The translations under genes were made by a program, and so were the position numbers. DNA of 36,583 nt from Thermincola carboxydiphila. Lineage in GTDB: Bacteria > Bacillota > Thermincolia > Thermincolales > UBA2595. Each line of letters opens with the position of its first letter. Within the stretch, counting starts at the first letter, position 1. The DNA is taken from the NCBI GenBank assembly GCA_016841325.1, contig JAENZJ010000031.1, positions 1-36,583 on the forward strand. Direction: 5' to 3'. This document shows positions 1-36,583 of this stretch, piece by piece. The notes below the pieces were generated by a model that did not search any database, was not told the origin of the DNA, and saw nothing but the letters and a program-made list of their open reading frames with translations.

Positions 1-598
1 ATTCCATGCGGCACGGCTTGGCACAGCGGCCCCTGTTCCCGCTCCTGCCGCCAATCATGCTGCTCATCAGGCACTGTCCCGAATAAGATACACAGAGCGC
101 CCCATGGACAAAAACCTCAAGTTCCATCCCGGCTTTCTGTTTGATTTGGCTGATTTCCCTGAGGGAAAGCTCCCTTGCCAGGACCACCCTGGTAAAGCCC
201 AGGCTTTTCAGGCTGAGAGCCCCGGAACTGTTATGAATGGTCATCTGGGTGCTGGCATGAAGCTCCAAACCCGGCAAAAGTTCATGGACCACCAGGGCCA
301 CACCGGGGTCCTGGACAATGACCGCATCAGCCCCAACCTCGTGCAGGAACTTCAGGTAGTCCACCAGCTCCCCAAACTCCGGGTCAGCCACCAGGGTGTT
401 TACCGTGACATAAACCTTAACACCCCTGATATGTGCATATTCTATAGCTGCCTTCATTTTAGCCCGGTCAAAATTATCGGCATACTGCCTGGCGCTGAAC
501 AATTGGCCGCCCAGATATACAGCATCGGCGCCGTTTTGCACAGCAGCCCGGAGGGCCTCCCGGCCGCCTACCGGGGCCAGTAATTCGGGTATTCTCAT
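1..598 (-). CDS. U32 family peptidase / hydroxylase-like protein, N-terminal part (cut by window edge)
   Basis: About 199 residues of the N-terminus are visible; the gene continues beyond position 1. The protein begins MRIPELLAPVGG, a typical U32 opening, and continues with AVQNGADAVYLGG, a predicted TIM-barrel pattern (VKVYVTVNTLV, LELHASTQMT), then VFVHGALCVSYSGQCLMSS and GNRGRCAKPCR, the conserved Cys-rich U32 segment. U32 members act as collagenase-like proteases or as tRNA/ubiquinone hydroxylation enzymes with an Fe-S cluster, so the substrate here is not defined. The start at 598 is supported by GGAGG seven bases upstream. It is the last gene of the minus-strand run that includes polX and the NIF3 gene; about 150 bp separates it from the NIF3 gene, so it may have its own promoter. 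Confidence 0.9.
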   Translation of the reverse strand, partial: MRIPELLAPVGGREALRAAVQNGADAVYLGGQLFSARQYADNFDRAKMKAAIEYAHIRGVKVYVTVNTLVADPEFGELVDYLKFLHEVGADAVIVQDPGVALVVHELLPGLELHASTQMTIHNSSGALSLKSLGFTRVVLARELSLREISQIKQKAGMELEVFVHGALCVSYSGQCLMSSMIGGRSGNRGRCAKPCRME

Positions 599-749
599 CT
601 GCAACCTCCATTATAATGTCAAACTCTTCTACTATGATACCCTAAATGATACCCTAAATCCAGAAAAAGGCCAAATGATTTACGTGAAATCACTTGACCC
701 CGTTCTTAATCAGTATTTTACAGAAAATGACCGTTTTTATAAAATCCGT

Positions 750-1703
750 TTATATCCGGGAAAACCTGGTCAGGCCGGAACAGGTGATGACCTCAATACC
801 TTTTTTGGCAAATTCATCAATAATAAGGTTCATGCCAAGGGAATCGCTGGCCATATGTCCTGCAATAATAACATTAATGTGGTTCTTTTCAGCCTCTTTA
901 CGGTGTTTTTCCCCAATGTGCATACCCACAATCGTACCCACACCTGCCTGTGACAGCTTGGCAAAGGCATCCTCTGACCCGCCGGTCCCTCCGGTCATAT
1001 CCACAAATACCTTACCACACTTGCGTTCCTTGTCACCGACAACGGTCACCGGTCCGGTGCCTATTTTGACAGCCTCTGCATATTCGGGAATCTCTTTTAA
1101 AATGGTTATTATGTCCCCCACTGTCTCCGGCTTTTTCTCCTCAATGGTCCGCTGCAGGAAGCCTGTCACCATATTGTCAGCCGGTGTGTGTACACACATC
1201 AGGGGAATCTCAAACATTTCAGCTGCGTCCACAGCCTTGTTGTGATTCAGCGGCAGCAGGTTTCTCCTGACCTCGCTTATCCTGGAGGCCATAATCCCCT
1301 GGGCCACATTGATGGGGACACCGAAAGTCTCGAGAATTTCAGACTGCATGTGCATAACCTCATACAGCCCCACAAGAGCCTTTCCTTCAGGGTGGTGAGC
1401 CAGCACCAGGTCAATTTGCCTGCCCTTTTCCCTAAGCCGGTCGGCAATCAGTATCTCCCCCACCTCAATATCTATTCCTGCCAGGATAGTCTTTATCTCC
1501 TGCTCCGGGTCTCCATAAAGAATCCGGGTATCACTGTAGGGATTACTCAGTTTCTCCCGGTCAAACTCCTGTTTTTCGTCTTCTTTCAGATCATCAAATT
1601 TCTTCCCGGCTTTTTTCAGGACACGGTTAATCTCTTCCCGGCCCCTGGGGTCATTTTCCATCCCTATGCTGACCGCCAATTCATACATTTCTTTAAGTTT
1701 CAT
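750..1703 (-). CDS. NIF3 (Ngg1-interacting factor 3)-family metal-binding protein
   Basis: A 317-residue protein. The metal-site motif LAHHPEG lies near residue 100 and a second GHMASDSLG motif lies near the C-terminus, matching the two-part di-metal site of the NIF3/YbgI/YqfO fold. The reaction is not known with certainty for the family (GTP cyclohydrolase-like or metallochaperone roles are proposed), so none is assigned. The start at 1703 is chosen over an upstream ATG at 1745 because GGAGGAG sits about six bases before it. The upstream region carries two short palindromes (1749-1767 and 1766-1777) near a weak promoter-like sequence, so the gene may be transcribed separately from polX. The N-terminal 60 residues are charged and lie outside the core family motifs. 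Confidence 0.8.
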   Translation of the reverse strand: MKLKEMYELAVSIGMENDPRGREEINRVLKKAGKKFDDLKEDEKQEFDREKLSNPYSDTRILYGDPEQEIKTILAGIDIEVGEILIADRLREKGRQIDLVLAHHPEGKALVGLYEVMHMQSEILETFGVPINVAQGIMASRISEVRRNLLPLNHNKAVDAAEMFEIPLMCVHTPADNMVTGFLQRTIEEKKPETVGDIITILKEIPEYAEAVKIGTGPVTVVGDKERKCGKVFVDMTGGTGGSEDAFAKLSQAGVGTIVGMHIGEKHRKEAEKNHINVIIAGHMASDSLGMNLIIDEFAKKGIEVITCSGLTRFSRI

Positions 1704-1748
1704 GATACTCCTCCTCCAGATACCATTGAATACCACCACATACATTTT

Positions 1749-1777
1749 TTGTTTATAACATAAACAATTAGCTAATT
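1749..1777 (-). promoter_or_regulatory. Palindromic operator-like region upstream of the NIF3-family gene
   Basis: Two short palindromes sit side by side: TTGTTTAT-aac-ATAAACAA at 1749-1767 and AATTAGCTAATT at 1766-1777. Read on the minus strand, a TTGAAT hexamer and TATGTT 17 bp further on frame this segment as a possible promoter, with the palindromes over the spacer and -10 region. Regulator binding is inference only; AT-rich palindromes can arise by chance. Confidence 0.3.
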
Positions 1778-1844
1778 CGATTCAAAAGAGAAAATTCCTT
1801 TTAAATATACAAATTTTATTGATTTTTATTTTCCCTGCTGCCCG

Positions 1845-3569
1845 TCACTTTTTCAGGTAATCCAGCAGTTCCTCTTTACCCAGGGTGTTCAGGACATCCC
1901 TTTTTTCCAGCCAGCCGCGGCGTGCTGTAGCCACACCGTACTTCATTTCGTCCATCCGGTTGATGTCATGGGCATCAGTATTGATACTAATCCTGATACC
2001 CAGCTCTGCAGCCCGGCGCACATACCTGTCGTTCAGGTCCAGCCTGTCAGGGGAGGCATTAATCTCAAGAGCAGTCCCATACTTAACAGCAGCTGCGAAT
2101 ATCTCCTCCATATCAATGGCATAAGGGTCCCTCCTGCCAATAAGCCTCCCGGTCGGGTGGGCCACTATGTCGACATGCTTGTTTTTCATGGCTGAAATTA
2201 CCCTTCCGGTAATTTTTTCCCTTTCCTGCCGGAACCCCGAATGCACCGAAGCCACCACAATGTCTTTTGCGGCCAGTATTTCATCAGGATAGTCCAAATC
2301 ACCGTTGGACAGGATATCAGCCTCAATACCGGTTAGTATTTCAATCTGACCGGTCTTTTCATTCAGTTCCCTGAGATACCGCTCCTGTTCCTCCAGGCGT
2401 TCCACGGAAAGACCCCTGGCTATCCCCAGGGACTTGGAATGGTCAGTTATGGCAACATACTCATAACCCATTTCAACTGCCCTGCCAACTATCTCCTCTA
2501 TCGAATTAACCCCGTCACTCCAGTCAGAGTGAATGTGAAGATCTCCTTTGATGTCCCCTGTTTCCACCAGGTCAGGGAGAGTCCCGTTCATGGCTGCCTC
2601 AACCTCCCCCAGGTCCTCCCTGAGTTCGGGAGGGATGTACTCCATTCCCAGGTGGGTATAAATATCCGCCTCACCGGCAACAGGCAGCCTGGTGTCATCG
2701 TCACGGCGGAACACACCATACTCATTTATTTTCAGGCCTTTTTTGTGGGCTATCTCGCGGAGCCTGACATTATGCTCTTTGGAACCGGTAAAATGGTGCA
2801 TGGCGGTCCAGTACTGTTCCGGTCCCACAACCATAAGGTCAATGCCGATTCCCGCCAAAGTAACCACCCGTGCCTTGGTATCACCTTTAGCCAGCACCTT
2901 TTTTACCTGGGGGTGTTTCACAAATATTTCGATTACTCTTTCCGCTTCATATGAACCCACCACCAGGTCAATATCGCCAACAGCATCTTTCATGCGGCGG
3001 GCACTCCCGGCGGCCCCGGCCTCCTCCACACCCGGGAGCGACTTCAGGAAACCGGTAAAGGCTTCCGCCATGGCATCGGCAATCCCGAGGGTAACCTGCC
3101 CTGTACCGCTCCTCAGCATTTCAATACCCCTGAGGATATTCATTTCAGTCTTGTTCCCCATGCCGGGAAGTCCCCTGATTTTTCGGCCCCTGGCTGCTGC
3201 CTCCAACTCATCCACTGATGATATGCCCAGCTTTTGATACAGCTCCTGGGCCATCCTGGCCCCGATTCCGGGAACGGTGATAACTTCCAGAAGCCCCGGC
3301 GGGACCTGGGCCTTCAAATTTTCGTAATACTCAATTTCCCCGGTATTGAATAATTCCGCAATTTTCCCCGCAATGGCCTTCCCAATGCCGGGGACAGTTT
3401 CCAGCTCCCCCCGGGATGCCAGTTCCGACAGGTCGGTGGCCAGACTGGCGATGGCCTTGGCCGCTTTCCGGTAAGCCCTGATCTTGAAAACACTTTCCCC
3501 CTGTAGTTCCAGCAGGTCAGCTATTTCACCCATTATCCAGGCAACCTCTATATTTTCAATACGCCTCAT
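1845..3569 (-). CDS. polX: Family X DNA polymerase with PHP 3'-5' exonuclease domain (PolX)
   Basis: A 574-residue bacterial PolX for gap-filling DNA repair. The N-terminal helical lyase-like domain is followed by helix-hairpin-helix motifs (VPGIGKAIAGK near residue 59, VPGIGARMAQ near 99, LPGMGNKTE near 134). The nucleotidyltransferase motif GSAR (188-191) precedes the catalytic Asp pair D199/D201, and a third Asp lies at D244. The C-terminal PHP domain keeps its metal ligands: H345 and H347 (DLHIHSD), H377, E417, H443, H471, and D532/H534 (NTDAHD). All catalytic positions are present and the length is normal for the family (about 570). The start at 3569 follows GGAGGG by about six bases. 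Its usual neighbour zapA is separated from it by the decayed island at 3570-6680. Confidence 0.95.
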   Translation of the reverse strand: MRRIENIEVAWIMGEIADLLELQGESVFKIRAYRKAAKAIASLATDLSELASRGELETVPGIGKAIAGKIAELFNTGEIEYYENLKAQVPPGLLEVITVPGIGARMAQELYQKLGISSVDELEAAARGRKIRGLPGMGNKTEMNILRGIEMLRSGTGQVTLGIADAMAEAFTGFLKSLPGVEEAGAAGSARRMKDAVGDIDLVVGSYEAERVIEIFVKHPQVKKVLAKGDTKARVVTLAGIGIDLMVVGPEQYWTAMHHFTGSKEHNVRLREIAHKKGLKINEYGVFRRDDDTRLPVAGEADIYTHLGMEYIPPELREDLGEVEAAMNGTLPDLVETGDIKGDLHIHSDWSDGVNSIEEIVGRAVEMGYEYVAITDHSKSLGIARGLSVERLEEQERYLRELNEKTGQIEILTGIEADILSNGDLDYPDEILAAKDIVVASVHSGFRQEREKITGRVISAMKNKHVDIVAHPTGRLIGRRDPYAIDMEEIFAAAVKYGTALEINASPDRLDLNDRYVRRAAELGIRISINTDAHDINRMDEMKYGVATARRGWLEKRDVLNTLGKEELLDYLKK

Positions 3570-3730
3570 AAGCCCTCCCTATTCCTCCGGCAGCAGTGTG
3601 GAAATTTGTACAATAACTCATCATATTCTATTTCCGGCCATTCCGAAAGCCTACCACTTTTATTTTGTCCAAAAACAAGTCCTCTACCCCGCTTTTCAGC
3701 AGATGTAGAAGACTATTTATTTCACTTTGC

Positions 3731-3810
3731 CCTGCTTCATGACGTCCTTACTTTCATTATGGACCTTACTCATGGGCCTTGCTTCATTTTACCTTACTTC
3801 TCACGGGACC
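3731..3810. repeat. Degenerate short tandem repeat (CCTTRCTTCAT-like units)
   Basis: Five to six imperfect units related to CCTTACTTCAT, spaced 13-18 bp, run from the polX upstream region into the 3' end of the Ig-like fragment gene. Units visible on the plus strand include CCTGCTTCAT, CCTTACTTTCAT, CCTTACTCAT, CCTTGCTTCAT and CCTTACTTCTC. No function is evident. Confidence 0.4.
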
Positions 3811-4465
3811 TTAATCTTGCCTGTATTGTCACTGCGGCTGCGATCACCAGGGCAATAACTGCGGCAGCCCAGAGGTACAGACTGTACTTAATGGCCCCGG
3901 TTTCCGTCCCGGCGCTTTCCGGGTTAACCACAGCATTTGTGACTGCAGTAACAGTTTCCCAGGCATCAGATCCTGCGGAAATAGCCTTACTGTCAACAAG
4001 TACCGGTATCACAGGCAGTGAGAGATGTTGTTCAACCCGATAACCTGACTCGTCAATGGCCCTGATAGTGCCATCACCTGCAGGTACAACCGCCGCCCAC
4101 CGGCCTTTTTGAGTGCGGCTCAGTTTCACGCTGTTGGCGCCTACATAGTAGTCAATGGCCACAGCATTTAACAGCGGCTTGATTTCCAGCATATATTTGC
4201 CGTCAGCCTGAGCCGTGTGCTTAATCTCCATCAGGGGCAGGCTGTTGTCAATAGTGATGGTATAGGTGCTCTGCCTGGTAAGCCCTGACTTGTCAACAGC
4301 ATAAATCTCGATGGGATACGGTCCGTCAACTGTCCCAAAAGCAACCATAAAGACCGCTTCCCAAACACCGTCTTTGCCCGGCTTCAGTTCCAGTTTGCGA
4401 CCGGCAGGCAGCGGCATCTCCGTCCAGGATTGGAGTCTGATACAGCTGCTGCCAGAGGTGGGCAT
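3794..4465 (-). pseudogene. C-terminal fragment of a membrane-anchored Ig-like/beta-sandwich protein
   Basis: About 223 residues are readable. An Ig-like module (VWEAVFMVAFGTVDGPYPIE to STYTITIDNSLP, residues 34-90) is followed by a second beta-rich stretch, then one C-terminal transmembrane segment (YLWAAAVIALVIAAAVTI) with a positively charged tail RLRSREK, so the product would be anchored with its bulk outside the cytoplasm. No ribosome binding site precedes the ATG at 4465, and the open frame runs directly out of the overlapping HprK-like fragment. The N-terminus therefore appears lost at a deletion junction near 4465, and the listed start is probably not a real one. The family was not recognised; a surface protein with an extracellular domain is the most that can be said. 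Confidence 0.55.
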
Positions 4466-4788
4466 GGGTATGCAGGGTCTATGAACATCGTATATGAAGA
4501 CCAGTCCGCGGAGGCCACGGTGTATGACGGAATATCATGATTATCACCGCTTAAATTGTGAATGTGTTCCTGAGCTTCGTAAATGATAGTCCCCGGTGTA
4601 TTGGCAATTATATTGACCCCAGTCCCCGGTTTATCAGGACGTTTCCTGAATTCAACCCTACAGTATATATCCGGTTCGCCCTGCCGGCACGAAAAGAGTT
4701 TAAAGTTATCATGTAAGGCCCACTCCGGGGCAGAGATTTCTGTAACCAGGTCAGAAAAACGGTATTTCGCCAAGAGGTCATCCCCCAC
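4384..4788 (-). pseudogene. N-terminal fragment resembling HprK-like/PEP-carboxykinase-fold protein of RiPP clusters
   Basis: This fragment opens with a GTG directly after an in-frame stop and begins GDDLLAKYRFSDLVTEI. It contains DNFKLFSCRQGEPDIYCRVEF and SYTVASADWSSYTMF, a pattern I associate with the N-terminal half of HPr-kinase-like proteins that accompany PqqD and radical SAM maturases; this assignment is from memory and is moderate at best. In such proteins a P-loop domain (GxSGxGKST) would follow, but here the frame changes to unrelated sequence after about residue 105 and stops at 134. No P-loop is present and no good ribosome binding site precedes it. It is read as truncated by the same deletion that removed the start of the Ig-like gene. 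Confidence 0.45.
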
Positions 4789-4811
4789 TTATCCATGCTA
4801 AAAGAAAAGAA

Positions 4812-4827
4812 GCACACAATTGTGTGC
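4812..4827 (-). terminator. Perfect palindrome after the precursor-like peptide gene, possible weak terminator
   Basis: GCACACAA/TTGTGTGC is a perfect 16-bp palindrome 10 bp past the stop of the small peptide gene. On the minus strand it is followed by TTCTTTTCTTTT. The stem has no natural loop and the T-run is interrupted, so termination would be weak. A protein-binding operator is an alternative reading. Confidence 0.4.
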
Positions 4828-4837
4828 CTGCCTGTAA

Positions 4838-5011
4838 TTATGTACTCGCATTAGTTTTAAAGGCTGCCTCAGCAGGCATACTGGGTTCCCAACCGGGAAT
4901 ACCACTACAGCCTCGTGGAACGGCATTTCCCTTATTACATTCGGTGAAAACATTTTCGAATTGGGCATAGGCTTTCGCATCAAGCTCAGGTTTGCAATAT
5001 TCTTTTTTCAT
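4838..5011 (-). CDS. Small RiPP precursor-like peptide (57 aa) beside radical SAM/PqqD remnants
   Basis: A 57-residue peptide. Its leader-like half (MKKEYCKPELDAKAYAQFEN) resembles the leaders of precursors processed by PqqD-guided radical SAM maturases. The following half carries VFTECNKGN, PRGCSGIPGW and a polar tail ending in NAST. Cysteines are at 6, 25 and 35, so two lie in the presumed core. The start at 5011 is strongly supported by GAGGTG seven bases upstream, and the frame is intact. The gene is separated from the maturase remnant by 149 bp of AT-rich DNA and followed by a palindrome at 4812-4827. Family knowledge suggests the Cys/Gly-containing core would be modified (for example by thioether crosslinks), but the maturase next door is broken, so modification in this strain is doubtful. 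The exact family was not recognised. Confidence 0.7.
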   Translation of the reverse strand: MKKEYCKPELDAKAYAQFENVFTECNKGNAVPRGCSGIPGWEPSMPAEAAFKTNAST

Positions 5012-5160
5012 AATTTATCACCTCACTGCCTAAACAATACCATATAATACCAATTAGCATAAAATACTACTTAAAATAAAACTACCATATGTTATCAAAC
5101 TTGTCCAGCATTAATTTTCACAAAATTCTTGAATATTTCTCAGATCGTTTTGCTCTCTCT

Positions 5161-5658
5161 TTATATGTCTTCAAACAGGGTTGGCAGGCGGTCCCAGGCC
5201 TGCCGGAAACCCTCGGCAAACGGCAGGGTAAAGGGCCTGGCAAAGGAACCACAGGGCAGCATTTTGCCATCCCAGGTTATCCAGTACATGGATTTTGCCG
5301 CCAGGCAGGTAATGATTTTGGGTGGGAGATCAAATCCATATGCCCGCGCCTGTACAGGGGTCCCCCCCCCGGTAATCAGGAGATTCAGTGTCCCGGCCGC
5401 CGCAGCCTCTCTGGCCATGCCAATCCACTCATCTGCAGTCCTCTCCCTGCCTATCAGGTCCATTTGATGCTTGTCAAGCCTGATATAACACATCTTACAC
5501 CTCAGGTTGCACCGTGGTGTTAATTCAAATGTACCACCCAGAGGGACATGCCTCTGTGCGGCGTATCCGGCCAGGGTAATCTCCGAACGTTCCCACTTGC
5601 GGGCCAACTCATTGTTATCTGTTGATTCATTGTCTTTTTTCTTCAGATCAGTACTCAT
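5161..5658 (-). pseudogene. Radical SAM/SPASM peptide maturase, internally deleted and C-terminally truncated
   Basis: A 165-residue remnant of a protein normally well over 350 residues. The N-terminus keeps the radical SAM Fe-S motif C-x3-C-x2-C (CNLRCKMC, about residues 52-59) and the SAM-binding glycines LLITGG near residue 97. The next expected residues (EP) and most of the TIM barrel are missing. The frame jumps to C-terminal sequence beginning YGFDLPPKIITCLAAKSMYWITWDGKMLPCG, the start of a SPASM domain. After LPFAEGFRQAWDRL the frame ends at LFEDI, so the remaining auxiliary-cluster cysteines are also gone. The start overlaps the stop of the PqqD-like gene as ATGA, the normal coupled arrangement. 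The product could bind one cluster at most and is very unlikely to be active. Confidence 0.8.
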
Positions 5659-5921
5659 TCCTCAAGGACCCCGCTCTGCCGGGCAGTTTCAAGAAACTCA
5701 TCAAGATCGGCCCTGGCAGTTGCCTCATCAACCTCATATTCATTAAGTATGGCCGACAGTAATTGAGGGTAAGCAATATCTTCAGAGAGACATTTCCAGA
5801 TGAAATAACCGGAATCATTGAGGGTCATGATTCCCTTGAAGTCAATTACTCTTTCCCCAATGGGAACAACGATATGACAATCGGCAATTTCCCTGACAAG
5901 ATAACCGTCTTTAATTTTCTC
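5655..5921 (-). pseudogene. PqqD-like peptide-binding protein, start codon replaced by GAG
   Basis: Eighty-eight codons encode a complete-looking PqqD-type RiPP recognition element: KIKDGYLVREIADCHIVVP, IGERVIDFKGIMTLNDSGYFIW (the conserved N-x-x-G-x-x-x-W region) and a C-terminal helix DEATARADLDEFLETARQSGVL. Proteins of this family present the precursor leader to the radical SAM enzyme. The codon where translation should begin is GAG (5919-5921). It sits five bases after an AGGAG ribosome binding site and directly after the TGA of the upstream frame, so an ancestral GTG or ATG seems to have mutated. No other in-frame ATG, GTG or TTG precedes the conserved N-terminus; an ATT two codons in would be the only rescue. 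The stop overlaps the radical SAM start by 4 bp. Confidence 0.7.
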
Positions 5922-6200
5922 TCAATCTCCTGCCTTCCGTTTTAAAGTGGTCACGGGTACAAACGGCTTACAAGCCAGATATGCCAGGCGCTTCGGGTAG
6001 AAGAACAGAGCCCTGAAGGTACCAATATTATAGGAGCTCTTTATCCTCAGAATCGGTGGAAACATTTGGTGCCATAATGCCAATAAATAACCAGGCACTC
6101 CCTCATTGCGGACTATCCCGCTGGTAAACGGCCTCGGCACAACCAGCTCCGGAACAAAGAGACGCAGGATATTATGGATAATGAAAAATCATGGTAACCA
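5922..6200 (-). pseudogene. C-terminal fragment of an unidentified protein upstream of the PqqD-like gene
   Basis: An open frame runs from a stop near 6200 to TGA at 5922-5924 and reads HNILRLFVPELVVPRPF, GVPGYLLALWHQMFPPILRI and KRLAYLACKPFVPVTTLKR. It looks like a genuine protein C-terminus (hydrophobic and aromatic rich, basic end) and abuts the PqqD-like gene, so it is probably the 3' end of the gene that once preceded pqqD in this operon. No start codon with a ribosome binding site is present; a GTG at 6140 is internal to the fragment. Its upstream part collides out of frame with the epimerase fragment around 6185-6200, a deletion junction. I did not recognise the family. Confidence 0.45.
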
Positions 6201-6634
6201 CCTAACCATTCTGCGAACTTCCTGATTCCCCCTGCAAAATCCGTCTGTGGATTATATCCGAGGATTTTCTTTGCCTTCGAAATATCAGCAAAAGTACGGT
6301 TCACATCCCCGGGCTGCAGGGGCAATTTATTTAACACAGCTTTTTTGTTCAATGTATCTTCAAGAGTCCTGACCATTCTACTCAAACTGACTGTATTGGA
6401 CTCTCCCAAATTGAAAATTTCATATTTGCCGCTGCCTTCACTGACCCAATCAATGGCTTTGGTAACACCGTCAATAATATCATCAATATATGTATAATCC
6501 CGCTCAGTACTTCCATCTCCGTAAAACGGGACAGATTGCCCCGCTTTAATTAAGCCGGCAAACTTGTGTATAGCCAAATCACGTCTCTGCCTTGGTCCAT
6601 ATACCGTAAAAAATTTCAGGAAGGCCATATTGAT
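6113..6634 (-). pseudogene. UDP-sugar 4-epimerase (NAD-dependent epimerase/dehydratase), C-terminal fragment
   Basis: The readable frame covers roughly the last 155 residues of a UDP-glucuronate 4-epimerase-like enzyme: FFTVYGPRQRRDLAIHKF, FYGDGSTERDYTYIDDIIDG, KYEIFNLGES, LQPGDVNRTFADISKA and LGYNPQTDFAGGIRKFAEWL. The N-terminal half, with the NAD-binding GxxGxxG and the catalytic YxxxK, is absent. Homology appears to start at about FGIN, just before the ATG at 6628, right beside the hairpin at 6640-6675, with a stop six codons further upstream. The 3' end reads past the usual epimerase C-terminus into unrelated sequence (SIISCVSLFRSW onward), so both ends are breakpoints. The fragment cannot be catalytic. 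Confidence 0.75.
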
Positions 6635-6639
6635 GCCAA

Positions 6640-6681
6640 AGCCCGCAACCCGCTATTCATAAGCGATTGTGGGCTCTTTTT
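6640..6681 (+). terminator. Stem-loop with T-tract at the edge of the epimerase fragment
   Basis: On the plus strand AGCCCGCAACCCGC (6640-6653) pairs imperfectly with GCGATTGTGGGCT (6663-6675) around a nine-base loop and is followed by CTTTTT. It has the form of a Rho-independent terminator, but no plus-strand gene leads into it. It lies exactly where epimerase homology begins, so it may be the end of a lost gene or element. From here to the zapA terminators (about 6682-6830) the DNA is AT-rich and I see nothing else. Confidence 0.45.
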
Positions 6682-6830
6682 ATCTCATTTTGCTGCAAAA
6701 CTCAAGATATTTATACATAATTTTTCTATATTTGTCTAGGTATATTTCCTTTATTAATAATTTCTCCCTTTATTACTTTTACAGATCCACTTGTCTTCCC
6801 TTTATGCCGCTGGCCTGGGCGCCCGAATAC

Positions 6831-6873
6831 AAAAAAAGGCGGAGACGCCCCTTAAAGGAATCCATCTCCGCCT
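6831..6873 (-). terminator. Rho-independent terminator, distal of two after zapA
   Basis: On the minus strand AGGCGGAGA (6873-6865) pairs with TCTCCGCCT (6845-6837) and is followed by a run of six to seven T. It is the second of two terminators downstream of the pheST-zapA operon. Confidence 0.75.
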
Positions 6874-6899
6874 GAAATAATCCCCGGTATTTATATGGC

Positions 6900-6925
6900 A
6901 AAAAAGACGCCTCTCTTGAGACGTC
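6900..6925 (-). terminator. Rho-independent terminator, proximal to zapA
   Basis: On the minus strand GACGTCTC (6925-6918), loop AAGA, GAGGCGTC (6913-6906) with one G-T pair, followed by TTTTTT. It lies about 55 bp after the zapA stop and probably ends the pheST-zapA transcript. Confidence 0.75.
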
Positions 6926-6980
6926 CTGTCCTTTACGTTTTCTTTCTGTTGCGCATTCTGTCTGCCAGACTTTTTGTCTG

Positions 6981-7304
6981 TTACGCGTTCTTTTTGCCGA
7001 ATTCTTTTTTCTTATCCTGATCAGGCCTGTTCTTTTCCCCGTCAGGTTTTTTCTTTTCACTGTCCATCAGCTTCACCAGAGTATCATAGTCCTCCTGAAG
7101 TTTGCTCATTTCATCAGCTATGTTAAGCGCTGTCAGCACCGCCACCCTGGCTGTGGTCAGCCTTGGCTGGCGTGCGGCAACCTGTCTCATCATCTTATCG
7201 ATATAGGCGGCCAGCATTCTCAGGTATTCGGGTGAAGCCTCACCCTTTACCGTATACTCCTCACCATAAATCTGCACCGTTGCCCTGCCCTTTTCATCCA
7301 CCAT
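6981..7304 (-). CDS. zapA: Cell division protein ZapA
   Basis: A 107-residue ZapA, the small FtsZ-bundling protein that stabilises the Z ring. The N-terminal beta region reads ATVQIYGEEYTVKGEASPEYLR, followed by the long helix AAYIDKMMRQVAARQPRLTTARVAVLTALNIADEMSKLQEDYDTL that forms the coiled-coil dimer, and a very basic, Lys-rich tail. The start at 7304 (MVDEKGRATV) is preferred to upstream ATG/TTG codons at 7337/7346 because GGGAGG stands six bases before it and the family normally starts about six residues before the first strand. It follows pheT by about 120 bp, a common Clostridia arrangement, and precedes two terminators. Confidence 0.88.
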   Translation of the reverse strand: MVDEKGRATVQIYGEEYTVKGEASPEYLRMLAAYIDKMMRQVAARQPRLTTARVAVLTALNIADEMSKLQEDYDTLVKLMDSEKKKPDGEKNRPDQDKKKEFGKKNA

Positions 7305-7421
7305 ACCGATCCTCCCATTGACTTCTTTTCTATTCATCTTTTTCAATATTCGCCATATATCGGCAAATTCCTGCCGGCGTTTGTGAAAGGTTGTCGGTAG
7401 GCTGTCATAATTCTCTGCTAT

Positions 7422-9839
7422 TCAGCCCCTCAGTTCAGCCTCAAAATGCTCCTTTAAGGCCTGCTGGATTTTTTGGTGAATCACATTCACCTCTTCATCT
7501 GTCAGGGTCCGCTCGGGTGACTGGAACCTCAGGGAAAATGCCATGCTCTTAAAGCCTTCTTTTATCTGGGAACCCTGGTATACATCAAACAGACTGATGC
7601 TTTCCAGGAGAGTGCCGGCGCTCTTCCGGATTACCCGGTTGATATCGGCTGCCATGATATCCTTCCTGACAACTATCGCCATATCCCGTTCCACAGCCGG
7701 ATATTTGGGAAGCGGGCTGTACTGCTTAATCCCGCCCGCATGGCGGATGAGCATCTCCACATCCAATTGCATTACATATACCCTGTCAGGGAGACGGTAG
7801 TTTTCGGCCACATTTGGGTGAATCTCACCAATGATCCCGAGGGTCTCACCCCCGAGCTCCACCCTGGCTGTCCTCCCGGGATGGAAGGAACTTTCCCCGG
7901 ACTCCGGGACCATGTTGTATTTTTTAATGTTCAGGGTATCCAGCAAGGTCTCCAGGACACCCTTAAGGTAATAGAAGTCCATTTCCTGGGCGGCTGACTG
8001 CCATCCCGCCCTGGTACTGCCCATCACGGCAGCCGCCAGGGTGTTCTTTTCTTCAGGCAGTTTCGCACCTGCAACAGGGACAAATATCCGCCCCATTTCA
8101 AAAAATGCCAGGTCCCGGTTTTTTCTGGCCGTATTGCGGGACAGGATATCAAGGATGCCTGGCAGCATCGTAGTCCTCAGGACCCGCTGTTCCTCACTGA
8201 GGGGATTCTGTACCTTGACCGCATTCCTTAACAGGTGCTCCTGGGGCAGGTTCAGCATATCAAAGGCCCTGGGGTTCATAAAACTCAGGGTGATGATCTC
8301 ACTTAAGCCACAACCTGCCATCAGGTTGCAAATGGTGTCAGCCATGACCTGGGCCTCACTCTTGCGCCCTTCGGTACTGGCGCCCTCCGGTAGTGTGGTC
8401 GGGATATTATTGTATCCGAACAGCCGGGCCACCTCTTCGATAAGGTCGATTTCAGTCGTAATATCCCCGCGCCTGGTAGGCGCCTCAACCAGGAAATCAC
8501 TGCCATCCACGGTTACCCCAAATCCGAGCCGGTTCATAATTTCCCTTATCTGCTCACTGGAGACCTGGATACCCATAATCAGGGCCACTCTTTCCGGCCT
8601 CAGCCTGATAACAGGGTTTGCCAGCGGAGCCGGGAAATTATCGACAGCCCCCCTGACCGGCCGGCCCCCGCCCATTTCCTCAATCAGCTGGCAGGCCCTG
8701 GCTGCTGCAGCCAGGCAGCCATTGACATCGATACCTTTTTCAAACCTGGCAGAGGACTCAGACCTCAGGCCCAGGTTTTTGGAAGTCCGGTGGATACTGG
8801 CAGGCTTGAAATATGCCGACTCAATGAGGACTGAAGATGTTTCACCGGTAATTTCAGTATCCAGCCCTCCCATAACTCCGGCGATGGCCACCGGCCCTGT
8901 GGGGTCGGTAATCACCAGCATGTCAGGGGTCAGTTCCCGTTCCACGTCGTCAAGGGAGACCATTTTCTCCCCTTCCCTGGCCCGGCGCACAATAATTGCG
9001 TGTTCGGCCAATTTATCATAATCAAAGGCATGCAGCGGCTGTCCCATTTCCATCATCACATAATTGGTAACATCAACAATATTACTGATAGGCCGGACTC
9101 CGGCAGCCTGCAGCCTTTGCTGCATCCATACCGGTGAAGGACCGATTTTCACATCCCTGACCAGGCGCGCCACATACCGGCCGCATAATTCGGGATTTTC
9201 AATATCAACTGTCACCTTGCCGTCAATGGTTTCTTCAATTTCAGCCACTTTTATCTCAGGCAGTCTGAGTTCTGTCCCCAGTACGGCAGAAACCTCCCGG
9301 GCCACACCCAGCATGCTGAGGCAGTCAGCCCGGTTGGGAGTCAGCTCAAGTTCCAGGATAGCATCATCAAGCCCCAGGAGTTCCCGGGCATCCATACCCA
9401 GCGGGGTGTCTCCGGGGAATTCCAGGATACCGTCCCTCTGGTCCGGGGGAAAATTTTCCGGATCCAGTCCCAGTTCCTGAGCAGAGCATAACATTCCGAA
9501 AGACTCCACACCCCTAAGCTTGGCCCTGGTTATCTTCATTCCGGGAATCGCCCCTCCGACCAGGGCCAGAAGAATAACCTGCCCTTCTCTTACATTTGGC
9601 GCTCCTGTAACTACCTGAAGCATTTCCGAACCGGTATTGATCCTGCAGACCACCAGTTTGTCAGCATTGGGGTGTGGTTCAATTTTTTCGATTTTTGCTG
9701 TGACTACATTTTCAATACCCTTACCCGGATATTCAATATTCTCTACCGCAACACCTGACATTGTCATTCGTTCCGCCAGTTCTTCAGGCGAAACGGGAAT
9801 ATCAACATAATCCCTGAGCCACTTGTATGAAACCCTCAT
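7422..9839 (-). CDS. pheT: Phenylalanine--tRNA ligase beta subunit
   Basis: An 805-residue PheT, the normal bacterial length. It starts MRVSYKWLRDYVDIPVSPEEL, then has the tRNA-binding (EMAP/OB-like) domain at about 40-150 with NADKLVVCRIN and QVVTGAPNV. The B3/B4 editing domain includes RPISNIVDVTNYVMMEMGQPLHAFD. Next come the B5 domain, the catalytic-core-like region with EEVARLFGYNNIP, and the C-terminal FDX-ACB anticodon-binding domain (YSPLPKYPAVERDMAIVV to the end). It forms the alpha2-beta2 enzyme with PheS. The start is supported by AGGAGG seven bases upstream; the gap to pheS is 13 bp, so the two are co-transcribed from the T-box-controlled promoter. Confidence 0.97.
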   Translation of the reverse strand: MRVSYKWLRDYVDIPVSPEELAERMTMSGVAVENIEYPGKGIENVVTAKIEKIEPHPNADKLVVCRINTGSEMLQVVTGAPNVREGQVILLALVGGAIPGMKITRAKLRGVESFGMLCSAQELGLDPENFPPDQRDGILEFPGDTPLGMDARELLGLDDAILELELTPNRADCLSMLGVAREVSAVLGTELRLPEIKVAEIEETIDGKVTVDIENPELCGRYVARLVRDVKIGPSPVWMQQRLQAAGVRPISNIVDVTNYVMMEMGQPLHAFDYDKLAEHAIIVRRAREGEKMVSLDDVERELTPDMLVITDPTGPVAIAGVMGGLDTEITGETSSVLIESAYFKPASIHRTSKNLGLRSESSARFEKGIDVNGCLAAAARACQLIEEMGGGRPVRGAVDNFPAPLANPVIRLRPERVALIMGIQVSSEQIREIMNRLGFGVTVDGSDFLVEAPTRRGDITTEIDLIEEVARLFGYNNIPTTLPEGASTEGRKSEAQVMADTICNLMAGCGLSEIITLSFMNPRAFDMLNLPQEHLLRNAVKVQNPLSEEQRVLRTTMLPGILDILSRNTARKNRDLAFFEMGRIFVPVAGAKLPEEKNTLAAAVMGSTRAGWQSAAQEMDFYYLKGVLETLLDTLNIKKYNMVPESGESSFHPGRTARVELGGETLGIIGEIHPNVAENYRLPDRVYVMQLDVEMLIRHAGGIKQYSPLPKYPAVERDMAIVVRKDIMAADINRVIRKSAGTLLESISLFDVYQGSQIKEGFKSMAFSLRFQSPERTLTDEEVNVIHQKIQQALKEHFEAELRG

Positions 9840-9852
9840 TTTAGTCCTCCTT

Positions 9853-10875
9853 TTAAAACTGTGCTAAAAACCTCTTGTCATTATCAAATAATAACCGCAG
9901 GTCATCAATTCCGTATTTGAGCATAACCACTCGTTCAATGCCAAGTCCGAAGGCAAAACCAGTGACCTCCTCAGGGTCATAGCCGGACATCTGCAGCACA
10001 TTGGGATGGATCATGCCGGCGCCCAGTATTTCCAGCCATCCTGTATTGGAGCAAACACGGCAGCCCTCACCGTTACACATGATACAGGAGACATCCACCT
10101 CAGCGCTGGGTTCAGTAAAAGGGAAAAAGCTGGGCCTGAGCCTGATTTCCCTGTCTTCGCCAAACATCTGCCTGACCACTATCAGTAGGATGCCCTTAAG
10201 GTCACTGAAGGAAATATTCTTATCAACAATAAACCCTTCCACCTGGTGAAACATGGGGGAGTGAGTGGCATCATCATCCCGCCGGTAAACCTTGCCGGGT
10301 CCGATAGCTTTTACCGGAACGTGTGGCGCCTTTTTCTCCATTACCCGCGGCTGGACCGGGGAGGTATGGGTCCGCAGCAGGATGCCTTCATCTATATAGA
10401 AGGAGTCCTGCATATCCCGGGCCGGGTGGTCGGGCGGAAAGTTCAGAGCCTCAAAATTATAGTAGTCCAGTTCCACCTCAGGACCGTCAGCAATTTCAAA
10501 GCCGAGTCCCAGGAAGATTTCTTTTATCTCATTAAGTACTATTACCAGCGGGTGGCGCCTGCCAACCTGAAAAGGCCTGCCCGGCAGGGTCACATCAATT
10601 GTCTCCTCCTGCAGACGCCCCAGTTTCTCCTCTTCTTTCAGGGCCTCGGTCTTCCGTCCCAGTTCAGTTTCAATACTCTGGCGCACCTCATTGGCCAGCT
10701 GGCCTGCCAGGGGCCTCTCCTCAGCGCTGAGGGAGCCCATGCCCCTCAGTATTGTGGTCAGTTCACCCTTTTTCCCCAGGTACCTGACCCTGATTTCATT
10801 AATTTGTTCGAGGTCTGCTGCGGCAGCAATGCTGTCAAGGGCCGCTGCCTTAATCTGCTCAAGCTTGTCCTTCAA
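9853..10875 (-). CDS. pheS: Phenylalanine--tRNA ligase alpha subunit
   Basis: A 340-residue PheS. The N-terminal coiled coil (residues 1-90) contacts tRNA. The class II catalytic domain carries [48 protein letters not shown] (motif 2 region) and [18 protein letters not shown] (motif 3). The enzyme charges tRNA-Phe with phenylalanine. Translation starts at TTG (10875) with AGGAGG seven bases before it. It lies downstream of a Phe T-box leader, so expression should rise when uncharged tRNA-Phe accumulates. A cysteine pair motif [12 protein letters not shown] near residue 265 is a zinc-binding-like insert seen in many Clostridia PheS. Confidence 0.97.
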
Positions 10876-10933
10876 TGTCCTTCCTCCTTAAAACTCCGCA
10901 CTTCACGCGGAATTAAATTTTCCTTCATTTGTG

Positions 10934-11051
10934 GCGAGATGTTGCACAAGATTTTCCTTGCAGCGCCGCCGTGAGAAATGTTCCCGTACTTCGCCAGGAA
11001 CAAGGTTACTTTTCTCCGGCGGTGCTGCGGAAAATCGGTGCAATACCTCAC
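10934..11051. repeat. 118-bp imperfect palindrome between the T-box terminator and pheS
   Basis: The left arm GCGAGATGTTGCACAAGATT... and the reverse complement of the right end GTGAGGTATTGCACCGATTT... align over about 45 bp with few mismatches and two short gaps; the conserved core reads TTGCAC, GATTTTCC, GCAGC and CCGCCG. A smaller hairpin GTTCC...GGAAC fills the centre. It has the look of a MITE- or REP-type mobile palindrome. In the transcript it would fold into a long hairpin just before the pheS ribosome binding site. I recall similar palindromes in related genomes, but cannot test that here. Confidence 0.65.
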
Positions 11052-11063
11052 TACATTCCCGGC

Positions 11064-11365
11064 AAAAATAAAAAAGCCTTCTCCCGGTAAGGGACGAAAG
11101 CTATATATTCCGCGGTACCACCCTTTTTAGTTAAAGATAACCCACTCTTCTGCCAGGCCGCAGAACCTGCTGCTGCCTGCCTCCCTGTAACGGTGGAGGG
11201 TTCCGGCCAGACCTACTATTGCCCGGGCTTCTGACACCGGCAGCAAATTCAGTCCGCTGTTCCCGGGTGAACTTCACCTGACCTAACCAATAAGGGCTTC
11301 CAGTCTGCGGCCCTTAATCCCTGGTGGAAAATTATCCAGATTACTTCTCCCGTTCATCACATTTG
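11064..11365 (-). ncRNA. T-box riboswitch leader, specifier TTC (Phe), controlling pheST
   Basis: The T-box core AGGGTGGTACCGCGG is at about 11124-11110 on the minus strand, followed by the intrinsic terminator AGCTTTCGTCCC/GGGAGAAGGCT with TTTTTTATTTTT (11102-11065). Upstream, Stem I shows the AGTA element (11345-11342) on its 5' side and GAA-G-TTC-ACCC on its 3' side; the specifier codon TTC is 11271-11269 and encodes Phe, agreeing with the downstream genes. Uncharged tRNA-Phe would pair with TTC and with the TGGTACCGCG bulge to favour the antiterminator. Confidence 0.92.
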
Positions 11366-11396
11366 GGTAGCCTGTGAAATTGTATATTGCGGTCCT

Positions 11397-11510
11397 TTAG
11401 TGGACAGCCAGTCTCTTGCACTGCCCTGCCAGCCTGCGGTAATTAATATACGCAGTTACAGAACCGGTTGCTTCGAATATCCTCCAAAAAAATTCGGCGG
11501 GTGATAACAT
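11397..11510 (-). CDS. YqzL-like small protein (37 aa) in the pheST leader
   Basis: A 37-codon frame from ATG (11510) to TAA encodes MLSPAEFFWRIFEATGSVTA followed by YINYRRL and a basic tail. The pattern WxxFExTGxxxAYxxY matches the small YqzL family of Firmicutes, whose function is unknown. A ribosome-binding-like AGGTAGTGG lies a few bases upstream and the pheST promoter lies about 45 bp before it, so it would be the first gene of the transcript, ahead of the T-box. I recall a YqzL-type gene between the SpoU methyltransferase and pheS in related genomes, which fits, but this has not been checked. Confidence 0.62.
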   Translation of the reverse strand: MLSPAEFFWRIFEATGSVTAYINYRRLAGQCKRLAVH

Positions 11511-11556
11511 GAAACCACTACCTTTCAATTCTCTTTTTGGGGACCTTTCGAAAACG

Positions 11557-11585
11557 ATTATAACATAACCTCTAATTATTTACAA
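11557..11585 (-). promoter_or_regulatory. Sigma-A-type promoter of the yqzL-like/T-box/pheST-zapA operon
   Basis: On the minus strand TTGTAA (11585-11580) and a perfect TATAAT (11562-11557) are separated by 17 bp. Transcription should start near 11550, giving a leader of about 670 nt before pheS that contains the small ORF, the T-box and the palindrome. Confidence 0.75.
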
Positions 11586-11598
11586 GTTTCACTTACGT

Positions 11599-12414
11599 TC
11601 AGCCGCCCCGGCAGAAGGCCTCATAGAGTGTGATTCCGGCTGCAACCGCCACATTAAGGGATTCTGCCTTGCCAGGCATGGGTATTTTTACCAGAACATC
11701 AGCAGCCTTAGTAAATTCCGGGGAGACGCCCCTGGCTTCACTCCCGAAAACAACCGCCAACGGCCGCTCCAGCCGGGCTTCAGAAAGCGGTACAGCAATG
11801 TCACCGGGGGATGTAGCGGCCACACTAATCCCCTTTTCCCGCAGCAGGGTCAGCAAATCTGAAGGTTCAGCATCACGGACAACCGGAAGGTGAAATACTG
11901 AACCCATGGCAGCTCGCAGCACTTTTCCGTTATATATGTCGGCACAGCCGCCTGTGGTAATCACCGCATCAACTCCAAAGGCATCTGCGGTCCTGATTAT
12001 TGTCCCTGTGTTGCCCGGGTCCTGGACCCCGTCAATTATCACCAGCAGCGTCCCGGGGCCTGTCTTTACAGCAGCCAGGGACCCCAGACCCGTTTCCTGC
12101 ATCCTGACCAGACCCAGCAGCCCAGGCGGGGTTTCGGTCTCACTCATGTATTCCATAACATCATCACTGACTATGACAACTTCTGATTTAAGGCCCGGAC
12201 GGTGCACCAGTTCCGTTACCGCCGCGTGTGCCAGGGCCTGTTCGGCAACTATGATTTTCTCAGGTGAGACCCCTGAAGAAAGAGCCTCATTGATGACCTT
12301 GTGTCCCTCAATGACAAAAAACCCTTCCGCCTCCCGGGTACGCTTGCTGCCTAGCGCCCTGACCAGCTTTACCAGGCTGTTATGCCTGCTGGTAATCACC
12401 ACACTCCTATTCAC
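11599..12414 (-). CDS. TrmH/SpoU-family RNA 2'-O-methyltransferase
   Basis: A 271-residue SPOUT enzyme that methylates ribose 2'-OH of rRNA or tRNA with SAM. An N-terminal substrate-binding domain (ITSRHNSLVKLVRAL, EGFFVIEGHKVINEAL) precedes the knotted catalytic domain: motif 1 DPGNTGTIIRTADAFGVDAVI, motif 2 VVFGSEARGVSPEF, motif 3 VKIPMPGKAESLNVAVAAGITLYE. The exact nucleotide target cannot be told from sequence. The start is taken at GTG (12414), eight bases after GAGGAG; a TTG at 12420 is the alternative. It overlaps the ktrA stop by 8 bp, so the two are translationally coupled. It precedes the pheST promoter. Confidence 0.85.
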   Translation of the reverse strand: MNRSVVITSRHNSLVKLVRALGSKRTREAEGFFVIEGHKVINEALSSGVSPEKIIVAEQALAHAAVTELVHRPGLKSEVVIVSDDVMEYMSETETPPGLLGLVRMQETGLGSLAAVKTGPGTLLVIIDGVQDPGNTGTIIRTADAFGVDAVITTGGCADIYNGKVLRAAMGSVFHLPVVRDAEPSDLLTLLREKGISVAATSPGDIAVPLSEARLERPLAVVFGSEARGVSPEFTKAADVLVKIPMPGKAESLNVAVAAGITLYEAFCRGG

Positions 12415-13054
12415 GTTCAATGCTCCTCAGGTTGTCATTGTCACCAATAGCCACCAGGATATCATTTTCCTTTATGGGGTCATCAGGTGAAGGGGATACA
12501 ATAATCTCCCCATCTCGTTTGATAGCCATAATGGTTATTTTGTATTTGGCCCTTAGCGCCGATTCCTTCAGAGTTTTGCCGACCAGGGTGTCAGGAGCTA
12601 CAACCTCCAGGATACTATGGTCAGGAGACAGTTCTATGTGGTCCAGCACATTAGAGGAAACCAGGGAATGGGCCAGCCGTGCCCCCATATCCCGCTCCGG
12701 GAAAACGACCTTGTCAGCCCCTATCTTCGCCAGGACCTTACCGTGCAGTTCGGTCTGGGCCTTGGTAACAACACACTTAACCCCCAGTTCCTTCAGGAGC
12801 ACGGTAACCAGAATACTGGCCTGCATATCCTGACCGATAGCAACTATAACCACATCAAAATTCCTGATCCCCAGGGCCTTAAGGGCCTGTTCGTCCTTGG
12901 CATCAGCCTGGATGGCATGGGTGACAAAATTAACAACTTCCTGGATTCTCTCCTGGTCATCATCAATGGCCAGTACCTCATAACCCATGGTGTGCAGTGT
13001 TTTGGCAACCCCGGTACCAAACCTGCCCAGTCCGATCACCGCAAATTGTTTCAT
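12407..13054 (-). CDS. ktrA: Potassium uptake regulatory subunit KtrA/TrkA family
   Basis: A 215-residue RCK protein that gates the KtrB channel in response to nucleotide binding. The N-terminal Rossmann fold has the GLGRFG nucleotide motif (about residues 8-13) with acidic DDDQE at the end of strand 2, followed by GADKVVFPERDMGARLA. The C-terminal RCK_C (TrkA_C) domain spans about 135-215 (LVGKTLKESALRAKYKITIMAIKRDGE). GGGGG lies eight bases before the ATG. It is directly downstream of ktrB (43 bp gap) and forms a Ktr K+ uptake operon with it, coupled to the RNA methyltransferase. Confidence 0.9.
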   Translation of the reverse strand: MKQFAVIGLGRFGTGVAKTLHTMGYEVLAIDDDQERIQEVVNFVTHAIQADAKDEQALKALGIRNFDVVIVAIGQDMQASILVTVLLKELGVKCVVTKAQTELHGKVLAKIGADKVVFPERDMGARLAHSLVSSNVLDHIELSPDHSILEVVAPDTLVGKTLKESALRAKYKITIMAIKRDGEIIVSPSPDDPIKENDILVAIGDNDNLRSIERE

Positions 13055-13097
13055 AATATATTACCCCCTGTCCCGCAATAAGTTCCCGGTGAGCAGG

Positions 13098-14447
13098 TTA
13101 ACCCACCATTATTTTTTCCTCAGCCATGTGATACAGGGCCTTTTGCCTTCTCTGGGCCAGCGCAAAAGCTATTGTCAGCGGACCCAGCCGCCCGGCATAC
13201 ATTGTAAAAATGATGACCAGTTTCCCCAGAACGGTCAGCTTTGGCGTAAGGCCCATACTGAGCCCGACAGTACCGAAAGCGGATGTGGCCTCAAAAAGCA
13301 CTGCCAGGAACTCGGCACTTTCAGTTACGGTTAACAACATTGTAATCATGATCAGAAAAGCAATGGAGGCGGCTACAATTGTCAGGGACCGCTGCACAAT
13401 ATCCCTGGGCAGCCTGCGCCCAAACATCTCCACATCCTCCTTACCCCTGACCATTGCAATTACAGCCATCACCAGGGCTGCAAATGTGGATGTCTTCACT
13501 CCGCCGCCGGTAGACCCCGGAGAGGCCCCGATAAACATAAAGATAATCAGCAGGAACTGGGTGGCATTCCTTAAACCGGCAATGTCAAGGGAATTAAAAC
13601 CCGCCGTCCGGGGTGTCATGCCCTGGAACCACGATGCCGTAAGTTTTGCCTGCAGCGGCATGCCCTTCATGGTTGCCGCATTATTGAACTCCAGCAGAAA
13701 AACGGCTGCCATTCCTGCAGCCAGCAGGACCACAGTCGTACTGATAACAACCTTGGTATGCAGGGAAAACCTCTGCCATTTTCTCTTAGTCAATATATCG
13801 ATAATTACACTAAAACCCAGGCCGCCCAGGATGACTAGAAGTGAAACCACCAGGTTCACCGGGACATCTGAGACATAACCTGTCAGGCTCCTGAAGTCAC
13901 CCATCAGGTCAAAACCGGCGTTATTGAATGCCGATACCGAATGAAACACTCCGTAATACATCCCCCGGGCCAGCCCGAATTCCCCGGCAAACCTGAGACC
14001 AAGGACCAGGGCTGCCACACCCTCAATTAAAAAGGTAATCGCCAGGACAGCCTTGGCCAGCCTGACCACCCCTTCTATGGACAACTTATTATAAGCCTCC
14101 TGCATAATCAGCCTTTCCCGAAGGCTGATCTTCTTGCCAAGCAGCAGCGCAAACAGGGTACCCATGGTCATAAAACCCAGGCCGCCGACCTGGATAAGCA
14201 GTAGGATAACAACCTGGCCAAAGGTGGAAAAATATGTACCGGTGTCAAACACAACCAGGCCGGTAACACACACGGCTGAAGTGGCGGTAAACAATGAGTC
14301 AATAAAGTCTGTCGGTTCTCCGGAAGCGCTGGAAACCGGCAGCGACAGGAGAACAGCACCAAACAGAATCAAGCCGGCAAACCCTATCACAAGAACCTGT
14401 GACGGGGTAAACCGGTCAAAAATATTACCATGTATTTTCAGTTTCAT
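13098..14447 (-). CDS. ktrB: Potassium uptake channel KtrB (TrkH/KtrB family)
   Basis: A 449-residue membrane protein with the four-repeat K+ channel fold (two transmembrane helices and a P-loop per repeat). P-loop/filter segments are visible: TATSAVCVTGL (repeat 1), HSVSAFNNAGFDL (repeat 2), QGMTPRTAGFNSLDI (repeat 3) and EATSAFGTVGLSMGL (repeat 4), each with the single key glycine typical of Trk/Ktr. The start at 14447 (MKLKIHGNIFDRFTPSQ) is preferred over 14492 because GGAGG and AGGGG lie just before it and because the length then matches KtrB (about 450). It is co-transcribed with ktrA; Ktr mediates K+ uptake, often Na+-dependent. Confidence 0.92.
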   Translation of the reverse strand: MKLKIHGNIFDRFTPSQVLVIGFAGLILFGAVLLSLPVSSASGEPTDFIDSLFTATSAVCVTGLVVFDTGTYFSTFGQVVILLLIQVGGLGFMTMGTLFALLLGKKISLRERLIMQEAYNKLSIEGVVRLAKAVLAITFLIEGVAALVLGLRFAGEFGLARGMYYGVFHSVSAFNNAGFDLMGDFRSLTGYVSDVPVNLVVSLLVILGGLGFSVIIDILTKRKWQRFSLHTKVVISTTVVLLAAGMAAVFLLEFNNAATMKGMPLQAKLTASWFQGMTPRTAGFNSLDIAGLRNATQFLLIIFMFIGASPGSTGGGVKTSTFAALVMAVIAMVRGKEDVEMFGRRLPRDIVQRSLTIVAASIAFLIMITMLLTVTESAEFLAVLFEATSAFGTVGLSMGLTPKLTVLGKLVIIFTMYAGRLGPLTIAFALAQRRQKALYHMAEEKIMVG

Positions 14448-14500
14448 TCCCCTTCTGCCTCCAAACAACCTGTGGGTTCCCTGCAAAATCATTAATTCCC

Positions 14501-14530
14501 ATTATAAAACTATTTCATTCTTTTGGCAAA
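14501..14530 (-). promoter_or_regulatory. Possible promoter of ktrBA
   Basis: On the minus strand TTTGCC (14530-14525), an 18-bp spacer and TATAAT (14506-14501) lie between the kinase gene stop and ktrB. The -10 is perfect but the -35 is weak. It would separate ktrBA transcription from the Tad locus upstream; no clear terminator was seen between them. Confidence 0.45.
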
Positions 14531-14532
14531 CC

Positions 14533-16203
14533 TTATTTGGAGAAAACCGGCCACTTCCTGTTTTTCTCCATGGCAGGCAGTACGGGATTCAGCATTTTGC
14601 CGAAAAATCCTTCGGTTTCCGGGGTCAGGCTGAACGGGTCGGGGGCAAAGGGTACCGGCAGGCAGGTATGGGGAAGCTCTTTATTTATCTTGTGGAAAAG
14701 GTACATGTCAGGGGTCCTGAAGGCAAAAAGCCAATTCGAGGCAGCCTGTTCCCTGAGGTAAGGCGCCAGGTCCTTCAGCTGCCAGACAGCTGCCCCGGCT
14801 ACCACTATTGTCAGGTCTGCCCTGACCATCTCATCATACCGGGACAGTTTCTCCGGGGTGCCCCCGGTCCCGGTCCGGCAGACCGTCCCCAGGTCAAGCA
14901 CCAGGTAATTATACCCGGACCTGATGACCCTGATCAACAGATCATTGTCTCCCGTCGGGTCCTGTGTGTAAAAATCCATACCGCAATACCTGAAAGACCC
15001 TTCAACCGGCGCCGTTTCCCGGTCTTCCTCCGCAACTGTATAATACACGGGGTTCTCGTTCATCTCCAGTAATGCTGTCCGCCAACCCTTACCAGCCAGG
15101 AAAACCGCTGTGGCAATGGCGGTATGGGTACAGCCGGTTCCCCTGGAAGCGCCGCCTACCGCAATGACCACAGTCCCGATTAATCCGCACCTGGAACCCG
15201 TCCGGTCAACAGCACGGTTGACCTGTTTCCGCTGCAGACCGGCCCGGTCTCCCCGCAGCAGGCTGCCGGCAACTGTCCTGATGATGGTCCTGATTTTGCT
15301 GCCGCTTTTACTGCCGCCTTCCCTGTTCTCACCGGCCTCGCTGCTCTGGCCGCTCTTGCTGTTCTGCCAGTTGCTGTTAAGGCTCCACTTGTCTGGTTTG
15401 CCACCGGACCTGTTACCGGTAGACTCCAGGCCCTTTAATGCCTCCAGCACTTCAGCCGCACTCTGGAAACGGTTTTGGGGGTCATTCTCCACACACCCGG
15501 CAATAATATATTCCAGGCCCTCTGAAATCGCCGGGTTCAGTCGTCGCACCGGAACCATCTGAAACGGCGGCTGCCCCGGATGTACCCCGGTGACCACGTG
15601 ATAAAGGGTGGCCCCCAGGCCGTAGATGTCAGTCCTCTCATCAGACTGCCCGTCAATCGAAAACTGTTCCGGCGCCGCATACCCCCGGGTCCCGATAAAG
15701 GTGGTATCACTTGAACAGCCCCGCTTAAACTCCCGGGCAATACCGAAATCAATCAGCCTGACCTGGTTATCCCGGTCTATAATTATATTCCCCGGTTTCA
15801 TATCCCTGTAAATAATCGGGTTCGGCTCCAGGCCGTGGAGGTAAATCAAGATTTCACACAGCTGCCTGGCCCAATGGACCACGTTTTCTTCAGTACACAT
15901 CTCCCTGGTCCCGATTACTTCCTTCAGGCCGATACCCTCAAAGTAGTCTTCTATTATATAGAGGAAATTCCCATTGCGAAAAATATCGACTATTCTGGGC
16001 AGGCTGCGGTGATTCAGCCTCTTTAATATCTCCGGCTCAGCCAGGAAATTCACCCGGAATTCCTGGGCTGTTTCCACCTCTTTTACCGCCCACCGGTTCC
16101 CCACCTTAAGGTTTTCGGCAAGGTAGACATTGCCCCACCCGCCCTGACCCAGCAGCCTTATGATACAGTACTTCCCCTCCAGAACATCCCCGCCTTGAAG
16201 CAT
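14533..16203 (-). CDS. Ser/Thr protein kinase fused to a ParA/MinD-like domain with a deviant P-loop
   Basis: A 556-residue fusion. Residues 12-270 form a Hanks-type kinase with all key residues: glycine loop G19-Q-G-G-W-G24, ATP Lys K41 (WAVKEVE), catalytic YRDMKPGN (D134, K136, N139), DFG at 152-154, GYAAPEQ and DERTDIYGLGATLYHVVTG. A Ser/Gly/Asn-rich linker (about 275-345) follows. From about 350 there is a ParA-like fold with TVVIAVGGASRGTGCTHTA, where the P-loop lysine is absent (C-T-H in place of GKT), then YNYLVLDLGTV resembling a Walker B strand and a DLTIVVAGA strand. The C-terminal domain may bind a nucleotide weakly or serve as a scaffold. No transmembrane helix is present. The start at 16203 follows GGGAGGGG by about six bases. 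It is the last gene of the Tad locus, directly after the FHA gene, so FHA binding to its phosphoproducts is plausible. Confidence 0.85.
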   Translation of the reverse strand: MLQGGDVLEGKYCIIRLLGQGGWGNVYLAENLKVGNRWAVKEVETAQEFRVNFLAEPEILKRLNHRSLPRIVDIFRNGNFLYIIEDYFEGIGLKEVIGTREMCTEENVVHWARQLCEILIYLHGLEPNPIIYRDMKPGNIIIDRDNQVRLIDFGIAREFKRGCSSDTTFIGTRGYAAPEQFSIDGQSDERTDIYGLGATLYHVVTGVHPGQPPFQMVPVRRLNPAISEGLEYIIAGCVENDPQNRFQSAAEVLEALKGLESTGNRSGGKPDKWSLNSNWQNSKSGQSSEAGENREGGSKSGSKIRTIIRTVAGSLLRGDRAGLQRKQVNRAVDRTGSRCGLIGTVVIAVGGASRGTGCTHTAIATAVFLAGKGWRTALLEMNENPVYYTVAEEDRETAPVEGSFRYCGMDFYTQDPTGDNDLLIRVIRSGYNYLVLDLGTVCRTGTGGTPEKLSRYDEMVRADLTIVVAGAAVWQLKDLAPYLREQAASNWLFAFRTPDMYLFHKINKELPHTCLPVPFAPDPFSLTPETEGFFGKMLNPVLPAMEKNRKWPVFSK

Positions 16204-16257
16204 TCGTACCCCTCCCACTTCATTTTTCCTCACCATAACTCCTGCCATTTCCAGAGC

Positions 16258-17817
16258 CTATTTAACACGAAAACAATACTCCACATTGGCAAAAGCGACC
16301 CGGTCATTATGCTTTAATTCGTACTGCTGGCTGCTCATAATGCGGGTATTATTTATTGAGGTGCCGTTTTTGGAATCCAGGTCCAGGATATAAAAGACGT
16401 TGTCAATGGTCTTAATCCTGGCATGGGTCCTTCCAATACTCCGGTCCCTGATGGCATAATCACAGGCGCTCTCATTCCTGCCAATGATAAATTCAGGTTT
16501 GTCGATCACTATTGTCTCATCCCCATTGACAGCCATAAAAAACGGGAAATTCGCAGGCCCCAGGAGTACCGTTTCTTCCGTCATATTTGCCGTATCAGGC
16601 ATATCCGGGACTGCGGGCCTATCTGCGGCCACAGGTATTATTGAGGCTGGATGCATATCCGGTCCCGGATGCATATTGGAGGCTGTGTTCACGTTTAAAA
16701 CCTGATGCACATTTGATGCCTGATGCGCATTTGATGCCTGATGTACCTTGAGGTCTCCGGGCACATGGGATGTGTTGACTTCAGCAACAAACCTCTGCAG
16801 GCCCGCATGTTGACTGAGGGTTTCTTCTTCCTGCTGCTTTCCGCGTTTGTTTCCGGACCTGACCAGCCAGGCAACGCCGGCGCCGGCTGCCAGGAGCGCT
16901 GCTGCCGCTGCGGGCAGATATCCGGCCGGCTGTGTACCGGTCAGTGTCTCTCCAATGCCTTCCCACCTGTCAAAAATATTTGATAATGCGGCTCCGGTCA
17001 CCGCCATCACAGCCAGTACTGCCAGTATCGTTGTCCTGGTGTTTTTCACCTTTCCCCTGACAGCCGTATCCAAGGGCTGCAGTTCACAGGAAATCCCGAC
17101 CCCTGACCCGGCCCCTGACCCTGCTTCTGCCCCTGCTGTGGATGATGCCCCTCCTCTCCGCCTGTCCCCTGCTGACCCTGCTGCCGCGGCATTCCTGTCC
17201 GGACAGACGTTCCCGCCTTGCCGGTCAATACTGCTGCAGTTGCCCATATCAATGCTTTTCAGCAGCCTGCTAAACTCACCGGGGTTAAACTCACCATTGT
17301 TAAAAAGTTTGAGCAGCTTCTGGACAAAATTATCCGGAGTATCAATGTTGGCACTGCCAATCAGGGTATTTACCACCATTGTCTGAAAAGACTGTCCCAC
17401 ATCCTGCTGAATTGCTGCAGGAATGTACAGCAGAAAAACCTCTCTAGATACAGGATTCAGGTAAATATATTCCTCACTGAATACAAATGAACTGCTGTCA
17501 AGGTAGTACCTGCAGCCATCAGACATAATGGAAACCATATCATCCAAAAGGCGGACAAATTCCGCCTTGCTGATGTGCTGCCTTTTAAGGTAATTTTTCA
17601 GGCTTACCAGTCCGGTGAGGTCATAATATATTTCCAGCTCAGCATTCCGTTCCCTTAACCGGATCGGCACAACCCCGGGTATCTTATTGCTGGCCATCAT
17701 TTCCACCTGAAACCCCAGGATATCATCCCGTGCAAGCCCTTCCCTGCCGAGGACAAGATAGTTTTTCCCTGAATCGACTCTGAAAGCTGTCTCAAATCCC
17801 CACAGAACACCTGTCAC
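16258..17817 (-). CDS. DUF6382-like / FHA domain membrane protein
   Basis: A 519-residue protein. Residues 1-190 (FETAFRVDSGKNYLVLG to YLNPVSREVFLLYIPA) resemble the DUF6382 region found in front of FHA domains in Clostridia. A Gly/Ala-rich linker leads to two hydrophobic segments (TTILAVLAVMAVTGAAL and AAAAALLAAGAGVAWLV), then a linker with degenerate HQASN-type repeats (16660-16745). The C-terminal FHA domain (about 430-519) has IIGRNESACDYAI, SIGRTHARI, LDLDSKNGTSIN and contains the phosphothreonine-binding Arg, Ser and Asn. It starts at GTG with GGAGGG upstream. It lies between prepilin peptidase and the kinase and probably anchors phospho-signalling at the membrane near the pilus machine. 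Partners are inferred. Confidence 0.8.
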   Translation of the reverse strand: MTGVLWGFETAFRVDSGKNYLVLGREGLARDDILGFQVEMMASNKIPGVVPIRLRERNAELEIYYDLTGLVSLKNYLKRQHISKAEFVRLLDDMVSIMSDGCRYYLDSSSFVFSEEYIYLNPVSREVFLLYIPAAIQQDVGQSFQTMVVNTLIGSANIDTPDNFVQKLLKLFNNGEFNPGEFSRLLKSIDMGNCSSIDRQGGNVCPDRNAAAAGSAGDRRRGGASSTAGAEAGSGAGSGVGISCELQPLDTAVRGKVKNTRTTILAVLAVMAVTGAALSNIFDRWEGIGETLTGTQPAGYLPAAAAALLAAGAGVAWLVRSGNKRGKQQEEETLSQHAGLQRFVAEVNTSHVPGDLKVHQASNAHQASNVHQVLNVNTASNMHPGPDMHPASIIPVAADRPAVPDMPDTANMTEETVLLGPANFPFFMAVNGDETIVIDKPEFIIGRNESACDYAIRDRSIGRTHARIKTIDNVFYILDLDSKNGTSINNTRIMSSQQYELKHNDRVAFANVEYCFRVK

Positions 17818-17837
17818 GTTGGCATCACCCTCCGCTA

Positions 17838-18365
17838 TTAAATAAGGTAAAACAAAACCCAGCTAACAACAGTGCCCGGGACAATAGCCGCCGTAAAAAT
17901 AAATTTGGATTCATTGTCCCCCCTGACACTGTAAGGGAACAAACGGCCGGTATACAATACGGTTTTGCCATAGCCACAAATTTTCCGTATCCTCTGCCGG
18001 AACTGCCGCCTCCTGACTAACAGCCAGCAAGCTATGCCGCCGCCGATATAGACTGAAAAAAAGAAACAGTATGTCACAAAAGGAAGGCCCATTACGGCCC
18101 CGATAGCGGCAAAAAGCTTAATATCCCCGGCTCCCATTACATTTATATAATAAAGTACAAATAACACCGTTACCGGGACAAACCAGCCCTGTAAGGAGAG
18201 CAGCGTTCCCGGAAAACCGGCCTCTGCCATGTTGACCAGGATACCGGCAGCGGCTGCCGGGTAAGTAACAGAGTTCTTTATCCGGCAGTACCTGATATCA
18301 TCGGCCAGCGCCATGCCAAGAGTAATTGTCAGTATCAGGGTCTTGGCATAAAACAGGGTTGTCAT
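17838..18365 (-). CDS. Prepilin peptidase, type IV A24 family (TadV/CpaA-like)
   Basis: A 175-residue membrane aspartyl protease with about five hydrophobic segments. The two catalytic Asp motifs are present: the first in ALADDIRYCRIKN near residue 20, the second as MGAGDIKLF (GxGD) near residue 80. The large N-terminal methylase domain of general prepilin peptidases is absent, as in TadV/CpaA. It should cleave the Flp-type pilin and the TadE-type pseudopilins of this locus at their Gly-containing processing sites. The ATG overlaps the stop of tadE (ATGA). Confidence 0.88.
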   Translation of the reverse strand: MTTLFYAKTLILTITLGMALADDIRYCRIKNSVTYPAAAAGILVNMAEAGFPGTLLSLQGWFVPVTVLFVLYYINVMGAGDIKLFAAIGAVMGLPFVTYCFFFSVYIGGGIACWLLVRRRQFRQRIRKICGYGKTVLYTGRLFPYSVRGDNESKFIFTAAIVPGTVVSWVLFYLI

Positions 18366-18964
18366 GGGCCGCCGGCCTTTCCGTCAGCCCAGGCCCTTTC
18401 AACAGCAGTATTGGAAAGGCGCAGCGTTCTGCCAAAAAAGGGTGCTGACAGACTGACCCGGTATTCGACCATAAGAGCAATATCTTCATTATTCAGAAGG
18501 ATATTATTAATCCGGAAGCTGCTGCCGGTGACACCGTTAGGGTTGTATACGGAAATCCCGGAGATTTCAAAAGCGGTTTCATCCAACTCTCCCAAGGGAT
18601 ACATCTCCCTTATCCGTTCCCGGGCAATCTCTTTGACTACAGTTTCCAATGCCAGACTGCTTCCTTTGGCCGCAATCCGGTTAAAGATTTCGCCGGTGAT
18701 CCCCGCATGTGCGGATTTTTCCCCTGTAATCAGGCTAAGGGCCCCGCCGTTGATTTTTAAGGCCTTCAGGGGATATGCATGTGTGGCTATCTGTTTGGCA
18801 GTCTCACTGACGGCATGATCCATGGCAATGTATATCATGACTACATTTGTAAAATTGATTACCGTCATCATCAGGCCCAGGAACACCGGAAGAATAACGG
18901 CCGCTTCCACAGTAAGACTTCCCCTGCAATCCCGAATCAGTCTCATTACTATCTTTCTCTCCAC
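18362..18964 (-). CDS. tadE: TadE-family pseudopilin
   Basis: A 200-residue protein with the TadE signature near the N-terminus, CRGSLTVEAAVILPVFLGLM: a Gly-containing prepilin-peptidase site followed by a Thr-Val-Glu start and a long hydrophobic helix. The rest is a predicted alpha/beta extracellular domain (DHAVSETAKQIATHAYP and so on). TadE is thought to be a minor pilin in the Tad pilus. GTG at 18964 is the best start: AGGAGGAG and a closer AGGA precede it. The gene ends overlapping prepilin peptidase by 4 bp. A 102-bp spacer without a gene separates it from the TadG-like gene upstream. Confidence 0.82.
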   Translation of the reverse strand: MERKIVMRLIRDCRGSLTVEAAVILPVFLGLMMTVINFTNVVMIYIAMDHAVSETAKQIATHAYPLKALKINGGALSLITGEKSAHAGITGEIFNRIAAKGSSLALETVVKEIARERIREMYPLGELDETAFEISGISVYNPNGVTGSSFRINNILLNNEDIALMVEYRVSLSAPFFGRTLRLSNTAVERAWADGKAGGP

Positions 18965-19066
18965 TATTTTTCCTGCTCCTCCTGTGAGAAATCTACCGAA
19001 GTTCCGCTAAGTGAAGTCAGGGACGCGGGCCTGTGCGGAGTAACATTCCCGGTCATTTCCGGAAGC

Positions 19067-21043
19067 CTACTGGTATCCAAACTCAACTTCCTTGGTGATA
19101 TAGCACCTGCCATCCCTGACGCTGGTACCAAACGGTCCGGACTCCAGATTATCAAAACCGGCCAGGGGCAGGAACCACATCCTTAATGAAACTGTAACAT
19201 AGCCATCTGCCAGGGTGGGCAGTTCACCTGTATCAATGCCGGACCTCTGCCTGATAAGCTGGCCGATCCGGTCCAGTTTGCCCTCTTCATCGGAATGCAG
19301 CAGCATAAAAAGCCTGAGGTGGTCCCTGTAATTGAGCGGCGGGATTTTTTCCAGTGGATTGTCAGGAAACATGGAAGCAACAGGGACACTGTCTTTGGCA
19401 ATCAGCAGTTTATAGCTATCGGCTGCAGCTTCAAGGGCCCCCATGATAAGGGAATAAACCGTCCTGGCCAGTAAATGGGCCGGCGCCTTGCTGAAGGCGA
19501 AATAGGCGGCGCTGTCCAGGGCAAACCGGGTAAAGTAAAGTTCACCTACAGCCAGGGCCATGGGCGCCCGGGTCCCATAACAAACAAATTCTGCTTCCGT
19601 GTTCCGGTAGGCATATGGGGGTACCCCCCTTGGCGGTGAGGTAAGGTATGAAAAATAGGTCAGGACATACTCATTGATATAGATTTCGTCCCTGAGTTCA
19701 GTTAACCGCTCCCCAACATTAATAATGCCAAAAATCTCCCGGAACAGTTCTGAAATGGAATCAGCCCTGGAACCATACCTTTCCTCAAACCTGTTTATAT
19801 CACCGTCAATTTCCTCCGGAGATAACAGGGCCTCAATCTGATCAGCTCCCGGTCCGCTGCCTGCTTCCGGTCCGCCACCTGCTCCCGGTGTATCCACTGT
19901 TCCCGGACTGCCATCTGCTCCTGAGGTATAATTTTCAATTTCATCCCTGAGTTTTTCCGCATGTTGGGCTGTGCCGCCCGTTTCCGGAGAAACCGGGACC
20001 CCGGCGGCTGCAGATATCCGTTCATAAGCCGCTGTTACCGCATCAATTCCCATTTTTTCGAAAATGCTGTCATCTGCCTGCTGAGTACGGGACTCAGCCT
20101 CCAGGGCCTCCCTGGTCTGTTTCACGTCATTGTCAATCCCCTGCAGGTCTAGGGCCAGCTGGTCAACAAAGGTCTCTATGCCCCGGTTAACCGTCTCCTC
20201 ACCGGTAGGCGCTACCCCTCTTCCGGCGGCTCCGTAATTCCGGTAGATATCCGTATCAGGGAATTCCTCCAGTTTTTTGATTTCCTGCTCAATCCTGTTT
20301 CTGGATTCCTCCGTCTTTTCAACTTCCCCGGCAATAGCCGACCGGTTCTCAGCCATTCGCCTTTCCAGGCGCTCCTTCTGCTGCAACAGTTCATCCAACC
20401 TTTCATTATCAGCGCCGGAACCGGTATTCCGCATCCGGGTTATTTCCCTTTTTACATTAATCAGTTCTGTCTTATCCTCCCGCATTTCACTCCTGAATTG
20501 TTTGATATTACGATTATTTTCATGGATGCTTTCTATGTTTTCATCTATCCTGGAATAACTCTTCCTTTTTTCATTATTCATATCAAAAAACCTGGCCATC
20601 TCCCCCACCTGCCGGAACTTGTCAATGAGTTCCCTGGTGATATCAACCGGCGCCCTGTACTTCATGGCTTCCAGTATCTGCTGCCTGAGGACCTCTTTCC
20701 TGCCAACAGGACGGGTAAGATAAATGTTGCCTTCTTCATACCTCAGGTCAAGTAAGCTGAATTCCTCCCGGGAAGTGTCCGGCAGGTTGGCGGTGATATA
20801 TTTATTGAAGTCCGCCGCAAAGTCGGACCTGTTGGCTCCAAACAGCATATAGCTGCTCTTCAGTCCCGTGTGATAATCTGCCATAACGGAACGGGCCGAG
20901 CTGTCGGCAATTCTCCGGACTCGGTTCTGGCCAGCCTTAATCCGGGCCAGGTCCACAAAGAGTCCGGTAAAAAAGAGTACCGCCGTAAATACGATCACCA
21001 GGTAGACTGTAATTGTTCCCTTCTCCTTTTTAAACAACTGCAT
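19067..21043 (-). CDS. Large TadG-like / DUF5702-type secreted protein with coiled coil
   Basis: A 658-residue protein with an N-terminal membrane anchor (KKEKGTITVYLVIVFTAVLFFTGLFVDLARI), a class III-like EKG-T-I motif before the hydrophobic helix as in TadE/TadG proteins. Residues about 165-285 are rich in Glu/Arg/Lys heptads (MREDKTELINVKREITRMRN and the following arginine/glutamate region), a strong coiled-coil candidate. A Gly/Pro/Ala hinge follows near 370-400, then a C-terminal domain (EAEFVCYGTRAPMALAVGELYFTRF and so on). It is best described as a Tad-locus structural or assembly protein located outside the membrane; the precise role is not known. The start at ATG 21043 has AGGAG six bases upstream, better than a TTG at 21049. 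Confidence 0.75.
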   Translation of the reverse strand: MQLFKKEKGTITVYLVIVFTAVLFFTGLFVDLARIKAGQNRVRRIADSSARSVMADYHTGLKSSYMLFGANRSDFAADFNKYITANLPDTSREEFSLLDLRYEEGNIYLTRPVGRKEVLRQQILEAMKYRAPVDITRELIDKFRQVGEMARFFDMNNEKRKSYSRIDENIESIHENNRNIKQFRSEMREDKTELINVKREITRMRNTGSGADNERLDELLQQKERLERRMAENRSAIAGEVEKTEESRNRIEQEIKKLEEFPDTDIYRNYGAAGRGVAPTGEETVNRGIETFVDQLALDLQGIDNDVKQTREALEAESRTQQADDSIFEKMGIDAVTAAYERISAAAGVPVSPETGGTAQHAEKLRDEIENYTSGADGSPGTVDTPGAGGGPEAGSGPGADQIEALLSPEEIDGDINRFEERYGSRADSISELFREIFGIINVGERLTELRDEIYINEYVLTYFSYLTSPPRGVPPYAYRNTEAEFVCYGTRAPMALAVGELYFTRFALDSAAYFAFSKAPAHLLARTVYSLIMGALEAAADSYKLLIAKDSVPVASMFPDNPLEKIPPLNYRDHLRLFMLLHSDEEGKLDRIGQLIRQRSGIDTGELPTLADGYVTVSLRMWFLPLAGFDNLESGPFGTSVRDGRCYITKEVEFGYQ

Positions 21044-21096
21044 TTTCAACTCCTGAACCTGTTGTTTTTGATCACCATTTCCAACTGTCCGGTTTC

Positions 21097-21906
21097 CTAA
21101 TTATGTCCAATGACCGTTCCGGCACAGTCTACACAAATATGGTAGCCCCCTGCATTGGCTTCATCAACTGAGCCAAACTCAATGATATTCTCCTGCTTCA
21201 TGTTTCCGATATGCCTGCAGCCGGGATAATGGTAAACCTTTTTACCATTGACATCACTTTGAGAGCTGGCAATTATTGTCCTGGCATCTCCGGCCGCGGC
21301 TTTTTCAACGGCGAAATTGGCAAGAAAATTCCTTGCTTCATTGATATATCCGGCTGCCAGTTCCCAGTTCCGGATAAACTCTACCGGCTCAGCAATAACA
21401 GAATTGGCATGCCCGGCCGCCATGGACCCAATCCTGCCTGCAGCAGGTTTGCCTGTGAGCAGTACCGGCGGTACCGCTGCTTTCCGGCTGATATCAACCG
21501 TCACTATCCTCTGCACCAGGCTGTTGCTGTAGGCAACAGAGATATCCGCCGGCTCGCTGTCCCCGGGTATGCCGCCCCGGAGCCGGGTTCGGGTCAAAGC
21601 AATGGCACTGCCCGTCTTTTGCCGTACCAGATCTGAATCGCTGTGGTCGTCAGTGATCCTCCAGTACAGACCATCAGTCCGGAAATCTCCCCCCAGGGAA
21701 CCGGTTTCCGGGTCCTTCCTGCTGTTATCCCATACGGTCGCTGTCTGCCTGGCAGAATAGACTGCGGCATCCAGCAGTACCAGTTTTTCATAAATATATA
21801 TGGAAAAAAACACAACCCCCAGGAGTACCACCAGGATAACGGGAATTACCAGGGATGCTTCCAGGGTATAACTGCCTTTCTGATTCCCAAGAACACCTCT
21901 GAACAT
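21097..21906 (-). CDS. TadE-like pseudopilin with C-terminal Ada-type zinc-binding motif
   Basis: A 269-residue protein. The N-terminus shows NQKGSYTLEASLVIPVILVV, a TadE-type prepilin signature and helix. The middle is a variable domain. The last 45 residues read VYHYPGCRHIGNMKQENII, then FGSVDEANAGGYHICVDC, matching the CxxC and HxxxC spacing of the Ada metal-binding fold often fused to secreted nucleases: H226, C230, H232, C258, C261 are candidate ligands. The whole should be exported as a minor pilin, placing the zinc knuckle outside the cell. The start at ATG 21906 is eight bases after AGGAG; GTG at 21915 would be too close. Confidence 0.78.
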   Translation of the reverse strand: MFRGVLGNQKGSYTLEASLVIPVILVVLLGVVFFSIYIYEKLVLLDAAVYSARQTATVWDNSRKDPETGSLGGDFRTDGLYWRITDDHSDSDLVRQKTGSAIALTRTRLRGGIPGDSEPADISVAYSNSLVQRIVTVDISRKAAVPPVLLTGKPAAGRIGSMAAGHANSVIAEPVEFIRNWELAAGYINEARNFLANFAVEKAAAGDARTIIASSQSDVNGKKVYHYPGCRHIGNMKQENIIEFGSVDEANAGGYHICVDCAGTVIGHN

Positions 21907-21942
21907 GGAACCCACTCCTACCCGCCCGGCTTAACCGGCCTG

Positions 21943-22143
21943 TTATTTATTCAGAAGACTCGGGGCCTCCTGTACCTCGCCGACATCAGTATTAATGGTC
22001 TCACCGATGAGCTCATTGTACCACTTGACTATTGTCTTCCGGAACATAAAGGCAATACTTACCAGGACAACCAAAATGATCACCATTTCGATTGTTTCCA
22101 TTCCCTCTTCATCCCTGAGAAATTCGGTTATCAACCGTTTCAT
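21943..22143 (-). CDS. flp: Flp/Fap-type pilin subunit
   Basis: A 66-residue pilin candidate for the Tad pilus. The short basic-acidic leader MKRLITEFLRDEEG ends in Gly, and the mature part starts METIEMVIILVVLVSIAFMF, with Glu at position 5 of the mature protein and a single long hydrophobic helix, the type IVb/Flp pattern. Cleavage after G14 by the prepilin peptidase encoded at 17838-18365 is predicted. AGGAGG is 11 bases before the ATG. It is the smallest gene of the locus, between tadC and the zinc-tailed pseudopilin, so it is likely the major pilin. The C-terminal part is polar. Confidence 0.75.
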   Translation of the reverse strand: MKRLITEFLRDEEGMETIEMVIILVVLVSIAFMFRKTIVKWYNELIGETINTDVGEVQEAPSLLNK

Positions 22144-22178
22144 ATTCTGCCTGACCTCCTTTCCTCGTTATACCTGCT

Positions 22179-22222
22179 ATACCATCACGTCCTGCCTGCC
22201 ATGCCATCACATCCTACCTGCC
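22179..22222. repeat. 22-bp tandem duplication at the tadC stop / pilin leader region
   Basis: Two adjacent 22-bp units (22179-22200 and 22201-22222) agree at 19 positions. The second unit contains the tadC stop codon. It lies just upstream of the pilin ribosome binding site and may be a small duplication without function. Confidence 0.6.
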
Positions 22223-23101
22223 CATGCTCTGGATCGCCGGGGCCAGTACAATGACAGCTATGGCCACAAACACCATCACCATCGGGAAAACCAGTTTGGC
22301 TGAGGCCTCCTCACCCTGTTTCCGGGCCAGGTCCTTCCTCTTTTCCCAGGCCTCCTGGGCCAGGGTCCTGAGGACATAGGCCAGGTCCCGGTTGCCCCTG
22401 TTGAAGTTCTGCAGCACAACAGAGATAAACCTGGTAACCTCAGGCACCTTGCACCGGAAGGCCATGTCTTCATAAGCCCTGGCAGCAGGCTTCCCCGCAT
22501 TGATTTCAGAAAGCATGAAGTTCAGTTCCTTATACAGCGGCCGTTCCAGGTCACTGTCCCGGACCGCTTTGCTGACTGCGGCAGAGAAGGGCAGTCCTGC
22601 ATTTATCATCAAAGCAAGGGTGTTGATGAATCCGGCAAGGTCAATTAGGATATCCCGTTTCTTTTGTTTCAGCCTTTTATCCAGTTGGGCATCAGCCTGG
22701 TAATAAATTAACACGGTGATTAAAACCGCAAAAAAATAAAATGATGTGTCTGCCTGTCCCAGCAGTGAAACCATGGCAAACATAAAGGCAGGCAATATCA
22801 CCAGTGCTGTCTTCTGGGCCATATGGACTGTAAAGAGGGCATCCACCCGCCGCTGTCCAAACAGGTCGGCGATTTTAGCCCTGACTTTTCGGTTGTATGA
22901 GTCAAAATTCCAGGGAACCCTAGTATAAACATACAATCCCGCAGAGGCCAGGAAAGGGAACCGGAAGCGGTATTCCTCCAGTTCAGCCCGGTAAGCGGCA
23001 CAACTGCCCCGGGATATCACCATGAGTGCTGCCAGAAAAATCACCAGCCCGAGGGCGGCAGCCTGTTTAAACAAAAAGACGATGTTTTCCAAAACAATCA
23101 C
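22214..23101 (-). CDS. tadC: Type II secretion F-family inner membrane protein TadC
   Basis: A 295-residue T2SSF protein. An N-terminal transmembrane helix (AAALGLVIFLAALMVI) and two more in the middle (TALVILPAFMFAMVSLL, FYFFAVLITVLIYY) precede the T2SSF domain (about 155-275): FINTLALMINAGLPFSAAVSKAV, VPEVTRFISVVLQNFNRGNRDLAYVLRTLAQEAWEKRK, then the C-terminal helix LVFPMVMVFVAIAVIVLAPAI. Together with TadB it forms the membrane platform driven by TadA. The gap to tadB is 22 bp, so it is co-transcribed. Confidence 0.85.
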   Translation of the reverse strand: MIVLENIVFLFKQAAALGLVIFLAALMVISRGSCAAYRAELEEYRFRFPFLASAGLYVYTRVPWNFDSYNRKVRAKIADLFGQRRVDALFTVHMAQKTALVILPAFMFAMVSLLGQADTSFYFFAVLITVLIYYQADAQLDKRLKQKKRDILIDLAGFINTLALMINAGLPFSAAVSKAVRDSDLERPLYKELNFMLSEINAGKPAARAYEDMAFRCKVPEVTRFISVVLQNFNRGNRDLAYVLRTLAQEAWEKRKDLARKQGEEASAKLVFPMVMVFVAIAVIVLAPAIQSMGR

Positions 23102-23123
23102 AACCTTATAGGCTATATATGGG

Positions 23124-23876
23124 TCATACTTTGATATCCATGATTTTTCCGGAAATAAACCAGGAGAGGGCCAGGATGCCCAGGGCAGCAGCCATCAGCA
23201 GGTAACCCCGGGGACTGGTATACAGTGCATCCATATAGCCGCCCCCGGCAAACCTGATCAGGGCTATGAAAACAAACGGCATGGCATTAAGTATTCTGCG
23301 TTCATAATTCTGCCTGCTCAGGAGCAGTTCCATCTCCTGAGCAACTTCAATCCGGTCACTGATCATGTTGGAGGTGTTTTTGACCACCTGTACCAGGTTG
23401 CCCCCAGTCCTCTTGCAGATGGCTACCACGTCGGCAAAATGCCTGATGTCCTCCAGTCCCGACCTCTCCGCAAAATCAGCCAGGGCCTTCTCCAGGGGTT
23501 CGTTAATCTCCATCCTCCGGCATATATACTCCAGTTCCCGTACGATACTGGCATCCCCGTCAGGATATAAGACCCTCAGGTCCTGCAGAGCCGCCTGGAA
23601 TGATGACTCCAGGGAACTTCCGGCACTGAGGGCTGATGAAAGAGAATAAAGGGCATCCTTGAACTGCAGGTTCAGCTCGGCCCTCCTCTTTTCGGCCAGC
23701 CTCCGGCCTGCATAGCGCGGATAAAGGAATGCCCCCAGGGACATTACCAGCGCCGCCGGGAGGTTGTTGAAAAAGATGTAGCCTGCCCCAAACAGGCCGG
23801 CTGCTGCCAGCAAAATATATCGTGTTTTTTCTGTCCTGTCCATCACATATGTATTGTAATCTGTCAACCAACTCAC
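23124..23876 (-). CDS. tadB: Type II secretion F-family inner membrane protein TadB
   Basis: A 250-residue T2SSF protein, shorter than TadB of proteobacteria. After two N-terminal hydrophobic segments (ILLAAAGLFGAGYIFF, ALVMSLGAFLYP), the T2SSF domain (about 65-200) reads LQFKDALYSLSSALSAGSSLESSF, FADVVAICKRTGGNLVQVVKNT, and it ends in two hydrophobic segments near the C-terminus. It pairs with TadC as pilus platform protein. The GTG at 23876 overlaps its own GGAG; the TTG at 23867, eight bases after GGAG, is an alternative start. Confidence 0.85.
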   Translation of the reverse strand: MSWLTDYNTYVMDRTEKTRYILLAAAGLFGAGYIFFNNLPAALVMSLGAFLYPRYAGRRLAEKRRAELNLQFKDALYSLSSALSAGSSLESSFQAALQDLRVLYPDGDASIVRELEYICRRMEINEPLEKALADFAERSGLEDIRHFADVVAICKRTGGNLVQVVKNTSNMISDRIEVAQEMELLLSRQNYERRILNAMPFVFIALIRFAGGGYMDALYTSPRGYLLMAAALGILALSWFISGKIMDIKV

Positions 23877-23912
23877 TCCGCTTTAAATTATTAGCACCGG
23901 CGCCGCCGCCTG

Positions 23913-25151
23913 TCAGTACAATTCAATTCCGGCCATCCGGGCCTTAACCGTTTTGGCGACCCTGTTTCCCGATGCTTCAAGGAAGCCCAGGACCCGGCCC
24001 CCGTCTTCCCCCGCTTCCCGGAAGGCAAACAGGGTGTTGAGGACAATTTCCCCGTCGGCATAACCCTGAACCTCAGATATCTCCAGTACCTTTCTGGAGC
24101 CATCCCGGAGTCTTCCCAGGTGGATGATGATATCAAGGGCTGCGGCTATCTGTTTTCTGATAACTGCCACAGGCAGCGGCGCACCGCTGAGGACCATTGT
24201 CTCCAGACGGCTGAGCATGTCCCCGGAGCTGTTGGCATGGCCGGTGGACAGAGACCCGTCATGGCCTGTATTCATGGCCTGGAGCATGTCCAGCGCCTCA
24301 GCGCCGCGCACTTCACCCACTATAATCCGGTCAGGCCTCATTCTCAGGGAGGTTTTGATCAGGTCCCTTATCGTAATCTCTCCCCTGCCTTCAGTATTTG
24401 AGCTGCGTGTTTCCATACTGACCAGGTTGTCAATATTGGTTATTTGCAGCTCCGCAGAGTCTTCAATGGTTATAATCCTTTCATTTGCCGGGATGTACCC
24501 GGCCAGGGCGTTCAAAAAGGTGGTCTTCCCGGAGCCGGTGCCGCCGCTGATAAATATGTTGTATTTGGCCTTAACGAGCTTTTCCAGCAGGCCGGCAGCC
24601 TCAGGGGAAATGCTGCCTCTGTTTATCAGGTCCCCGACAGAGACTGGCTTATCAGGAAATTTACGTATTGTCATCACAGGACCGTTAAGGGCCACCGGAA
24701 AAAGGACCACACTCACCCTGGAACCGTCACGCAGCCTGGCATCAACAATGGGGGAAGCCTCGTTAACCGTCTTGTTTACCTTGGCAACAATGGACTGGAT
24801 AACATTTTCCAGCTTTTCGGCATTCTCAAACTTCAGGTCCACCCGCCGCATATGCCCGTCCTTTTCGATGAAAATCCGTTCCGGTCCGTTGACCATTATT
24901 TCAGTAACTGATTCATCTTCCAGGAGTGGTTGAATCACATCAAGCCGGCGCATTGAATTAAAAACTGCAGAAATAAGTTCCTTTTTTGCCCCCAGACTGA
25001 GATAGCGCTCCCGGCTCTCATCCAGGACAACTCCGGCAATAGTCTCCCGGATATCTTCATCCTGCAGGTCGGCTGACAGGTCCAGTCTGCTGCCCACCTC
25101 CTCCCGGATCCTGTTTAACAGGTCCTCAGGAAACTTTTCAGCCATTTTCAT
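23913..25151 (-). CDS. tadA: Tad pilus assembly ATPase TadA/CpaF
   Basis: A 412-residue VirB11/CpaF-type secretion ATPase. Walker A is SGGTGSGKTT (202-211, K209). The Asp box appears as ITIEDSAELQI, the atypical Walker B as RIIVGEVRGAEA (275-285), and the His box as NTGHDGSLSTGHAN (294-307). An N-terminal domain of about 80 residues precedes a DUF-like linker (SVTEIMVNGPERIFIE). It powers pilin polymerisation at the TadB/TadC platform. The start overlaps the tadZ stop as ATGA; the Met two codons on is an alternative. All catalytic motifs are intact. Confidence 0.93.
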   Translation of the reverse strand: MKMAEKFPEDLLNRIREEVGSRLDLSADLQDEDIRETIAGVVLDESRERYLSLGAKKELISAVFNSMRRLDVIQPLLEDESVTEIMVNGPERIFIEKDGHMRRVDLKFENAEKLENVIQSIVAKVNKTVNEASPIVDARLRDGSRVSVVLFPVALNGPVMTIRKFPDKPVSVGDLINRGSISPEAAGLLEKLVKAKYNIFISGGTGSGKTTFLNALAGYIPANERIITIEDSAELQITNIDNLVSMETRSSNTEGRGEITIRDLIKTSLRMRPDRIIVGEVRGAEALDMLQAMNTGHDGSLSTGHANSSGDMLSRLETMVLSGAPLPVAVIRKQIAAALDIIIHLGRLRDGSRKVLEISEVQGYADGEIVLNTLFAFREAGEDGGRVLGFLEASGNRVAKTVKARMAGIELY

Positions 25152-26296
25152 CCCTGCCCCGAAATCAGTTCCCGGACTAAAGGGTCAATTGCGCTGCGCA
25201 ATATTTGTCCGGGGTCAAAACTGAGCCTTCCTTCACTTTGTGTCCAGAGGTCAGGTATGTACGGCAGAGAGAATTTCACCTGCAGACCCTGCCCTTCCGC
25301 AAAATCAGGTTTAGCTGCTAAATCAGCCTTATCCGGACATGTGCTGCCATTATTTGCCCTGTTGGCCACAGGAAGCAGTTTTCCGGGGTCCACCGTATCC
25401 GGGAATATCCCGGAATGCCATGCCTGTCTTAGAAACTCCCCTGTCTTGTACCTGCAGACATGGTCCGGGGCCAGTACCAGTATGACGAGGTCACCGAGGC
25501 TGAGGATCCTTATTGTGCTGCTGCTGAGGGCCGAGTCAAGGTCCACCACAATGGTATCATGTATGCCTGTGCCTTTGAGTTTGGTAAACAGCACCCCCAA
25601 ATCACCCTGAAAATCGGAAAATTCCACAAATGACTCCGGAGGTTCAAAGAAATCCACATTAATTCCGGAAACCCTTTTTTTATACAGTTCAAACTTAAGG
25701 GGCAGGGTCTCCGGGTCCTCTTCAAGGCCCAGGAGGATCCTGGTCATGCCGCACTCACCCGTACCCGGCAGGACTGCCGCCATGGAATTAATGCTCTCCC
25801 AGTTCAGGTAAAGGACTGAACTGCCGTAGTCGGCCATCCGGGCCGCCAGGGCAAAGGCCACAGACGTTTTACCAACCCCGCCTGCAGGTGAATAGACCGC
25901 AATCAGCCTGGATTCCTTTACCCCTGACACGGCCCTGGCCGCACCGGGATTCTGCTCTGAATACAGTTCCAGTATAAATCCGATCATCTTATCACCCGGC
26001 TGGTACTTAAAAACACTGTGGCAGTCCTGTGACTCTCCGTTAACCCTGTCATCACTCAGGATAACCACTAACTCAAAATACCTCCTGATGTCCGGTATGG
26101 TGTTAATAAAATCCGGGTGGGCCAGCAAAATACCGCCTTTTTCGCCGCCGGAGGCAAGAAAATCGGCCAGCCTCTGCACATCTGTGAAAGAGGACACCCT
26201 CATTCCGGCACCATAAGACGAGGAACTGACAAACCCTGTCACCCTGTCCAGGTAACTGCCGTCAAAATCAGCCAAAACCAGTTTGATTTTATACAT
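25148..26296 (-). CDS. tadZ: TadZ/CpaE-like ParA-family ATPase
   Basis: A 382-residue protein with an N-terminal receiver-like domain lacking obvious phosphorylation signals (MYKIKLVLADFDGSYLDRV, HPDFINTIPDIRRYFELVVIL; about 1-115). A ParA-type ATPase domain follows: deviant Walker A SPAGGVGKT (136-144) in which the signature first Lys is replaced by Ala (A138), and a Walker B-like DTIVVDLDSALS. This replacement is common in TadZ/CpaE proteins, which position the Tad machine at the pole or membrane. The start at 26296 follows AGGGG by five bases; an upstream start at 26317 is less likely. It is the first gene of the locus. Confidence 0.85.
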   Translation of the reverse strand: MYKIKLVLADFDGSYLDRVTGFVSSSSYGAGMRVSSFTDVQRLADFLASGGEKGGILLAHPDFINTIPDIRRYFELVVILSDDRVNGESQDCHSVFKYQPGDKMIGFILELYSEQNPGAARAVSGVKESRLIAVYSPAGGVGKTSVAFALAARMADYGSSVLYLNWESINSMAAVLPGTGECGMTRILLGLEEDPETLPLKFELYKKRVSGINVDFFEPPESFVEFSDFQGDLGVLFTKLKGTGIHDTIVVDLDSALSSSTIRILSLGDLVILVLAPDHVCRYKTGEFLRQAWHSGIFPDTVDPGKLLPVANRANNGSTCPDKADLAAKPDFAEGQGLQVKFSLPYIPDLWTQSEGRLSFDPGQILRSAIDPLVRELISGQG

Positions 26297-26356
26297 AATA
26301 TCCCCTGCCCCTGACAAGTTTGTTTAATTCTTCCAAATCCGCAAAAGATATTTTAT

Positions 26357-26381
26357 ATTATACTAAATTCTGCCAGAATTT
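26357..26381 (-). promoter_or_regulatory. Promoter and palindromic operator candidate of the tad locus
   Basis: A perfect TATAAT -10 (26362-26357, minus strand) lies 61 bp before the tadZ start. Immediately upstream is a perfect palindrome AAATTCTG-c-CAGAATTT (26365-26381). No good -35 hexamer was found, which suits an activator-dependent or palindrome-controlled promoter. No regulator gene is visible nearby. Confidence 0.45.
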
Positions 26382-26530
26382 CCTGTCGAACCCTGTCAGT
26401 GATTTATATTTTTGTTAATTTTTTTATTTATTTATATTTTTTGCCTTTTAACCAGATTGACCCCCGGAAGCAAAAATACTCCTTCACCGCCTGGCTGCCG
26501 CTCATGCCGGGCATCCCCAGGCATATATAT

Positions 26531-26570
26531 AAAAACCCGGCCCGGCTTTTCTCGCCGGAACGGGTTTTTT
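26531..26570 (-). terminator. Rho-independent terminator after rubrerythrin (bidirectional form)
   Basis: AAACCCG...GCCGG...CGGGTTTTTT forms a GC-rich hairpin flanked by A and T tracts on both sides. On the minus strand it ends the rubrerythrin transcript 13 bp after the stop. It may also stop plus-strand transcription. Confidence 0.8.
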
Positions 26571-26583
26571 CATTTCTCTTAAA

Positions 26584-27075
26584 TTACCCGACATTCTTAA
26601 ATTTGCTTTTAGGCGCCCCGCAGATGGAACACTTGTCAGGTGCACTTCCTTCATGAATATTGCCACATATCTCACAGACGTAATATTCTGTATCTGTCTT
26701 CTGCTCCAGGGCATCCAGGGCCTTCTGGTACAGTTCGGCATGAACCTTTTCCGCCTCGTTGGCAAACTGGAAAGCCCGTTTGGCATCATTCCTGCCTTCC
26801 TGTTCAGCTTCACTGATAAACCCGGGGTACATCTCGGTAAATTCATAGGTTTCCCCTTCAACTGCAGTTTTCAGGTTTTCTGCGGTTGACTTGATGCCGC
26901 CCATGGCCTTAAGCTCGCTCATGGCATGTATGGTCTCAGCCTCAGCCGCAGCCCGGAAAAGTTTGGCCACTCCCGGGAAACCTTCTTCATCTGCTTTTTT
27001 GGCAAAAGCAAGGTACTTTCTGTTTGCCTGGGACTCCCCGGCAAATGCTGCTTTCAGGTTGTTGTCTGTTGGCAA
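26584..27075 (-). CDS. Rubrerythrin
   Basis: A 163-residue rubrerythrin, a peroxidase that reduces hydrogen peroxide in anaerobes. The N-terminal ferritin-like four-helix bundle carries the diiron ligands in AFAGESQANRKYLAFA, AAAEAETIHAMSELKAMGG, GETYEFTEMYPGF and FANEAEKVHAELYQKAL. The C-terminal rubredoxin-like domain has YYVCEICG and APDKCSICGAP, the two CxxC pairs for one iron. It starts at TTG (27075) with GGGGG seven bases upstream and is followed by a strong terminator, so it is probably monocistronic. The family length (about 165) is normal. Confidence 0.93.
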   Translation of the reverse strand: MPTDNNLKAAFAGESQANRKYLAFAKKADEEGFPGVAKLFRAAAEAETIHAMSELKAMGGIKSTAENLKTAVEGETYEFTEMYPGFISEAEQEGRNDAKRAFQFANEAEKVHAELYQKALDALEQKTDTEYYVCEICGNIHEGSAPDKCSICGAPKSKFKNVG

Positions 27076-27182
27076 ATCAATTCCCCCTTTATATTATTTT
27101 GATATAGCCTGAAGTGTATTATGCCTGATTATTTCGGAATTATTTGCCAATATCCTGCCGGGATTCTCAAAAATCCTCTGTT

Positions 27183-28976
27183 CTAATAGATTATTTCTTC
27201 CCTGATATGGTCCCTGGCAAAAACGGCAGGGTCAGGGTCAAAATATTTCCGGCTGAAGTCCCTGACGAAGCGGTCTCCGTCAATATGGCCGGCATCCCAG
27301 GTGGTATCCATGACCAGCCAGCTGCCGTCAACTTTTACCTCTGTCCAGCCATGGCCGTTGGGGTTAATTCTGCCGTCTTCTATAGTCTTCCCCGCAACAA
27401 ACCTGGCTTCAAGGCCCGCAGCCCTGGCCAGGGCGACAGTAAGGAAAGTGAAGTCCTGACAGACGCCCTCTCTGAACTTCAGAGTTTTTAGTGCACTGTC
27501 ATCTGCCTCGAAGTCAAGGTTGACCGATTTCCGCACATCATAGGAGATGTTCCTGGCAACCCAGTCGTGAATGGCCTGTGCCTTATCCCTGTCATTCCGC
27601 CTCCCCTCTGTCAGTTGGCGGGCCAGGCGGATGATTTCCGGATGGTCACTTTCAATCCCTCTTCCGGGGGCCAGGTCCCTGATATCTTCTGTCCCGGTGT
27701 TAGTGGCCCGGAATTTAGCCACAAATGTAATATCATGGCTGCCATTGGTGCTGGGCAGCCCTATCGAAATCTCGTATTCCCCGGGGCCGAACCTCAGCCA
27801 GATGTTGCCTTTAAAGAGCCCTTCCTCAACACTGACCCAGTCATGGGCTACCAAATTCTCACCACCGCTTTTTCGAGTCTCAATATACAGTCCGTTATTT
27901 TGCGCCCTGTATTTCTCATAACGTTCCGGAACAAAAGAACCTTCCAATAATATCCGGTTGTCAGCCCTGATTCCCGGCCTGAGGAAATCATCCAGCAGCA
28001 GCCCGCGCCTGAAATACCCGTTGTAATACTGTACCGGCTCAGATACTGTCTCTTCGGTGTTTTCGACATCATAGGAGGCAACACCCAGGTAAAGGTTTTC
28101 CGACCCCTCCTTGGGAGTCATCACCTCTACTCTGTATTTGCCGGGCCCCCTGGGGAGATACACATCTGCCCTGAACTTCCCGCCCCGGATGCGGGCAAAC
28201 TGGTCAAACTTTTCCTTTTCCCCGGCCTTCTGGCTCCTGATCATGATGGCCGTGTTTTCTTCATAATCCTTAATTTCTCCTGCCAGTTCAAATTTTCCGG
28301 GTACAAGGGCGGCAGGTTCTGCGGTAAGCCTGATCCCCCTGGTGAACATCACCCGGGAGTATTCGGGAAAACTGATTTCTTCGGGATTAACATTGTATAC
28401 CTCAAATGCCGCCAGGCCTTCAAATAATTCGGCAGCGGCGTTATCTGCAGTCAGTATGGTTACCTTGTAAGTACCTTCCCCGAAGGGCAGGTATACCCTG
28501 CCCGAAAAGGCCGGGCCCTTTGTACCGATAAACTGCTTTGAAGTCCTGCCGTTTCCGGTCACACTCACCATCAAATAATTAACCCCATCCGGCAGTTTCA
28601 CTGTCCCCCTGACTTCAAAGACAGTATCCACCGCAAAATTGCCCCTCCTGGGACTTTCAAGCTCAAATCCATAAGTGTCGGCCTTGCCGCTCTGCTCAAT
28701 TTTGGCAGGTTTCACCGCCGCATTCCTGTCCCGGGCCTTTTGGGCAAGCTGTTTAAGCATTGCCGCCTCTTCGGCAGTTACAGTCAGCCCCGTTTTATAT
28801 GGATGAGGGTCCCCCGGCAGTGCTGTCAGAGCTAAATCCTGATGCCGCCGGCACCCTGCTGAAAACAACAGCACTGTCAGCAGCGCCACGGCCAACAGCG
28901 CCACAACCGGCGTCAGGCCTGCCGCAGCCGGAAACCTGTATCCATTTTTTCTGTCCGGATTAGTTTTGTACATCAC
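27183..28976 (-). CDS. Lipoprotein with three repeated beta-sandwich modules and a transglutaminase-like domain
   Basis: A 597-residue secreted protein. The signal peptide ends in a lipobox-like FSAGC near residue 42, so it is probably a lipoprotein. Three repeats of about 100 residues follow, each with a shared pattern (FSGRVYLPFGEGTYKVTIL; FRADVYLPRGPGKYRVEVM; FKGNIWLRFGPGEYEISIG), suggesting Ig-like sandwiches. The C-terminal transglutaminase-like domain has DWVARNISYDV, GVCQDFTFLTVALARAAGLEA (C506), NGHGWTEV (H542) and MDTTWD (D557), a complete Cys-His-Asp triad. It probably acts on cell-surface proteins or cell wall as a protease or transglutaminase; the substrate is unknown. GTG 28976 follows GAGGGG by eight bases. 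Confidence 0.85.
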   Translation of the reverse strand: MMYKTNPDRKNGYRFPAAAGLTPVVALLAVALLTVLLFSAGCRRHQDLALTALPGDPHPYKTGLTVTAEEAAMLKQLAQKARDRNAAVKPAKIEQSGKADTYGFELESPRRGNFAVDTVFEVRGTVKLPDGVNYLMVSVTGNGRTSKQFIGTKGPAFSGRVYLPFGEGTYKVTILTADNAAAELFEGLAAFEVYNVNPEEISFPEYSRVMFTRGIRLTAEPAALVPGKFELAGEIKDYEENTAIMIRSQKAGEKEKFDQFARIRGGKFRADVYLPRGPGKYRVEVMTPKEGSENLYLGVASYDVENTEETVSEPVQYYNGYFRRGLLLDDFLRPGIRADNRILLEGSFVPERYEKYRAQNNGLYIETRKSGGENLVAHDWVSVEEGLFKGNIWLRFGPGEYEISIGLPSTNGSHDITFVAKFRATNTGTEDIRDLAPGRGIESDHPEIIRLARQLTEGRRNDRDKAQAIHDWVARNISYDVRKSVNLDFEADDSALKTLKFREGVCQDFTFLTVALARAAGLEARFVAGKTIEDGRINPNGHGWTEVKVDGSWLVMDTTWDAGHIDGDRFVRDFSRKYFDPDPAVFARDHIREEIIY

Positions 28977-29067
28977 TTACATAACCCCTCTACTAAAAAA
29001 GGTTATCCCATATCCCCCGGTGAAAATCCCTGGTGGAAATGCAATAACCTGTTTTTGGGCATTAAAA

Positions 29068-29144
29068 TGGTCGGGATGACAGGATTTGAACCTGCGACCT
29101 CACGGTCCCGAACCGTGCGCTCTACCAAACTGAGCCACATCCCG
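29068..29144 (-). tRNA. tRNA-Pro(CGG), CCA encoded
   Basis: Minus strand, 77 nt. The acceptor stem CGGGATG pairs with CATCCCG; the D arm is GGCTCAGTTTGGTAGAGC; the anticodon stem-loop CACGG-TTCGGGA-CCGTG has anticodon CGG (29110-29108); the T arm is GCAGGTTCAAATCCTGT. The 3' end is discriminator A plus encoded CCA. Confidence 0.97.
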
Positions 29145-29353
29145 ACTGTCAGTCTATTTATCTGTTAAAATGCTCGACTATTTTCTTCTGACAATATACA
29201 ATTATATATCCTGAGAAGACATTTTGCAACCTCTAACACGTAAATTCCAGATAATTTCAGGAGGAACACTCCGCCTTCATCCAGAATTAATAATCAGTGC
29301 TAACAAATCCTGCCGCAGACGCACCTGAAAACACCGTACAAAAGGAGTACAGG

Positions 29354-30613
29354 ATGAAATTTCTCAAACTATCACCTCAAAAAGAATACATACTTATACC
29401 TGATATGATCTGGGACGGATGCTCACCCGGGACTGCCCGGGGCATGGCAGTGCATATATGCAATGGCCTTATCAGCAGGCTGGTCCCTGTTGCGGAACTT
29501 ACCGGTTCAGACAACCTTGCGGATACAGGTATTTACACAGACACAGGCCCAAAAAACAGAGCCGAAACTGTGGAAATAACACCTCTGCCTGACATTACTC
29601 TTATGCCCGGGCTGGTTGACTGTCATGTCCATTTTTCGATGAACAGTGAAAACCTTTTTCAGGCTATTGATGACTGGGAAAATGACACTGAAGGGGTCAA
29701 TGCCAAATGCAGGCAGTATGCCCTTGCTTATCTTGAAAGCGGTGTGCTTGCGGTAAGAGACGGAAGTGACCGGATGAATATCGGGCTTAGGGTGCGCAAT
29801 GAAATAATTGAAGGAAAATATCCCGGACCGGTGGTCACGGCCACGGGAAGGGCCATTTACCGCAAAGGCTGCTATGGCAGCTTCCTGGGCCCGGGTGCGG
29901 GTTCAGTTTCCGAGGCCCTGGCCCAGGTGGAAACCTTTGCCGGGGAAGGCATAGACCACCTGAAGGTCGTCGTCTCGGGACTGGTCAGCTTTAAGGAATT
30001 TGGGTCTGTTGGTTCACAGCAGTTCACTGTGGCCGAACTTGCAGTAATTGTGAACAGAGCCCATTCCCTGGGACTGAGGGTTATGGCTCATGTAAGCTCT
30101 GCAGCCGCTGTGGAGACAGCAGTCCATGCAGGGGTTGACTCCATAGAACACGGCTACTTTCTGGAAACCCGCCAGCTTAAACTGATGGCTCAACAGAAAA
30201 CCGCCTGGATACCCACCCTGGCCCCACTGGGGAACCTGGCATCAGGCGGCATTATTCCGTATCACGGCGCTGACCTCAGTGTTATCGATAAAAGTTTTCA
30301 GATACAGCTGGCCCGGGTCAGGGAAGCCCATGAACATGGAGTAATCATCGGAGTGGGCACAGATGCCGGGGCCAATCATGTCCCGCACGGTTCCTCATAT
30401 TATGACGAACTATGCTTCTACTCCAGGGCAGGCTTAGACAACTTTACCGTCCTTTCCATGGCCACCCGTGTCTCAGCACAAATCCTCGGCACTCATAAGC
30501 TGACAGGCATGATTTCACCCGGCAGCAGACCATTGCTTACCGGAGTCAGGGGAAATCCCCTGGAGTCACTGGAGGTCCTGAAAAATCCGGTCCTGGCTGT
30601 CCTGCCTGTTTAG
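29354..30613 (+). CDS. Amidohydrolase-superfamily protein (imidazolonepropionase-like)
   Basis: A 419-residue amidohydrolase with all usual metal ligands: HxH in GLVDCHVHF (H91, H93), K204 (DHLKVVV), H246 (MAHVSS), H266 (IEHGYF) and D337 (GVGTDAGANH). The N- and C-terminal strands (VHICNGLISRLV; ISPGSRPLLTG, LEVLKNPVLAVLP) make the flanking composite beta-domain. It hydrolyses some C-N or C-O bond; relatives act on imidazolone, prolyl dipeptides or aryl compounds, so the substrate is not assigned. The start at 29354 has AAGGAG six bases upstream; a longer frame starting at 29297 lacks such support. It is the only plus-strand gene between 27 and 34 kb and runs 48 bp into the 3' end of the convergent gene. 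Confidence 0.88.
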   Translation: MKFLKLSPQKEYILIPDMIWDGCSPGTARGMAVHICNGLISRLVPVAELTGSDNLADTGIYTDTGPKNRAETVEITPLPDITLMPGLVDCHVHFSMNSENLFQAIDDWENDTEGVNAKCRQYALAYLESGVLAVRDGSDRMNIGLRVRNEIIEGKYPGPVVTATGRAIYRKGCYGSFLGPGAGSVSEALAQVETFAGEGIDHLKVVVSGLVSFKEFGSVGSQQFTVAELAVIVNRAHSLGLRVMAHVSSAAAVETAVHAGVDSIEHGYFLETRQLKLMAQQKTAWIPTLAPLGNLASGGIIPYHGADLSVIDKSFQIQLARVREAHEHGVIIGVGTDAGANHVPHGSSYYDELCFYSRAGLDNFTVLSMATRVSAQILGTHKLTGMISPGSRPLLTGVRGNPLESLEVLKNPVLAVLPV

Positions 30614-33598
30614 GCCTTTTCTCCTTTCGGTCCCTGATGGCCTAATCATTTCCCTGGTCACCCAGTCCACAAAAACATCAACAATTTCCGGGTCATACTG
30701 GGTCCCCTTCTTACTTATCAGCTCCTCCAACGCCCACTCCACCGGCTGAGCCTTCCGGTACGGCCGGTTGGAGGTCATCGCATCAAACCCGTCAACAACT
30801 GTCAGGATACGGGCGCTCTTGGGAATGTCCTCACCTTTTAATCCATCGGGGTACCCGGACCCGTCATACCATTCGTGATGATGGTATACGATCGGGATAA
30901 TTTTCCGCAGCCCTTTAATTGGCGCCAACAGGTTAGCCCCAACCACCGGATGAAGCTTCAGTGATGCAAATTCTTCATCAGTCAGGGGCCCTTTCTTATT
31001 TACAATTTCTGAATGTACGTGAATTTTTCCGATATCGTGAAGGTATCCGGTCAATCTCAGCTGGTATTTCTGTTTATCGGTCATCCCCAGTTCCCCGGCC
31101 AGTTTCACGGCATAGCTGGCTACCTGACGGGAATGCTCCCAGGTATACCGGTCCCTGGAATCCAGTAGTTGGATAAGTACTTTAATGGTGTCAAAGAATG
31201 CCTTTTCAGATGCGGTAAAGTCTTTTTCCAGTTCGGCAAAGTCCGACAGGTAAATCTGTGCCTTGTTCTTTACCTGCCGCTTTACCCGGTACATAGCCTG
31301 GTCGGCGCTGTCAATCAGGGTCCTGGCCGTTAAGGCATCATCGGGGAAGGTGGCTATCCCTATAGATGCGGTTATCCCAAAAACCTTACCCTCCTCAGGG
31401 TCGGTAAACCTCATCCCGGCTATCTCACAGCGTATCCTTTCCGCAATCTGAAAGGCCCTTTCCTTTGATGTGCCTACAAGTATTACCACAAATTCGTCGC
31501 CCCCGTAGCGGGCTATGATATCTTCAATACGGACATTACACCTGAGGACTTCCGCGGTTTCCTTAAGAATGGTATCCCCTACGGAGTGACCGTATTTGTC
31601 ATTACAGTATTTGAAGTCATTAAGGTCAATCATGACCAGGGACAGCCTGGCTTTTTTCTTTCCTGCCCTGGCTATCAGTCGGGTCAAGTTTTTCAGAAAA
31701 TAGTTGTGGTCATACAGTCCGGTCAGCCCGTCGGTACACGCCAGCAGTTTGGTCCTCTGGTACATCTGGGCATTAACTATAGCTGGTCCTATCTGGCTGG
31801 ACATTGTCTGCAAAAACTGTATCTTATCCTCACTGAAGAAATCTGTCTGCCTGCTATAGACACTGATTACTCCAATTGTTTCATCACCCACAATTACCGG
31901 GGAACAGATAATTGATTTTGTCCCTGTTATGTAATTGAGTTCCCAGGAAAAATACTCTTTTAAATCATCTTCCCGGCAATCATCACATGGATCCAGTTTA
32001 TTGACATTATTTATTAGTACCGGCTCACCTTTGACGGCAACATAATATTCGATAGTTTTTTTCCAGTTAATCCGCCTGGGAGGCCGTTTGTTATCATAAA
32101 AACCCATTACCGGAAAATTGTCCTTTTTTCTGTCATAAATAAAGACAGCAGAACCGTCCGCCTGAAAGAAACTGCCTACCGTCTCCACAGCCCTGTTAAT
32201 GATAAACCTGAGGTTCAGGGAAGAGTTAAGCTGGTTGCCCAATTGGTGGACAGCCGCCAGTTCCTCATAAAGGATCTGATTCCTTACCACTGTGTCAGAG
32301 AGTTCTTCATAGAGCACTTTATTTTTAAAGGCCACGGCAGAGGCGCTGTTGAGCTCATCAGCGATCATCAGTCCACAAGCTGAGTAATCAAAATACCTGG
32401 AAACCCCTTCGTCATTCACCCCAATCTCACCGTACCCGATAAACCCCGCATAATCAAAAAACAGGCTGTTCTTCCTCAGGGTGTTGAGTGAATCCCTGAT
32501 TTCCTTTTTCAATCCGGCCTCAGAATAAATATGCAGCCTGAATACAGAGGAGAAAACCAGAAAAGCCAAAGGTTTGTTAATTCTCCCCCGGGACATGGTT
32601 TTGGTAACAAGTGCGGCAACAGTACCTTCCAGTTCCTCACGGTTTACTCCCATCACGGCAACAGTCATATTGGTATATGGTTTTTTCAGGCACCTGATTC
32701 CATTATCAGGGGTTATTTCCTGGCCCATCAGGATAGAGTAGTTTCCGAAATCGTCACATATCCCCATGGGGTTATTGATGAAATACCCGAGTGGGTCTCT
32801 TCTTAAATCTTCTATGTCAACATTGATAAGTTTGGCATAATATTCGGCAGCAGGTTCATAATTGAGCTCCCTTATTTCATGACCGGCCACTTTTGTAATT
32901 GAAGCCTGCAGTGTGGTAGGCCGGTGATTGATAAAAGTGGCAGCGCCGAATTTCAGGTGGGTTTCTACCACAACCAGGACGAAACAGTCGGAGATTACTT
33001 CCCCGTTACAGAACAGGTAGGTCTTGTCCCATGTCAAGTCACCTCCGGTACAGGCCCCCACTATGGGAAAGGCATTGAGGGACCGCTTGCGGAGGGTGTC
33101 AATAACTTCAGCGGAATAAGAGTTCCGGTGCAGCGGGACTCCGGGCAGGAATACCAGGGCAAAGGTTTTTTTTGCATAATCAAGTTCAAGTTCGTTCACT
33201 GAGTCTTTTGACTGGTATTCACCAAAATAGTCCCCGCCCCCTGAGGTGTTAATGGCTTCTTCAACCGCCCTCCGGTAATTGAGGCTGAGGTCCCGTCCCA
33301 CACCGATATTTACTGAAAGGTATGGTGAAGCCAGGACAGATACAGCCACACTCCCAACACGAAAACCGCGGCAGATCTCTCCGGCTGACGTGCCCCCAAC
33401 GAGAGGCGTTCTTCCGGTAATTTCACGCACTCCCTGCAGGACCCGCTCCAGATCGTAATCACCCGAGCAGGAAACCATAACCAGGCTGGGACTGTATTTG
33501 GTTATCTTGCGGCAGGCTATCTCTGCTGCAGTCTTCCCGGCAGAGATACTGTCTTTGGCAACACTGTAACCTGTGCCAAATTCCAGATAATTCCCCAT
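30566..33598 (-). CDS. FIST-GAF-GGDEF-HD-GYP sensory cyclic-di-GMP protein
   Basis: A 1010-residue, apparently soluble protein. Domain order: FIST_N (about 20-220, PSLVMVSCSGDYD, VGGTSAGEI), FIST_C (about 230-400), a short helical linker, GAF (about 450-610, ADGSAVFIYDRKKDNFPVMG), GGDEF (about 620-785) with an intact GGDEF at 699-703 and an RxxD inhibitory site (R690-D693), and HD-GYP (about 805-985) with LHDIGK (H854, D855), HHEWYDGSGYP (906-917) and the RPYR region. Both catalytic sites look intact, so it may make and break c-di-GMP under control of a small ligand bound by FIST. The start at 33598 has AGGTG five bases upstream. Confidence 0.9.
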   Translation of the reverse strand: MGNYLEFGTGYSVAKDSISAGKTAAEIACRKITKYSPSLVMVSCSGDYDLERVLQGVREITGRTPLVGGTSAGEICRGFRVGSVAVSVLASPYLSVNIGVGRDLSLNYRRAVEEAINTSGGGDYFGEYQSKDSVNELELDYAKKTFALVFLPGVPLHRNSYSAEVIDTLRKRSLNAFPIVGACTGGDLTWDKTYLFCNGEVISDCFVLVVVETHLKFGAATFINHRPTTLQASITKVAGHEIRELNYEPAAEYYAKLINVDIEDLRRDPLGYFINNPMGICDDFGNYSILMGQEITPDNGIRCLKKPYTNMTVAVMGVNREELEGTVAALVTKTMSRGRINKPLAFLVFSSVFRLHIYSEAGLKKEIRDSLNTLRKNSLFFDYAGFIGYGEIGVNDEGVSRYFDYSACGLMIADELNSASAVAFKNKVLYEELSDTVVRNQILYEELAAVHQLGNQLNSSLNLRFIINRAVETVGSFFQADGSAVFIYDRKKDNFPVMGFYDNKRPPRRINWKKTIEYYVAVKGEPVLINNVNKLDPCDDCREDDLKEYFSWELNYITGTKSIICSPVIVGDETIGVISVYSRQTDFFSEDKIQFLQTMSSQIGPAIVNAQMYQRTKLLACTDGLTGLYDHNYFLKNLTRLIARAGKKKARLSLVMIDLNDFKYCNDKYGHSVGDTILKETAEVLRCNVRIEDIIARYGGDEFVVILVGTSKERAFQIAERIRCEIAGMRFTDPEEGKVFGITASIGIATFPDDALTARTLIDSADQAMYRVKRQVKNKAQIYLSDFAELEKDFTASEKAFFDTIKVLIQLLDSRDRYTWEHSRQVASYAVKLAGELGMTDKQKYQLRLTGYLHDIGKIHVHSEIVNKKGPLTDEEFASLKLHPVVGANLLAPIKGLRKIIPIVYHHHEWYDGSGYPDGLKGEDIPKSARILTVVDGFDAMTSNRPYRKAQPVEWALEELISKKGTQYDPEIVDVFVDWVTREMIRPSGTERRKGLNRQDSQDRIFQDLQ

Positions 33599-33613
33599 TT
33601 CATCACCTGTCAT

Positions 33614-33629
33614 AATGTATTAATACATT
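33614..33629. promoter_or_regulatory. Perfect 16-bp palindrome before the FIST/HD-GYP gene
   Basis: AATGTATTAATACATT is a perfect palindrome 16 bp upstream of the start. It sits inside a 130-bp AT-rich intergenic region and could be an operator; no matching regulator is visible. A second short palindrome ACCTGACAGGT lies at 33650-33660. Confidence 0.35.
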
Positions 33630-33723
33630 CCTTTAAAATACATTTTTCTACCTGACAGGTAAGATTTCCTGCTCTTTCCATTAAAGAAATTTCGTGTTAT
33701 CGATGAAAGGTTATAATTACTAT

Positions 33724-33765
33724 TATGTTGTTTGACATAACTTCTATGTTGTTTGACTGAACTTC
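33724..33765. repeat. 21-bp tandem duplication across the ferritin-like gene stop
   Basis: Units 33724-33744 and 33745-33765 agree at 19 of 21 positions. The second unit encodes the last residues (QTT) and stop of the ferritin-like gene; the first lies just downstream. Confidence 0.65.
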
Positions 33766-34232
33766 AACTCATCCATAGTATCGCGAAGCTCTACCAAGTG
33801 TATTTTCTCCTGTTCCAGGAGTTTGCTTAAAGTGTCCCTTACTTTCTCTGATTCAGTAGAATTATACAGTTCCTGGTAGAACAGAATGGCATCCTTTTCA
33901 GCCTGAATCCCATACGCAAGCGCATCTGCAGGTCTTTTTATGTTATCACGGGTGATTTCCGAGTGACTGGGGAAAATGTCACCTGTGTCTGCCAGCAGGC
34001 GAAAATAACTTTCTCTGCCTGTTTTAACTGGTTCACCTGATTCCGGCAAACTAAGAATTTTTCTAAAAATCCCGGCATGCTCCTTCTCCTCTTCTGCCAG
34101 CCGGCTGAACATGTTTTTAATAGAAATGTCCTGGAACTGCCCTGCAGCCCAGGTGTAAAAATGCATGCCCTTTTCCTCCATTGTTATGGCCATCTGTGTA
34201 ATCTCACCTACCGTCAGGTTCCGGGTCTCCAT
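33744..34232 (-). CDS. Ferritin-like diiron protein (rubrerythrin-domain family, no rubredoxin tail)
   Basis: A 162-residue four-helix-bundle protein with two internally repeated halves, each carrying Glu/His iron ligands: ITMEEKGMHFYTWAA and RLAEEEKEHAGIFRKIL in the first, GIQAEKDAILFYQELY and LLEQEKIHLVELRD in the second. This is the erythrin/ferritin family pattern. It lacks the rubredoxin domain that the rubrerythrin at 26584-27075 has, so a role in iron binding or peroxide/oxygen detoxification is likely but not specific. A strong AGGAGG stands before the ATG. No terminator follows before the FIST gene, so some read-through into that gene is possible. Confidence 0.82.
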   Translation of the reverse strand: METRNLTVGEITQMAITMEEKGMHFYTWAAGQFQDISIKNMFSRLAEEEKEHAGIFRKILSLPESGEPVKTGRESYFRLLADTGDIFPSHSEITRDNIKRPADALAYGIQAEKDAILFYQELYNSTESEKVRDTLSKLLEQEKIHLVELRDTMDELKFSQTT

Positions 34233-34354
34233 GGAAACACCTCCTTTTTTCTCTATTATTCTGCCTGAGGTTTTTTTTATTCCGGGAATAAAGCCCTGAA
34301 CATAAAGGAAATCCTATTTCTGAGGACTTAAAAAAATTAAGGGAGTGAATTCAG

Positions 34355-34810
34355 GTGGAAGAAGGTAAAAATGATGACCTGGTAACCCTGTGGGAAAATA
34401 TGGGGGCATCAACCGGCGGTTTCCTGGGGCGCTTGATAGGATATGCCGCCCAGACCACCCTGCAGATGTATCAACAGGCAGTAAATAATCCGCTGCAGCA
34501 GCTAAATAACTCCTACAGCGGATCAACAACAGGTCCAACCGGTGAACCTGACGAGCCTCCTGATGTCAGGCAGCAGACATGGACCGAAATGGGGAGGGAA
34601 TTCGGAGAAGCCATGGGTAATTCTATTGGGATGTCCATGGACCTGCTGATTAAAAATCTGAAAAACTCGGCAGCCATGATGCCCGGATTCAACCAAAATT
34701 TCCCGGAGCATAGCTCCGGAAATCACCCCGGGAATAATCCCGGGAATGCTCCCGGGAACCACCGGGAAAATAACCCGGGCAATAGCCAGGAGGACAATCC
34801 GGGAACATAA
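34355..34810 (+). CDS. Hypothetical protein with Asn/Gly/Pro repeat tail
   Basis: A 151-residue protein starting at GTG, nine bases after GGGAG. Residues 1-110 are helical and rich in Gly/Gln/Asn (TLWENMGASTGGFLGRLIGY, LQQLNNSYSG), with an amphipathic stretch GREFGEAMGNSIGMSMDLLI. The C-terminal 35 residues are a degenerate repeat of NxPGN units (NHPGNNPGNAPGNHRENNPG), encoded by repeated CCCGGGAAT. I did not recognise the family; the overall make-up is somewhat phasin-like, which is a weak guess. It is convergent with the Met/Pro-rich gene, 18 bp apart. Confidence 0.6.
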   Translation: MEEGKNDDLVTLWENMGASTGGFLGRLIGYAAQTTLQMYQQAVNNPLQQLNNSYSGSTTGPTGEPDEPPDVRQQTWTEMGREFGEAMGNSIGMSMDLLIKNLKNSAAMMPGFNQNFPEHSSGNHPGNNPGNAPGNHRENNPGNSQEDNPGT

Positions 34811-34828
34811 TCAGAATATCTGCTGGAG

Positions 34829-35215
34829 CTAACAGCCCGGCTGCTGTCCACTGTCTGGCTGCTGTCCACTGTCCGGCTGCTGTCCACTACCCGGGTGCTG
34901 CCCGGACTTTTGCTGCTGTCCCGGCATCATCACCGGGACCATCATTACCGGCATCATGGGAGGGACCGGCATCATACCTGGCGGAGTCATTACCGGTGGC
35001 ATCATACCTGGAGGCATCATCATGGGAGGCATCATCATAGGGGGCATCATCACCGGAGGCGCAGGAAACATCATCGGTGGCACCGGAGCAGCCATCGGCG
35101 GCATTGGAAATGGCATGCCCATACCCATACCCATACCCATTCCCTGAGCCGGTTTGCCCCTATCGGCAGATTCAGTCTGTAAATGTTTATCATTATTGTT
35201 TTCCTGATTCACCAT
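34829..35215 (-). CDS. Met/Pro-rich low-complexity protein
   Basis: A 128-residue protein. A short hydrophilic N-terminus (MVNQENNNDKHLQTESADRG) precedes a GMGMGMGM tract, then about 75 residues made mostly of Met and Pro (for example PMPPMAAPVPPMMFPAPP and PPMMMPPGMMPP), and a tail of GQQPDS-type repeats ending in GC. No signal peptide is seen. Such Met-rich segments can bind Cu(I) or give condensate-forming scaffolds, but neither is shown. The start at 35215 is chosen because AGGTAGGTG lies just before it. The encoding DNA is highly repetitive (GGCATCATC units on the plus strand), so length may vary between strains. Confidence 0.55.
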   Translation of the reverse strand: MVNQENNNDKHLQTESADRGKPAQGMGMGMGMGMPFPMPPMAAPVPPMMFPAPPVMMPPMMMPPMMMPPGMMPPVMTPPGMMPVPPMMPVMMVPVMMPGQQQKSGQHPGSGQQPDSGQQPDSGQQPGC

Positions 35216-35317
35216 AACACCTACCTTTGTTTTTTTAAGGGTTTTAGTGTTAGGTTGCCAGATAGTGTTGAGAATATACCACTCCTTGATGTCGGTTATC
35301 ACCCATTTTAAATTTAA

Positions 35318-36528
35318 GTTTCAATCCTTATTATCCTGGAATTCAGTCAGAGACCAGAACGTAATCAGCCAGCATTATCGGATACTGGAGTTTCAATCCT
35401 TATTATCCTGGAATTTCAGTCAGAGACCTAAATATGGTGGGAAGTTTTATGCAGGCACAATATAGAATCCTTATTATCCTAGAATTCAGTCAGAGACTCA
35501 ATGAGGAAGACACGGAAATGCTCAGGGAAGGTTGGTTTCAATCCTTATTATCCTGGAATTAAGTCAGAGACCCACTTCCACGAAGTATCAATTGTTGATG
35601 TCTGATATTGTTTCAATCCTTATTATCCTGGAATTCAGTCAGAGACCAACGGCAACCGGCTGGTACTCAGCCAGAAAATGCCGTTTCAATCCTTATTATC
35701 CTGGAATTCAGTCAGAGACCAAATTAAAGGAGAAATTGGAAATTATGAAAAACACTGGTTTCAATCCTTATTATCCTGGAATTCAGTCAGAGACTTGGTT
35801 AGGAACAGTGATACTGCCGGGAAGGATATTTGCTGTTTCAATCCTTATTATCCTGGAATTCAGTCAGAGACATCGGGACGGCTCTAGCTATAGAGTTATC
35901 GCATTAAGTTTCAATCCTTATTATCCTGGAATTCAGTCAGAGACCATATTCGCTAAAACCGGAGAAGGTGCAATCTCTGACTAGTTTCAATCCTTATTAT
36001 CCTGGAATTCAGTCAGAGACGGAGAATGCGGCACGTTATAGTATCTAGGCGGCAGTTTCAATCCTTATTATCCTGGAATTCAGTCAGAGACGAAGTTGAA
36101 TTATATGATAGATGGGTTGCTCCTACGTTTCAATCCTTATTATCCTGGAATTCAGTCAGAGACGCGGGGTTTTTACCCGCTCACTAATTGGATTAACAAG
36201 TTTCAATCCTTATTATCCTGGAATTCAGTCAGAGACTGTTACCCAAGCAAAAACAGACCACACCGACATACATTGAGTTTCAATCCTTATTATCCTGGAA
36301 TTCAGTCAGAGACAAGTCCTCCACTGTTTTTGCCCTGCCCCGGATAAAATATTTCAATCCTTATTATCCTGGAATTCAGTCAGAGACACCTAATGAGCCC
36401 AAGAGAAATATAAGAGAGGGTTATAGTTTCAATCCTTATTATCCTGGAATTCAGTCAGAGACGCCCTGCTACATAAGGTCAAAGAGGTCGATTACTTCTT
36501 GTTTCAATCCTTATTATCCTGGAATTCA
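35318..36528 (-). CRISPR. CRISPR array, 17 repeats (last cut short) and 16 spacers
   Basis: The 37-bp repeat, read on the plus strand, starts GTTTCAATCC, contains TTATTATCCTGGAATT and ends CAGTCAGAGAC. Repeats begin at 35318, 35390, 35461, 35535, 35610, 35683, 35758, 35835, 35908, 35984, 36055, 36127, 36200, 36277, 36351, 36426 and 36501; spacers are 33-40 bp and all different. Its reverse complement ends ATTGAAAC, the usual 5' handle of type I-B/III crRNAs, so transcription should run on the minus strand with the leader to the right. Repeats 2-4 at the left are degenerate (35390 has an extra T, 35461 has six changes, 35535 has one), as expected at the old, leader-distal end. The repeat at 36501 stops after 28 bp where an IS-like end starts. 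No cas genes lie in the window. Confidence 0.97.
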
Positions 36529-36583
36529 TGTTTTTGGCAAGTAAAAAATGTAGCATTCCGGAAGTTCAGAAGTGTAGCACCCC
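36529..36583. mobile_element. Terminus of an IS21-family-like insertion sequence inside the CRISPR array (partial)
   Basis: From 36529 the CRISPR repeat is replaced by sequence opening TGTTTTTGGCAAG and containing two copies of TGTAGCA (36549-36555 and 36573-36579, 24 bp apart). IS21-family ends typically start TG and carry several spaced terminal repeats of this type. No transposase (IstA/IstB) is visible because the window ends, so the family call is tentative. Confidence 0.5.

Follow-up and report, generated by a model that had tools for sequence, protein, structure and literature searches.

A broken RiPP locus with an open precursor gene

The window, by which we mean the whole 36,583-nucleotide stretch of Thermincola carboxydiphila DNA analysed here, carries on its minus strand, between positions 4838 and 5921, a PqqD/RRE gene (PF05402), a radical SAM/SPASM gene (PF04055) and a gene for a small leader–core precursor of 57 residues, in that order. 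Order, coordinates and strand had been given correctly in the first-pass annotation. The locus was compared with those of two congeners, G001 (record JAENYP010000005, labelled as a Thermincola ferriacetica MAG; locus L010) and G002 (locus L011), and with two further genomes, G185 and G076. In G001, G002 and G185, orthologues of the precursor adjoin intact PqqD–radical SAM pairs, bearing out the similarity to PqqD-linked precursors on which the annotation had made its reading depend.

The PqqD/RRE gene (5655..5921, minus strand; PF05402, E 1.2e-15) has an intact body and has lost its start codon, as the annotation had noticed. Its frame opens TGA GAG AAA ATT AAA, with GAG where G001 and G002 have ATG, and the DNA alignment to G002, ATGAGAATAAAAG against A-GAAAATTAAAG, identifies the lesion as a 1-base loss inside the ATG. 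The first in-frame ATG, GTG or TTG lies at about residue 31 (ORF 5655-5828).

The radical SAM/SPASM gene is a remnant of 165 amino acids (5161..5658, minus strand), in which the N-terminal CxxxCxxC part is fused in frame to the start of the SPASM domain. PF04055 matches it at profile positions 2-56 of 166 only, and it aligns with the continuous 380-384-codon maturase of G001 and G002 in two blocks, residues 1-93 and 265-329. Relative to the 383-residue G002 orthologue, residues ~95-264 (about 0.5 kb) are missing through a first, in-frame deletion, at whose junction the GGE motif reads GGG, and residues ~329-371 are absent through another loss of ~0.12 kb, which causes a frameshift; most of the barrel and the end of SPASM are thus gone, as described earlier. 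A run of nine G residues marks one of the junctions.

Between this remnant and the precursor gene, a conserved intergenic stretch (5012..5160, minus strand), 92-97% identical to G002, carries the precursor ribosome-binding site, GGCAGTGAGGTGAT. The precursor gene (4838..5011, minus strand) is intact. It encodes 57 amino acids, with a YxxP leader (YCKP) and a core starting near CNKGN, and is 70% identical to the G002 peptide and 67% to that of G001. Its stop codon is followed by a terminator-like hairpin plus T run (4810..4829, minus strand; z -2.67), with a hairpin at the same place in both congeners. A sigma-70 promoter scan upstream of the gene found none. Two peptide classes were considered and rejected: a lasso precursor, as G001 has no cyclase and no acidic residue occupies a constant ring position, and a Cys-Asp ranthipeptide, as the CX3D motif is absent.

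The damage extends over about 3.8-6.6 kb. Whereas the three central genes are as first described, the lesions also cover genes on both sides, beyond the extent given in the annotation, and the kinase, protease, exporter and nucleotidyltransferase genes are truncated or gone as well. On the 3′ side of the precursor lie the N-terminal 100 codons of an HprK-fold kinase (4474..4773, minus strand; 83% DNA identity to G002), open but truncated, then a short internal kinase fragment around the P-loop (4387..4470, minus strand; 86-88% DNA identity to G001 and G002), displaced by a deletion of ~0.18 kb. A deletion of ~6.7 kb, which removed the protease, the ABC exporter, a second PqqD gene and a second kinase gene, joins this fragment to the C-terminal part of a Cna-B-like surface protein (3794..4412, minus strand; 74.7% DNA identity to the C-terminus of a 658-aa protein of G001). 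On the other side, the 3′ remnant of an uncharacterised, LppN-like nucleotidyltransferase of the PF14907 type (5960..6138, minus strand) is 83% identical at the DNA level to the end of L011:2775-3926, the intact G002 gene (PF14907, E 4e-44). Beyond it, the C-terminal part of an NAD-epimerase gene from the flanking polysaccharide locus (6189..6638, minus strand; 85% DNA identity to the G001 epimerase) ends in a deletion junction, and PF16363 and PF01370 match its C-terminal half only. A dispersed intergenic repeat also occurs in the window at 10925-11065 (and at 3580-3654), with 19 matches in the genome at E <= 1e-5 and related copies in G001.

The separate lesions are the PqqD start codon, the two radical SAM deletions, the kinase deletion, the ~6.7 kb deletion and the truncations of the nucleotidyltransferase and the epimerase; deletion junctions lie near 5357, 5162, 4473 and 4387. 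Through all of them the ancestral order is kept: epimerase C-terminal part, nucleotidyltransferase tail, PqqD body, two radical SAM pieces, whole precursor, two kinase pieces and surface-protein C-terminal part. That they are assembly or base-calling errors in a cluster that is intact in the organism is very unlikely: the nine-G run at one radical SAM junction speaks for it, but at least six separate lesions are spread over ~2.8 kb, the homology beside them is clean and the gene order is conserved, and the assembly, of 49 contigs, has 99% completeness and 1% contamination. It can hardly be credited, either, that the shortened genes are functional minimal versions, with AUU as the PqqD start codon and a partner assisting a mini radical SAM protein. 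The first radical SAM deletion does leave an open 165-aa frame and an ATT codon does stand two codons after the lost PqqD start, but the GGE motif and the greater part of the SAM barrel are missing, a frameshift affects the end of SPASM, and kinase, protease and exporter have been lost too.

Intact clusters in related genomes

The comparison with related genomes that the first-pass annotation had suggested finds intact clusters in both congeners. G001 and G002 each encode an intact maturase of 380-384 residues, a PqqD protein starting with ATG and a precursor, and these syntenic versions identify the window locus as a real decay of an ancestral RiPP cluster, in agreement with the original description of a radical SAM cassette whose maturation genes are broken while the precursor gene is intact. 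The genes of G002 run in the order CapD-like protein, metallophosphatase, PF14907 nucleotidyltransferase, lasso cyclase, paeninodin precursor, HprK-like kinase, PqqD and B2 protease, followed by PqqD, radical SAM enzyme, precursor, kinase, signal-peptidase-like protease and ABC exporter, and then by PqqD, a kinase-like protein, an S24/S26-like protein and the Cna-B-like surface protein (the names metallophosphatase, S24/S26-like and Cna-B-like come from reading the sequences, with no family search). G001 has the same order minus the nucleotidyltransferase and the lasso cassette; a lasso cyclase, B2 protease and lasso precursor are absent from both G001 and the window. The set of PqqD, kinase-like and S24/S26-like genes downstream of the exporter (L011:12821-14651 and L010:3480-5294) has no obvious precursor of its own.

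A structure model of the G002 kinase (pLDDT 84.6) matches PEPCK/HprK folds (1ko7, 1kkl, 1jb1); a Pfam search recognised neither the kinase nor the protease. The best family for the protease is TIGR02228 (signal peptidase I, archaeal type), below cut-off, in G001, G002, G185 and G076. The exporter of G002 is an MsbA-type ABC protein, with a homologous ABC ORF in G001. A profile of the PqqD protein finds TbiB1, PbaB1 (9x90), FusB1/TfuB1, LppB (9x8z, E 4e-4) and lasso RREs. The intact-cluster maturase falls outside all NCBIfam equivalogs (best score 98 bits, cut-off 500), and the PDB holds no relative of it at E <= 1e-8, nor any relative of the precursor.

The family is narrowly distributed. Searched against 398 genomes of the phylum at E <= 1e-40, the maturase profile has matches in this genus, G185 and G076 only, and the maturase is absent from the other seven genomes of the class. 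Genome contigs scanned with the precursor alone yielded no relative, and with the maturase G001 only. G185 has a close maturase orthologue accompanied by a CNKGN precursor of its own, and a further, divergent cluster. G076 has two divergent clusters, at least one of them with PqqD, a YxxP-leader peptide, a kinase, an ABC protein and a signal-peptidase-like protein. Divergent clusters at L034:6176-9517 and L035:6902-11726, in unrelated Bacillota, include PqqD, a radical SAM/SPASM enzyme, an HprK-like kinase, a signal-peptidase-like protease and Cys-containing peptides with YxxP leaders. These last two suggest that the combination of a radical SAM enzyme with a gene set like that of the linear polyphosphorylated peptides (LPPs) recurs.

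No replacement machinery in the genome

With the start codon of PqqD lost, two large deletions in the maturase gene and no second copy of either, the genome lacks a functional maturase with its RRE. The first-pass annotation had proposed searching the genome for another PqqD with a radical SAM/SPASM protein, and that search came back empty: no second PqqD is found at E <= 1, the single match being the window copy, and no second maturase of the window family is present. Only two other SPASM proteins are encoded, both above their NCBIfam cut-offs: NirJ2 (617 against 500 bits) and the SCIFF maturase (608 against 425). The latter gene (L022:424-1848; TIGR03974) is intact. Modification of the peptide by an enzyme encoded elsewhere is thus unlikely, as there is no other PqqD and the remaining SPASM proteins are NirJ2 and the SCIFF maturase. 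A search for further precursors gives one convincing case, that of the window, the remaining matches having E values of 0.24-0.5.

Age of the decay and the open precursor frame

The annotation had offered three outcomes for the peptide: persistence as an orphan, modification by an enzyme encoded elsewhere, or gradual loss. Under the first two, selection would keep the precursor, as an unmodified signal, decoy or regulator or as the substrate of a distant enzyme. The gene does look cared for: it retains its reading frame, ribosome-binding site, YxxP leader, both cysteines and terminator, as a selected gene would, which we count against decay, and its leader region has 97-98% DNA identity to G002, with zero synonymous differences in the leader. 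The core has only about 62% DNA identity to G002, with pN about equal to pS, and departs at the DEEW common to G001 and G002, which speaks against retention by selection.

The other remnants are also open internally. Between the window and G002, dN/dS is 0.075 for PqqD, 0.136 for the N-terminal part of the radical SAM gene and 0.118 for that of the kinase, with no internal stops. Over the ~1.1 kb of non-deleted remnants outside the precursor (PqqD, radical SAM N- and C-terminal parts and kinase pieces), there are 0 in-frame stops and 2 small lesions, the PqqD start and the G run at the junction. Few stops or frameshifts and low dN/dS together show that the loss is recent. Substitutions private to the window have an N:S ratio of 27:39; that of the two relatives is 19:46, a non-significant difference (Fisher p 0.20), so most of the window branch was under constraint; roughly the last tenth of it may have been unconstrained, with a wide error that includes zero.

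At the lesion rate of the remnants, simple arithmetic gives a probability of about 0.73 that a 174-bp ORF stays clean, and at a neutral divergence of 0.01-0.035 per site the probability that it is intact is 0.30-0.84. A frame of this length is therefore expected to be intact by chance, and selection on the precursor need not be invoked. Its intactness, which the annotation had taken as a possible sign of orphan persistence, is the state to be expected of a short ORF when decay is recent; the gene owes its open frame chiefly to its small size and the youth of the decay, without evidence of continued function.

The near-identity of the leader to G002 belongs to a tract of low divergence, at about 5325-4940, in which dS is 0.14 in the dead SPASM fragment and 0 in the precursor leader, against 0.67-1.09 outside it, in PqqD, the radical SAM N-terminal part and the kinase. 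Since the tract takes in the dead fragment, recombination explains it better than selection on the peptide; it was probably acquired from a G002-like lineage and ends near the leader/core boundary, which would explain both low values. An orphan precursor held by selection is accordingly an unlikely account, the more so as no second PqqD or family maturase exists and the remaining SPASM enzymes serve heme d1/heme and SCIFF pathways. Among the three outcomes, a peptide on its way out is the best supported, modification by an enzyme elsewhere is disfavoured, and orphan persistence has no positive evidence.

Comparison with known RiPP systems

In the SynChlorMet (Scm) cassette (NCBIfam TIGR04248/04249/04250), PqqD-like, HprK-like and radical SAM/SPASM proteins occur together with a small precursor. 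The intact relatives give weak ScmC, ScmD and ScmE matches, but all are far below cut-off (33 against 125, 45 against 100 and 79 against 400 bits). With PqqE/PqqD-type and SCIFF or ranthipeptide maturases, the cluster shares a radical SAM/SPASM enzyme with a PqqD-type leader-binding partner, but its maturase belongs to no NCBIfam equivalog.

Further parallels are with the LPPs and the paeninodin lasso peptides. LPP clusters are located in capsule loci, frequently next to paeninodin lasso clusters, and the two pathways are kept apart by YxxP and WxxP leaders; LPP gain and loss is patchy and rapid, with the Bacilli stressed (PMC13381572, Nat Commun 2026). The absence of the maturase from the other seven genomes of the class agrees with such patchiness. 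The LPP leader motif is YxxPxVLxHQxIxFETxxS, serine is phosphorylated at core position 3, and an S3T core is not phosphorylated (PMC13381572). The intact relatives similarly have a discrete RRE, an HprK-fold kinase, an MsbA-like exporter and, in G002, the PF14907 nucleotidyltransferase; for their protease, archaeal-type signal peptidase (TIGR02228) is the best match but stays below its cut-off; a polysaccharide locus adjoins, and in G002 a paeninodin lasso cassette with a WxxP leader lies beside the cluster. When the LPP leader is set against leaders of the window type, YxxPxL and FE are in register, but HQ, I and T(-1) are not.

Two features differ. The intact relatives have a radical SAM/SPASM enzyme (dead in the window), and core position 3, by leader register, is T in the window, G001 and G002 and A in G185. 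Radical SAM is never mentioned in the main text of PMC13381572. Given this and the T or A at core position 3, we call the cluster LPP-like and not an LPP member. The literature found on a radical SAM plus HprK arrangement amounted to the LPP paper plus general papers on RREs or RiPPs.

The lasso cassette of G002, which lies between the nucleotidyltransferase and the PqqD–radical SAM pair, has a cyclase matching NF033535, a B2 protease, an RRE (NF033536) and a precursor (NF033524), the last being a small ORF at L011:5872-6003 (MKKEWQRP...FLHSS; E 1.8e-11). It shares with the radical SAM cluster an HprK-type kinase, a nucleotidyltransferase and the YxxP/WxxP leader logic. The window precursor, by contrast, matches no lasso family, the window has neither cyclase nor B2, and the radical SAM-linked RRE scores below the lasso RRE cut-offs. 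Within G002, the lasso leader WQRP goes with a lasso-type RRE (NF033536, 127 versus 80 bits) and the radical SAM leader YCKP with another RRE, which fits the separation of WxxP from YxxP leaders.

A recently inactivated cluster and its intact relatives

We conclude, with a probability of about 0.84, that the locus is a recently inactivated RiPP cluster whose ancestral form is still intact in G001 and G002. In the ancestor, the PqqD/RRE protein would have bound the YxxP leader and presented the precursor to the radical SAM/SPASM enzyme. That enzyme probably introduced a crosslink, or a modification of another kind, into the Cys-containing core (CxKGN...C). The HprK-fold kinase probably phosphorylated the precursor, the signal-peptidase-like protease would have cut off the leader and the MsbA-like ABC protein would have exported the peptide. 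In this genome, a few deletions of 0.12 to ~7 kb, together with small lesions, destroyed all of this machinery and presumably its function, and the 174-bp precursor survived as a small target in a young decay.

A more tentative proposal, which we hold to be somewhat less probable than not, is that the fossil represents a RiPP type that joins the LPP kinase, protease and exporter set to a radical SAM/SPASM enzyme. Its peptide would be both phosphorylated and radical-SAM-modified at the conserved CxKGN core, and the type would coexist with a lasso pathway because YxxP and WxxP leaders are told apart. It would be intact in G001, in G002 and, for its core genes at least, in G185, with clusters of related composition in G076.

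As an orphan precursor the window gene is ordinary, a young pseudogene cluster being expected to retain its smallest ORF. The lasting interest lies in an LPP-like cluster with a radical SAM enzyme, intact in relatives and found here among Bacillota that are not Bacilli, beside a lasso cassette that differs at the leader Y/W position. The three congeners form a natural series, full in G002, without the lasso cassette in G001 and decayed in the window, in which rapid cluster gain and loss is made visible.
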